A stretch of DNA of 64,000 nt from Oscarella lobularis. Its lineage: Eukaryota; Porifera; Homoscleromorpha; Homosclerophorida; Oscarellidae. Position 1 is the stretch's first letter. Each line of letters begins with the position of its first letter. The DNA is taken from assembly GCF_947507565.1 (NCBI RefSeq), contig NC_089186.1, positions 1,550,001 to 1,614,000 of the forward strand, given 5' to 3'. Below, piece after piece: positions 1 through 64,000 of this stretch. The notes beneath the pieces were generated by a model, which saw only the letters and a list, made by a program, of their open reading frames with translations, did no database searches and was not told where the DNA came from. The translations under genes and the position numbers were made by a program.

Positions 1-852
1 CATTCATGGACAGCTTGCAGCATTTGCTATTGCATACCTGAAGAATAGACCAGCGCTCCTGTGCCTTCTTTCAATCACTTTGATGTCCAACTGTTTTCTT
101 TTTTTCTCACACCCCTCTATGTGAAAGAAACACCCAAAATTAGAAATATTATTAAATCGTTTTTCTCATTGCTATCGTGAGGAAACTAACCTACAATTAA
201 AGTTTAGAGCATTAGAGTCCTACTTATCTATTATCTACGAAATCAGAAGAGCCTCCTAATTAATATTCAAGCACAATATCTGATTCATTTTTGGGACATT
301 TAAAAATAGGTTCACCTAAGTAACATAATTAATTCATAACTTAGAATTATTAATTGCTCTGAATAAAATGAGGTTCAGGTTCAGATATTGTAGCATAAAG
401 CCTGATCAGTTTTGACAAAGCAATGCTACATATAATCTAGTATGAAATGATTTGATTTCCCAAAATAGTTCAAGTCACAGCGTCCAAAATAATTTATTCG
501 TTTAATACACCAGAAATTCGAGCGATGATTCCTTTCTTGAGGCATTGAAGTAGAAAGCTGTATTAATTAATTCTGCGTGTTTTTAAATTTAAATTTAATT
601 ACCTACTAATATAATAAATATTTAAGCCCCATTGTCTGTTTAAGCACCCAATATGTGGCCCCCAATGTGTACTTCCAACACTTTTGATATTAAATTAATT
701 CAGTGGAAGAAAGAAAGGCGTCGATTTCGATTTTTAACTTTTGGAAGCGCGAAAGCGCTCCATGATGATCGCTGTCCTTAATTAAAAACCAACCAAAGTC
801 TTCTCATTGCCGTACTGTTTTCCAAATAGACGCACGGATCGCTTTCGCTGCC
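1..852. other. AT-rich intergenic sequence
   Basis: AT-rich sequence without an ORF above background or any recognisable domain. The last 7 bases, 846-852 (CGCTGCC), are the left copy of the target-site duplication of the element that starts at 853. Confidence 0.6.
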
Positions 853-1370
853 CACGGATACTAGAAGCACGGGATTGGAAACGCTAGTGCGTTAGCGTAT
901 GAACCATGCGTCAGATGCGTGCCACCGGCACGCCCACTCACTCACGCGCGTGTCACCTTTCTCTTTGTGAAAGGACGTCCTCCGGAAGATCGACGTGTGT
1001 ATAAACAGACAAGGGATTAAATAGGGTGCCTGTATCGTAGGGTTTTTTGTTTCCTACAGCCTTGGCTTGCTAGAAAATCGACGATTACGTCATTGTATCT
1101 GCTCGCTTTAACGTTGTCGTCCAACTGTCGCTCCCAGCTTTGCCGCTAGTGCCGGAATCGTGCAGCAACCAATAGAACGGTCAGTCAGGCATGCAACTGC
1201 GTGGTTTGCAACGATCTTTTCTCCTTCCCGTATCCAATAGAGCCATTTTTCTCGCGTAACGTCGCGATAGTTTGTCGAATTTTCTACGATTTCAGCGGTA
1301 CCCAACAATGATCTTTTTTATCAATATGTAAACCTTATGCATTGTAGTGCGCAACTGGGCTAAAATAAAT

Positions 1371-1499
1371 ATGGGTCGTAGAAGAACAAACCTTGCACGA
1401 CGGCCCAAAAACTACGAGCGATTGCGGCGGATCGCTAACAACAGGCGCTCAGGGAGACCTCCGAAAAATGCAGTGAGACGTTGCATTAACAATGTTTAG
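1371..1499 (+). CDS. Small basic ORF inside the transposon-like element
   Basis: A 42-residue ORF starting MGRRRTNLARRPKNYER, very rich in Arg and Lys, ending in a stop at 1497-1499. It could be the first exon or N-terminus of an element-encoded DNA-binding protein that continues into the ORF starting near 1516, but I see no convincing intron (the gap is about 25 bp). No domain recognised. Confidence 0.3.
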   Translation: MGRRRTNLARRPKNYERLRRIANNRRSGRPPKNAVRRCINNV

Positions 1500-1515
1500 T
1501 GCTCAACACAGTTCT

Positions 1516-1853
1516 TTAGGCTGAAGAAGCTTCCGCCAGACCTAAAAGTTCTTCTGAAGGTCCTCCGGAAACACTGGAGTCATTAAAAAAATCAATCAAC
1601 TTGCCTAGCGCCGAATGGTTGTTAGTTGACGACGAGGAAACAGCCAGGAATTTTACTGTGTGCAAAATTGCACGCGGTAAAGACAGTACGATCATTCCGT
1701 CCCTTTCGCGAAGCCTTACGGTTGCCGAAGATCGAACGTGGACCGTCAGTTGCAATGGATTGTCTGTACCCACGGACTGTACCTTTCTGCATGACTGCCA
1801 TTCCTCAAACATTGAACAGCCAATCGCTGCAATGTCTTCTCCAAAACCTTGAC
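1516..1853 (+). CDS. Uncharacterised acidic ORF in the transposon-like element
   Basis: A plus-strand open stretch of about 110 codons with no ATG at its beginning (the first Met lies at 1601), ending at the stop after SSPKP. It is Ser/Glu-rich at first (EEASARPKSSSEG), then has a compact part containing EWLLVDDEE, SLTVAEDRTWTV and several Cys. An ORF of 150 codons exists on the opposite strand over 1516-1968. I prefer the plus strand because it agrees with the neighbouring ORFs inside the same element. No family recognised; it may be an exon of a longer gene. Confidence 0.3.
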
Positions 1854-2101
1854 TCCGGAAACGTCTGCTCTGGTCATATCCGCTAAGAATATATTTAGAT
1901 GTGCCTTCGGAGAAAGGAGATGCTTCCGGGCAAAAGGTGATACTTCCACTTGCGCGGATACTATACATAAAGAGCGAGTTTAGGCTTAGAAAGCCGACTT
2001 CACTATGCTCATCCTACTCTCAATCCCCTTCATCATTCTTACTTCTGACGCGCTTCCAAGTGAGAAGGCCTCTCCCTAAAAAACAGGCTATATAGTACAA
2101 T

Positions 2102-2546
2102 GAACTGCGCGAATGAATAGACGAACGCTTAAAGCGCGACTCCCAAGCGGCGATCTGTTACGGATATGACGCGTATACCGACTCTTCGTACGACGTCTCA
2201 GTTCAAGGACTTGTGACGTTGAATTGTTGCCAGATGGATGCCGTGTACGTTTCGCGGTGGCGGAAACTGGAGAACGAAAGTCAAGTTCGTCTTCCGCTTT
2301 GTCTCGACGGCCGACTGGGAGACGAGTTCGCCTGCTGGAAATATCAATCGCGCCTTCTCGTTCGTCTTCTCGTCAATGCGACGAATTCAAGTCGAGTGAA
2401 TGAAGCGGCGTTTCTGTGCGGAAAAGAACCGTTATGGAATGATAATTTCTACGTTACGACGACAATTCGTTTGGCAGTTCCTCCTACGGCTTCGCCTCCG
2501 CTTAGCCCAGCAATTTCCCCCGTTAGGCCACGAGGTATGCACGTAC
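2102..2546 (+). CDS. Ig-like domain exon inside the transposon-like element
   Basis: An open stretch, possibly an exon preceded by AG near 2117 and followed by a GT donor near 2535. The translation has the Ig spacing: a Cys in the VTLNC strand, the Trp of VSRWRK about 15 residues later, and a late Cys in AAFLCG. A Pro/Ser-rich tail follows. This looks like one extracellular Ig-like (C2-type) exon. No signal-peptide or transmembrane exon is visible next to it, so it is either part of an unrecognised gene or a captured exon. Confidence 0.35.
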
Positions 2547-2602
2547 CGTAATAGCTATTAATAACACGTACGTGGGAGAAAAGGCAAGTGTCTGAGTGGC
2601 AT

Positions 2603-2639
2603 CACGGATACTAGAAGTATCTAGTATCTAGTATCCGTG
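2603..2639. repeat. 37-bp palindrome at the right end of the element
   Basis: CACGGATACTAGA (2603-2615) and TCTAGTATCCGTG (2627-2639) form perfect 13-bp arms around an 11-base loop. The right arm doubles as the right TIR of the element that starts at 853. The left arm repeats the left terminus (853-867) over 15 bases, so the right end carries a subterminal inverted copy. Confidence 0.8.
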
Positions 2640-2872
2640 CGCTGCCTTCGGAGTTACCCTGGAGAAGATAGCCAACGTCCAAGAGGATTATTGATGGCTA
2701 AATCCGAATACCAATTCGCATTGATCGTGTTCGTCCCACATTTCGGATATTGCCAAGAAAAAGAAGAAAAAGAGGCGACTTTAGCGCGCGCGGGATCGAG
2801 GCAATCAAAATCAGTCCTGCAGTCCACTACACTATTACAGTAAATGTAATTCATTCAACTGCACTAAAATTT

Positions 2873-3762
2873 AGTTCAAGTGTTCGCGTGAAAGAAAATA
2901 ATTAGAAGAGTTTTTGACTCTTCGGCATGATTCGAGAATTATTGGGTCGCAAATTTTGAGAAGAGAGGGAACAAGATAAGATGGTTTGGTTGACACAAGA
3001 TAACTATGAGACGCTGCATGCCTACTCCAGTCTTCCCCGCACGTCCTTTCTCGCAGAGTCTCGTTCTGCATTTTCTTGCAGGTGCAGCTCCGTGGTAACT
3101 CGATTCCATCTGCACTCTTGCTCAAGGACGTAATAAAGTGCTGCTCCGAGTTCGGCTTTCCGGCCGGTGAACGAGTAGCACAATAGAGTTGCAGTAAGAG
3201 GAGGAGATCGTTGAAGTGGCATTTTGGGGAGAATGTAAGAAGTCTAAAGACAGTGCGGGTGTCACCCGTTTCCTAAAAGACAGCAGCATGAACACAGCTA
3301 CAAGTAGTGCAGTGAGCAAACATTTATCTGTCTCTATACCTGTGATTCCAGTCGGCCTTTGTTATCGACTCCCAGGAGCTCTTGATCAGGATACGTGTAC
3401 AAATAGTATTCCTTCTCGGAGATATTTCGTGGTATGAACGTAAAAGTCTTTACTCGAGAGTCAGAAGGCGACGAAACAAGACTCATATTTGGTCTTAGAA
3501 TAACGTTAGAGACATTCCAATTATTGCTTGCGTTGACGGCGCTCATGTTACAAATCTACGATTTCAATCAGAAATGCGGTCACGCCGGTCGCGGACGGCA
3601 GTAGCTATACAGTATAAAGTGCATCGAACTTACCGACTGCTTATACATTTTAGCACTCTTCTTATTCCATCTACGACTCGATTCTGAGGGCGTCGTGAAC
3701 ATAATCACAGACAACAGGACAATCACAGTAGAGTTTGAAATAACTTGTAAAGACAGCATCAC
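2873..3762 (-). CDS. Secreted protein, possible beta-trefoil/FGF-like or Cys-rich cytokine
   Basis: Three exons can be joined. Exon 1 (3762 to about 3633) encodes a hydrophobic signal sequence (VIVLLSVIMFTT) and a basic stretch. Exon 2 (about 3555-3334) ends at LLGVDNKGRLESQ followed by a GT donor. Exon 3 starts after CTTTTAG near 3267 and runs in frame to a stop at about 2873. The protein is about 240 residues with several N-glycosylation sequons and Cys residues, including CTC. The segment YYLY..DQELLGVDNKGRLESQ followed by TVFRLL resembles a beta-trefoil strand pattern (FGF/IL-1), and KCHFND vaguely resembles the FGF C-x-F-x-E region. The CTC pair could instead indicate a cystine-knot. Family assignment is speculative; the gene model is better supported than the name. 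Confidence 0.45.
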
Positions 3763-4297
3763 AATTTTTTCCTGCTGTTGCTGCTGCTGCTGGCGCTTAT
3801 GGAACTGTTGAGCGAATGATGAAAATGCCGCTTTTCGTTCAAATTTATAGAAGGCCCGCCGGCCGAACGTTTAGTGTCAGTATCGATAAGGATGACATCA
3901 TTTACTAGAATTGGTCACTAGCGTAAGTCGTAGCTAATGCAATTAGAGCGAGTCAGCAGAAGTGTGTACGTCCGCCTACGCCTTTACGAAATTTCTCTCC
4001 TAGAAATTGCTTTGGGATGAGGAACTGGAACAGAGAAGAAATTTCCCGCCTAATTTTGCGCGTAACAGGGTGACGCAAGGAGACGCCATCGCAAGGTTAC
4101 GTAACGTCGCTGTTTACATGCGGTCCGTCTTCCGGTATACATGTGCCCGGGGACGCATATGCGAACGCCGGTTGCAAGTACAAAAAGAAAAGCAAACCGT
4201 TTCTAGATCCATGCTCACGTTATAGAATATTCTTCTAATTAAACCAAATGTAAATTAGAAATTGGAGGGGTTTTCGGGAGCACCGAATGAGAACGCC

Positions 4298-4300
<3 letters not shown>
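3763..4300. other. Intergenic sequence
   Basis: Contains a short CTG-rich tract (3773-3792) and a 72-codon plus-strand ORF at 4007-4225 with no recognisable domain. Nothing supportable as a gene. Confidence 0.4.

Positions 4301-4352
<52 letters not shown>
4301..4352. repeat. (CA)n microsatellite
   Basis: About 26 uninterrupted CA units followed by a short imperfect tail (CGCACACGC). Confidence 0.95.
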
Positions 4353-4361
<9 letters not shown>

Positions 4362-4587
4362 TTATATTTGGATAGATCCTTAAAAACACAGTAGATAAGG
4401 AAAAGTTGGGAAGGGGAGCAAAACACACACACGTACGTGTGTTACCCAATACGCGCTTCGCCCCGCCTCCGTGCATGACATCGCTAGGCTTTCCTAGTAA
4501 GCACGCACTGCGGTTGAAGTGACATTGCAATATTTTTTTCCGCCGTTCGACAGGGATTGAGTACAGTATAGACGTCAATTCGAAGTC

Positions 4588-5003
4588 CATGGTGGATGAG
4601 AAAACCGGATGCGGCTTCGATATAGTACGACATGCAAGCATCGACCTCCTCGTCATTGAGACTGAGACTCTGGAGAGGAGAATTGTACGAGAACGGCACC
4701 GCGTGTTTGCGGGACGGGTCGACGTACGTACAGTACGCAATAAAAAAAGATATCTTCAGTGACGAGTGTCGACATGCAGAGCTCCTTTTTAATTGGCCCC
4801 TTGAGAAATTTGTCTCGTTTAGAAAGATCGGTTTGTGAACATGTGCTTATCACCTCCTACGACGAGTTTTCAAGCACATTTTTCTGCGCTACACTGGTCA
4901 ACAGACACTGCGCCAAATGCAAGAATAAACAGATTTTGTTTCCACCTCATATCGAAACTGGTCCTCCTCCTTACATCGCGAACGCATTCTTCCGCGGCGG
5001 AGA
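4588..5003. repeat. Dispersed repeat, copy 1
   Basis: About 415 bp sharing roughly 85% identity with 7919-8301 in the same orientation, from ATGGTGGATGAGAAAACC to GCGAACGCATTCTTC. The second copy has several small internal deletions relative to this one. No protein family, tRNA-like box or terminal inverted repeat was recognised, so its class is unknown. Together the copies bracket the DAPK-like gene and the XPNPEP1 fragment. Confidence 0.8.
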
Positions 5004-5590
5004 CTCCCCTTCGGCTCGGACGCAGCCGGACGGATTGAAGGGAAGCGATAGGGAATAAAGGGAACGGCGGGGGAAAGCGTGAGGATGACGTTAGAGGAGA
5101 TTGATAGCGTCTACGATGAGATTCTGAGCTCCAGACACAAATAAGGCCAACGTGTGATAATCTTACGCGTTCTCCGTGAAAGCGGCCATATTTTCGGCTT
5201 TTTTTGGTGAGCTGGAAGCCGATTGTGGCCAAGGGACTTCTTCCTAACATCGTCAATGAAAGGTTTGGCTTTTGTTTCCCCGTAGGAGGCCTCACCTTGC
5301 CAACCTGTAGTTCCGCTGGTAGTTTGTCTTGTCGTCACGTCGAATTCCGTTTGAACATCTCTGTGTAAGCTAAGAAAACGCAAAAGCAAAATGAGCCAAA
5401 GCGCGCTAAATAACCTGCATTGATTCATTTAATTGAGCGGCGATTTTTCCATGTTTCCATTCGTCTTACTGAATTTCGTCTTCTAAAGATGAAAATGACA
5501 TGCAAGAATTATACATAAAAAATCGGCAACGTTCAAGCCAGCCAGCCAGCCAACCCCTCAGATCAGGACAAAATAGTAAAAAAGACAAAT
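5004..5590. other. Sequence downstream of the DAPK-like gene
   Basis: Minus-strand ORFs of 105 and 141 codons overlap here without recognisable domains. A (GCCA)n-like tract (CCAGCCAGCCAGCCA) lies near 5540. A 3' exon of the DAPK-like gene could lie in this stretch because the upstream stop is embedded in a donor-like GTAAGTAG. Confidence 0.35.
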
Positions 5591-7300
5591 CTACTTACGG
5601 CAATACAGTGATTCATATTTCAATCTGATAGCCCTTCGGTTCACCTCAAACTCCTCGAACCATCCTAGAAGCTGACCCACTGTAGGTGACTTTGCATTGG
5701 TCCACCATTTCAACACTTCAACCATACGAGCGCAGTTATGATCAAAGCGTCTGCGAATGCAGTCAAGATCGTCTGAGCTGATAAGACAAGCGCCGAGACT
5801 TTCCCATAATGATCCATTGACGCGAGCGCAGGCTGTGATCAGATCGTCCGATATCAGCGCATTATCAGCGGGAAAAGAATCTGAATAACAGTTTTTTAAA
5901 GAGAAAAAGATGATCACGTTAAAACGAATACCTGAAGTGAAACCGGAAATGATAACTAAGTCTCTGACGGAAGAACGATGACGTCGCTCCGGTCGAGTGG
6001 AAAATATAAGATCGTCAAGAGCCTTTTCATCGACTTTGTGATCGATTTCACTTGACGAATAAATAGCAGGATCATCATTGAGATGTTGAAGATGAGAACT
6101 GTCTAAATAGAACCAATTGAGAATAACGTCCGGACTTCGTTCGTCGCACGCTTCACTGATCATTGATTTTAGCTCATTGAAGAAATTCTTTGTCTCGGCG
6201 TCACATTTCACTTTGATGGACCAACGAACAATGACGTCAATGCAATGACGTCCCTTCTTGAGACCCAATTGGATGAGACACTCAATTACTTTATTGCCGA
6301 CGATTCTCACTAATTTGATGCCGTCCTTCCAAAGCTCTTGACTTGTGTTCGTCAGACGAGAGCAACGACATTGAAGAACGACGAACAACGACGGTGAGAT
6401 GATATCAATCGGCTTATCACATTCATATCTTTGGCCGCGATACACGTCCAGCGTCGAATCTTTAACCCAGGCGGCGGGAGGAATTGAATCGTCGAGAAGA
6501 GCGGGAATCTGATACATTCCAGGCGCGTCTTCCAGCTCAATGCACAGATCCAAATAGCGAAGAACTTCAATTGCAACGTCAGCCTTCACAACGAATGCAG
6601 ATGGACGGCCCTTGTGTATGAGGTCGTCTTCAAATGCCGTCAGAGCCGATTCAATGTCACTCTTTGACGCCTTCCCCGATTTCCCGGTCTGAATGGCGAT
6701 TGGAAACCAGGGAGGAGCGAGAAGAGGACCGATTACATTATGACATAGCCACTGAGGTCGAACACAAATGCGACAACCAAGATAATAATCTATATAATCA
6801 TATTAGTAATCTGTGCAAAACTAATCGTAATCACTTACTAATCCGGACGAGTCAAGATATTCAATGGCCACTTTCTTCTCGTCTTCTTTTAGAACGAGTT
6901 TGACCTCTTGAGCAATCCACTTCTGGAATTCTTCAGTTGTCAGGAAATAGGCCAATGGATGTTCTTTCTCTTCGTCCGGAATAGAGAGATGCTTCTCAAT
7001 TTCGTGGCACAATTTCGGAATGCCATCCGCTGCCTGCGAAAACCAAAATGTTTCAAATTGATTTTTAGATTATTTCGTCATTACCTCTAGCATTTTTTCA
7101 CGAATTTTCTTGAGTTTCTGTTGACAATCGTCCATGCGAACCGAATTGCTCATACTGCAATCCATTTCGATCACGTGATCAATTTCAATATTGAACGTAT
7201 TGCCAAATAGTTTCTGAAGCTCTCTGGCGACTCGTTTCATCTGGAAACTCACTTCGATTCCCGCCTTTTCTTCAAAACCAATTAAATTGAATATTATCAT
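5591..7300 (-). CDS. DAPK-like ROC-COR-Death domain protein, 5' end missing
   Basis: Exons read leftwards from about 7300. The first (to about 7085) matches the end of the ROC GTPase region of death-associated protein kinase 1 (LQKLFGNTFNIEI, then KLKKIREKMLE). The next (about 7033-6840) matches the linker with EEFQKWIAQEV. A long exon (about 6789-5933) carries the COR domain, with PQWLCHNVIGPLL, ALLDDS..AAWV and ILNWFYLDSSHL. After a 52-bp intron the last exon (5880-5591) encodes a C-terminal Death domain with ELLGWF-like and WW motifs. Kinase, ankyrin and ROC P-loop parts are not seen. The 5' side abuts an XPNPEP1 fragment, so the gene is truncated or its upstream exons have been displaced. 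In animals DAPK1 links calcium signalling to cell death; here only the ROC-COR-Death portion is present. A paralogue lies at 63198-64000. Confidence 0.75.
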
Positions 7301-7346
7301 AAATGGAATTAGCGACCGTCACAGATCTGTATTGAATCAATTAACG

Positions 7347-7918
7347 AGTTAAAAAACGATTTGAATATTTCACCTCAGTGCTAGCTTTGACTGTCACAAG
7401 TAGACTTTCGATGCGAATACCAAACGAGCCGTCTTCATAGTAGCCAGGCTCTAGAAAACCATACACCACATTTCACATCAACTTCAGTCGTCTATACAAT
7501 ACCATCCGAAATGATCATGCCTTCTTCCATGGGTGCATCGTCAGTCGCTCTAGAGCTCACGCTCTGTGGCCCTGAAAAAAAGACGAGATACAACGCATAG
7601 AGTATGCGTTCTTGGGTGTGATTTATTCTACCTTCGTGAACGTTCAAAAACGAGCCCACACCGTGACCAGTGCCGTGAAGATAGTCGAGGCCTACTTTCC
7701 ACAGAGCTTGACGAGCCAAAACGTCAAGTTGATGACCTACGTAGACAACTACTCTCATGCATTGCACTTTCCACCTTTGGTTCTGTTAGGAAGCGCGACG
7801 CAGGCCAAATTGATGTGACCCTTCAGAACGCGAGTATAGCATTCCTTAAAAATAAAGCTTATATCAATTAATAATATAATGATTAGAAAACCTTCTGAAA
7901 AGGAGTGGGATCTCCAAA
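7347..7918 (-). pseudogene. XPNPEP1 gene fragment (duplicated 3' exons)
   Basis: This segment matches 16674-17292 of the intact aminopeptidase P gene at roughly 90% identity, introns included. It carries the exons with LKGHINLAC, the metal-site motif [16 protein letters not shown], and [15 protein letters not shown]. Homology begins in the intron next to the [10 protein letters not shown] exon and stops in mid-exon at FGDPTPFQK, exactly where the dispersed repeat begins. The N-terminal two-thirds and the last exons are absent, so it cannot make a complete enzyme. It is a non-functional duplicate or possibly an exon donor to neighbouring transcripts. Confidence 0.85.
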
Positions 7919-8301
7919 ATGGTGGATGAGAAAACCGGATGCGGCTTCGATAGTACACGACATGCAAGTGCATCGGCCTCCTCGTCATTGAGACTGAGAC
8001 TGGAGAGGAGAATTGTACGAGAACGGCACCGCGTGTTTGCGAGACGGGTGTACGTACAAAATAAAAAGGATATCTTCAGTCCGAACGACACGTGACGAGT
8101 GTCGACTTCAGAAATTTGGCTCGTTTAGAAATATCGGTTTGAACATGTGCTTATCACCTCCTACGACGAGTTTTCAAGCACACTTTCCTGTGCTGCACTG
8201 GTCAACAGACACTGCGCCAAATGGGAGAATAAACAGATTTTGCTTACCTCATATCGAAACTGGTCCCCTCCTTACATCGCGAACGCATTCTTCTGCGTCG
8301 A
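7919..8301. repeat. Dispersed repeat, copy 2
   Basis: Second copy of the repeat at 4588-5003, same orientation. Its first base follows directly on the truncated XPNPEP1 fragment, so the duplication breakpoint coincides with the repeat boundary. Confidence 0.8.
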
Positions 8302-9017
8302 CAGCTAAAAAAACTCTAGAGGAAGCATCGATAGCTGCTCTATTGCTTGATCATGTAGCGTGCTCTAAGCCTGACTTCGACCTCGAAAAAACTTTGACTC
8401 AGTGGACTGCGCGTTCTCCTGTGCTTTACCGACGCGCAAACTGTCGCTTTGCCTTGCAAGTGACGGCCACCATAGCAGGGTTTTCGAGAGGTAGGAGATC
8501 ACGGATGTGGAGAGATGATGCATTCGACAACAATTCGACAACGTTCGTTTCCTCGTAGTGTCTAAAAAACGACACTTCGACTAACGCTTAGCGGTTTGAA
8601 CCGTAAGACGAGAATCGGTCTGTTTGGCTTCCGGATTAATTACGGCGAACCACAACGATTTCTTGCTACGGACTCCAAATTGCGAACTTCCCGTAATGCG
8701 GAGGCGGAGGACATTTGCCTACTCATTCTAAATCAAGTAGCCAGATTTCTCTCGTGTTGAAAATTAGGTTTTTATTACGGCTCATGTCTTTAGCTCCGCC
8801 TATATGTGATCCTTTCCGCATTTCACATGGCGTATAGTCACCTCGGCCGTTACGTAGTGAGAATCCTAGAGAAAGACGGTTTTTTTAAATAAAAAAGGAT
8901 TCCTTAGAAAGGATTCCTTAGAAGGCTAACCATATTGGGATTCGTAAATTGAACGTTTCGAAAATGTTGGCCTATCTAGTTTAATTAAAGGGACGATCGA
9001 GGGGATTCCCTGAGGGC
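8302..9017. other. Intergenic sequence
   Basis: Contains the tail of a 181-codon plus-strand ORF (8013-8558) that begins within the dispersed repeat and has no recognisable domain (LEEASIAALLLDHVA), plus a duplicated AAGGATTCCTTAG at about 8900-8930. No gene supported. Confidence 0.4.
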
Positions 9018-9036
9018 GGGGGGGGGGGGGGGGGGG
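9018..9036. repeat. Poly-G tract
   Basis: Nineteen uninterrupted G residues immediately upstream of the first TNF-like gene's promoter module. Prone to length change and able in principle to form a G-quadruplex. Confidence 0.9.
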
Positions 9037-9039
9037 ATT

Positions 9040-9095
9040 GGCAAAAAATATGCACAGGTGTTGCCAACCCCACTCCACCGTGGTTCACGTGAGTT
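9040..9095 (+). promoter_or_regulatory. Shared upstream module of TNF-like gene 1
   Basis: ATATGCACAGGTGTTGCC followed about 25 bp later by TTCACGTGAGTTTAG. The same pair, with the E-box palindrome TCACGTGA, recurs upstream of the other copies of the array, as does a CRE-like element (TTACGTCA at 9298-9305). Confidence 0.55.
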
Positions 9096-9379
9096 TAGTG
9101 GAGCACGCATTTTGGTCTTCCGCATAAATGATTTTTAAAAGTAAAAGGACAACGTCTCCTACAGGCACGTATGGCAAGTGCATGTACCAAAAGTTTCATC
9201 GAGAGAACCTTGTTGATCCTGGCAGAACAATAGATGTACATAAATCGAGCCAGAGAGTACAATAGGACGTCAATCAAGCCACCAAATGCTAATAGAATTA
9301 CGTCACTACGGTGTCAGAGAAACAATAAGAGGCTCCGCTCCTTGCCTCCAAATCAGTTGCAACGTCAAGACAGATCGAA

Positions 9380-10112
9380 ATGCATTCCTACCTTTTCATC
9401 TTCTGCTGTCTTAGTCTCGTCAGTACCTCCCTCTCGGCGAGCCTTCCTCGCCATCATCATCTGAAAGAGGAAACGGTAAGCAAATTCAATTTTTTCAGTA
9501 TGTGTTTGTTCAACGCTCGGCATCTGCGCTGTAGCGATTATCAAGCGGCCCAAAAACGAGTGTAGGTAGTCCAACTGCACACGAAAACGTCCCAAACGCG
9601 CAAATTATCACGGATCTAAGAAATATAGCTCAGGTCAAACCTGTGGCATACTTACCAGGAAACGGTGAAGAAGATTGGATCACCTATCGCAACGGTAGCA
9701 AATAAACTACATATATAGAATATAGAATTAATCATTTCTACTAGGTGACGTGATTACTAGCTGGGCAACTGACCCATCTAGTTCCTATCCACCCGTTCTC
9801 CAAGGTGGAATGACGTACGAGAACGGATACATCACTGTGCCTGAAACTGGAATCTACTTCATATACGTCCTCTTGTACACACACCTGCCCTCAGAGGAGC
9901 CAGACCGCTACGCCTATCCTAACCTTAATGTTGATAACAAGCAAATAGGGTTGACACTACAGTACTTTACGTCGAACACCAGAGAACAATCTCAGTATGT
10001 TGGAGTGCTGTGGAAAGTAAACGCAGGGAGTCGAATTTTCGTAAAGGCAGCAGCTATGGATTACTGGTTCGGCAGAGATGGTGCCAGCTTCGGTGCATAT
10101 CGTGTCGACTGA
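9380..10112 (+). CDS. Secreted TNF-superfamily-like ligand 1
   Basis: Exon 1 (from ATG 9380) encodes a signal peptide (MHSYLFIFCCLSLVSTSLS) and ends at a GT donor near 9475. Later exons give KPVAYLPGNGEEDWITY and, after an intron near 9700-9745, a jelly-roll head to the stop at 10110-10112. Hallmarks are KPVAYL at the start of the TNF homology domain, GGMTYENGYITVPETGIYF, and an FGAYRVD ending. The head is about 140 residues, a normal size for a TNF homology domain. There is no transmembrane segment besides the cleavable N-terminus, so the ligand should be secreted and is expected to trimerise. C1q heads have a related fold; the KPxAYL start and FGxxxVD end favour TNF. First of four tandem copies. 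Confidence 0.75.
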
Positions 10113-11106
10113 TCATCATCTCACAAAAATTGACTGACAAGAATCCCCTTTGTTGTGCGCCTTTCTCTTTTGTTGTTATTGTTGCCTGTAACCCTTGTTA
10201 TTCGTCAATAAAATTGTTTCTTGTACGTCAGAAACGTTTTAGTAGCGGATTTAGTTTCGTCTTACTTCTGATGGAACAGATCGAGTTCCTCTTACATCTG
10301 GCTGAAAAAAACGACATCCGGGAAACACCAGGTCCTGTATAGACGTTTTTGAGTTATTGAAAATAGTTTTCAACTTTAAAGTATTGATTCTTCCTGAAGT
10401 GTGGTATACTACGTACTCAAGCATGGATCTGAAGGAAGAGGGATTGGCTATTTACATGTTGCCTATCCCACGATCTGGGTTCACGTGAGTTTAGCGTAAC
10501 TGCGTAACTGCAAAAACAAGAGCAAAGATCCTCCGCAGAAATGACAGAAGTGAGTACTCGATAAGTTAGAAAAACCGTTTATGGATGAAAGCGGATAGAT
10601 AACGCCCTTAGACATTTTACCTTGAGCTAACTAAAACTTCTAGTCTTCTTCAGCCAGCCGCTTTCTGTGTAATCGAGGAAGCAAAAAAAAGACCATGCTA
10701 TATGATCATACAAGGCTGGAGTCCGAGAGGATCAAAATAACATATGCACAGGTGTTGCTCATCCTCCAATTAAACTACCCCCGTGTTACACGTGAGCTTA
10801 GTGTAGCTCGAACAATACGAGACGAACCGAAGCGAAAAACGCATCATCATCTTCCGTATCGCCGCCAAAAATAAAAGAACTACATTTCGTACCGGCATGT
10901 GTCCCCAAATATCGCTTTCCTCAACCGAACCTTATTGACTCTGGCAAAAAATAGATGTACATAAATCGAGAGAGAGAATACAATAGAACGTCAATCAAGT
11001 CACAGAACGCTAATAGAATGACGTCAATACCAGAGAACACAATAATAGACCCTGCTCTCTATACCTCCGAGTCACTTCAAACTTTGACTGGCGAAGAGAA
11101 GACGAA
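10113..11106. promoter_or_regulatory. Spacer and promoter of TNF-like gene 2, with an orphan E-box copy
   Basis: Holds the 3' flank of gene 1, an orphan promoter piece with GGTTCACGTGAGTTTAG near 10479-10495, and the actual upstream module of gene 2 (ATATGCACAGGTGTTGC near 10740, CACGTG at 10789-10794, CRE palindrome TGACGTCA at 11019-11026). The orphan copy suggests a deleted or collapsed gene copy. Confidence 0.5.
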
Positions 11107-11966
11107 ATGCGTTCTCACCTTTTCATCTTCTACTGTTTTTGTCTCGTCAGGGCCTCTCTCTCGTCCAGCCCTTCGCACCATCATCGAGAAAAAATCATGG
11201 TACCCCAACTACAATTGCAGTCATCTTGTCTTCAACGCTTTGCGCTATAGCAAATGCAAGGCCACCTGCACACGCCTGCGAGCAGTGTAAATGCACACGA
11301 AAACGTCTCGGTCGGCCAACAAGAATCTGAAGTAATTTCGTTCAAGTGAGGAGCCTGGTTGTGATATCGTTCTAGACGGATAAGCAAATGCTGGCCCAAA
11401 GGTTGAATAAACTTAAAGAGGTTCGGTTTATTTGGTCGTGGGTTGAACCGTTGAGTATATTTGATGTGCAGATAGTCAAGAATCTAAACGCTGTCAAACC
11501 TGCCGCATACTTAACCGGAGGATACTATTTCAGTGTCGTCTATCACGAAGGTAGCCAATCAAATAATCATAAAAGCAATATTCCTTAGCTATCTCTGATA
11601 GGCGAACTGATTACTGACTGGAACACTAGAACGTCTGGCTTAGTATATCCATCGGTTCTTCAAGGTGGAATGACGTACAGCGACGGATACATCATCGTGC
11701 CCGAAACTGGAGTCTACTTCATCTACTTCACGATGTTTGGAGAAGCGCCAGGATCAAATCATTTTGGCTCTCCCTACCTTAACGTCGATTCACTTCGAAT
11801 TGGATACGCACAAGATTACTTTGTCCTCCGCCGTCTTAGATCTCAGTATCTTGGAAAGCTGTGGAAAGTAGAGAAAGGGAGTCGACTGTCTGTAAGGGCA
11901 GGTTCAACAATGGATTACTACTTCTACGGAGAAATGGCCAGCTTTGGGGCATGGAAAGTTGATTGA
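11107..11966 (+). CDS. Secreted TNF-superfamily-like ligand 2
   Basis: Signal-peptide exon from ATG 11107 (MRSHLFIFYCFCLVRASLS), a short linker exon, a heptad-like coiled-coil segment (DKQMLAQRLNKLKE, 11381-11420), then NAVKPAAYLTGGYYF and, after an intron near 11550-11602, the TNF-like head to the stop at 11964-11966. The head carries GGMTYSDGYIIVPETGVYF and ends FGAWKVD. The coiled coil before the head fits a trimer stalk, as in several TNF and C1q-related ligands. Exon order and phases match copies 3 and 4. Confidence 0.75.
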
Positions 11967-12736
11967 CGAAACGTTTGAATGTCTCAGACTATCTCATCTT
12001 TTGTAGTATCATGTGTATGTTGCAGTGATTCATGCTGCTGCCTTACCGCAGAAACTAGCTCCTTAGCCAATAAAATACGTTATTTTCGCGTATATCGCCC
12101 TAATAAGACCCCACCTATGCCGCGGTGCAATAGCAGCTCTCAATCTAGGAGACACCAGCTCCGTGTGGTCAATGCCTCTCATAGGAGAATCAAAGAATCG
12201 ACGAAGTAGAACTAATGACGATGACGATCTCGGCGAAGTGCTATCAATAATCTGGATTCCTTCTGCTGAATTCAGGCGCGTATTTGATGGTCAGCACACC
12301 GAATGACAATATAGGCCCCTAGAATCCTAGACCCTATAAGCTAACACAGACTGTTACTACGCACGCACTCAAAGGGGCGGGGGAGAGATTGGCAAAACAT
12401 ATGCACAGGTGTTGCCATCCCCCGTGGTTCACGTGAATTTAGCAAGCGAAGTGAAGAATGCATTTCGGTCCAACGCATCAACGACAAAACTAAAGAGGAC
12501 AGCATCTCTTACTGTACCGGCAAGTAGGTGTACGTGGCACGTGCAAAAATTTGGCGCTGAACTTCGTTGACCCTAGCGAAAAGTAGATGTACATAAATCG
12601 AAACAGAGAATACAATGGGACGTCAATCAAGGCGTCGAATGGCTAATGGAATGACGTCAATACGGAGCCAGAGCATACAATAATAGACACTGCTCTTTGC
12701 CTCCAAATCAGTTGAAACTTTGAGACTAGTCATCAA
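11967..12736. promoter_or_regulatory. Spacer and promoter module of TNF-like gene 3
   Basis: Contains the repeated upstream module (ACATATGCACAGGTGTTGCC near 12396, CACGTG at 12430-12435) and the CRE palindrome TGACGTCA at 12652-12659. Otherwise no gene. Confidence 0.5.
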
Positions 12737-13598
12737 ATGCGTTCCTACCTTTTCATCTTCAGCTGTCTTTGCCTCGTCGGAGCCTCTCTCTCGTTCAGCA
12801 CTCCGTATCATCATCATCATCATCTAGAAAGAATAAAGGTACCCCACTGAAATTGGTTATCCTGTCTTAAACGCTCTGTCTCCCTGTAGCAAATCCCAGG
12901 TCCCACACGAGCGCTTGAGACCAATGAAAGTGTACAAGAAAGATCTGACGTACGGTGATGCCGTTCAAGTATGTATGTTAATTAATCAAGTGACATCGTT
13001 ATAGATACATAAGCAGACATTGGCCGAAAGATTGGCCAAACTCGAAGAGGTTGAATAGAGACGACCACTGTATCTGTACTATAGCATTGAATATGCAGAT
13101 AGTCAAAAAACCCCGTAACACAACTGTCAAACCGTTGGCATACCTAACAGGAAGCGCAAGCGGCTGGATCACCTATGAACGAGGTACAGTACCGTGGATA
13201 ATACCCATAAGGATAACCCCTATCGCACAGGCGAAGTGATTACTGCCTGGAACACTGAAACGTCTGGCGTAACATATCCATCCGTCTTCCAAGGCGGAAT
13301 GACGTACAGTGACGGATACATCACCGTGCCAGAAACTGGAATATATTACATTTACTTCACCCTGTACGCACAACCGGCATTCGTTAATCAACTGATCTCT
13401 CCGTACATTGCTGTCGATTCGCTTCAAATTGGCTTATCACAAGAGTACCCTGACAACGATCACATGGAATCTCACTATCTAGGACAGCTGTGGAAAGTAG
13501 AGAAAGAGAGTCGACTGTCCGTAGTCGAAGGTGCAGCAAGGATGAGATACTTCTTTGCTGGAGATTTTGGCAGCTTTGGAGCATGGAAAGTTGACTGA
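12737..13598 (+). CDS. Secreted TNF-superfamily-like ligand 3
   Basis: Starts at ATG 12737 with a signal peptide (MRSYLFIFSCLCLVGASLS) followed by a His run. A coiled-coil exon (HKQTLAERLAKLEE) precedes the exon with KPLAYLTGSASGWITYE. The head exon (from about 13222) carries ITAWNTETSGVTYPSVFQGG, VPETGIYYIYF and a final FGAWKVD. Head sequence is close to copies 2 and 4, with variable loops between strands where receptor contacts normally lie. A shadow ORF covers the head on the opposite strand. Confidence 0.75.
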
Positions 13599-14685
13599 CC
13601 ATTCACTGCATCTCCTTTTTCGAGAATGATTCCAGACCCCGTTTTTTTTTTCTGTGTATGCTTCCTACGTAGACCCAGTTAGCAAATAAATATAGCCATT
13701 CGACGTGGAGTACCGCGCGCCTCTGCCTCTCCAGCGGACCTTCGTACACGAAGCTAAAAAGAGCCCTTCCAACGCAGCGTCCCCCAAACGAAGCCCCAGT
13801 TGTACTTCAGCGCGTTGGAGGTGCACTGCGCATTCTCAAGAGCCGAAATAGAAACACTGGGTGCAGTAGCGCTGCCTTGTGCGAAGAGAAATCGCTACTT
13901 CGCTCGCTTCTTCTCTTGTCGATTGTCCGGGAAACACCAAGTCCCGTGTGAATAAACAGACTTTGCTACCTGCTGCATACAGTAGAGGAGAAGAGGATCT
14001 TCTGAACATGTGCACAGCTGTTTCCAAACTCACTATTCGTCGTTCACGTGAGTTTAGCTTGGATATTAGGACTCGACAGCAGACCCCAAGAACGCATTTT
14101 TACCTTCTCAATCTGTAGCAACGAAAATATAGAAAGGACGACGTATACTACATGAAGTGTTCTCTTCGCGAGGGTCGAAATGGTTCTCGATCTGACGAGG
14201 ATAGATTCGCCCCTGGACGTTATACACTAAAACAGTAAGCTAACTATACCTTAGTTCAAATCTTTTAGCCGCATTCACGTATATAATAGGAGATTAGGCA
14301 GTAAAAAGGACGGGGGAGGATTTGCAAAACATATGCACAGGTGTTCTCAATCCCACACTTAATTCACGTAAACAATGTGATACGAAAACCGAAGTGAACA
14401 CGTCTGCTTTATCAACTATGCACATGTATATAAAAGAAGGACGTCTCAAGTAGAGCAAATGTCCTCAAATTTGGTTTTCTGCTAATTGCACTTTGTTGAC
14501 CCTAGCGAAAAGTAGATGTGCATATATCGAGCCAGAGAATACAATAGAACGTCAATCAAGCCTAATTCAAATAGAATGACGTCAATACGAAAGCCAGATG
14601 GGTATACAATAGGCTCTGCGCTCTTTGCCTCCAAATCAGTTGACACGTTGACCAGACGCCAATCGCCAAAGAGACTAGATCCAAA
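13599..14685. promoter_or_regulatory. Spacer with a second orphan promoter copy and promoter of TNF-like gene 4
   Basis: Contains an orphan module at about 14003-14055 (ACATGTGCACAGCTGTT, then TTCACGTGAGTTTAGC) not followed by a signal-peptide exon. The module of gene 4 lies at about 14328-14372 with a degraded E-box (CACGTA), and a CRE palindrome TGACGTCA lies at 14577-14584. Confidence 0.5.
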
Positions 14686-15575
14686 ATGCGTTCCTACCGA
14701 TTCATCTTCGTCTGTCTTTGTCTCGTGGGAACCTCTCTCTCGTCTAGCGCTCGACATCGTCATCTTAAAGATATAATGGTACATGCCATGCACTGTATCC
14801 CGTTTTAGAACACTTCTTTGCTCTAGCGAACACGAGGCCACCCACGAGCGCTTGCAAGCAGTGCAAGTGTCCGAGACAACGTCCCAGCTGCTCAGTCAGA
14901 ATCTGACGTCGTAAAGTGTTTTTGCTCAATGTAGGGATTACGTCTAATTAAACAGTGGTGTCGTTTTAGATGGATGATCAGACGCTGGCTCAGATGTTGG
15001 ATGAGCTCGAAGAGGTCAGATAGGGGGATGCGGTTTCCTGTAGAACTATTGACAATGTGGAACTCAAGGATCTTAAGACCGATAATGTGAAGCCCGCGGC
15101 ATACCTACCAGGAGGCTACAATAGTTCAGCAATAGATTGGGTCACCTATAACGAAGGTAACAAATGAAGTTGTCTTATTTAATCAGAAAAAATATGAAGC
15201 TGTTCTCATATAGGCGATGTTATTACTCACTGGTCAACTAATACGTCCGGCGACTATCCAGCCGTTCTCCAAGGTGGAATGACGTACAGCGACGGTTACA
15301 TCACTGTGCCTGAAACTGGACTCTATTTCATTTACTTCACTTTGTTCACGAGAACGTCGTCAGTGAATGTCTACGACCATCCTTCTCTGTATGTGGATTT
15401 GCTTCCAATCGGGTTCTCGCAGGAGTATTTTGCAAATACTTCTGGTAAATCGAAGTATCTTGGAAAGCTGTGGAAAGTAGACGAAGGAAGTCGACTGTCT
15501 GTGGAGGTGGGTTATACAATGCAATACCTCTTCCTCGCAAATTACGCCAGCTTTGGAGCGTGGAAAGTCGATTGA
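14686..15575 (+). CDS. Secreted TNF-superfamily-like ligand 4
   Basis: ATG 14686 opens a clear signal peptide (MRSYRFIFVCLCLVGTSLS). Linker exon (ALASSASVRDNVPAAQ), coiled-coil exon (DDQTLAQMLDELEE, about 14970-15015), then NVKPAAYLPGGYNSS and, across an intron near 15158-15213, the head to the stop at 15573-15575. Motifs are WSTNTSGDYPAVLQGGM, VPETGLYFIYF and the FGAWKVD end. This copy has the cleanest gene model of the array and is the best template for annotating the others. It converges with XPNPEP1 downstream. Confidence 0.78.
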
Positions 15576-16367
15576 TGAAGCGTACAGTAAAACTAATGCG
15601 CCGGCTACCGTAGACCTTTTTTTGCTGCATCATCTTTTATTGTACCTCTTCTTTTGTTTCTGGGTCCGATTTATTTGGTAAATGACGAGTTGGAAATTTT
15701 TCGTGAATTTCTCCCCTTTTCAAATTCAATTCTTTTCGATGTAGCAAAACGTCGACGAAAAAACGATGCTATTTTTCGATTCGCTTAAAATATTTTGATT
15801 TGAGAGCGCAGGGAAAATGAAGCGAGGTTCCCGGTTCGAACAGGCGAGCGAAGGCGCCGTCCTTTCCGCCACGCGCGTGGCAAATCTTTGGACGCGGATA
15901 TACGTTCTTAGGGATTCGTATCTAATAGAAAAAGTCTCGTTAGACTCTGCCTTATGTTTGGCGCGTTTGAGAGCGCTTGCCACCGTTTCGCAGACTCGCT
16001 TCACTCGAGAAATAGCGCGATGGCTTAGCGTCCCAGGCGAAGACAAGGCCGAGAACGTTCAACGGAGACTAGCAGTAGAAAAACGTCGAGAAACGAGCAC
16101 GCGTAAGACTTGGAGACGTACCTATCGCTCAGAACAGATTAGCGGAAGCTAAAGAAGCGATTCACAGAGAAAGAGTACGCACACGGGCTGAGGAAACGAC
16201 CAAAAAACGAGTCGTCCAGCACGGTTAGGATGAAAGCCCGTATAAAGACACAAAAGAACTCTTTGAAACAGCTAAAAGAGAGACGACTATGCATAAAGCC
16301 ACGTCTTTAAATGAAAATACAGCCCATTCGAAGATGTGGCACGCACCAAAACGTTAATCTGTCGCTT
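15576..16367. other. Spacer between TNF-like gene 4 and XPNPEP1
   Basis: Contains a 111-codon plus-strand ORF (15817-16152), rich in Arg, Ala and Glu, with no recognised domain. A further open stretch ends near 16226. The composition looks helical or coiled-coil, but I cannot join the pieces with convincing splice sites. It overlaps a 106-codon ORF on the other strand. Confidence 0.3.
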
Positions 16368-19300
16368 TTAGACGCTGATTGGCGTTGTCTCCCTGTTGAG
16401 CCATTCGAGAACGTCCTTTTTGTTCTGTTTCTCCAATTCTTTTCCAATTATGTCACGGCATTGCGAGTGATAGGCGTTCACCCATTCAATTTCGTCACTC
16501 GTAAGCAATTTCACGTCGATCATTTTCTTCATCAAAGGAACCTTGATGCGATCAGAGTATGCAAAAACTCTATAGAAACTGTAGCAGGTTTTCCATACCA
16601 GTGTAATTGGTTCAAATGTGAGATATTGAACGTTTTTGTAACGATTCTGAACGACGAATACTTATAATCAAAACGAGTTAAAAAACGATTTGAATATTTC
16701 ACCTCTGTGCTAGCTTTGACTGTCACAAGTAGACTTTCGATGCGAATGCCAAACGAGCCGTCCTCGTAGTAGCCAGGCTCTATAAAATGATAATACCCAT
16801 ACAACATCTCACATCAACGTCAGTCGTCTATAAAATACCATCTGAAATGATCATGCCTTCTTCCATGGGCGCATCGTCAGTTGCTCTGGAGCTCACGCTC
16901 TGTGGCCCTGATAAAAGACCAGATACAATACATAGAGTGTGCGTAGTTGGATGTGATTCTATTCTCTCTGTTTTCCTCTACCTTCGTGAACGTTCAAAAA
17001 CGAGCCCACACCGTGACCAGTGCCGTGAAGATAGTCGAGGCCTACTTTCCACAAGGCTTGACGAGCCAAAACGTCAAGTTGATGACCTACGTGGAGAATA
17101 GAAAAAAAAACTACTCTCATGCATTGCACTTTCCACCTTTGGTTCTGTTGGGAAACACGACGCACGCCAAATTGATGTGACCCTTCAGAACGCGAGTATA
17201 GCATTCCTTAAAAATTAATAATAATAAAGCGTATATCAATTAATAATATAATGATTAGAAAACCTTCTGAAAAGGAGTGGGATCTCCAAAATGAACGGTG
17301 CGAGTCACGTCCGTTGTTCCATCTCTTACAGAGAGAGTAAACAATCCCACACGCAATAGAACTATAAGCTATACAGGTATTGGCCTCCTGAGTCAACAAG
17401 ATAAATCTCTTCAGTGGTAAGACTTCTCTTGGTAGCTTCAGTTGGACTAAAAAAGGAACCTGTTTGTGACCTCAGACCCCCACATTCGAATAAGCATACA
17501 AGTAATGAATTATTGCCCCATTGGGGCCCACACTTGATATGGTGGGAAAGCTCAGTGAGACAAAGTCATCTTGCTTGCTATAGACATTGATCTCGTTATC
17601 ATTATAAGGCATTAATTCTATATCTTACCTGCGAAGTGTATCCAAGTACGTAGCACCGGATATTTCATCAACCGAACCTTTGGGAACCTTCAGAGAAGAC
17701 ACATCAAAATTTCTCTAATTAATCCTATATTTAATTAACCTCGTTCTCAAGCCAAAGAAGATATTCGCAAAGAGCAACTGCATCGCGGATCTATAGGAAA
17801 TTAAAATTGTTATATGTTTGTGAGTAAGATGACTGGAAATTCCTAACGTGGGCATTTCTCATTCCGGTAATCTCAGCCTGGTTTTTAATCGCTTTGGGTA
17901 ATTGAATAGGCGAATCTTTCGTAACAGCGTTGTCAATGAGCATGTGAGTGCCTTGACTCTCTTTCAAACTCGCCTAATAATGATTAAAATAAAAATAAGC
18001 AAATGAACTGTAGTCATTGATACAACACTAAGACGTCTTTACCCATATTTTTTCCGGGCCTTTCAAGCCTTCCAATGACTTGACAAATTCTTCCGTGGAA
18101 TAAGGCAGCAACGTGACGTCAATTCCGGACGACGCGTTCAGATGATCTCTCACTTCCTTGCTCCGTTGCTCGTCACGCAGAAACAAGCTAAAGAGTGAGT
18201 AAAAACGACACTTCCAAGTGTCCAGGCATACTCACTTGACAAACGTGAGCCCAACCACGGCATAGGAAAAGAAGACGGGATTGTAGTCGATGTCAGAACC
18301 GCGAAGATTAAAAAGCCCTAGAGAGCTCAAATCTACATTCAAAAAATTCCGCACTGAAGCAAACGAACACGCTATTTCATCGAGCGCTGTCACAACCAGC
18401 GCCTTTGCTTTCTCCTTCTTCAGATCACTCCTTATAAGTTTTATCTTATCTTCCCACTTCATACCTAAATTTCAATATTCGATTATGACGTACATTTTGT
18501 CTCAACTCTCCGCAGACCGGTGTAGTTAAATTTGAGAGGAATGATTTTGTTTGCCGGACGCGGGGGCTGGTCTTTCCACACGACGTCAATCAAGTTCTTC
18601 GCTATGGCAACCAACTCGTGACCTTCCGAGGTGAGAGCCTACAATTGAGCATTTCATACAAAAGTGAGCTAAACCCACAGTTTAATTAATTCAGATGACC
18701 TTGTCAAATTTTTCATATTGTTCTATAACAATCAATGATATATGACTATACATATGTATGGTGCATGTGAAGGCTTACTCTTGCTAAAGAGGAAAGGATC
18801 GATGCCAACTTTCCCATTTCCTCCTTTCAAAGCCTACATAAGAGTCACAGCTTTCTTTCTTGAACAAATCCCTCTTGATATACCTTAGGCAACCAGTCTT
18901 CGGGCTTCGGAACGCCAGGTAGCCCTATAGATTGAGCTACAAAAACAGAGACTGGGGAAAAAAGCAACGACACTTACCGTCTTTCATGACAGTCCAGTTC
19001 TTATCTAATTGAGAGCTCGCTTGGAGATGATAACGTCCATCCGTCCAAAAAGCGGCTTTGCTCTTCAAAACGATAGCAAGACCTAGATACATAATGTAAA
19101 TAATACGCCTACATACATGCATGTGCAGTATAGTCAATATAAGAACGATTAGATTAAATAATTAATTATTATATATTTTATGGTTTTTCTCCTTTCCTGC
19201 TGATCCAGTGAATCCGCAGACGTATTCGATTCTCTTATCGCACGGAGCCAAGTATTCGCTCTAAAAGGCGCTCGCTTGACGCTTCCGCCTTCGCCTCGCG

Positions 19301-19430
19301 CTTTTCCTACCTGATGATGGTCCTGGTAGGGGACAATGTAGCCGTCAATTGGCTGATCGACGAGTTCCACGTTAGAAAAGCACGCCCTAAGCCTTTTCAG
19401 GATCTCCGTTGTATTCTTTGCCTTGGACAT
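16368..19430 (-). CDS. XPNPEP1: Xaa-Pro aminopeptidase 1 (cytosolic aminopeptidase P)
   Basis: Multi-exon gene starting at ATG 19430 ([18 protein letters not shown]). The exons follow vertebrate XPNPEP1 in order: [50 protein letters not shown]-type segment, LKGHINLAC, the metal-site motif [41 protein letters not shown] and a last exon ending [11 protein letters not shown] before the stop at 16368-16370. The enzyme is a two-metal M24 peptidase that removes N-terminal residues preceding proline. The last intron (16542-16598) is 57 bp, stop-free and in frame, so retention would add 19 residues. The 3' exons are duplicated at 7347-7918. The gene shares a short divergent promoter with SEC61G. Confidence 0.93.
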
Positions 19431-19560
19431 TATTCTCGAGTCCGGGAGTTCCTCCTACATCTTGAAATCAACGAGTGCTTCTCTTCGTGACGTGTTACCA
19501 AGTTCGTCCGACCTCTTCCCTCGCGTTTCTCTCGTTCAAAAGCTTCCTCGTAGAATCAAA
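19431..19560. promoter_or_regulatory. Bidirectional promoter XPNPEP1/SEC61G
   Basis: Only 130 bp separate the divergent start codons of XPNPEP1 (19430, minus) and SEC61G (19561, plus), so the two genes must share promoter sequence unless one has an upstream non-coding exon. Confidence 0.6.
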
Positions 19561-19885
<325 letters not shown>

Positions 19886-19972
19886 AGAGAAAGAATCCAT
19901 AAATACCCAAATGTGACTTCTAAACGTTGTTATCGGTTTTTTGAATAAATAAACTGGAGGTCACGTGATAGC

Positions 19973-21058
19973 CTACGCATTCCACACGATTCCCATGGTC
20001 CACAAGAGAGGCGCGTCCGTTTCGACGGTCACCTCTTCCGGATAATCGCCGGAGAACGTGTTCGACGTCGAAACGAGTTCCCCGAATGCCAGGCATTGAT
20101 TATCTAGAGAGAAGAGTGACGTCACGCAATTATTTTTTCTTCTTCTAAGGGAATTTTCTGACTGAGATTCCACTTGAGACCGGACGTCGTCACTCGTTCG
20201 CACGGTTTCCCCATGGGAACGAGTCCGCACCAATCGCCGCGCATCTTCGATTTGACATTTATGACGTGATGACCCTTATAAAAGCATAAGAATATTCCAT
20301 GTCTATGTATTATCTCTCCTACCGGCTGCAAGAGAAAACTGAGGGAGTTGTCCGAGACCAGTAAAACGGGTATATCAGGTTCCATGTCATTAGCTATATA
20401 CAGAGTCTGCACAATAGCCATGACGTGGTCGAGTCGACCGCCAGTCGAGCACAATACCAAAATAGAATCATACTGGGAAAAAAAATTATTATTATTCAAA
20501 ATAAATATATAATTTATTTAATTAACCTCGGTCTTCCCTTCGGTCTTTCGCGCGTGCAATTCTTGAAGGCACTTGGTAAAATCGGTTGTATCTTGACACG
20601 ATCGATACTGTATGTCGCATCCCTATAGAGAACACAATGGGGCGATTGTCTACACGTGCGCGGCGCGGATCCGGGACGCCGTCCCTCCCGGAACTCGCGT
20701 CAAATCGACGTCAAAATATGAGAGCGCTTTGCCCGGCCTCGTCTCCGCTTACCATGTTTCGATAATAGGCGATTGTCGACGGTTCCGCCGAGTCGAAATC
20801 GCCGCAAATCAGATCGGGAATCGCGACCGACGAGCTCGATCGGAGCTGATTTGCAGCGCCGTCCGCGCAGACGCGATATTCAGCTGAATACGATGCCTAA
20901 GAGCGGAGTGGGGGCGATGTTTCGTACGCACCGTCTTCCCACAGGCGAAAGAGAGCGTCTTTTGACATGTTAACGTCCGTGTGCAGCATGACTAATGCGT
21001 ACGCGTCTCCGTCGCGGTGCGAGCGTTCGAGATACGAAGGTCCTTGCCAGCGAGACAT
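19973..21058 (-). CDS. TPK1: Thiamine pyrophosphokinase
   Basis: Starts at ATG 21058 ([20 protein letters not shown]). Exons in order give [87 protein letters not shown] and SGLKWNLS, then [13 protein letters not shown] and [14 protein letters not shown], to the stop at 19973-19975. These are the catalytic-domain and thiamine-binding-domain motifs of animal TPK1, including the GDFDS acidic site and the D-x-T-DFTKC stretch. The enzyme converts thiamine to thiamine diphosphate using ATP in the cytosol. Its 3' end faces SEC61G with only 87 bp between stop codons. Confidence 0.95.
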
Positions 21059-21187
21059 TTTTTCAGGAGGGACAAGCGTTGCAACTTAGCGCGCACCTGT
21101 GACACGTGACAACAAACAAAGTAAGGCAAAATTCTTCAGAAAATGAAGTAATTTCTATCAGAGAATGGCTTCAAGTATTTATTTGCA

Positions 21188-21367
21188 CTAGTTTGTTTTG
21201 CTTTCTGGGCTCGTGTCAAGCGAAGCGTCTCGTTTTCGAGTGTTTCGTCGCTGGACCACTCCGTAACCGATATACGAGAGCCAAACGGTGCCGAATACCG
21301 TCGCTGTAAATCCGGCAAAGGCAATTGACCGTTGCAAGACGTCGGCGACTTTGGACGCTTTTCCCAT
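21188..21367 (-). CDS. Small single-pass membrane protein, COX14-like
   Basis: Intronless 59-codon ORF starting MGKASKVADVLQRS, with one hydrophobic helix (AFAGFTATVFGTVWLSYIGY) and a basic C-terminal tail (VVQRRNTRKRD). Size, topology and the pattern D-x-L...T-V-[FY]-G...Y-x-x-x-Q-[RW]-R recall COX14, a mitochondrial inner-membrane assembly factor for cytochrome c oxidase (57 residues in human). The similarity is short and the name is tentative. The gene stands head-to-tail with TPK1, whose start is 130 bp downstream. Confidence 0.45.
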   Translation of the reverse strand: MGKASKVADVLQRSIAFAGFTATVFGTVWLSYIGYGVVQRRNTRKRDASLDTSPESKTN

Positions 21368-21723
21368 TTCTACTAACGCGCGCTATTGAGAAACTGCCAT
21401 AATTTAGCCAGAGATTAAATAGGAGTTGAAATCTCCTCCCCTTTCTTATACATCACATTAGCCGCGTTAATGTAATAATACTACAGGAACGCAGTAGTAT
21501 ACGTTACAGCGCCATTACATTTACATCTCACCAAAAACCCTCGAGAGTCCAACTGTCTAATCCCCTCCAAATCAAGCACGCGCAAACAATATTCACATTC
21601 ACACTACGACAGCAAAAGCAAAGTCTAATGGGAGCCTCTAAACTAGAACACAACAAAAAAAAACAATACAAAAGACAAACGACTAAAAAGTTCACGTCTC
21701 TCCTCTCCTTCTTCGATCGCTTC

Positions 21724-24700
21724 CTAATACTGATATCCGTGAGGCGGTTGGTGCGGCGGTTGCTGAGGCGGATACTGATATCCATGCCGCGGCGGAGGAT
21801 AATACTGCCCCGGTGGCGGCGGCGCCGGAGGCTGCTGGTAGCCTTGATAGCCGGGATAGGAACCCTGTGGCGGAGGTCCTCCATACGTAGGCGCGACGGG
21901 ATAGGGAGCATAGGGATTTGGCTGATAGTAGCCCCCCTGTGGTGGAGGAGGTGCCTGACCGTAGCCAAGCGGCGCCTGCGGAGCGTAGGCCGGAGGCGGA
22001 GCAGATGCGGCCTGAGGAGGTGGAGGTGCCGCGGCGGCGACGGGTTGGGGTTGTTGCTGCGGGGGCGGCGGTCTCTCGGGGGGTTGTCTCGGCGTCGGTC
22101 TGGGCGCTTCTCTCGGCGTCGGTCTGGGCGCTTCTCTCGGTGCCGGTCTCGGTGGAGGGTCCCTTGGCGCCGGTTGTGGCGCTTCTCTGGACGGAGGAGG
22201 AGCAGGGTCGGACTTTGCCAGCACTCTCTGCAGCTCTCTGGGCGGGGGGGGGGGGGGGGGGGGGAGAAAGAGAGAAAAAATACCATTGTGCAGTGAAAGC
22301 AGCGGTTCTAATAACTACAACAGAAACTCGTTTGGTTAGGGCCACAGACTACGCGTATTCTTTTCATAATGCAGAAGAAGCTATTCTAAACTGAGTGCCA
22401 ATACTAAGGTAATTTGTGACTGCCTATATCTGTACTATCACGTGCCAATCAATACTCACTTGACGTAGTCGTCTTTCTCCGTGTTTCGAGCGAAGATCAG
22501 GTCGCTCACTTTCGACTGGGACTTGAGAAGCAGTCGCGTCAAATCGCTGTAAAACTAAAGAACGCCCACATACGATTAATCAAATCATCGCATTACATTA
22601 ATCTACAGTACCTTAGATCCTTCTTGAAGATTCTCTTTCAGTTCCATAAAAGCGTCGTGAGCGGCGGCCAAGTCCTTGAGAACGCCTTCCCTAGCACTGG
22701 CGGCTCCGCCTCCGGAAATAAAACGCTGATGAGCCGCCTAAAAAAGACTTTGAAACTAGAAATAAATTCATCATTATATTGATATCCCACATTGATGCTT
22801 TCAATGAGAGTTTGCTGCTGGGCTACACTGTCGGCAACTTGCTGTTGCAATGGACCGTACGTCTCGCTGAGCTGGGCTTCGGAGATGCTTTCGTCTGCGA
22901 CAGTTTGATCTGCTTCCAGAGCCGACATAAATCGCGCCGCTGCAAGAAGATAAATAATTGACAAAATAATTCCCCTACGATCATACGTACATATATCGAC
23001 TGTGGCGTCGCGAAGAGACGCTTCAATCGTGTCACGCGAAGCCTTCACACTATTGACTCGTTCCATCAAACCCTTCAACTCGGCAACCACCTAATAAAGC
23101 ATGATAACAAAATGATCACGTGACAATAGAAAATGACAAACCCTCGAATCCGACGAGCCGCCAGACGATCCCTTGGGAACGGACTGGATCAATTCCGCCT
23201 AATAAATCAATAATTAATTGTACACGTGACATTGTCCACATTAATTAATTAATTAATTAATACTACTTACTTCCGATTTGCTGAGAAGCGTCATGCCGTT
23301 CACGTGGGTATCGTACTTTGCTCGCACGATTCCGTCGGCTTGCGTGGCGTTCGTTAGTATTGCGTCATACTTTGCAATCTCCGCTCGATGTTCTTTGAAG
23401 AGATCGGCCGAAGGACGACGCGTCCACTTATCCCGAAATCTCTCCCTCATCGCCGTGTCGCCTTGCTCCTCCTCAGCCATCATACGACTCGTCTAAAATA
23501 AATAAATAAATAATTAATTAATTAATTAAATCGCCGGTTCGCTCTTCGTTTTCCTAACCTCGGTGAGAACTTCTTTGTTTCTCTGCTGCAATTCGGGCAG
23601 CTCTTGCAGAAGCGACGTCACCCGATTGACACCCCCACTACTGCGAACGGCCTCGGCTTTCGCCAGAAGCGAAGCCGGAAGCTCGTCGCCCGACGTATCT
23701 TCGATAGCCGCCGGCAAATTGAGACTCGACAAAGTCCTAATAGAAAAAAAGTTACACGTGAGAATATTCAATAGATTAATAATAACGGCGTCTTTACCCG
23801 TTCAACATTTGAGTGGCCTCTCTCAGTTTTCCCACTTCCGTCTGCACGAGCGCCTCTCGTTGCGACTCGTATCGCGCCACGGCGTCGTGAATCGTCTTCG
23901 GAACGATTCCGGCGAACAGATCCTGACTTTTCGTCGACGCGGGAAAGGCGAGCGGCGTCGCCTTGGCGAGAGCCGCTCGACCGATCGGATCCATTTGATG
24001 GGGAGCCGGAATCAAGTCGCTGTAGATGACGTTGTTGTCCTTTTCGGCTTGGGACAACTCTCGACCGATCCGATTCAGAACATCCTAGGGATGGATATAA
24101 TCATATTAATTAAGTTCATTAGAAAATTATTCCTATTCGACTTACTCCAGGTTGGAAGAAGCTTTCTCCTTTCTTCGCAGCGTCGTTGACGTAGCCGTAC
24201 GCAAGCTAATATACCAGTCCCACGCTCAAAAAAAAGACTTACAGTACAAGCCTATCGATTCTACCCTATATCTTGCTATAGATTCTCCGTGCTTGGCATT
24301 GCTCTTGCATTCCTGCCCCTGATGAAATTCCGCCATGCCCAAGAAATACGACTGTTTTGCCGTTACAATCGCAGTAAAATCCTAAAAAAAATATTTCATA
24401 TAGATAAGCCCTTTTTTGAAGTATCTCTTCCCCCCCATACTTTGTCCCATCGTTTCGCCACGGCTGGATCAGCAATGAGTCGCGCTGCGTCCGCGTACAA
24501 ATCCCCCGTTTGAGCAGCAACCTTCGCGCAAATAGGATTCTTCATCTGATCTATATATATATCATAGTACTAGTGAAAGCTCCCCTTCCTTGATATTTGT
24601 ATATTTACTTACCCAATATTGTCTTGTGATAGAGACTCTCCTGAGCTTGAGCCAGCATGACGGCGGCGAGAGCGTAGAGGCTCTCGGAACTCAGATCGGG

Positions 24701-25480
24701 CTGCGGAACGCTCGACATTTGAACGTAGACAAGATCCTTCACTTGACGAAAAATTCCAGCAGCACTCTAAAAGAGAAAATTTATATAATTAATTATTTAT
24801 TTAATTATGTTTTTTTTACTTGAAATTGTTTGCATGCCGCTTTCAGTCCCTCGTCGCTTTCAAAGTTCTGGATCTTTGCTATTTGACTATACAAAGCTGC
24901 TACGTTGAAAAGGACGTTGATTCTCTCAAAGGCACTACTATAAAGAGCTACAAGGAAAGTCCAAGTGACTAACATCTAGAGGAATCTATGTTTTTTTATT
25001 TTATATACATTGCTTTGGCTGTCCAGAGAAAAGAGCTTTCTTTGCAAACGGATCGTACCACGTGAATTTCAATCGCACCTAGTACAACATGCACTTATGA
25101 CGCCACATAAAACCACGTGAGTGGGCGTCATCCTTACGTCACTTTCCGATATGGGTAATTTGGCTTCCATAGCCGATAGCTGATCGTAATATCTACGAAA
25201 AGTAAATAACAGGAAAAAGGTTAGCCTAGCGTCAAAAAGGGGCCCCGTGAGAGCTTTTCGTGGCGACGGCTTACTTGAACAGCGGCTCGAGACCCGATTC
25301 GTGACGATCGGGCGTACGCAGGACGGCCGCTTCGCGCATTTTCGCGAATTCCTCCACGGCGGCTGCATTTTCTTCCGTGAACGCGCCGAACGTCGTCGAG
25401 ACGAACTTCTCGATCGGTTTGCGCACGTCGACGGCGTCCGTCTTCTTTAGAGGCACCGAAACGAGAACGATTCGAGACAT
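21724..25480 (-). CDS. PDCD6IP: ALIX / PDCD6-interacting protein (Bro1-V-proline-rich)
   Basis: Starts at ATG 25480 (MSRIVLVSVPLKKTD). About 15 exons encode a Bro1 domain (VRLKFTWYDPF, SALYERINVLFNVAALYS, SAAGIFRQVKDLV, LSSESLYALAAVMLAQAQ, AEFHQGQECK), the coiled V-domain (ELPASLLAKAEAVRSSGG, RMMAEEEQGDTAMRERF, ELKGLMERVNSVKASRD, LQEGSKFYSDLTRLLLKSQ) and a long proline-rich tail (22230-21724). The tail holds GSYPGYQGYQQ, matching the ALG-2/CEP55-binding part of vertebrate ALIX. I see no P[ST]AP TSG101 motif. ALIX is an ESCRT-associated adaptor in multivesicular body formation, cytokinesis and membrane repair. The intron preceding the tail ends in an uninterrupted poly-C tract. Confidence 0.94.
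22093..22143. repeat. 24-bp coding tandem repeat in the ALIX tail
   Basis: Two near-perfect tandem units of the 24-bp sequence containing GGTCTGGGCGCTTCTCTCGG encode the repeated peptide PRPTPREA in the proline-rich region. Confidence 0.8.
22244..22264. repeat. Poly-G tract (poly-C on the coding strand) at an ALIX 3' splice site
   Basis: Twenty-one G residues on the plus strand. On the minus coding strand they form a C-run ending in CGCCCAG, directly before the exon that starts the proline-rich tail, so the polypyrimidine tract is pure C. Confidence 0.9.
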
Positions 25481-25750
25481 CAGGGGTGAGCAATGACGTC
25501 AGCTGCCGTTACGGGAAATGAGCACACCCCGTACGCGAAAACAATTAAGTCGTCACGTGATTTTTCACGCGTCGGACGACGTCGACTTGGCAATGATCGA
25601 AAAAAAAAATTATAATAATCCAATCAAATAATGTCGATTTCAAACAGACAGGATGCCATTAGAAATATTTACATGTGCAAAAAAAAGAATAAAAGAAACA
25701 GCAGACATCAAATACATATACTGGCCACAGGCACGCATAGTAGTACCCTT

Positions 25751-27235
25751 TTAGTCAATCTTCTCCGGATTCAGATCATAGACGACGAACGTGACGTATC
25801 CGTCGTCCGACGTCTCGCTTCCCCCCTGCTCGTACAGCACGCCCACATAACGAGGCGGACTATCCCCATTCGGTATGACGGTCATGCACGAGTAAGCGGC
25901 ACCCTCCGGCCAAATGACGAGACGATTCGAAGCGTCCCACGTCTTTCCCTGATCGTAGCTCCACGACAACGTGAGATTGGCGCGACGATCCGTATTGATG
26001 ATATTCGAGTGAAGCAGAACGTCGTACTCCGGCACGTAGGCCATGCCCGCCGCGCACGCGGGATCGGGAAGATCGTTGGCGACGCGAAGCGTCTCGTAAT
26101 GAATCGTTTCGCCGCCGTCGACGCTCGACGCAAACATGCGGGCCGCTCCGTGATATTTGTATTGATTTCGGATGCTAATCAGAATGCTTCCGTCGGACAT
26201 CTCAACGGGCTGAGAGAGAAAGAGAAAATAAATTTAGTACGTCATGTGACTTTTTTGATATAAGGATGACTGCTAACCTGGCATTCGTTGGGCAAAAAGT
26301 CTCCTTGGACCTTTGGTTGATTGTAGAGCATTCCCGGAATGACGGTGCCATTCTTCCATGAACGACCGTGATCTAAACCAAAACAACGTTGATGTAGAGC
26401 ACTTTTAACGAAAATTTCAAAATTGATTAATTAATGCGCAATGCTATTCTCTCCCACTCACCGTCACTATAGATACACTTCAGTCCTTCGGTGTTCATAT
26501 AAGACTGACCGTCGATGATGTCATGATAATGACCGCAGAAGACGAGACGTCCCTTGTGAGGCGCATGCATTTTCTATAAAAATAATAATAATAATCCCAA
26601 TTAATACCTAATTAATTTAATTAATCAATTAACCAATCAGCTCTCACCTGAAGTCCTGTTCCGGGACCCGGCGAAAAAACGGTCTTATTCGTTCCGATAT
26701 GATGCGTAATATCGACGGGATCGGACCACGAGAGCCCGTTATCGGTGCTATTAATAACGTACGTGCGCGTCGTCGGACAGGCGTGCTCGCATTCGCCGTA
26801 AATGACGAACATCGTTTTCGTTACGTTGTCCGTAACGACGGCGCCGAGAATCACGCCGTCGGACATCGTGTAGCCGTTGTCGATCTCTTCGATCGTCGGC
26901 GACCATTTTTGATCGCCTTGCGTGCTGACGACCACTTGGCTTGAGATCGAACGCTGCGAGAGGAATTTGTAGCCCGTGTCGCCGCCGCCGATCTTTCGGC
27001 CTTCGGTTAGAGCGATTAGATTGCCGTTCGGCGCCGCGGTGATCAGGGGAATGCGATAGACGCCCATTTGGTCGGCTCCTGAGATTTAGTGAGTAGGCTT
27101 CGAGCGAAGTCGATCGTTTTTCTCACCGTTTGGAGTCCAAACGTACTGAGGATCGTGATGCGGCTTCGGATTGATGCGATAGCGGCCTTCGGAGACGGCT
27201 ACGAAAGCGAGAAAGGCGAGTACACACAACGCCAT
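25751..27235 (-). CDS. NEU1-like sialidase A
   Basis: ATG 27235 opens a signal peptide (MALCVLAFLAFVAVSEG). Exon 2 carries the GH33 RIP motif (GVYRIPLI) and an Asp-box (STDNGLSWSD). The following exons read GPGTGLQ, KGRLVFCGHYHDII, a second Asp-box (DHGRSWKNG) and FLPNECQ. The last exon has a third (SYDQGKTWD), an active-site Arg context (ISIRNQYKYHGAAR) and YVGVLYEQG before the stop at 25751. The FxPGPGxGxQ, GRLxxCGH and P-[ND]-ECQP stretches are typical of lysosomal NEU1. Such enzymes release terminal sialic acid from glycoconjugates; lysosomal or secreted location is inferred from the signal peptide. Three of the four genes of the cluster are less similar to A than B is. Confidence 0.92.
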
Positions 27236-27530
27236 CGTAGGTGGGCAGGACGTCTCGTGGGTGGGGATTGTTTAGTGACGTTGCGAGGACTCGAGTCACC
27301 CGAGCCATATACGGCGAGTCACGAGACGACGACGCACCAATTAGAGCGTGGGAACCTGACTGGTGTACTACTGCACTCGAAAACATTTTCGATTCATCTC
27401 TTTTCGGTTCCTAAACTAGCAATAATCAATACAAATACGACAACATCATACTGATTTGAAATAGTTGTTGAATAAATAATATCTACAAACCGCGCCTAAA
27501 ATCAAAGAGACAGCGCACATACCCACTCTC

Positions 27531-29034
27531 CTAGTCAATCTTCTCCGGATTCAGATCATAGACGACAAAAGTGATGTACCCATAATCGGCTTTGGACGTC
27601 TCTCCCTGCTCGTACAGCACGCCCACATAGCGCGGACTACCCTCGCTGGGTATAACGGTCATGCACGAGTAAGCGGCACCCTCCGGCCAAATAACGAGAC
27701 GATTCGAAGCGTCCCACGTCTTTCCACGATCGTAGCTCCACGACAACGTGAGATTGGCGCGACGATTCGTACTGATGATATTCGAATGAAGCAGAACGTC
27801 GTACTCCGGCACGTACACCATGCCCGCCGCGCACGCGGGATCGGGAAGATCGTGAGCAACGCGAAACGTCTCGTAACGAATCGTTTCGCCGCCGTCGACG
27901 CTCAACGCAAACATTCGAGCTGCCCCATGAAATCTGTATTGATTTCGAATGGTAAGCAAAATGTTTCCATCAGGCAACTCAACAGGCTAGAGAAAAAAAT
28001 AGAGAAGATGAACTGAGTGGTATATATACAGTTCTAAGTCGTCTTATACATGACTCCTAAGAACTGGGGTCATGTGGTGCGTCTTTGGATTAATTATATT
28101 ATTATTGATAAATCACTCACTTGGCATTCATTGGGCAAAAAGTCTCCTTCGCGTTTCGTTTTGTTGTAGAGTAATCCAGGAATGACGGAACCATTCTTCC
28201 ACGAATAACCATGATCTAACATATCATGACATTATTATTAGTGATATAAGCCACGCGGTCTTACCGTCACTGTAGATGCACTTGAATCCTTCTGTGAGCA
28301 TCAACGACTGCCCGACAACGATGTCGTGATAGTGACCGCAAACAACAAGACGTCCTTTGTGAGGCGAATACATTTTCTAAAAAAAATCACAATAAATAAA
28401 TATAAATACAAATAAATAAATAAGGTTATGCATACCTGAATTCCAGTTCCGGGTCCCGCCGCAAAAGCGACTTTATCCGATCCAACTTGACTCGAAATAT
28501 CGACGGGTTCCGACCACGAGCGTCCGTTATCCGTACTATTCACAACGAACGTCTGCGACGTCGGGCAATCGTGAATGCATTCGCCGTAGACGACGAACAT
28601 CGTTTTCGTTACGTAATCCGTAACGATCGCGCCGAGAATCACGCCGCTCGGCGTCGTGTAGCCGTCGTCGACTTCTTCGTGCGTCGGAGACCATTTTTGA
28701 TCGCCGTAAACGCCGAGGACCGCTTCGCTTGCGATCGAACGCTGCGAAATGAATTTATAGCCCATGTCGTTGCCGTTGATCTTTCGGCCTTCGGTTATGG
28801 CGACTAGATCGCCGTTCGGCGCGACGGCGATGAGAGGAATGCGATAGAGGCTCACTTCGTCCGGTCCTTGGGGGAGAGCGAACGTTAGAATCCGATCGCG
28901 CGCGCGCGATTTTTCTCACCGTTCGCCGACCAAAGGTATTGAGGATCGTGGTGTTGAGTCGGCTTGATGCGATAGCCGCCTTCGGAGACGGCTACGAAAG
29001 CGAGAAAGGCGAGTACGCGGAAGCGGATCGCCAT
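27531..29034 (-). CDS. NEU1-like sialidase B
   Basis: Start ATG 29034 (MAIRFRVLAFLAFVAVSEGG, a signal peptide). The exon structure is identical to sialidase A: SLYRIPLIAVAPNGD (RIP), STDNGRSWSEP, GPGTGIQ, KGRLVVCGHYHDIV, DHGYSWKNGS, FLPNECQ, LLTIRNQYRFHGAAR, SYDRGKTWD and YVGVLYEQGE, ending EKID at 27531. Asp-boxes and the putative catalytic Arg, Tyr and Glu positions are retained. The last exon is extremely similar to that of gene A, suggesting a recent tandem duplication or gene conversion of that exon. Confidence 0.92.
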
Positions 29035-29258
29035 TTTTACTTACGCGCTGCGTCACGAGGTGTCGAAATGCACCAATTAGAGAGGTCAACGTGACAACAC
29101 ACCTTTATCCCGCCCACAGAATAATCAATGACGTGTCGCGCAACGACGTTTTTTTTTTCTAGACTGCAAACACTGGCAGACAAAGCAAACTAACACTGCA
29201 AAGATTAGGCAAGACGACGTCCAAGAAATAAAAAGACATCAATAAGGTATGTTTATCG

Positions 29259-30260
29259 CTAGGCAGTGTAGTAGACAAGAGAGGCAACAGCGACGATCCA
29301 AGTGAGCACAAAAACTGATACTCTCTCTGCTCCACCGGTGGGACCTGCCGGTCCCTGGGTAGTCGAAGTTGTCGCTGGAAATGTAGTTGAAGCCGCAGTT
29401 GTCTGTGGAAATGTCGTTGGAGCCGCAGTTGTTGGCTGACAGGAAGAAGCACCGTATATGTACTTACAACCTGCATGAGATAGTCACAAATAATAGCAAA
29501 AGATCTACTAGTCGCGTTTTTCTATCGACTCACATCCTATTCGCAGGTTTCTAAACGGCGGTACGCAATTCGTATCTTCGCCGCATGAACAGGTTCGAAA
29601 CACGGGATCGAAATCTATCAAAACCTTTAGGTCCATCTTGCAAGCATCGGTGCAATCGCTCTCTTGTGCACTGCCAATAACGGCTTTGCAACTAGTACTC
29701 AAAAAATTTTGATACGATGTATGACACGTGCTGTTTCTCTCGCAGTCGACACGAAAATCATTGCAAAATCGAGCCGGAAGATCGATATCTAAAAGTGCAA
29801 TAATTAATTAATTAAACGATTAGTACACGCGCACGATCTGTGCATGTGTACGTGCACGTGATATGCATGTAGAACAAAATACAAGGGGAGCGGGATCTTT
29901 TCTCAAACGAGCAGGAATTTCAACAGAGAACGTTCGCAAACAAAAAGTCTTACCAAAGCAAGCTTTTGCAATGCTTCGTTGAAGAAGCGAGCACTGCGTC
30001 ATGTCGCACACGCAATCGGCGAGCGCCGGTTGGAGTCGATTGACTTCGGCGCGAGAGCTATTGCATTGGGCCGTGCAGTCGGACTTGAGTCTGCTGCTGA
30101 ACGCTGGGTTGCAATACGATATGTATGTGTTATAAGCCTGGCTGCAGTTGCCGTCTTGCGTGCATAGACTCTTCGCATACGTGCAGTTGGTCGGAGTGGC
30201 GATTGCGGGCGAGAAAAGACCGGCGACAACGGCCACGGCAGCGAACAAAAACGGCGTCAT
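29259..30260 (-). CDS. GFR-alpha/GAS1-like GPI-anchored cysteine-rich protein
   Basis: ATG 30260 opens a signal peptide (MTPFLFAAVAVVAGLFSPA). Two Cys-rich domains follow. The first (NCTYAKSLCTQDGNC to CVCDMTQC to KACFG) and the second (FCNDFRVDCERNSTC to CSCGEDTNC to NLRIGC) each show the GDNF-receptor/GAS1 spacing, including the CxC-x(4-6)-C triad and an RxxxxxC end. A Thr/Pro stalk (TTAAPTTFPQTTAA) and a C-terminal hydrophobic run (VFVLTWIVAVASLVYYTA, no charged tail) predict GPI anchoring, as in GFR-alpha and GAS1. Three exons with GT-AG introns. Ligand and signalling partner are unknown. It lies between the two sialidase pairs in the same orientation. Confidence 0.7.
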
Positions 30261-32907
30261 CTTGGATGAGTAGAATTGAGTGTTTGCTGGCGCTCCGCCA
30301 ATCACGAAGCAACGCGTCACGTGAAAACGATGTGACCGCTCCAAACCGGTCTGTGCATACATTTTATATGCGAGTCTGAAATTGCATATGCACAACAGGA
30401 ATTTCGGTTAAAAATTAACCAAATATTGTCTGTGTTTGCCTGGTTGGGTAGACGTCTTGCAGGATCTAGTTTCTAACCTGGCGAATTGGTCCAAACAATG
30501 AGAGATCAGGTTCATTATGCCATCGATAGCCAAATTAGATTATTTGATTATTGACGAAGATTCCCCCCTGGGGGGACCCCAGTTTCAGTTACAGTAAGTT
30601 GAGCCGTTTTCGCTGTACGAAATCCGATTCGCTTGATTCGAAATCGCCTTCAAGTCGTCCAGCAATCGCGACCCCCTCCGAAAAGTCATATTTGCGACGA
30701 TCGTCGTCGATCGACGGTCCTCGTAGAGCGTTCTTGCTTGTCCTACGTACGTTTTTCGGCCAACGCTTGTACGTTGAATAGTCGAGAACGGTCAGCAACG
30801 GCACGAATCGACCGGATCCAATCCACTGCCGGGAACTCCACAAGAGCGCGCGAATTTGAAGCAAAGACTCCCTATTCATCTACAGAGAGAAACGAACGTT
30901 CGTTGTACTGCGAATACGATCCACGTGGTGCATTAGTCGATCGAATCCGACGAGCCGCCATTTTTCTAGCGCCAATCTTGCCACGAAAGGACTGCGTGCA
31001 AAATTGGCGCGATCTTTCTCGGCCAACCAGCGATTCGTTGCCCCGGTGAATTCATCACAGTGATGTCACCAGAGGATATTGCATCACGTTCCATATAAAA
31101 GCGACAGGGTCAACGCCCAATCTTCAGTCTTGCGTTAGGGTGGGGGATGCCAACGGGCTGAACCCTTGAGGTTGATCGTGAGCTGGGAAAGCTGGTCGTT
31201 GGTCATCAAGCGTTTCGTCTTTTGTCGATCCTTACTGAAGCTGCTAGGCACAGTGGATGGGCGTTGCTTGCGACGCTAAGATCGACACTGGGGGTCATAA
31301 AGGTCGTGGACGGCTTGGATTTGCGAAGTCAGGCGTCTCGCGATAAGCCGAGTGGGGCGTCTGGCTAAGGTATGTCACTTTCCGCCAAAGAAACGTGTGG
31401 GGGCCCAGTGTCTCGTGGCATCTCCTCACTCGGATTAGCAATCTATACCCGGAAGATGACCTGACCCCCAGGACAAAAACGCTGACCTTCTACTGGTGGA
31501 CTTTGGCAATCGTTTCGTAAATCCTCTCTCGACACGGTAGACTCGTTTCCTATCCTAAGCGAAAGTCTACGGCCTCTTTGGGGCCCCGGTACGACGCGGT
31601 CGGGGGGACGGTGTGGGAGAGCCGTTCTCGATCCAGGCCGTACCGGTCGTGTTCGGGCCGTTGAAGCAAGGTCTCGCTTCCAAAATTTTTGGGCCACTAA
31701 CTGCGTTCGAACCTCCACGTGGTGTGGCCTGGGTAATGCCAATGCGAACGCATTGGAAAAAAGGTACGTACACGGATAGATGGAACAGATTTTATCTTTC
31801 TTTTTTTTAGATTTTCTCGCGCATCGAAGTCACGAAACGAATACCAAGACGATCGCAAGAGAAAATGCATGCACTGCGGTAAGTCTTGCGAAAAAGAACG
31901 AACGAATGCATGCAGCACGCTTCAACGTTTATTTGTGCAAAATACAGTTCGAACGCTTTGATTTACAGCTTCCGATCGCATTGCGCCCGAAAAGGAAGAG
32001 AACACTTAGCGTGCGTACGAGTTTGCGTCGAAATCGTTCCTTGTAGAGTGTCGCGAGGCCGTTTTTGCCTACAGCGCACTGTGCATACTCCATTTCCGTC
32101 GTCCGTCGTTCGTCCGTCGTCCCTACGAGACGATGGACGATTCGGATGCCTCGCAAATCGACGATCGAACTCGATTCGGCCGGCAAAATGACAATTCTTT
32201 TCCGTTTCAAGTCCGAAGAGACGATCAGCACGATCTCGACGATCGACTCTTCGACGTAGAAACGATCGCCGTCGCCGGTCTCGTTTTTTCGTCATCGACA
32301 GCGACGATCGATCGAGAAGAAATTCCGCGAACATTCAGTTACTCAATCTCGTTATCAACGAATACCGGTAAAGCAGGGATATGGGTGGAGTACAAATATA
32401 TTCTGTCGTCATGCAACTATCCTCTCTTTCGTAGATACGTCGCCTTCTGCATTTATTTTCAGTTGAAATTTATTTTCACATAATCCTCCTAAATTAATTA
32501 AAATTCATTACGTCGTCGTGACTTTGAGCCGTTCTGCAGTACAGAAAATTATTGAACAGGATGAAGGTAAAAACTGTGAGACCGCTGTTAGCCATAGTAT
32601 GTTTTATGAGGTAACCCTGCCATTCCGCGCCGGTTAATGGCATATATTTGATTTACTCTCAGTTTAGTTGCTGATCCACAGGGACTCAGGACAGTCAGTG
32701 AGTTGTCTGATGTTGAGCAGGCCTCTTGGCTAAACGCGTACGGTACTTTAGTGCATAGCACATACATACTTTTGGGAGTCTCACTGGTCCTTAGAAAAAC
32801 CACTTCGTATAGACGAATAGCATATATGTAAACGCTTACAGTTAAATTACAAGAAAGAAACATCCCTCCCCCTTCCCCAGCTATTCATAACGCCTTAGTC
32901 CGTTCAG
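30261..32907. other. 2.6-kb stretch without a recognisable gene
   Basis: Holds several open stretches: a 138-codon plus ORF at 30633-31049, an open frame at about 31158-31366 (ELGKLVVGHQAFRLL), an exon-like plus frame at about 31560-31771 ending at a strong GTACGTAC donor, and a plus ORF from ATG 32133. None has a domain I recognise and I cannot link them. A GC-palindrome (CCCCCCTGGGGGG) lies near 30562. A TATA-like CATATAAAAG lies at 31092, 5' of the second open frame. Confidence 0.35.
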
Positions 32908-34404
32908 CTACCCGGTAACGTTCAAATTAATAACCGCCATGGCAATCATTTCATTATAGGCCCCACCGTTTTCTCCCGTCTCGTACAACAAACCGACGCG
33001 ATTGCGATTTCCCTCGCCCGGTATCCTAACCAGAGTTGAGTATCCCGACGGACCGGGATACACTTGCATGTGACCGGGCCACGTTCGACCCCCGTCCGTG
33101 CTCCACGACAAACTCATGTTAATTCGCTGCGTCGAATGGAACGGATTCGAATGCAGAAGAAGATCGCGTTCGTCGACGTAGAGCAGACTTCCGGCGCAGC
33201 CGGGCGTGACGAGATCCGTCGCTATGGTGATCGTGTTTGAGGGAATAGTTTCGATGGCGTCGAACGAGCGAGCCAATACGCGATAGGGGCCGTGATAACC
33301 AGCAGTGTTGCGCGTGGTTATCAGTATAGAGCCGTCAGAGAGTTCGACGAACTGACAGAGAGAGAGAGAAAAACACGCTTAGTATCACAATTTAGTAGTG
33401 CCTACCTGCCCACCCCCCTCCGTATCTATGATACACGTAATCGAGTTCTGGTTTGTACTGGCCAAAGACTATAGGTTATTTGACGTTACTTAGACTTACC
33501 TGATTTTCGCTAGGGATAAAGTCATGAGCAGCTTTATCTTCACCATGGGGAATGCCGGGAATCCACGCCCCGGACTTCCACCGCATTCCCTCATCTGAAA
33601 GCGAGAGACAAAATAGAACGTGAGATCATTTATACATTTTGATCATTGTACATAGTACCATCACTGTAGATGCACTTCACACCCATCGTTTTCAAAGGAT
33701 CATCAGAGGCCGGCGCCGTGCCGTTCCAACCACAAAAAATCAACCTGCCCTGGTGGGGATCATGCCTCTTCTACACACCATTACTCTTACGGGTTATACA
33801 TAATAATATTCTATATACTCACTTGAATGCCATATCCAGGGCCGCCAGCAAATATCTCGTAAACGCCGCCTATCTGCTCCGTAATATCGACCGGCTCTTC
33901 CCAAGTCAGTCCGTCGTCGTGTGACGTCATCGTAAACGTTTGCGTCTTCGGGCACGCATGCATGCACCTGCCGTATACGACGATCGTCGTGCCGTTCGTC
34001 GTGCTCAGAACGGCGCCGAGATTGACGCCGTCCGACGCGAAGCCGTCGTTTTCGACGAACATCGTCGGCGACCAGGCGTCTTTCGACCATTGCGAATGCG
34101 CCATGCGACGCACGGCGAGAAATTTCGCCGATCCGTCCGCCGACGTGCTTTTGCGCGCTTCGGAGACGGCTACGATTGCGCCGCGTTCGTTCCACGTCGC
34201 TATTGGGATGCGAAAGCGGTCGACGTCTCCGTCGCCTAGTCACGTGATGTAAGCAAAGACGAGAAAAAGGGCTCGGGGGAGAAGCGCTTTGCCTTGTTTG
34301 CTCCACAGAATGAACTCTTCTTCGACGAAAGGATTAAGAAAGAGCCCTGCTGAAGAGCTGAAGATGATAGAAAAATACAAGACAAGAGATCCGTTTGCCA
34401 TCAT
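32908..34404 (-). CDS. NEU1-like sialidase C
   Basis: Start ATG 34404 (MMANGSLVLYFSIIFSSSAG, signal peptide). It has RFRIPIATWNERG (RIP), SHDDGLTWEEP (Asp-box), GGPGYGIQ, GRLIFCGWNG, EGMRWKSGAW, FIPSENQ, ILITTRN, STDGGRTWPGH (Asp-box), VGLLYETGE and stop at 32908. The first intron (34236-34292) uses a GC donor; the intron at the same position and phase in sialidases A and B has GT. Exon order is otherwise as in A and B, but sequence is well diverged. Gene D is a near-identical tandem duplicate. Confidence 0.9.
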
Positions 34405-35153
34405 GACACGAGTTGTAAAGGCCCGTCTCTATTTGATCTTACCGGTGGGCTAACGCGCGCCAGGGGGGAACGCCTCCGACCCGCCCACAGCAGTATGCCG
34501 CAGCGCCCGCGCCTTAAATGACCATTGCGGTTGATATCAACCGCGTTTAACCTGTAAACTTCTGGTTCCGGTCGGTCCGAACTCCTGTTTTAGGCACGGC
34601 TCAGACACAATTTCTCAAAGCAGAAGAAGCGAAAAAAGCTCAAAGAATCGCAGCAGCATCCTCAGGTTTTGCAAAAGGAAACAAAGCAATGTAAAATGAT
34701 CCAGGAGTGGAGCACAGTCGTCAAGTAATCAATAAATCCATAAATCAATAAATCATTGTCATTCAAAAGCAGTGAAGTCATGACGGTTGAAGTGACATAC
34801 ACTAAGAGCTTCAATGGCTGGTTCTTCTCCAGGCGTTGGGAAGCGTTGACTCACCACTTACCTTGGAAATCAGGGCCGTTCAATAAATTGAATGATCCTA
34901 AGTAGCGGCGATTGACAAATTTGACGCTGACCAAATCAAAGACGCCAGAGAAACACGACGCGGAGCACCAAAAATAATACATACCGGTAACCCCATGTAG
35001 AGTAGATAAAGAGCAAACTCAGGTTTTTGTTGCTCCCCTCAGTCCCCTGCCTTCGCTCAGAACGTAGTGGAATTGAAATCTCCTTTGTAAAGTAAAACGA
35101 CCAAAAATACCGCCTCGTATAGACGAATGGCATATATTCAAACGCTTAAAATA
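34405..35153. other. Intergenic sequence between sialidases C and D
   Basis: Contains the promoter side of gene C and the 3' flank of gene D. A segment with CTCCTGTTTTAGGCACGGCT near 34579 reappears near 36727 upstream of gene D, and the segment CGTATAGACGAAT near 32806 reappears near 35116. This defines the duplicated unit as about 32800-34610 and 35105-36760. Confidence 0.6.
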
Positions 35154-36666
35154 TTAGAAATAACGTCGAAGAACTGTCCCTTTCTTCCTCAAGCTCTGAC
35201 TACCAGTAACGTTCAAATTAATAACAGCCATGGCAATCATTTCGATAGAGGTCCCACCGTTGTCTCCCGTCTCGTACAACAAACCGATGCGATTGCGATT
35301 TCCCTCGCCCGGTATCCTAACCAGAGTTGAGTATCCCGACGGACCGGGATACACTTGCATGTGACCGGGCCACGTTCGACCCCCGTCCGTGCTCCACGAC
35401 AAACTCATGTTAATTCGCTGCGTCGAATTGAACGGATTCGAATGCAGAAGAAGATCGCGTTCGTCGACGTAGAGCAGACTTCCGGCGCAGCCGGGCGTGA
35501 CGAGATCCGTCGCTATGGTGATCGTGTTTGAGGGAATAGTTTCGATGGCGTCGAACGAGCGAGCCAATACGCGATAGGGGCCGTGATAGCCTACGTCGTT
35601 GCGCGTGGTTATCAGTATAGAGCCGTCCGAGAGTTCGACAAGCTGACGGAGAGAGAAAAACACGCATTATAGTACCACTATAGTAGTGCCTACCTACCCC
35701 CTTCAGTATCTATGATACACATAATCGGGTCTACAAACGTTACTTAGACTTACCTGATTTTCGCTAGGAGTAAAGTCGTGAGCAGCTTTTTCTTGACCGT
35801 AGGGAATGCCGGGAATCCACGCACCGGACTTCCACCGCATCCCCTCATCTCAAAACGAGAACAAGTGAGATCATATACATATATATGCATGTGATTGTAT
35901 AAGTAGAATACCATCGCTGTAGATGCACTTCACGCCTGTCGTTTTTCCGTGGTCGTCAGAGAATGGCGCTGTACAGTTCCAACCACAAAAAATCAACCTG
36001 CCCTGGTGGGGATCATGCCTCTTCTACACATCATTATTCTTACTGGTATATATATATAATATTCGGTATATATGTATATACTCACTTGAATACCATATCC
36101 AGGGCCGCCAGCAAATATCTCGTAAACGCCGCCTATCTGCTCCGTAATATCGACCGGCTCTCCCCAAGTCAGTCCGTCGTCGTGTGACGTCATCGTAAAC
36201 GTTCGCGTCTTCGGGCACGTGTGCATGCACGTGCCGTATACGACGATCGTCGTGCCGTTCGTCGTGCTCAGAACGGCGCCGAGATTGACGCCGTCCGACG
36301 CGAAGCCGTCGTTTTCGATGAACATCGTCGGCGACCAGGCGTCTTTCGACCATACCGAATGCGCCATGCGACGCACGGCGAGAAATTTCGCCGATCGGTC
36401 CGCCGACGTGCTTTTGCGCGCTTCGGAGACGGCTACGATTGCGCCGCGTTCGTTCCACGTCGCTATTGGGATGCGAAAGTGGTCGACGTCTCCGTCGCCT
36501 AGTCACGTGATGTAAGCAAAGACGAGAAAAAGGGCTCGGGGAGAAGCGCTTTGCCTCGTTTGTTCCACAGAATGAACTCTTCTTCGACGAAAGGATTAAG
36601 AAAGAGCTCTGCTGAAGAGCTGAAGATGATAGAAAAATACAAGACAAGAGATCCCTTTGTCATCAT
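35154..36666 (-). CDS. NEU1-like sialidase D
   Basis: Start ATG 36666, signal peptide (SLVLYFSIIFSSSAE). Nearly identical to sialidase C in RIP motif, Asp-boxes (SHDDGLTWGEP, STDGGRTWPG) and the LLYETGD region. It lacks the stop that ends gene C after NVTG and continues for 14 residues (SQSLRKKGTVLRRYF) to the stop at 35154. The first intron (36499-36554) again has a GC donor. The conservation of all catalytic motifs argues that both copies are functional. Confidence 0.9.
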
Positions 36667-37204
36667 GTGATCGTACGTCTTGTAAAGGCCCGTCTCTATT
36701 TATCTTCTGGTCCGGTCGCGGTCCGGACTCCTGTTTTAGGCACGGCTCAGACACCGTAGAGATGTCTCTTGGATTTCGCTGATGCACGCGAGGCAGACAC
36801 TTCAAGGGTCAAAAATCGAAATTGTAGCGAAGATAATTTTCTTACACTTGATTGACCCTGGCCGTGATGCTGTCATTAAGCCGCTCTTTTTTTGAGCTGA
36901 AGTGACTCGACGCTGAGGGACAGTAAGCAAGAGAAAATCGACAGAAGCGACCTAGATAATTTTTAATAGGGTAAGCACGTGCAGCACATACCGTAGAAAC
37001 TCGGAGGTGTTTTATTACGGAGAATGATTGGCGTGAGCTTTTGGTATACAATCAAGCCGACTGGAAGACAAGAAACCGTTCCATTCATCTACTATAAATA
37101 TCCTTCTAGTAGTATGATCTTCTTTATCTGTCTCTTTTCTGTTTTGCAGGCGCATTCAAGAAGCTTTCGAATGTTTTCGTTCACCTCCGGACCCCGAGGT
37201 GACT
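36667..37204. other. Upstream region of sialidase D
   Basis: Includes the duplicated promoter-side block (to about 36760) and short ORFs on both strands with no recognisable domain. Confidence 0.4.
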
Positions 37205-37540
37205 AAATAAAAACCGGCCCAACTCTTGAGCCAGAGAGGCTAAACGTGGCTCAAAGGCAGGAGATTCCATCTCCTACTCCAGTGGCACGAGTGATAAACT
37301 GCCACCCCACTTAGGAAGACGCGGTGGGTCACAATAGCGGTCCCCCTGGAATCAGGCCGGCAGAACTCACATCCGAGCGCTGCCGGTCCCAGGCGTCCGA
37401 GCCGGGAGACTAAACAGGCTCTAACTCCGACGGGGGAGTAGTGAGGTTGACCCCCCACCCAACCGAAGCCTGCACGGACCCTCGCGGCCCCGAGCAGGTG
37501 GACAGCGAAACTAGGGAGACGTATGCGCAAATTTTTTAGT
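37205..37540. other. GC-rich block of unknown nature
   Basis: A ~330-bp stretch with much higher GC than its flanks, between AT-rich sequences. It contains self-complementary words (for example CAGGAGATTCCATCTCCTAC) but no tRNA-like A/B boxes that I can see. Its single ORF (minus, 37240-37569) has no domain. It could be a repeat end, a non-coding RNA or a transposable-element 5' region. Confidence 0.3.
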
Positions 37541-37691
37541 ACATCCGGTTTACTTCCGGGAAACAACAAAAAATTGGTTTGCTGTAAAAATAAAAGAGTG
37601 GAGGGGAGGAGCGGCTACGTACGCATCTATCTACGAAATTTATCTATCTATCTATGAAGAGTTTCTAGAAAATGGAAACTACTTGTTGTCC

Positions 37692-40120
37692 TTAGGATAT
37701 TAATTGATTTTGGTGCTCCGCGTCGTGCTTCTCTATGAGCGTCTTCAGTTGACGATTCGGCGTCAGCGTCGAATTGGTGAGCGGCAAATTCGTCATCGGG
37801 CTCGTGTGATTTCCTTCGCCGAGCCATCCCTGGATCGACAGTCGTTCATACGTGAAACCGTCTATAAGAGAGAGAAAAGAGGATAGAAGAAAAGGCGCCC
37901 ACTCGATTCGCTAAAAACGCGCATACCAGATGCTATCACGGGATCTTTCATGACGTCGAGTGTGATAGGACAGACAAATTCTTCTGGCACTAGGCAACGA
38001 AATAGTAGTACTGTACGTACGATGGAGTATCAGCTATTCTTACCTCCGTCAATTTTACGATTCGTGTCAACGAGTTCTTGAATTCCCCTCATTATTTTAT
38101 TCCTGTGACCCAAAGGCTCTGAAAATAAATAAATAAATAAATAAATAAAGATCGTGCACGTCTTGAAGAGACATGTTTCTCACTAATTCCTAAATCGTCG
38201 GCGAGAGACTTCGTGTCGAGCGACATCAACTCGGCGCCGTCGATAACGTTGTCTCGAAAGACCTTCGCGTACTGAGAGAGATCGAGACGGCAGAGCCATT
38301 CGACGACGTTGTCGACACTCCAGCCTCCAACGACAACCTCCTATCATGAAGGAATAAACTAGAACTATCGTTACTGTATACTAGGTACAGTATACAAAGC
38401 GTGACCACAGCTCTACTAACAACACTAGTGACTCTCTCAGCCTCAGCACAAGTAAAACGTTTGGCTAGTGAGAGTGAACGTCATTTGCGGGGCGAAGGGT
38501 CCCACAACTGCACGTCTAAATTCTCTAAGGGTCCACCGTACGTACCGGTCGGAGTCCACGCGATGCTAACAACTTCGCCATGCGGCATTCTCCGACGGCC
38601 GGTCGTCCCGACATCGTCCCTCCCTCTCCCTTCTTTTCTGTCCCTTCCTCGGCGATATTGAGATCAATTAAATCGTCTCTCTTGACCGCTCCTTCTTCTT
38701 CGACGGCGTCCGCCCCCCCGCGTTTCCATAGTATCAGATTCTTGTCGTTCGATCCCGTGGCGAGCATATTTCCATCCGGCGAAAACGCGCAGGCGGTGAT
38801 GTAGCGACTGTGCTTGAGCATCGTCTGAGCAGGCTCGCCACTTTCCTAAAGAAAAAATACATCCAAAACTAAATGAACTAACTGGCTCTATATACCAATT
38901 TCCAGATAATTATTGTCTTATCACCTGACCTAAAAATACGAAATTACTGATTATTTAATTGAGGATAAAGTCATTGGTACCCTGAAGCCAAGTAGAGTCC
39001 GTCTGGCGAAAGGGCTAACGAATATACCGGACCCGAATGCCCTTCCAAACTATACTTCAAAGTTAAAGTCGCTTCGCCTTTAATCAATTGATTTAATATA
39101 ATAACATTGACTTACAGGATATCTTACCTCTGACGTGAGTCACGTTCCACACTTTCACTAGATTGTCATTTCCACCCGTCGCCAATAGAAAACTGTCGGC
39201 AATCGATTTTTCTCCGGACGGCCAAACGACGAGATCTAGATAATCATACAATATCTTCCGAGTTCCTACCCCCCGCCTCCGTTCGATTACCCTGACGCGC
39301 CAGCGGCGAAAACGTGCACGCATTGATTCCGAGATTATGCGTATCAACGGCCGACTGGAGCGAACGACCCGAAAACGGATCCCAGAGGCGAATCTCGCCG
39401 CCACTCGCGACGGCGGCAAGCAGAAAACCGTTCGGCGCGTAACTACAACCTAATATACTAAAGAAAGAAAATCAATGAATCAATAGCGATAAAAGGATCT
39501 TTAATTAATTAAAAAAATACCTGTCGTCTCTTGCCTGGAGCACGTGAACGAGCTTTCTCGTACGCATTTCGTAGACGCGAACGGCGCCCTCGGCGGAGCC
39601 GGCGGCGAGATAGCAGCCGTCGGGCGAAAACGCCGCCGAACGCACTCCGAGCGTGTGAACTTCGATGCATCCTAAAAAAATCAATCAATCAATTAATTAA
39701 TTAATCCTTCGCCATGAAGTGCACTATAGGACATTTATGTAGTCCTCTACTAACAGTGGAACCTCTGAAACGTACTGAAATATGCTTCTATCTGTCTATA
39801 TATTAAAACAGGTGTGCCACGCCCCCGCACGGATTCTTACCGAGTTCTCTTCCCGTGATGGGATTCCAGAGCTTTATTCTTCCGTCCGTCGATCCCGTTG
39901 CTAAGATCGGTTCCGAAGGCGACGCTACGCACGCGTTGACGTAGTAGGAATGGCCGGTTAGCGGCGAGGAGGGAAGTTCGTGTCCCGTTTTCGGATCGAA
40001 GAGGCGTACGGTGCGGTCGCCCGATCCCGTCGCCACGAACGTGCCGTCGGCGGCAAAGCAGCACGCGTTGACGTCGCTCTTGTGAGCCGAAATGACGCGG
40101 AAAGGCGAGAATAAGTCCAT
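37692..40120 (-). CDS. WDSUB1: WD repeat, SAM and U-box domain-containing protein 1
   Basis: Start ATG 40120 (MDLFSPFRVISAHKSDV). Exons encode about seven WD repeats (GSGDRTVRLFD, GSTDGRIKLWN, GSAEGAVRVYE, GGNDNLVKVWN, GHSGPVYSLALSPDG, SGDKTIIIW, GSNDKNLILW). An acidic linker follows, then a SAM domain (WSVDNVVEWLCRLDLSQY to SLADDLGI) and a C-terminal U-box (VPEEFVCPITLDVMKDPVIA, then DGFTYERLSIQGWL, TSPMTNLPL, LTPNRQLK), ending at 37692. The order matches vertebrate WDSUB1. The U-box predicts E3 ubiquitin ligase activity with substrate recruitment by WD repeats and SAM. It shares a short divergent promoter with PGAP2. Confidence 0.95.
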
Positions 40121-40341
40121 GAGTAATAGGCTAGTGTACGGGGACTTCGAGTTGGAATCCCGTGATGTGCAGACGTCACAAACATTTATTTGAAAGTGCT
40201 GCAAGAAAAAAAGAAAATAACATTTTGATAAAGTATGGCATAGCAATGAAAAATCTTACCTGCACTTGCAGCTACTTGCAGCAGATTCTAGAACAAACTC
40301 GTCATGTGACCCCTTGTAGATGTACGGGAAACTTGGACGCT
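40121..40341. promoter_or_regulatory. Bidirectional promoter WDSUB1/PGAP2
   Basis: 221 bp separate the divergent start codons of WDSUB1 (minus) and PGAP2 (plus). Confidence 0.55.
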
Positions 40342-41333
40342 ATGATGGGACAACAGCGAGCGTTTCTCTTGCGATTTTCCGTCTCTTCAGTAGTAACATG
40401 CACCATGGCACTTCCATTTCTAAGCATCCTTCTAAGCATCCTACTCTCGATAGCCTACAATTACAAACAAGTGACCAAGACTCATTGCGCGGTACGACCG
40501 TAGCCCAAAACCAATCCAATCTTCAGCCCAGCGTCTACGATCTAGGTACCAAACGTTGTTCCATCGATCAGTGCAGCTGTAGGAGACTACTCGCCTCAGA
40601 AATACATTTTTCGTGGAGCAATCGGTCTTCACGCCCCCTTGGTGTACGGGCTACAGGTTCTATACTACAATCGCTTCAAATCGTGGAATTTGAGCGGGTT
40701 CTTTCGACTGCTCAACCTTCTCCAACTGCTGGCTAGATGGATCGAAATCACGTGTCTTCTTATCTTAGCTGTTGTAGCATCGAGTGAAAATTTCCGTATG
40801 AACGATCCTATACACATATTTTAATTATTTAAATCAAATTTTTGAAATTTATATAGTTGGTTATTTTTAGATTGGCACGAAATGGCTTTTATTCTTTTCA
40901 TGTTTTTCTCTTACGTCGAAATGATGGCCATGTTGGCAATGACGAAATACGGACGTCCCTCGAAAATGAACCAAAAAGTTTCCCCATTAGCCATACTGAT
41001 AAATAAAACGATAAATAATTAGTTTTCCTACAGGAGCTCCACTCATTTCGCACCAAACTCGCGCTCTTCATCGTGAACGCGATTTCCTTTGCACTGGCAG
41101 TCTATTTCTACGAAAGACACAACGCCTACTGTGAGCCCTACGGTAGGCAAATGTACCACTAAGCTCGTCCTATACCCTAATACGTCCCCCTTTTAGTTTA
41201 CAGCCTCTTTGCTACTCTAGAATATATCGTGGTCATGGCTAACATAGGATTTCATGGCACGGTCAAGTGGGACTTTGACGACTGCTGTCTTACCGTGGGA
41301 AAATCAAATGACTGGTCAACAAGAGTAGACTGA
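40342..41333 (+). CDS. PGAP2: Post-GPI attachment to proteins factor 2
   Basis: Start ATG 40342 (40345 is a second Met). The exon chain gives LRFSVSSVVTCTMALPF, YKQVTKTHCA then VPNVVPSISAAVGDYSPQKY, FRGAIGLHAPLVYGLQVLYY and LAVVASSEN. It continues with DWHEMAFILFMFFSYVEMM, ELHSFRTKLALFIVNAISF, Y-E-R-H-N-A-Y-C-E-P and LFATLEYIVVMANIGFH, to the stop at 41331-41333. These match the multi-pass PGAP2/Frag1 family, which acts in the Golgi in fatty-acid remodelling of GPI anchors. Several GPI-anchored proteins are predicted nearby. One 55-bp intron interrupts THC-A/V. Confidence 0.92.
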
Positions 41334-41456
41334 GCAAACCGAAGAAGGTGGATTGAAAAGGGGAGCTTTTACAGTTAAAAATAAAGACACAACAGTACAA
41401 ACCGGACATAAATACGGCGAAATTAATAGTATTAGTTTATTTCGCGAGAGTTACTT

Positions 41457-44400
41457 TCATTTTGTCGTCGGTTCGTCCTTTCCGCTTTGCGCTTCCTTGC
41501 CTGTCGTGTCCCCCTTGGGAAGCTTCAGACCGAACTTGCTTTCGACGTCGGCGAAGATGGGAACGGCGACGCTGTAGCCGCCAATGTGATCAGGATTCGT
41601 GACGCTCGCCATGTAGCCGCGCTTCTGGGCTTTCAATAGGGCCCTCTTTGCAGCCTCCTGCTCACTGAATCTAAAGAGAAGTGATATAGATTATAATATA
41701 CGGATATGTACACTAGCAGTCTTCAGTACATTTAAAAATTAGACAAGGGTACTGTAAGGTTAGTACGGTATATAAGAAAAAGTATACACTTATATGACGT
41801 TGTCTTACTTTCCCCTTCCGAAATCGACGTCGAATAGTCGCTGTAGCAATTCGTAGACCATCAAAGTGACGCCGAATTGGGGCGACGATCTCACGACCCG
41901 CGCTCCGGCGCCGACCCAGAATTTACGCATGCCCTCTTCGCGATAGATTTTACGCGCGGCGTCGAAAAATCCGCTATAGGTCGTCTGCTTTTCGCGCGCT
42001 TGAACCTGAAGGCGAGTCTTGATGACGTCGGCCGGAGTGACGAGAGACGCGGCCGGCATGCCGGCGACGGCGGCGGCGACAAGAAGAGACACGGGACCGT
42101 TGTAGCCGTCTTCGTCGGCCGTAATCGGTTTCATGTGAGCGTACGCGGGGAAATAGATCGCCGAGAAGGGAATATCTCGCACGAAGCAAGCCGACGCTCC
42201 CTAACGAAAAATCAATAACTATTTAATTATATTGATTATTTATTTTTGTTGCCTTGTAGAGACCGGAGAAGCCGAGATCGAGTATGATTTTGATGGCGCT
42301 CGCCGGTCGTCCGCCGGCTTCCGTTGCCGTTTGAAGACGAATTTTGACGATTTCTAAAGGATTAGTGAAAAGGACTTGATGGCCGCCGGCCTAAGAGAGA
42401 GGGGGGCAATTTTTCAAAACCAGAAAAAACGTCTCTCGTCTTACGATTCCGCCGGCGATGATTTCGCGCATTAGAGGAAGCTCGCCGCTTTTTTTCGTAA
42501 ACGTTTGCCTCGCCAAGTCGTTTACCTAGATCCAGAAAAGTAGACAACTACTCCATATGCGCGAAGTCGTGCGTACAGTCAATTTAATAGCTTTCTCCGG
42601 GGCAACGCCAATTAGTTGCGGCAAAAGACCTGAGACGTAAATGAATTTATTTATTCATTTATTTATTTATTTATTTATTTATTTATGTCCTCCTTTCTTA
42701 CCTCTGTATAATCCCGGAATTCCTTCGTATCGAAGCGTCTTCTTAAAACAGTCCCAGTAACTCTTATACGCTATTTCGCCGACGAAGTGCGCGCGCCTCT
42801 GATTCTGCATTCTCGTTTTCAAAAAGTCGATCGGATAGACAGCAAAGGCGCCGCAAGCTATAAAAACAAATCAGCTAATAAACTATGATATCATTATGAC
42901 GTCAGTACATCCAGCTAGTGATCCGAGAGCAAATCTATAGGCCGATTCAATAGTTTGCCACGCAAATCCTATATCCTTTCTTTCTATTGTTTTTAGATCA
43001 GATAGTACCTAGGTGTGTGAATAAGATAGACAAAAAAACGTCGATACTGAACGCTTTGATTACCCGGACTTCCGTGTGCGGCGCATGAGGCAACAGCCTT
43101 CGAAAATCATCCAAAGTAACTCGCCTGTCGAAAAAAAAACAATAACTAATTAAAAGGCACGTGGTAAAATTAGGGAGACGCACCCCGTTTTTCTCTCTAA
43201 ATCGCAGAGCTGAAACATGATGTCGACTTCGAGAGGAGTCACCTGTATAATATTCACTAATAATAAAAACACCCCTCCAATTTTATGAAAAATACTTGAG
43301 GAAACTTTCTAGCTCCACTCATGACTTCCTCTAAAAGAACATGCATCGAATAAGAAAATAAGAAAAATGGTTTCTTTTAATTCACCTCGCGTGACGTGTT
43401 TCTTTACGTTCTCCGACGTCACCGTCTTCATGACTTCGTGAAGCAAATCCAAATTGCTGAGCATGCCGTTGAACGCCGTGAAGTACGCGTAGCTGACGCT
43501 GTGACTCTTCGTCGTCAATTCCCCGCCAACCTATATGTATATATAAGAATGGGGAAGTGAGGGAGGAAGCGTAAGAACGCGCCCCACTACACTGAGGAAA
43601 CGTATTAGCATATATTATAATATGTGGTACAGTAAACTGAATAGAACATACAAGGGCAAGGATCATATCAACTATAGACCCACTGTGAATTATATATAGT
43701 GTTACAGTTACAGAACCTCTGCCCATAATAAAGGTCCTCTAGTGAAACATCTCAATACTACAGCATATCAGATGTATAGTCAAGGAAGAGAGGCTACATC
43801 AAAGTGACTTCTAACAAAAACCCCCCATGTCATAGTATCCTCTACACGTGGGTGCCGTGTCCTCAAACTGTTTCTATAAAAAACTCGTTGTTGCGCGTTT
43901 TTTTTTTTCTTACCGTGACCAAATTCTCGTTGATGTACGTCGAGAGCAGGTGCGATCGCGTCTGCTTCATGACGTCGCGAAACGCCATCGCCGATATCGC
44001 GCCCGATTTTTCGACGTCGCTTCGAACGAACGCCTGCTTGGCGCGCTCCATCTGCAAGTCGCGAATCATCTCGGAGAATTCCTGAAAGCGCACGTGACCC
44101 TTGCGCTCTTTGCCGAAGTACAAGTGAATAAATTGGGAATTGAAATCGAAAGGGAAACGCTGCTCGACTTCGGTCGTACTGATGACCTGACGAAATTCAT
44201 CTAATGAGAAACAATGAGGAAACGATGGAAGGTATCAAAGCCCCGCCCACTCGATTCACCCACCGAAAGAAATCACTCCATTCGCATTCATATCAAACAT
44301 AAGAAAGGCGCACTTGTACAGAGCATCCGGGGACGAGAGCAGCGATTCGAATGACGTGAATTCGTCGAACGATATCAAACTGTAGTAACGAAAATAATGC

Positions 44401-44814
44401 GTGGGCGTGGTCGAGTAGTTTTCTCTCTAACCCGTCCTTCGTTTGATCGACGACGCCCGCTAGGACATTGAGCGAGTTCTCGTCCTTGTGTATTCCGAGA
44501 AATCGATGATAGAAGTCTTTTGGCGTCATGTAGCGATTCGCTTTTTCGGTTACGGACGCGTACTAGTCCCGTAAAGCGATTTTTCGCGCGTTTCTCGCGT
44601 TTCGTCGCGCGGCGTACCTTGTCGAATACTTTTCGAAGTTGAGCGGGATCGGCTCGCGACGCGGTCGGACCCGACTGTCGCATTTTCGAAGAGATTTTAG
44701 ACATCGAAACATACGGGACTTTATATTTCATCTTACGTCGCATTTCGCGTAGCCGCGGCGTCGTAGAGCGTTGATGCCCGCAGCGCGGTCGCTCAGCCAG
44801 CCTTTGGAATCCAT
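41457..44814 (-). CDS. SLC25A12/13: Calcium-dependent mitochondrial aspartate/glutamate carrier (aralar/citrin)
   Basis: The N-terminal half is EF-hand-rich: [15 protein letters not shown], then the calcium loop DQTKDG-LISFDEF, then [20 protein letters not shown] and [16 protein letters not shown]. The C-terminal half has three carrier repeats with the signature PX[DE]XX[KR] ([37 protein letters not shown]) and [28 protein letters not shown] and [17 protein letters not shown]. The stop is at 41457. Aralar exchanges mitochondrial aspartate for cytosolic glutamate plus proton. The start is uncertain: [12 protein letters not shown] at 44704 fits the family; an upstream ATG at 44814 opens an Arg-rich segment that would need splicing before a stop. 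Large introns near 43540-43890. Confidence 0.92.
42639..42688. repeat. (TTTA)n microsatellite
   Basis: About eleven tetranucleotide units with one TTCA variant, in an aralar intron. Confidence 0.9.
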
Positions 44815-44979
44815 TAGCGACTGCCGACTGGGGAGTTGTTGGGAAGTATTCGTCTACACGGGTCGTGCACGTGAAACGCTACTTGCGTGCGCTAATACGC
44901 TATTTTAGCCCGGTTAGCTAATTATGTAGCGCCAAAAACAAAAACACCGAAACAGCAACAGCACAAACAAAAACAAATT

Positions 44980-47058
44980 TCATGCAAGGCAAAACAAAAA
45001 CACCGCGACAGCAGCAGCAGAAACAGAAACAAAAAAGAATTTCACGCACCAGAATTGAGACGACAGAACCATATTTCCACTTGAGGTTGGACTTGGAGTT
45101 TGAGTTGGAAGCGGAGTCGTGATAATGGGAGGTGGAGTAGTCAGTAGTGTAGCGCATTCTGACGGCTGCAACAGACTAGTAACACAGAGAGTGGTAAGTC
45201 CCAAATTTAATTAATTAATTATTTAAACAATGTTACAGAGAGGAAGACTCCTGACACTTCGATAGTTCAGTACATCTAGCTCAAAGACAGTATATAGATC
45301 GAGTGCTCATCTACGGCTTTATTTATTCTGTACTTGAGTTTCGGAACGCAAAATCCACAGAAAGGGTCTGGAGCTGCGAGGCAATCTAAGCACGTGGTCA
45401 GAGCGTTGCATTCTTGCACAGGTATTGCTGTCAACTAAACGTATTTATGTATCACTGCATGAACAAAGTGGACATTTGAGAATTCCTGCTCACGTTAGAG
45501 TCTGATAGAGCGTAGACAACAGACCTATCCGGATTTAATTCAAGACTGAGAATTCTTCTGGAACTGCTTGTAGACAACGTCCTTATCAGCCGAGATGAAG
45601 AGTTCGTACGGACATCTATCTAGAACGCAACATCTAGCATTTACATGTTTGAATCGTCACCTCAATTGATTACTTTATCGACTGTGCCGTCACTTTTGCC
45701 GGCAAACGCAACCGTATCGGTACTGTAGGCGACAGTGAAAGTCACAGCTGTAAGACTACCAGACGGCGAAGCGGGAATTTCATAAAAGGCGCTGCTGAGT
45801 ATTGGGTCGCTTGAAGGTATTTCTAGATTGATGTCAACGACGGAAGGGCTGCAACCGGTGCCGTCCCACAAAGTTCTCTACAGTCAAGTCAAACTACTAA
45901 ATGGAGAGATGACACCGAATTCCTCACCAGCGTATCAATGCACGGTTTTAAACTGTCCCTTGCAAAGCCACGAGAGCCGGAGATTCCATTCCTACAATTT
46001 TCCAGCCCTTGCTTATATTTAGCGTTGATTTGAGGAACTGAAACGACGCATAGCGCGCTGGCACCGGTGCCGTCAATCTTCTCATTGAAAACGCCCATAA
46101 GAACATCGTCATTTCCAACGCTACTTGCCAGCAAAGTACCCACTTTTCCAACGTAAAATGACTGCATATATTTGTACGTTTTACTGTTTCCTTTGCATTC
46201 AATGTAAGCCTCCAGGTAAGCGTAGAACGTGTTCCTCGACATGCCTTGGTCGTTCCGACATATGCGCGCAATTAGAGTTCCTCCAGCAGACGAAGAATCT
46301 GTAGCAACAAAATAAACGAATTCGCCACTCCCAAAGGCACTTATAATGTCAAACGGAAAATCTAGTGGAAAATTTATACTTCCCACCAGCGGTTGAAGCA
46401 GATTTTCATAACCCATGCCTCGCACACTGATCTCAAATGGCTTCACCGACGACAAAGCTCCCATGTGCGTGACGAGAAACAGGGCTGGACGGCCGAGGTA
46501 ATCATAGGAAATAACTCCTGCTGAATTTGAGTCCTCATCGCGTGTAACAACGATCATTTCAACAGCAGGAAATCCTCCCGCTTTGAATATCTCCTCGTCG
46601 CTTCTAGAAATAGTACTGACATTAGATGCCGAGCGGAGATTGCACGTGCCAGCTTGCAAATTTCCACACGTCAATACAGAGTCGCCACTTTCATTGAGAA
46701 GCAGAAGTTGGTTGAAATTCGACTGAATCTTTGTCGGAATAGTGTTATCAAAGCACGACTGACTGGAAAACCAATCGCGTGGAAAGCAACCCTTGTTATC
46801 GCTGAGAGGCCCCGTTTTTGCAGTGCGGCTCGTCTGAAGTGGCGAAGGAGCGAGTTGAAAAATAGCGTCTTTTCCCGCAACATAGATATCGCCCGTCGTT
46901 GGATGGACAACCACACGACGAAGTGGTGCGTTTGACGAAGGCGCGGTCCAAGTAGGATACGATGAGACGGGTATAAGAGAAGAAACGCAGAGAACGGTGG
47001 CGATCAGAATCGCTAGACGTCTCGGACGTCTCTGCAGCGAGAGCGCGAGATATGCCAT
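44980..47058 (-). CDS. Sema-PSI domain protein with a GPI-like tail
   Basis: The Met at 47058 (MAYLALSLQRRPRRLAILIA, then TVLCVSSLIPV) gives a signal peptide. The first long exon (to 45928) is a sema domain with GDIYVAGKDAIFQL, KGCFPRDW, LLLLNESGDSVLTCGNLQAG and ALCVVSVPQINAKY. After a 50-bp intron (45878-45927) come WDGTGCSPSVVDI and FAGKSDGTVDKV. A PSI domain follows (QECNALTTCLDCLAAPDPFC, then GFCVPK), then a Pro/Thr stalk (TTPPPIITTPLPTQTPSP) and a hydrophobic C-terminus (VSVSAAAVAVFLFCLA) with no cytoplasmic tail, ending at 44980. Sema-PSI with a GPI-type end recalls SEMA7A, but the sequence is too divergent to call it semaphorin or plexin. The last exon joins are inferred; an alternative frame would give a hydrophobic C-rich tail. 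Confidence 0.7.
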
Positions 47059-47517
47059 GCAAACCACGGAAGATCCGGAAGAAGGGTCTGAGGATACGTT
47101 TGGAGTCACGTGCTATATCCTCGTTTTTCTCGACTTCGTCTTAGTCCGCCTTCTTTCAGAAATCATTGCTACTCTGCAATAGAAAGTTCCCAAACTCATT
47201 TTCACCTGGACGCAGGCATCCGAAGACGGGCAACGCCCACCGACTTCCTGTTTGACTCAAAACAGTGCGTCGTAACGATCGTAAACATCCGCCGTATGGG
47301 GTTGCGATGGGCCAGCGCAAGAATAAGGGAACTGCGTACGACATAATGAGCACATAAATAGACGGTGAAGGCAAACTGAAAAAAATTGTCACAGCAGCAG
47401 CGACACATCCACTGAAGGTCACAGTACGGTCAAAACGCCTACGCGTTGTCTGCATGATCAACCGCCGCAACGTTTGTTGACACTCACCCAGACTTTTTGC
47501 GACTAGGACATCCAATT

Positions 47518-49357
47518 TCAAAGCGAAAACTTTTGGCTTTGATAGGAGCGCAGTCTCCCTCGTAGCCACGATTTCACGCACCACACTTGAGACGGCAGGA
47601 TAATACTTTTTCCGGACGGCTCTGCAGCTTCGCAACCAAGCAGCCCTCTGATCGCCTCCTTATCGTACGTCACGTTGGAAAGGCGAAACGACTTACACCG
47701 ACCCGGTTTGATTCTGCGCGGCGCTTCGAACGAACACGGACGATGCTGGCATATTCGAGAGGTCTCCAACAGGGGTTTCTCGCAGCTGCCGGTGCAAGAG
47801 GCTAGCACTTTCCTCGTTCGTTTCTGAATGCCAAGATCACATGAACGGCTGCACGGAGACCAGGCGCTCCACGGCCCGTAAACGCACTCGTGTCGAGGCG
47901 TGCACACGGGCAGCTGACGTTCACCTATACCAAGATCCCCCCGCATTAGTAGATCACGACTTCTGCTGTTCGTGAGATATATTACCGGTTACGTAGGTCG
48001 AAATGACTCGACATAAGGGAAGGCTACTGTAGTCGTATCCTATACGAAGAGCCGCTTCCAACGCCCATTCGCACGACCGGTTCTGGGTGATGGCCATAAA
48101 GAGAACGGCAAAATAAGCACCACGAAATCTATAACACTCATAAAAATATTTAATAATTATTATTATTATTTAATTTTTTACCCGGATTTGCAGTGAAACA
48201 AAAGCGGACATGTCTCCTCGAACACTTCCTTGAGTAAGCAGTAATAGCTATCGACGGCGTCTTCGTCGAAGCGATAACAGCCGCCGACGGGCACGTGACA
48301 GTATTTAATTCCGCTCTCGTCCAATCGAAGTCGCTCGAGCGTCTCATTATAGCCAACGGCATCGCCAAACTCGCACGTGTTTTCAGATTCAAAGTTAACG
48401 GTGGAATCGGGAGATATGTACGAATTCGGTTTCGTCGGATCGAGACGGAAGTTCATTAGATTTTCCGTTAGCTGCCTTCCGCCGTTATCGTACGTTCTCA
48501 GCGCCGACGAGTTGACGTTCAGTAGCGACACTTCCTCTTGAGAGGGCGCATCACCGCACGGATCAAACGCGCCCATGCGCATATTTGCTACGACCTTGAA
48601 CTCGTCTTTCTGAATGTTACAGACGCGATCGGATTGAAATTGAGCTGAAATGTAAACGCAATCCGTCAGACGCTTCGCCTCCCAGAATCTCTTCCACGCA
48701 AGCGGATCAGAAACGGTGGGAACGTCGGGGCACGTGGTCGAGTCGGCGACGACGCTACGAGCCGTCTGAACGAACTCTCGAACTCCTCGATAGTCGAACC
48801 CGATTTCCAAACCCCGACTGAAAACGTCAGAGCACGATATTTCATTCCGTTTGGCCAAGTAAAGAAGCGTGACGCCGGTCGCCGCCAAGGCGGCGTCGCA
48901 GTGAACTAAAATCGGTTTGGACAATTCATCGACTGCCGCTTCGAAAGCGTCGACGGCTTCGACGCTCGACCAGGAGATGTTGCTTGGAAGATGTCTGTAT
49001 TCGATGCCGGCAACGTCTGATATGCTAACGTAGTCTGACGTGTCGGGGAGATAGTCGTCGCAGTTTGTGTCATTGCAAAAGGCGTGGTCGGCTTCGGTGA
49101 AGTAAAAAATCGATAGGATCGATTTGAATTCTCCGCTTTCGGCGGCGTATTTAATTTGACGATCCGTTGGACGACCTATATGATGTAGATGGGATATGCA
49201 TCGTGACGTCGGTTCGATGTCTGCGCACTGCTTCACCTGCGGTCGAGAAATCGTCGTTGATTTTCTTCGCCCACCAAGCCTTTATTCGAGCCTCAGATGC
49301 GTGGCAGTGACCGAGGCAGAGTGTCAGTGCAACGAACAATGGAAGAAGACGCCCCAT
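47518..49357 (-). CDS. Secreted tandem BLH-phosphatase-like protein with TSP1 repeat, copy E
   Basis: ATG 49357 opens a signal peptide (MGRLLPLFVALTLCLGHCHA). A first DUF442/BLH phosphatase-like domain starts at NDDFSTAG, is joined by splicing to GRPTDRQIKYAAESG, and runs to LVHCDAALAATGVTLLYLA. A second domain starts at RLTDCVYISAQFQ and runs through VANMRMGAF and YCHVPVGGC to the split active-site loop HCKSG-FRGAYFAVLF. Then come the TSP1 domain (GPWSAWSPCSRSC to CQHRPC) and a Cys-rich C-terminal module. The first domain lacks the Arg of the HCxxGxR loop (likely inactive); the second keeps it. Near 47568-47575 the reading frame departs from copy F: frame 1 stops at 47518, while the frame homologous to F continues (NRGYEGDCAPIKAKS). 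BLH-type domains are mainly bacterial; this architecture is new to me. Confidence 0.8.
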
Positions 49358-49919
49358 GACGATGATTCACACCCACTCGCGCGCGCAGTCGGTTCGCGCA
49401 AGCGCGGAAAAAATGAAAATTTTGCACAGGTCACGTGACGATACTTGGCATTTATGACGATTTTTTTAGAAAGGTCTACTGTCCGGGAGTGTCGGCTTTG
49501 GCTCAGCCCTCATCAAGCAACTCCTCTCGTTTGTCCTATAAAGCCGATTCTAGCAAGGGCCGACAGCTTCGTGAGATATAAGATGTCTCCACGATCGTCC
49601 GCCTGTCGGTACCGTTAGCTTAGAAACGTAATTTTCCGCAGCCGACTACTTCCGCGTCTTCGCATGCTCCTAGGCGAGATCTCTCACCATCTGGTGGACA
49701 GAGACCTCCACCGTGAACCCATTATAGATCAGCTAGCCTTACTGTTGCGGCAACGCATCTTAGAACAACTTCCCTGGGAACCCCCTGGGAACCACGCTTC
49801 TCTCGTCGGTGCGTGCGCTAAACTATAGCAGAAGCGGCAAAGCCGCCATGGATAAATTGACTCGTGTAATTGATAAAGCAGCGACAAATAGAGTGAACGC
49901 CAGCCTTGCCAGTGCCTAA
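49358..49919. other. Intergenic sequence with an unexplained 54-codon ORF
   Basis: The E-side promoter carries TCACGTGA near 49431. A plus-strand ORF at 49664-49828 (GEISHHLVDRDLHREPIIDQ) looks protein-like but has no family, no introns and no neighbours, and is followed by further stops. Confidence 0.35.
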
Positions 49920-51876
49920 TTACTTGCAGCGCTTGTTAATCAAAACGGCGACTTTTCTAGACCGGCCAACTCTAAAGCGCTTCGATTTGAATTTCATAGG
50001 AACGCATTCGCCTTCATAATTGGAGGATTTTGTGCACCAGACTTGAGACGGCAAGACAACGCTACGATTTTCTCCTGAGGACGTTTGAGCCGCGCAGCCG
50101 CCGGCAATCAGCTCTCTGCGAATTTCCTCCCCATCGTACGTTACGTTTTCAACTGGAATCGACTTGCACCGACCTTGTTTCACCGCCGCTTCAAACTCAC
50201 ACGGACGATTCTGACATATGCGACAAACTACCAATGGATTCTTGCAAGCGCCCCCCGCAGACTCAAAAAGCTCCCGTGATCGTTTTTGAGTACCGATGCC
50301 ACAAGAGCGGCTACACTCAGACCACGCGCTCCAATTTCCATATAAACACAGTGGTGCTCTTGTAGTGGGAGTGATCGTGGTAAGTGGTGTTCCTGTGGTG
50401 GGAGTGATCGTTGTACTATCAGCAGTTGTAGGTGCAGGAGAGCATTCGGGCAATTGACGGTTACCTACACAGATCCCAATAATTAAACTACCATGACGTC
50501 GGTCATCGCTTTACCTGATGCAAAGCTTGATATCACTTGGCACATAGGATAGCTTCTGTAATCGTAACCTATACTGAGGCCTGTATCCAAAGCCCACTGG
50601 CAAGACTTCTTCTGAGTGATGGCCAAATAGAGCAGAGCAAAGTAAGCTGACCGAGTACTAAAAAGAATAAGACACATGCAGCCCTCAAATTATGCCGCGG
50701 CTCTCGTACCCGGTTCGGCAGTGAAACAAGACCGGACACTTCTCTTCGAACATTTCTTTTAGCACGCAGTAATGGCCTTCGAGAGCGTCTTCGTCGTATT
50801 GATAGCAGCCTCCGACGGGAACGTGATAATATTCAAATTCGTACTTTGCCAGTGCAATTCTCTCAATCGTCTCATTGTAGCCAATTTCGTCACCGAACTC
50901 GCAAACATTTTGGGATTCAAAATTATCAGTGGAAGTCGGAGAAACATAAGAATTCGGTTTGGTTGCATCTAGGCGAAATTTCAGGAGATTTTTTCTCAGT
51001 TGTCTTCCGCCGCTTTCGTAAGTTTTGGGCTTATAAGAGTCGATATTTATAAGAGTGACCTCCTCTTGGGACGGTCGATTACCGCACGGAATCACAGGCC
51101 CCTTTCGCATATTCGCAATAGTCTTGAACCCGTCTTCGCGAATGCTACAGAGATCCCCGACCTGAATTTGCCCGGCAATATAAACGCAATCAGTCAAACG
51201 CTTGGCCATCCAGTACCGCTTCGAAGGAAGCCTCGGTTTATGGAGATAAGGAGAACACGAAGGCGATTTCGTGAGAGTGAAAGCAGTGTGTGTAAATTCG
51301 GGAATTCCTTGATATTCGAACCCGAACGCCCGACCGCGGGAAAATACGTCGGAGCATTGAATCTCGCCCCGCTTCGCCAAGTAGAGAAGCGCAATACCGG
51401 TCGCGTAAAACGCATTGACGCAGTGGACTAAGATAGGTTTAGGCAATCTCTGAACATCCGCTTCGAACTCGGCGACGGCGCGGGCACTCGACCACGAGAC
51501 GCCCCTTCGAAGAAACGCGTATTGAATGCCTGCTAACTCAGCTATTTCAATGCAACCGGGCGTGCTGGGATAGAAGTTGCACGTATCGTTGCAGCGCCGC
51601 TCCTCCTTGGAAAAAAAGAAAATACTTAGAATCGATTTGAATCGACCGCTTTCGGCGGCGTATTTGACTTGACGATCAGTGAGACGACCTTAGTGGGGAA
51701 AATACTACTGTAGTATATAGAATTTCTTTTAATTAGGAGACAACAAGTCTCGTTTCACCTGCGGTCGAAAAGTCCTCATTGATTTTCTTTGCCCACCACG
51801 TTTTTCTCGACGCCTCGCTGCAGCCGAAGACGACGAATGCGCCGACGACGAACAATGGAAGAAGAACACGCCCCAT
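49920..51876 (-). CDS. Secreted tandem BLH-phosphatase-like protein with TSP1 repeat, copy F
   Basis: ATG 51876 opens a signal peptide (MGRVLLPLFVVGAFVVFGCS). Domain 1: NEDFSTAG-RLTDRQVKYA, SILSIFFFSKEE, LVHCVNAFYATGIALLYLA (no active-site Arg). Domain 2: RLTDCVYIAGQIQVGD, GFKTIANMRKGP, EYYHVPVGGCY, then VLFHC-RTG spliced to TRSAYFALLYLA, reconstituting HCRTGTRS, the canonical BLH loop. A Pro/Thr stretch (TTITPTTGTPLTTITP) precedes TSP1 (GNWSAWSECSRSCGIG to CQNRPC, with the WxxW mannosylation motif) and a Cys-containing C-terminal module ending VLINKRCK at 49920. The same architecture as copy E indicates tandem duplication. Presumed extracellular because of the signal peptide and TSP1. Confidence 0.85.
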
Positions 51877-52132
51877 AATGATCCTACGCACAAAGTTGTC
51901 GCGCAAGCGCATCGTACGGTAGTACCCCAATATTTAAGAAGAAATCCTGACAGTTCTATATTTGCACTATACGACGGGAAAGAACTCACTGATAAAACAC
52001 AAGGCCAACGCACTCTAAAATAAACCGATCGATCAGTAGCTCAATGAACCAGTCCTACTGAAGAAAGTAATCTGGATCAATTAATTTAGACAGGACAAAT
52101 AAAATTCTCTCAGGCCTAGCTAGACGGTCTTA

Positions 52133-53930
52133 CTACAGACTCGTTTCGGTGTACGAATCCTCGCGAACGTTCTTTGGCCTGACCAAAGGAAAAGGAACGA
52201 GGGTCGTGCCTTTCTTCGACGGCAAGGGATCCTCGAGCGTGTAAGGCGGCGGGGAGGAGCTTCGATCAGGAGGAAAGTACGATTTTACAGCGTGCCGAGG
52301 AGCTAGGGCATTTAGGGGAGCAAGAACGGTATCGACGCCAATGATGACACCAGGAAGATTACTAGTGGCCTCTAGAGCATTTTCGGGTGGCGAAACGATG
52401 GATGGCCCCTCTTCGACGACGGCGGATGTCGTCTGCGAGACTTCGGAGAGCGACATGGCATTGGATTCCGTTTCTCCGACGACGACGTCGGGATTTATGC
52501 TGACGTAGCCGGACGACTTGAACGACTTTTCGTACATTTCGATTTGGGAGATTCGCTCTTCGACGCACTGGGCGGTGAGACGGGCTTCGCCTTCGGAATC
52601 CCAGCATTCTTCGATCATCTCTTCGATCGCTTCAGTTGGCTATACATAAATAGAATATATATCTTTGGTACTATGCCCCCTCTCCTTACGTATGGCGTTT
52701 GCGGATATCTTTGGAATTGCGGTCTCATTCGCAGTTTCACGACGCACTCCTTCATTTCTTCGAAGCCTGGATGCGAACCGACCTCTTCTTGGAAGGGCTG
52801 CTGATAAGCGGAAACGTTTCCTATGGACAGAACGGATCGCTCGCGTCTTTGAGTAAATTCATCAAAGGCGTCACTTGCCGTTTCCCAGATCGCATCGCGA
52901 GAAAATTTCCCAAAGTATCAACGCCATGGCGTAGACGTCGATTCTCAGAAACGATTCCCTGTGAAAACTGATGGCACCTTCCAACACTTCAGGAGCCATG
53001 TATCGAATAGTGCCAACCTACGAGAGAGAGAGAGAGAGGAGAAAACGTCACACAACCCAACGTAAGAGACTCAGCTTATCTTTGATTTACCTGGCCCTGG
53101 GCTTCGACCAAGCTCGTTCCCAGTTGAAACTTCATCGCCAATCCGAGATCCGATATACAGCAAACGCCTCGACTCTTCATCAACACATTCCGACTCTTCA
53201 TGTCCCGATGGGCGATCGCCGGCTTCATAATCCCGTCGGCACTCCCACTCGCCGCCGCCGCCGCCGCCGTCGTCTCGGCGTGCAAATAGGCGAGCCCCCG
53301 CGCAATCGACTTCACCAAGCCGCACAACTCGCCGAACGTCACGACGTTATTCCGCAAATGATCCATCAACGATCCCATGCCGTGATACTCGGTGATAAGC
53401 CAATACTCGAGCCGCGACTCCGGCTCGTCTTCGTCCTTCTCGCGCGCGCTCGCCGCGACGAACTTCAAAACGTTCTCGTGCCTAATCGGCGGCATGACGT
53501 ACGCTTCGACTTCGGAATTCCACGACTTGTGGTCAAAGAATATCTTCGCCGCGTACGCGTCGTCGTTGCCGCACGCGACGCGCCACACGTGCGCAAAACG
53601 GCCGATTCCAATGTGTTTCTCCTTTCGAACGGCGCCGAAATCGAAGCTCGGATTCAACGCGTCGACGTCGCCGTACGGCGACGGCGACATCATCGCTATG
53701 TCGCCGTTCTCCTTGTCGTTCAAAGCGATCGCACCCGCGCCGCCGTTCTCGTCGTCGTCGTCGCCACGGCGACTGCGACTCCACCAATAGAAAAAAAGCA
53801 CGAATACGACGGCGACGAATACGACGCAGCTCACCGTCGCTACGATGGCGATGATGATGACGCGCATGTCGCTCGTTGGAGTCGCCGTCGATGACGTCAC
53901 GAGGACGGAAGTGGCAACCGGCATCGGCGG

Positions 53931-53967
<37 letters not shown>

Positions 53968-54443
53968 TTCCAGTCCGGCTGGGTCACGTTGTAGAGATTG
54001 CACAAGTCGCCTTTGCAACAGCACGAACAGTGACGTCCCGTCACGTGGCAGTTCGGCTTGCATGCGCGATTGCAACCCAGATAAAACTCGCATTTGGAGT
54101 GCGTGACGTAGCGGCGATTCGACGTCGCGTTCCAATCGAAGGCCACCACGCAATTCGTTCTCAGCGGATCGAACACTTCTCCAGTTTTCTTCTCCTTGCA
54201 CGATTCGAGAACTCTAGGGCAATTCTCGAGCTCGCAGTTGGTCGCGCCGTTGCAGTAGTACGTCGGCACTTGCCCGTCGGATAGATGGGGTCCCACTGTG
54301 TCGCGAGAGGTCTCGTTAGTTCTACGCGCGTCACGGATCCTAGAAAGGATCCCGTGACTGTACGTACCTATAAGGACGACGAGCAGATGGAGAGCGACGA
54401 GGGAAGACGCCCGACGAGGCGCCCGAAATCGAAACGACTTCAT
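52133..54443 (-). CDS. TGF-beta/activin type II receptor-like kinase G
   Basis: ATG 54443 ([14 protein letters not shown]) opens a signal peptide ([10 protein letters not shown]). The Cys-rich ectodomain ends with the three-finger signature [11 protein letters not shown], followed by a (PT)n stalk. A transmembrane helix ([20 protein letters not shown]) and a kinase domain follow: [10 protein letters not shown], the Lys of AAKIFF, Glu in [24 protein letters not shown] (DLG rather than DFG), [26 protein letters not shown]. The C-lobe ([36 protein letters not shown]) and tail resemble ACVR2. The tail contains SSSPPPY and ends ETSL. Type II receptors bind ligand and phosphorylate type I receptors. 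The intron inside DLGN (52821-52878) has a GC donor (GCAAGT). Confidence 0.92.
52241..52252 (-). other. PPPY motif in the receptor G tail
   Basis: Encodes the PPPY of [12 protein letters not shown]. PPxY is the canonical ligand of WW domains of Nedd4-type E3 ligases. The same motif occurs in receptor H. Confidence 0.7.
53021..53037. repeat. (GA)n repeat in a receptor G intron
   Basis: About eight GA units just inside the intron that precedes the [10 protein letters not shown] exon. Confidence 0.8.
53933..53970. repeat. Hexanucleotide repeat coding for the (PT)n stalk
   Basis: Tandem GTCGGC units on the plus strand encode a run of Pro-Thr ([11 protein letters not shown]) between the ligand-binding domain and the transmembrane helix of receptor G. 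Confidence 0.85.
54331..54357. repeat. Palindrome resembling the transposon terminus
   Basis: TCACGGATCC (54331-54340) pairs with GGATCCCGTGA apart from one extra C. The left arm with its continuation, CACGGATCCTAGAA, resembles the left TIR of the element at 853 (CACGGATACTAGAA). It sits in the first intron of receptor G. Confidence 0.5.
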
Positions 54444-54774
54444 CACCTTTTGTCCCAGGAAAAGGAATGTAAAGGTGAATGTCCCGTATACCGTGACGTA
54501 GTGTGCTTTTTTTTGCTAAAAAACGCCGTGAAAGCATGAACTTAAATATCGTTCTGCATTTCTAGATGGGCCGGGCGCGAAGGGAATTGCTAATTAATTA
54601 ATGAATTAATTAAAAGCACTGATGATGAAACACAAGGCAACACACTTTCTAAATAAATCATTCGCTCAGCAGTCTACTAGAGGCAATTAATCTCGATTCT
54701 TTAACTAAAACGGGCAAATAAAATTCTCTCAAGGTCTGTCTGGCTCGGTACTGTATTTCTATACGCGGCTAACT

Positions 54775-57133
54775 TTACAGACTCGTTTCGGTGTACGAAT
54801 CCTCGCGAACATTCTTCGGTTTGACCAAAGGCAAAGGAACGAGAGCCTTGCCTATCTTTGACGAAGACGGTAGGGGATCCTCAAACGCGTAGGGCGGCGG
54901 AGAGGAGCTTCGATCGGGAGGAAAATACGATTTTGCAGCGTGACCAGCGTCCAGGGCGTTTTGGGAAGCAAGAACGGTATCGGCGTCACTGGGGACCCCA
55001 GGGGAATTACTAGCGGCCTCTAGACCATTCTCAGGTGGTGAAACGATGGACGGCCCCGGCCCCTCTTCGGCGGCGGCGGACCCCGGGTGCGAGATTTCGG
55101 AGAGCGACATGGGATTGGATTCCGTTTCTTCTCCTCCTCCGATGTCCGGATTCATGCTGACGTAGCCGGACGATTTGAACGACTTTTCGTTCATTTCGAT
55201 TTGGGAAATTCGCTCTTCGACGCACCTGGCGGTGAGACGAGCTTCGCCTTCGGAATCCCAGCATTCTTCGATCATATCTTCAATCGCTTCAGTCGGCTAC
55301 GCATAGACAAAAAATATTAGAAGTACTTCTCTATCTAAGGCCCACTTTGCAGTACAGCTACGTACTTCTACTCTACCGTGTACTGCGATCCCCCATGAAT
55401 ATTCCCCGTCTCCTTACGTATGGCGTTTCCGGATATCTTTGGAATTGCGGTCTCATTCGCAGTTTCACGACGCACTCCTTCATTTCTTCGAAGCCTGGAT
55501 GCGAGCCGACCTCTTCTTCAAAGGGCTGCTTATAAGCGGTAACGTTTTCTATGAATAGAAAGATTGCTTGCGTTCACGAGCGAATTCGTCAAAGGCGTCC
55601 ACTTGCCGTTTCCCAGATCGCATCGCGAGAAAATTTCCCAAAATGTCAACGCCATGGCGTAGACGTCGATTCTCAGAAACGATTCTCTTTGAAAACTGAT
55701 GGCACCTTCGAGCACTTCAGGAGCCATGTATCGAATAGTGCCAACCTAACAACCCAACCTAAGAGACTCAGCTTATCTTATTTTGATTTACCTGGCCTTG
55801 AGCTTCGACCAAGCTCGTTCCCAGTTGAAACTTCATCGCCAATCCGAGATCCGATATACAGCAAACGCTTCGACTCTTCATCAGCACATTCCGACTCTTC
55901 ATGTCCCGATGAGCGATCGCCGCCTTCGTCGTCCCATTGGCACTCCCGCTCGCCGTCGTCTCGGCGTGCAAATAGGCGAGCCCCCGCGCAATCGACTTCA
56001 TCAAACCGCACAACTCCCCGAACGTCACGACGTTACTTCTCAAGTGATCCATCAACGATCCCATGCCGTGATACTCGGTGACAAGCCAATACTCCAACGT
56101 TTCGCCTTCGTCCTTCTCGCGCGCGCTCGCCGCGACGAACTTCAAAACGTTCTCGTGTTTGATCGGCGGTTTGACGTAGGCATCCACTTCGGAATTCCAC
56201 GACTTGACGTCAAAGAATATCTTCGCCGCGTACGCGTCGTCGTCGTCGTTGCACGCGACGCGCCAAACGTGCGCAAAACGACCGATTCCAACGTGTTTCT
56301 CCTTTCGAACGGCGGCGAAATCGAAGCCCGGATTCAACGCGTCGACGTTGCCGCCGTGCGACGACGACGACGCCATCGCTCCGCCGCTTTCCATGTCGTC
56401 CAAAGCGATCGCACCCGCGCCGTCCTCGTCGTCGTCGTCGTCACGGTGACTGCGACTCCACCAATAGAAACAGAGCACGAAAACGGCGGCGACGAATACG
56501 ACGCCGCTGACCGTCGCTACGATGGCGATGACGATGACGTGCACGCCGCTCGACGGAGTCGCCGTCGATGACGTCATAACCTTCGTTGATGACGTCACAA
56601 TCACGGAAGGAGAATCCGTCGACGACGGCGGCGGCGACGGGGGCGGTTTCGGTTGGGTCACGTTGTCGAGATTGCACAGGTCGCCGTAGCAACAGCACGA
56701 ACAGTATCTTTCCGTTTCGTGGCATTTCGGAATGCACACGGAATCGCAGTGAAAGTCTCTTATCGTACAAAAGGCGTTTGTCACGTACATGCGATTCGAC
56801 GTCGCGTTCCAGTTAACGGCCAACATGCAGGCCGCCTTCAGCGGACCGAGGAGCGGATTCTCGCACAATACTGGAATCTTGGAGCAATGCTCGATGTCGC
56901 AGTTGACGGCGCCGTTGCAGTACGTCGTCGGCGTTTGCTCGTACGATAGATGGGGTCCTATAAGGAGGAGGAGGAGGAGGAGGCGGAGGAGGAGCGTTTT
57001 TTGTTTTTTTCGAAATCGCGCGTCGTCGCGTCGACGTCGCGCGCTGCGTGTACCTACCTGTAAGGACGACGATCAGGTGAAGAGTGACGAGGGAATACGA
57101 CCGACGAAGCGTGCGAAATCCGGACGATTTCAT
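54775..57133 (-). CDS. TGF-beta/activin type II receptor-like kinase H
   Basis: ATG 57133 ([15 protein letters not shown]) opens a signal peptide. The exon structure and phases are as in receptor G. Ectodomain: [14 protein letters not shown] to [11 protein letters not shown]. Transmembrane: [20 protein letters not shown]. Kinase: [49 protein letters not shown] spliced through a GC-donor intron (55549-55606) to [15 protein letters not shown]. Tail: [12 protein letters not shown] and a final ETSL (stop 54775). The kinase insert is shorter than in G (no poly-Ala). All catalytic residues are present. High similarity to G in the kinase and lower in the ectodomain suggests tandem duplication with ectodomain divergence. 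Confidence 0.92.
54889..54900 (-). other. PPPY motif in the receptor H tail
   Basis: Encodes the PPPY of [12 protein letters not shown], conserved with receptor G. Confidence 0.7.
56958..56996. repeat. (GGA)n repeat in a receptor H intron
   Basis: About a dozen GGA/GGC units on the plus strand in intron 1, directly after the exon starting GPHLSYEQ. Confidence 0.85.
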
Positions 57134-57602
57134 CGCGTCGCGTCGAACAAAAGGTTATCGCCTTTTGTCCTCGGGGGGAACGATGGACCGCTGAACGTCC
57201 CGTATAAGCTGAACATATTTTTTGACGCAGTGACGTCATTGTTATCCCGATTGGCGCGGTGTGCTGGGAGAGACCGACTACTGTGCACGTATTTTTCTTC
57301 TTCATCGCCGAGAAATTCGTGGACTCTCTATAACGGTTGGGTCTGCTAATGTAATTACACTTGAATTGCTTCCATATGTACAGATGCTCGGACAATCTTG
57401 CATCAAGATGATGGCAGGAGAGATTAAATCTCTGATGGCAGGAACGCTTGAGCGCACGCTAGCCTAAAAAAGTAGCGAAAGCAGTCAATCAATAGTGCAC
57501 TTCTATCTAATTAGCCAGACAAAAAAAAAGATTCTACAGTATTAAAACTTAAGAAATTACAAACTACAGAAAGATTCTTTTCGACGCAGACGGACAATTG
57601 GT
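57134..57602. other. Upstream region of receptor H and 3' flank of ectodomain gene I
   Basis: Short ORFs without recognisable domains. ACGTCATTG (CRE-like half-site) occurs near 57232. Nothing else seen. Confidence 0.4.
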
Positions 57603-58227
57603 TCATGTATGAAGAATAGCTGCTGCAAAAACGTTGAGCGTCGTCGCTAGGGCGACGACAGTAACGTAGACGCGTACGTCGCTTAGTGGACTGGACGACG
57701 ACGACGACGACGACGACGGCGTCGCCGCAAAAGGAGACGGCGACGACGACTGCGGCTTCCAGTCCGGTTGGGACACGTTGAATAAATTGCAGAAGTCGCC
57801 TTCGCAACAGCACGTACAGTGACGTCCGTGACGTCCCGTTACGTCATGGTGGCAATTCGGTTTGCACACGGAATTGCAAGCCAGATGAAATGCGCAGTCG
57901 GAGTGCGTCACGTAACGGCGATTCGACGTCGCGTTCCACTCGAAGACCAAAAAGCAATTGGCTTTCAGCGGATTGAACGTGCCGTCTTGATGAAATGATT
58001 GATCCGAGCACGATACGGGAACAGTAGGGCAATCGTCGATGTCGCAGTTGACGGCGCCGTTGCAGTTGTAAGTCGGCGTTTGCTCGTACGACTCGGATAG
58101 ACAGAGTCCTAAACGCAAAGAGGAGGAGGAAGAGGAGGTAGTTTAGTTCTATCCACGCGTCCGTCGCGCGCTATAGACGTGGACCTGTAAGGACGACGAG
58201 CAGATGGAGAGCGAAGAGGGATTTCAT
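57603..58227 (-). CDS. Kinase-less TGF-beta receptor ectodomain, probably membrane-tethered decoy (gene I)
   Basis: ATG 58227 opens a signal peptide ([15 protein letters not shown], split by an intron as in G and H). The ectodomain has the same Cys pattern as G and [41 protein letters not shown] poly-Ser stalk encoded by (GAC)n leads to VYVTVVALATTLNVFAAAIL, which ends two residues later (HT, stop 57603-57605). There is no kinase and no cytoplasmic tail. The end fits a GPI-attachment signal or a tailless transmembrane anchor. By analogy with BAMBI (a kinase-less type I-like pseudoreceptor), it could sequester ligand; that role is inference. The similarity to G suggests it arose from the same duplication series. 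Confidence 0.8.
57684..57712. repeat. (GAC)n repeat coding for a poly-Ser stalk
   Basis: About nine GAC units on the plus strand, read as TCG/Ser on the minus strand in the stalk of ectodomain gene I. Confidence 0.85.
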
Positions 58228-58303
58228 CGCGAGAGACCAACTCAGTGGTGCGCATGAGCAATTGTACGAAATAATTTTTTTCTAATTGAATAGACACGCC
58301 TAA

Positions 58304-59115
58304 TTACACAAACCCTCTGGGGAGACAATGTTCAGAGAGCATCAAAGCGACTGTCAATTGAGAATGACGAAAACGGCCCGAAACGACTGCAACCGTCAAG
58401 ATAACAAGACGACTTTCACTCACAGACGCAGCTCCATGTGCCCCTTTCGTCGGAACTTCGGTACGCTGAGTCAACGACGGAGGACGGAACCATGACGGTA
58501 GATAACGCCTATCCCACGCAACGTCAAATTGATTGCACATGTCTCCCTCGCAACAGCACGTAAAGTATCTCCAATTGTTGCCAGTATCGGCGTACCATAG
58601 TTCGCACGAGGAGCCGCATTCGGGGAAATATTTTTGGCAGGTAGTCGCCTCGACGTAGAGACGATTCGTCTTATTGTCAAATTTGAAGTTGGACGAGCAC
58701 GCGAATTTCATTGTACTTGACACATTTATTCCATTGTTTCGCCATTGCGTCAAGCAGGTGACGGGTCGAATGGGGCATTCGTCCAAGTAACAACGATTAG
58801 CGCTGTTGCAGTACGTTGCCCCCTCCACCGAGAAAAAAAGACCGAGAGCTACACAAGGGGAAAAAAGCACGTGCTCTCTAATAAATTAATCCTAATTGAT
58901 TTTTTTCTTTTCGGATGCCTTTAGTGACTTCGGAGACATTCTAGTTTATAAAACGTCACGCTAGGTGTTGTAATTAATTAATTGGTTAGTGTATCGCACT
59001 CGTAAGGGTACCCCAAGTCTCGCAACAGCCATTGGGCGCTTTAGAAGGACATCGAGGCATCCGCGTAGACTACAATACTAATTAGAAGAAGAAGAACCTC
59101 AGCTGCGTGGACCAT
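58304..59115 (-). CDS. Kinase-less TGF-beta receptor-like ectodomain (gene J)
   Basis: The main exon encodes TYCNSANRCYLDECP and FKFDNKTNRLYVEATTC, ending with FTCCCEGDMCNQFD, the three-finger CCxxxxxCN signature of activin/TGF-beta receptors. It is preceded by ...LGLFFSVEGA. An upstream exon from ATG 59115 (MVHAAEVLLLLI), joined through a GTATTG donor to the acceptor at about 58850, gives a good signal peptide. The C-terminus after the stalk is moderately hydrophobic (LVILTVAVVSG) and runs to the stop at 58304; an intron starting at GTGAGT near 58424 could give a shorter tail. No kinase. It is more diverged than gene I. The signal exon and C-terminal structure are inferred. Confidence 0.65.
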
Positions 59116-59319
59116 TGTGCCGGAATAAGCTCCTTGCGAGAAGTTCCGCTGAGCAGTTCCCCGGAAGAGGTCGAGTCCCCTAATGCGGGAATCCTAGACC
59201 TGAAATATTGTGCTCTACTGCTAACCATAATTCTAGCATACATGTAGTGAAAAAGTAGCCGGACCAAAGTTAATTTTCAATTGTTGCAAAATTTCTTTGT
59301 TTTCTAACGTGCGCTAGCG
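59116..59319. promoter_or_regulatory. Divergent promoter, ectodomain gene J / PEX12
   Basis: 204 bp lie between the inferred start of gene J (minus) and the PEX12 start (plus). Confidence 0.45.
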
Positions 59320-60900
59320 ATGGGCGAACAATTCGCTGCCAACTTGAACAGAAGACTGGCTCCCAGTCGTCCGAGCTTTTTCGAGCTGGCAGCTCAAGAG
59401 GGAATGCAGTCGGCACTCAATCCTGCATTCCAGTACGCGTTCAGAGTAAGCGAGCGAAGACGCTCTTACAGAGGCGAAATCGACAATTCGTTTCACGCAG
59501 ATTGTAGCGAACTATTACCCAGCATCGTTTGGATGGCTCTATCGATTCGGTGACGAAGTCGGAGCCCTCTTCGATGCTGCATTGCAATTTTACTACATCG
59601 AACACAAGAGTAAGCTAGCCGAGCTTTCGAACCGAATTTCTACTATGGAATTTTAAGATTAACTGTAGCTACTTTTCTTGCATTGCACTTTTAATTAATT
59701 TTAATTAATTAATTAATTAATGGGTGTTGGACACGTGACTCGCTGGCTAAATTTGATCAAGAATTTTCTGTTCAAGATGCTTCCTTTTCGGAATTGTTTT
59801 ACGGTATGAAAAGAATGGCGTCGGGAGCCAACGAAGTCACTCCGTTGTCACGACGACACAAAATAATGTCACTTCTAATTTTGGTATTTAGAGGAGTAAG
59901 AAATGTAGTCATAACATTTTCTTATGATAGGTAGGGGTTTCATATATCAAAACAAAGCTTGATAGGCTATATCAGGAAAAGAGCCAATCTGTATCAGACC
60001 AATCAGAATCGGTATGAGATCGAAAGTGTTGTTCATCGTAATATACTGTACGTTCTATTGCAGCGACACTTTCTGCTTGAGTGGTACCTAAAGCTCTATC
60101 CAGCAATTCATTTTCTATGGGAGGTAAGTACTAGGCTAGGCTCTTACTGTGGACTCTTACATATTTCCCTACAGGCTCATCTCTTCGTCTATCGTTTCGC
60201 CTACTTATTCAACTCGTCTAATTACTGGTCACCCTTACTAAAGCTAGCCGGTTGGTTCAGCAAAGATAAACGTCTATAGGATACCTGATAATTTGACGAT
60301 GCACATACAGGAGTGGAACTGATTCGAATTACTCCAGACAACGATATCCCTTCGCCCACGAGGGGTCTCCTCAGTCACATCGAAAGTAAAACCAAACCTC
60401 TATAAACTAAACTAAAATAAATACGACGCATATTTCTTACTGTAGATAGTTCGTCGTGGCGAACGTTATTATTCGGACTGCCTGCAGCGTTGCTAAATTC
60501 GAGCGTCGATCTGCTTGCACGCATAATTCCCGTGGGCGTCTTTTTTCTCAAGTTTCTCGACTGGTGGTACTCGGAGGATCATTCCTCCCAAGCAGCGACG
60601 CTCAACTATCTACCCGTACCTCCGCCCCCGCCCAAACTCAAGGTAGAAGACTATTTTATTATATTTGAATTATAACGGGGTTTTCCTTAGCCTGTTTCGA
60701 CTGACGTCGTACTGCCTTCGCATCCCGTTCAGTGTCCCCTGTGCGGTAAGGCGAGACACTGCGCCACGGCGCTCGCCACGTCGGGCTTCGTCTTCTGCTA
60801 CACGTGCGCGCATGACTACGTGGAGGAGCACGGAAAGTGCCCCCTAACTCACTTTCCCTCGACGCTAGACGATCTCATTCGACTCTATCCAGACAACTAA
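59320..60900 (+). CDS. PEX12: Peroxisome assembly protein 12 (RING E3)
   Basis: ATG 59320 (MGEQFAANLNRRLAPSRP). Exons give PSFFELAAQEGMQSALNPAF, YPASFGWLYRFGDEVGALF, ASFSELFYGMKRMASGANEV, FLLEWYLKLYPAIHFLWEA and YWSPLLKLAGVELIRITPD. They continue with IIPVGVFFLKFLDWWYSEDH, LPVPPPPPKLK, and a C-terminal RING-like CPLCGK-ATSGFVFCYTCAHDYV-GKCPLT, to the stop at 60898-60900. These match animal PEX12, which with PEX2 and PEX10 forms the ubiquitin ligase that recycles the import receptor PEX5. Several introns of 50-100 bp. The RING lacks some canonical Cys, as in other PEX12 proteins. Confidence 0.93.
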
Positions 60901-60963
60901 ATGCGTTATGAAACTGTTTTTTTCTAAAGGATAATTACGTGAACCGTTTTGTGTATCTGCTCT

Positions 60964-60987
60964 AATAATAATAATAATAATAATAAT
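60964..60987. repeat. (AAT)n microsatellite
   Basis: About eight trinucleotide units between the convergent PEX12 and PDK genes. Confidence 0.85.
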
Positions 60988-61049
60988 CAATACTCTGAGA
61001 TTGAGGGGGGTGCAGGTCTAAGGGATAGGATTGAATAGAGGTTTCGTTC

Positions 61050-62967
61050 TTATCTGCTCTGTCTTCTTTGGATTGATTTGCCGTAGTTGCTCCAGTTGGC
61101 CGGCGCGTGCTTCCGCTCGTAATACTTCGTCAGCGACGAATTGTAGATAGGCAAAACCTCGATTGCTTCTTCAGACAATGCCTTTTGGTCAATATATTAT
61201 TTTTTAGTCAATTAATGTACTTCACTGGTGTGTGGATTTACTTTGAGGTAGACTATGACGTCCGTTCCGTGCCCTTCCACCGACGTGAGAACTAAATCTC
61301 CGTTGAAGTATCTGGCGTAGAGTCGAGCTAACGGAAGACCATATCCGTAGCCAGCCTATAGGAGAAGACCACCTCAGAGAGAACGCATCTTCTGCTTCAT
61401 TTCATACCAGTGGAGCCATGAAAGGTCGGCCAGAAAAATCCGGTTCCTGTATATGAGAATAGAGTTAAAATATTTCGATCATTAGCATAATAAATGTTCT
61501 GAACTGAGGCCCTCCCTTTTTGGCAACTACAAGCGCTACATTTACCTGGGAAGCGGTTGTGTACGAGTACTGAAACAAATTGTCCAAATTGCTTCGAGGA
61601 ACTCCTCCTCCTTCGTCGACGATCTAAAAAAGACGACTAACAGCGTCATTAATTTATCCTAGACGACTACTACTTTGATTGCAATGTCTTCGTTGCCTTT
61701 GGCTACGAATACTTTCACGGGAGGCATTGACATCGTCGTCAGCTTGCCACGAGATTCAGCTACAGCTCGAAACGAATTCTAATAATTAAATATTGGTATA
61801 TGCCTTTCCATCCCTAGGTGTCTGACTTTAAAGAGTTCAAAGAGGATGTGATACAAGTGAGAGGGAACGTACGGAATCACGAGCGCGGTGTCGCCGAGTA
61901 TTTCCACGCCGGGACAATTCATGTAGTAATGCTCGCAAAGAATTCGAGCACTCTCGCCAGCCTCTAACCCAAAGGCATCTACGTGCCGAGCAACTTAGAC
62001 TATGTACATACGATAAATAATTTCAGACGTGTCGCAACGAGGATCAATGACTCCGATGTGATCGGGATAGCTGCACTCATTTCCAAACAAAACAACTATA
62101 TATCAAAATTAGACGAGGTGGGTAACTGATAATAGATCTCACGGTGTTGCGAAAGAAGCATTCGTATGCTAATTCGACTAGCGTAAAACCGATCTAAAAT
62201 AAAAGGCAAATATAAAGAAAAGAGATGCAGATTCAATTATATTGACCTACCTAAAAAGTATTGAATCTCGGCTCGTCGCTCGTCGAGAATCTTTTCCCCG
62301 TCGCGCATCTCCTTCATTTCGACGAGACCCTAGCGATACAAGCGCTCGAAAAAATCATTTTTCTTGAATTCGATTTACTTGAGCGACGGTTTCGACGGCG
62401 TCGGCGTGGCGCTCTTTCACGGCCCCAATCACGGAAGTAAACCTGAAGAGAGAGGTCTCCATGCATAGTTACATGTAGGACATCGTCACCTTTCTGCAGC
62501 TGCCTCGTCGTCACGTTTAGCCCCGCGAAATCGTATGACGTCACGAAAACTCTGCACGTAGCTGAAGCCAGAAGAATTCGTTTCTTTAGTTTTCAGTGGC
62601 CACATTTTTTTTGTGTACCATTGACGAACTAATTTCATCGATGGAGTGGAGAGGAGAGTCGAAGGAAGCAAGTCGATCTCCTTCATGATGTTCGCCAAGC
62701 GCACGGGCACTTCTTTTCGCAGGAAATGGAAAGAGCTCACGACATTCCTTCTTTTCTTCGATTTTGCTACGATAAAATCAAAATCTAGCGTTTTGAACGT
62801 TCTGAATCGGTTATACCAAAGTCGGTGAACTGTTTTATGGTGAGAGGAGTCGGTCGATATTTGCAGTATTCCGAGATGAGATCGTCAGCAACGTTTGCAG
62901 CCGTTCTTCGGTGGCAAAGCGTCGCGAAGGGCAAGAGCGGTCGCGCAGACCCAAAAGCCACCTGCAT
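61050..62967 (-). CDS. Pyruvate dehydrogenase kinase (PDK family)
   Basis: ATG 62967 opens a presequence-like stretch ([18 protein letters not shown]). Then [87 protein letters not shown] (N-box), DEGGG (G1), [20 protein letters not shown] (G2), [12 protein letters not shown] and a C-terminus ending [10 protein letters not shown] at 61050. This is the GHKL-type mitochondrial PDK fold with N-box, G1 and G2 ATP-binding motifs, closest in pattern to vertebrate PDK1-4 rather than BCKDK. It inactivates the pyruvate dehydrogenase complex by phosphorylation. Exon joins near the N-terminus are approximate. Confidence 0.9.
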
Positions 62968-63197
62968 AGCACGACGGTGACGAATGAAATGCGCCAGAGA
63001 AGTTAGATCTTACATGTCCTTGCTCCGGGTAGATCTAACTAGGGCCTAACTCCCGGATACGATTTGACGTACACGATACATACCGGTATCACTGTAAAAT
63101 CTATTTTAGTCTCTCTGCCAAAAAATAACTGACGTTATAAAAAATCCCAACAGCTTGGCTAGCCAGCAAGTCAGCCATAAACAAACGAAGACAGCTG

Positions 63198-64000
63198 CTA
63201 CTTACGACCAAACAGTGCTTGGTACTTTTTTTCAACAATCAATTGCCCGATATTCATCTGCCTAAGCAATCCCAGCAGTACCCTTACCGTTGGCGGTGCT
63301 GGTGCTTCTGCTCGCTTCTTCCACAAGCTCAGCACTCTAAATCGACGATCGACGATGCCAGAACTCTTTTCGCGAATGTCCTGCAGATCGTCGTCGTTGA
63401 TGTCAAAGAAAAGACAGATATCATTGAGATCTGTTCCCTCGACGGCAGCGCATGCCTTTATTAACTTATCTGACACCGGCTCGTCATCGGCGGGGAAAGG
63501 ACCTAAATGAAGAAAATCTGAGAAATGATTTTTCAACCGTGCAAATACCTGAACTGGAACTAATTTCAGCTCCAAAGATACACAAGTCTCTGATGCAACC
63601 GATGCTATCTTTTTCTGGTCGAACGGAAAACACCCTGTCATCGAGTGAGTTGCCACGGACCTTTTGATCTACTACGCTTGACGAATAAATGGCCGGGTCT
63701 TCCTCGAGTTGTTTAAGATGGGAACTATCTATATAGAACCAGTTGAGAATAACTCCCGGACTTCTTTCGTCGCACACTGTGGCGATCATCGATTTCAGTT
63801 CGTCAAAGAATTCCTTTGCAACGGCTTCACATCCGTCGCTGCTCGACCAGCGAAGGATGACGTCAATGCAATGGTGCTCCTTCTTTGTCCCCATTTTGAT
63901 GAGACAGTGGATCACTTTGCTACGGACGATCTTTACCAACTTGATGCCGTTCTTCCAAGCTTTGTGGCTGACGTTTTCCATGCGAGAGCAACGACATTGC
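63198..64000 (-). CDS. DAPK-like ROC-COR-Death protein, C-terminal part (runs off the window)
   Basis: Minus-strand gene entering the window at 64000. The open frame to 63552 has KAWKNGIKLVKIVRSKVIH and SPGVILNWFYIDSSHLKQLE (COR domain) and is joined over a ~47-bp intron (about 63502-63548) to the Death domain exon (FPADDEPVSDKLIKACAAV, then LNDICLFFDINDDDLQDI), ending RKK-type at 63198. It is a diverged paralogue (about 75% at nucleotide level in the COR region) of the gene at 5591-7300, with the same intron position. The final codons again read CGT-AAG-TAG, a perfect donor string. Kinase and ankyrin portions would lie outside the window. Confidence 0.75.

Follow-up and report, generated by a model that had tools for sequence, protein, structure and literature searches.

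TGF-beta signalling is reported to be metazoan-specific (PMC3169577). Receptors of the ACVR2A/ACVR2B type consist of an ectodomain, one helix and an ACVR2-like kinase without a GS box, and finger 3 of their ectodomain closes in CCCxGDxCN. Whereas type I ectodomains keep a ten-cysteine LU pattern, ACVR2 and BMPR2 no longer have the 2-3 bond and have acquired a different one (PMC6600238). Two complete type II receptors have been described in Halisarca, in a study that leaves BAMBI unmentioned (PMC8235796). The known diffusible TGF-beta antagonists are reported missing in Amphimedon, a sponge, and in Mnemiopsis, a comb jelly (PMC3169577), and a chordin orthologue is present in Oscarella (PMC11226491).

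BAMBI, a kinase-less relative of TGF-beta-family receptors that is proposed to be a negative regulator, is type I receptor-related and transmembrane (PMC2657120, PMC9964332). A human splice form of TGFBR2 corresponds to a type II ectodomain without kinase, which is soluble and used as a ligand trap; because of its existence, the trap principle is already known (PMC8461249). Sponge secreted Frizzled-related proteins follow the same trap logic, with a receptor ectodomain devoid of its signalling part (PMC8235796). Finally, GPI-anchored LU/Ly6 proteins, such as LYPD6 and the Drosophila boudin group, are clustered, have a three-finger domain, and display a phase-1 first intron and a GPI-like C-terminal signal. 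Neither kinase-less type II genes in sponges nor separate kinase-less type II genes adjoining their receptors were found in the literature searched.

The locus described here lies in a window of 64 kb, i.e. the whole stretch of Oscarella lobularis DNA that was analysed. It contains two type II receptors (G and H) and two genes (I and J) that share their ectodomain and differ from ACVR2A/ACVR2B-type receptors in that the kinase is missing. I and J resemble each of the above systems in part. Like BAMBI, they are kinase-less relatives of TGF-beta-family receptors, but they are type II-derived and have no cytosolic part. Like soluble TGFBR2, they consist of what is probably a type II ectodomain, but as separate genes rather than as products of alternative splicing. 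The logic of sponge secreted Frizzled-related proteins would be similar, although these act in the Wnt pathway and have an unrelated domain. Unlike LU/Ly6 proteins, with which they appear to share the features listed, the three-finger fold being probable, I and J are close kin of the type II receptors encoded beside them.

A tandem cluster of receptors and kinase-less genes

The four genes are arranged head to tail at 52133-59115 on the minus strand, on which all features below are located. Along the direction of transcription, J comes first, then I, H and G. All four are open, in keeping with the tandem, one-strand arrangement given in a preliminary description of this DNA. Gene G (52133..54443; exons 54443-54368, 54295-53091, 53017-52879, 52820-52690, and 52639-52133) and gene H (54775..57133; exons 57133-57058, 56957-55792, 55745-55607, 55548-55418, and 55296-54775) are modelled as complete type II TGF-beta-family receptors with five exons each, of 685 and 677 aa, respectively. 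In both genes, exon 1 encodes the signal peptide and closes in phase 1, exon 2 encodes the ectodomain, a linker, the membrane helix, the juxtamembrane part and the kinase N-lobe, and exons 3-5 encode the remaining kinase and a tail with a YTETSL end. Intron 3 of G (52821..52878) and its counterpart in H (55549-55606) were modelled as GC-AG introns, with the donor G|GCAAGT in both, a choice that restores the frame and yields a Cys/SRC-to-PF residue spacing equal to that in ACVR2A. The motif TATACGGGACRTTCA is found upstream of G (54476..54490), with a second copy upstream of H (57192-57206), and is absent upstream of I and J.

The kinases of G and H were both detected by Pfam (E 4e-29 and 1.1e-28, respectively). 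Their best PDB match is ACVR2A (290 bits for G and 284 bits for H), followed by ACVR2B (278 and 275 bits) and then by BMPR2, TGFBR1 and TGFBR2 (200-218 bits), which gives ACVR2A a lead of ~70 bits over BMPR2 and the type I receptors. As assessed by alignment to ACVR2A, the catalytic residues are intact in both proteins (AAK, HRD, DLG, and APE), although the metal-binding motif is DLG, not DFG as in ACVR2A/ACVR2B-type receptors. There is no GS box before either kinase, the juxtamembrane part showing neither a TTSGSGSG-like stretch nor a GS-domain Pfam match. The membrane helix, with its basic stop-transfer, is at 53766..53885 in G (SRSRR) and at 56443..56562 in H (SRSHR). Judged by these features, G and H are TGF-beta type II receptors, and their original description as complete ACVR2-like receptor kinases stands. 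Separate phylogenies of kinases and ectodomains had been suggested. In a six-taxon kinase tree, G and H group together (100%) outside ACVR2A/2B, with a deeper order (55% support) that does not fix their position relative to BMPR2. The ectodomain quartet tree gave 52% support, J being too distant for rooting.

Gene I (57603..58227; exons 58227-58185 and 58108-57603) encodes a kinase-less ectodomain protein of 182 aa with a hydrophobic C-terminal tail, and its single intron is in phase 1 as in G and H. Alignment and hydropathy identify this tail (SSSPLSDVRVYVTVVALATTLNVFAAAILHT; 57606..57698) as a homologue of the G/H helix. The reading frame of I stops within the region equal to the membrane helix, ahead of the basic stop-transfer, and the C-terminal region runs from a stretch of small residues through a short spacer to ~20 terminal hydrophobic residues. 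Together with the signal peptide, this matches the layout of a GPI signal (omega-site region, spacer, and hydrophobic end without stop-transfer), as judged from sequence and hydropathy rather than by a dedicated predictor. Because a stop inside the ancestral helix leaves the form of a GPI signal, the I protein is most likely held at the cell surface by a GPI anchor (or secreted). Only weak donors were found for alternative 3' splicing of I. With a tail that is a clear truncated copy of the G/H helix, the originally proposed origin of I, as a local duplicate that lost its kinase half, is well supported.

Gene J (58304..59115) is a kinase-less ectodomain gene of 193 aa as modelled, with a candidate exon 1 and a candidate 3' end. 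Exon 2 (58848-58304) is firm. Exon 1 (59115-59079) is uncertain: it has the best signal-peptide likeness among 13 candidates, and a poor donor with 3/9 consensus bases. The tail of J (58307..58432) is a degenerate helix remnant. As modelled, it has a hydrophobic run of 11 residues and then RFRHSQ, which is not a standard helix. Read one base later, it would become ..RLVILTVAVVSG-VFVILN*, ending like I, and a membrane helix is obtained only with this 1-nt shift. Alternative splicing is possible in addition, with a donor at 58423 that could splice out the hydrophobic tail to give a secreted form. J may be secreted or GPI-anchored, depending on which candidate 3' end is used. The ambiguity of its first exon and 3' end, together with the absence of AATAAA and ATTAAA from the 76-base interval between the J stop and the I ATG, could alternatively point to an error of gene model or assembly in I or J, or to gene decay, of which the apparent 1-nt frame difference in the J tail would be a sign. 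This possibility is weighed below against the evidence for selection.

Neither I nor J has a Pfam match, and a sensitive tblastn search with G and H detected no kinase remnant downstream of I and J or elsewhere in the window, in agreement with their earlier description as kinase-less. It is unlikely that I or J is spliced to kinase exons further downstream, because both receptors encode the kinase N-lobe and the ectodomain on a single exon, and ordinary splicing to exons 3-5 could not supply a whole kinase. There is also no good candidate for in-frame splicing from J to I.

A shared cysteine-rich ectodomain

Alignment of the ectodomains of G (53961..54275), H (56638..56940), I (57750..58085) and J (58475..58825) reveals 12 invariant cysteines and the C-terminal pattern CCC-x-G-D-x-C-N, confirming that I and J have the same cysteine-rich ectodomain as the two receptors. 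G, H and I have 14 cysteines each. J has 12, and the two that it lacks, C78 and C90 (I numbering), are both present in the other three, which fits one disulfide. Sequence identity is 64% between I and G, and 58% between G and H.

In a PDB profile search with the four ectodomains, taken to E values up to 10, 15/19 matches were type II receptors (ACVR2A, ACVR2B, and AMHR2), with E 0.05 or worse, and the other four were two Ly6-type three-finger proteins and two unrelated proteins. The reversed sequences of the same four ectodomains, used as a control, gave zero PDB profile matches. The Pfam ectodomain model PF01064 reached a best E of 0.63, in one of the four members. AlphaFold models, made with the four ectodomains of the window, were poor (pLDDT 39 for I and 51 for J). 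When the low-confidence J model was used for a fold search of the PDB with Foldseek, the top 10 matches were type II receptor ectodomains and the top 32 were all three-finger proteins, none of them individually significant. The ten-cysteine LU signature with a CCx4CN end is present by sequence in G, H, I and J. Taken together, these findings give moderate support to a three-finger ectodomain that is type II in character. With pairing deduced from spacing, the four ectodomains appear to carry both the finger-1 2-3 pair, which is lost in ACVR2 and BMPR2, and the extra pair. The hydrophobic patch by which human ACVR2 binds ligand is not kept in G, H, I or J, so these sequences give no guide to the identity of the ligand.

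The ectodomain reading frames of I and J are under selection, beyond what chance would give. In neutral-decay simulations, the ectodomain frame of I and all 14 of its cysteines were kept in 0.34% of cases, and 0 of 20,000 ended with an open J ectodomain that had 12 or more cysteines. The cysteine pattern and open frames are therefore far from neutral decay, and no indel in the alignment of the ectodomains breaks the frame, which makes it very improbable that I or J is an artefact or a decaying gene despite the ambiguous ends of J. With codon models, omega was 0.32 in the kinase; the G, H and I ectodomains gave 0.54, some of their sites being fixed and others free. Positive selection in the ectodomain is weakly suggested (M2a versus M1a, 2dlnL 6.9, p about 0.03), and the G-I omega of 0.85 is no different from 1.

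This mixture of sites and the weak signal of positive selection would also suit a role outside TGF-beta signalling, with I and J as ordinary Ly6-like surface proteins engaged in adhesion, self-recognition or septate junctions, and LU proteins commonly occur in clusters, carry GPI anchors and evolve fast (PMC6600238). However, the identity between I and G about equals that between the two receptors, which argues that there has been no great shift away from receptor ectodomains, and we regard such a role as unlikely. J could suit it better.

Mosaic similarity within the cluster

Similarity between the genes forms a mosaic, in which G and H have a near-identical membrane-kinase half and differing ectodomains, and the ectodomain of G is closest to that of I. 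At ectodomain sites, 43 join G and I, 20 join H and I, and 16 join G and H; at helix sites, 35 join G and H, and three join G and I. When similarity was scored with a single breakpoint, which fell at the ectodomain-helix border, 0 of 5,000 permutations reached the observed value. The tract of G that is nearly identical to H (53018..53870) runs from the helix to intron 2. Indeed, G and H are identical at 41/42 positions of intron 2 and at 36/72 positions of intron 1 (p = 2e-8), a contrast that coding constraint does not explain. A contrast in dS between G and H was not accepted as proof of conversion by itself, since conserved codons barely differ at their fourfold sites (16/19 versus 103/114), and the intron comparison was preferred. 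The mosaic is most simply explained by gene conversion or unequal exchange, and an accelerated I tail may have sharpened the contrast in the helix. Neither the conversion-like mosaic nor the ambiguous ends of J had been noted in the preliminary description.

The breakpoint at the ectodomain-helix border and the contrast between introns 2 and 1 are also what would be expected if I and J served mainly as sequence donors, i.e. as ectodomain cassettes, expressed or not, that are converted into G and H. That they have open frames and signal peptides and have kept their cysteines nevertheless implies a translated product, and the accelerated tail of I could account for part of the mosaic. We therefore find a donor function hard to credit as their main one.

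Possible functions of I and J

The reading that we favour, with a probability of roughly one half, is that I and J are GPI-anchored or secreted ligand traps, derived from type II receptors, that restrain signalling by G and H. I and J would bind TGF-beta-family ligands and pass on no signal, and this capture would weaken the signal from G and H or confine it locally. We infer anchoring, ligand binding and buffering from the gene sequences. Conversion within the cluster appears to swap ectodomain and kinase halves, and I would be the best competitor of G, since its ectodomain is the nearest to that of G. The sequence evidence for a trap would serve equally for ligand-presenting co-receptors, in which anchored ectodomains hand ligand to G and H and raise the signal, and LYPD6-like GPI-anchored LU proteins do enhance a receptor pathway (PMC6600238). 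On the other hand, a homologous ectodomain should share the ligand surface of G and H, which would make hand-over harder than competition, and presentation has no specific support. We thus give co-receptors a low probability. A further step from the trap reading, which we consider rather doubtful, is that with gene-encoded type II decoys evolved beside receptors in an early-branching animal, and with conversion keeping one decoy ectodomain matched to one receptor as the other ectodomains diverge, the cluster might work as a self-updating, receptor-specific ligand buffer.

The preliminary description had likened I and J to BAMBI, an analogy that we do not retain. Besides its type I origin and transmembrane form, BAMBI enters receptor complexes, whereas I and J lack any cytosolic part. 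Nor are they candidates for BAMBI itself: neither matches the BAMBI family model in Pfam, I ends inside the helix, and J as modelled is without a standard helix.

If I and J act as proposed, kinase-less type II genes beside receptors would put the restraint on the type II side of the pathway, where BAMBI puts it on the type I side. The mosaic similarity pattern is new here. The truncated helix of I illustrates how a single stop within the helix could turn a receptor into an anchored three-finger protein. Finally, the apparent presence together of the finger-1 pair, as in Ly6-type proteins and type I receptors, and of the additional cysteines that type II receptors have in finger 3 bears on the origin of these receptors.

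Surroundings of the receptor cluster

Two tandem minus-strand genes (47521-49281 and 49923-51689), each encoding phosphatase-like stretches and one thrombospondin type 1 domain, adjoin the receptor cluster. Elsewhere on this strand in the window lie several BNR/sialidase-like repeats, with Pfam matches under the cut-offs (26624-27085, 28304-28915, and 35157-35666), the beginning of a semaphorin/plexin-like protein (45892-47112; a weak Sema match), and a domain like mitochondrial branched-chain dehydrogenase kinase (62489-62884).

Features common to the kinase genes

In the gene models, both receptor kinase genes, G and H, retain a GC-AG intron (52821-52878 and 55549-55606, respectively; minus strand). 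Sequence comparison within the cluster also revealed a 15-base element, TATACGGGACRTTCA, on the minus strand directly upstream of G (54476-54490) and H (57192-57206), and of these two genes only. It is a candidate for a control element common to G and H, or for untranslated leader.

Spacing of the kinase-less genes

Between the two ectodomain genes, the gap from J's stop codon to I's ATG is a mere 76 bases (58228-58303) and contains neither AATAAA nor ATTAAA. J and I may be expressed as a single transcript, or may overlap.
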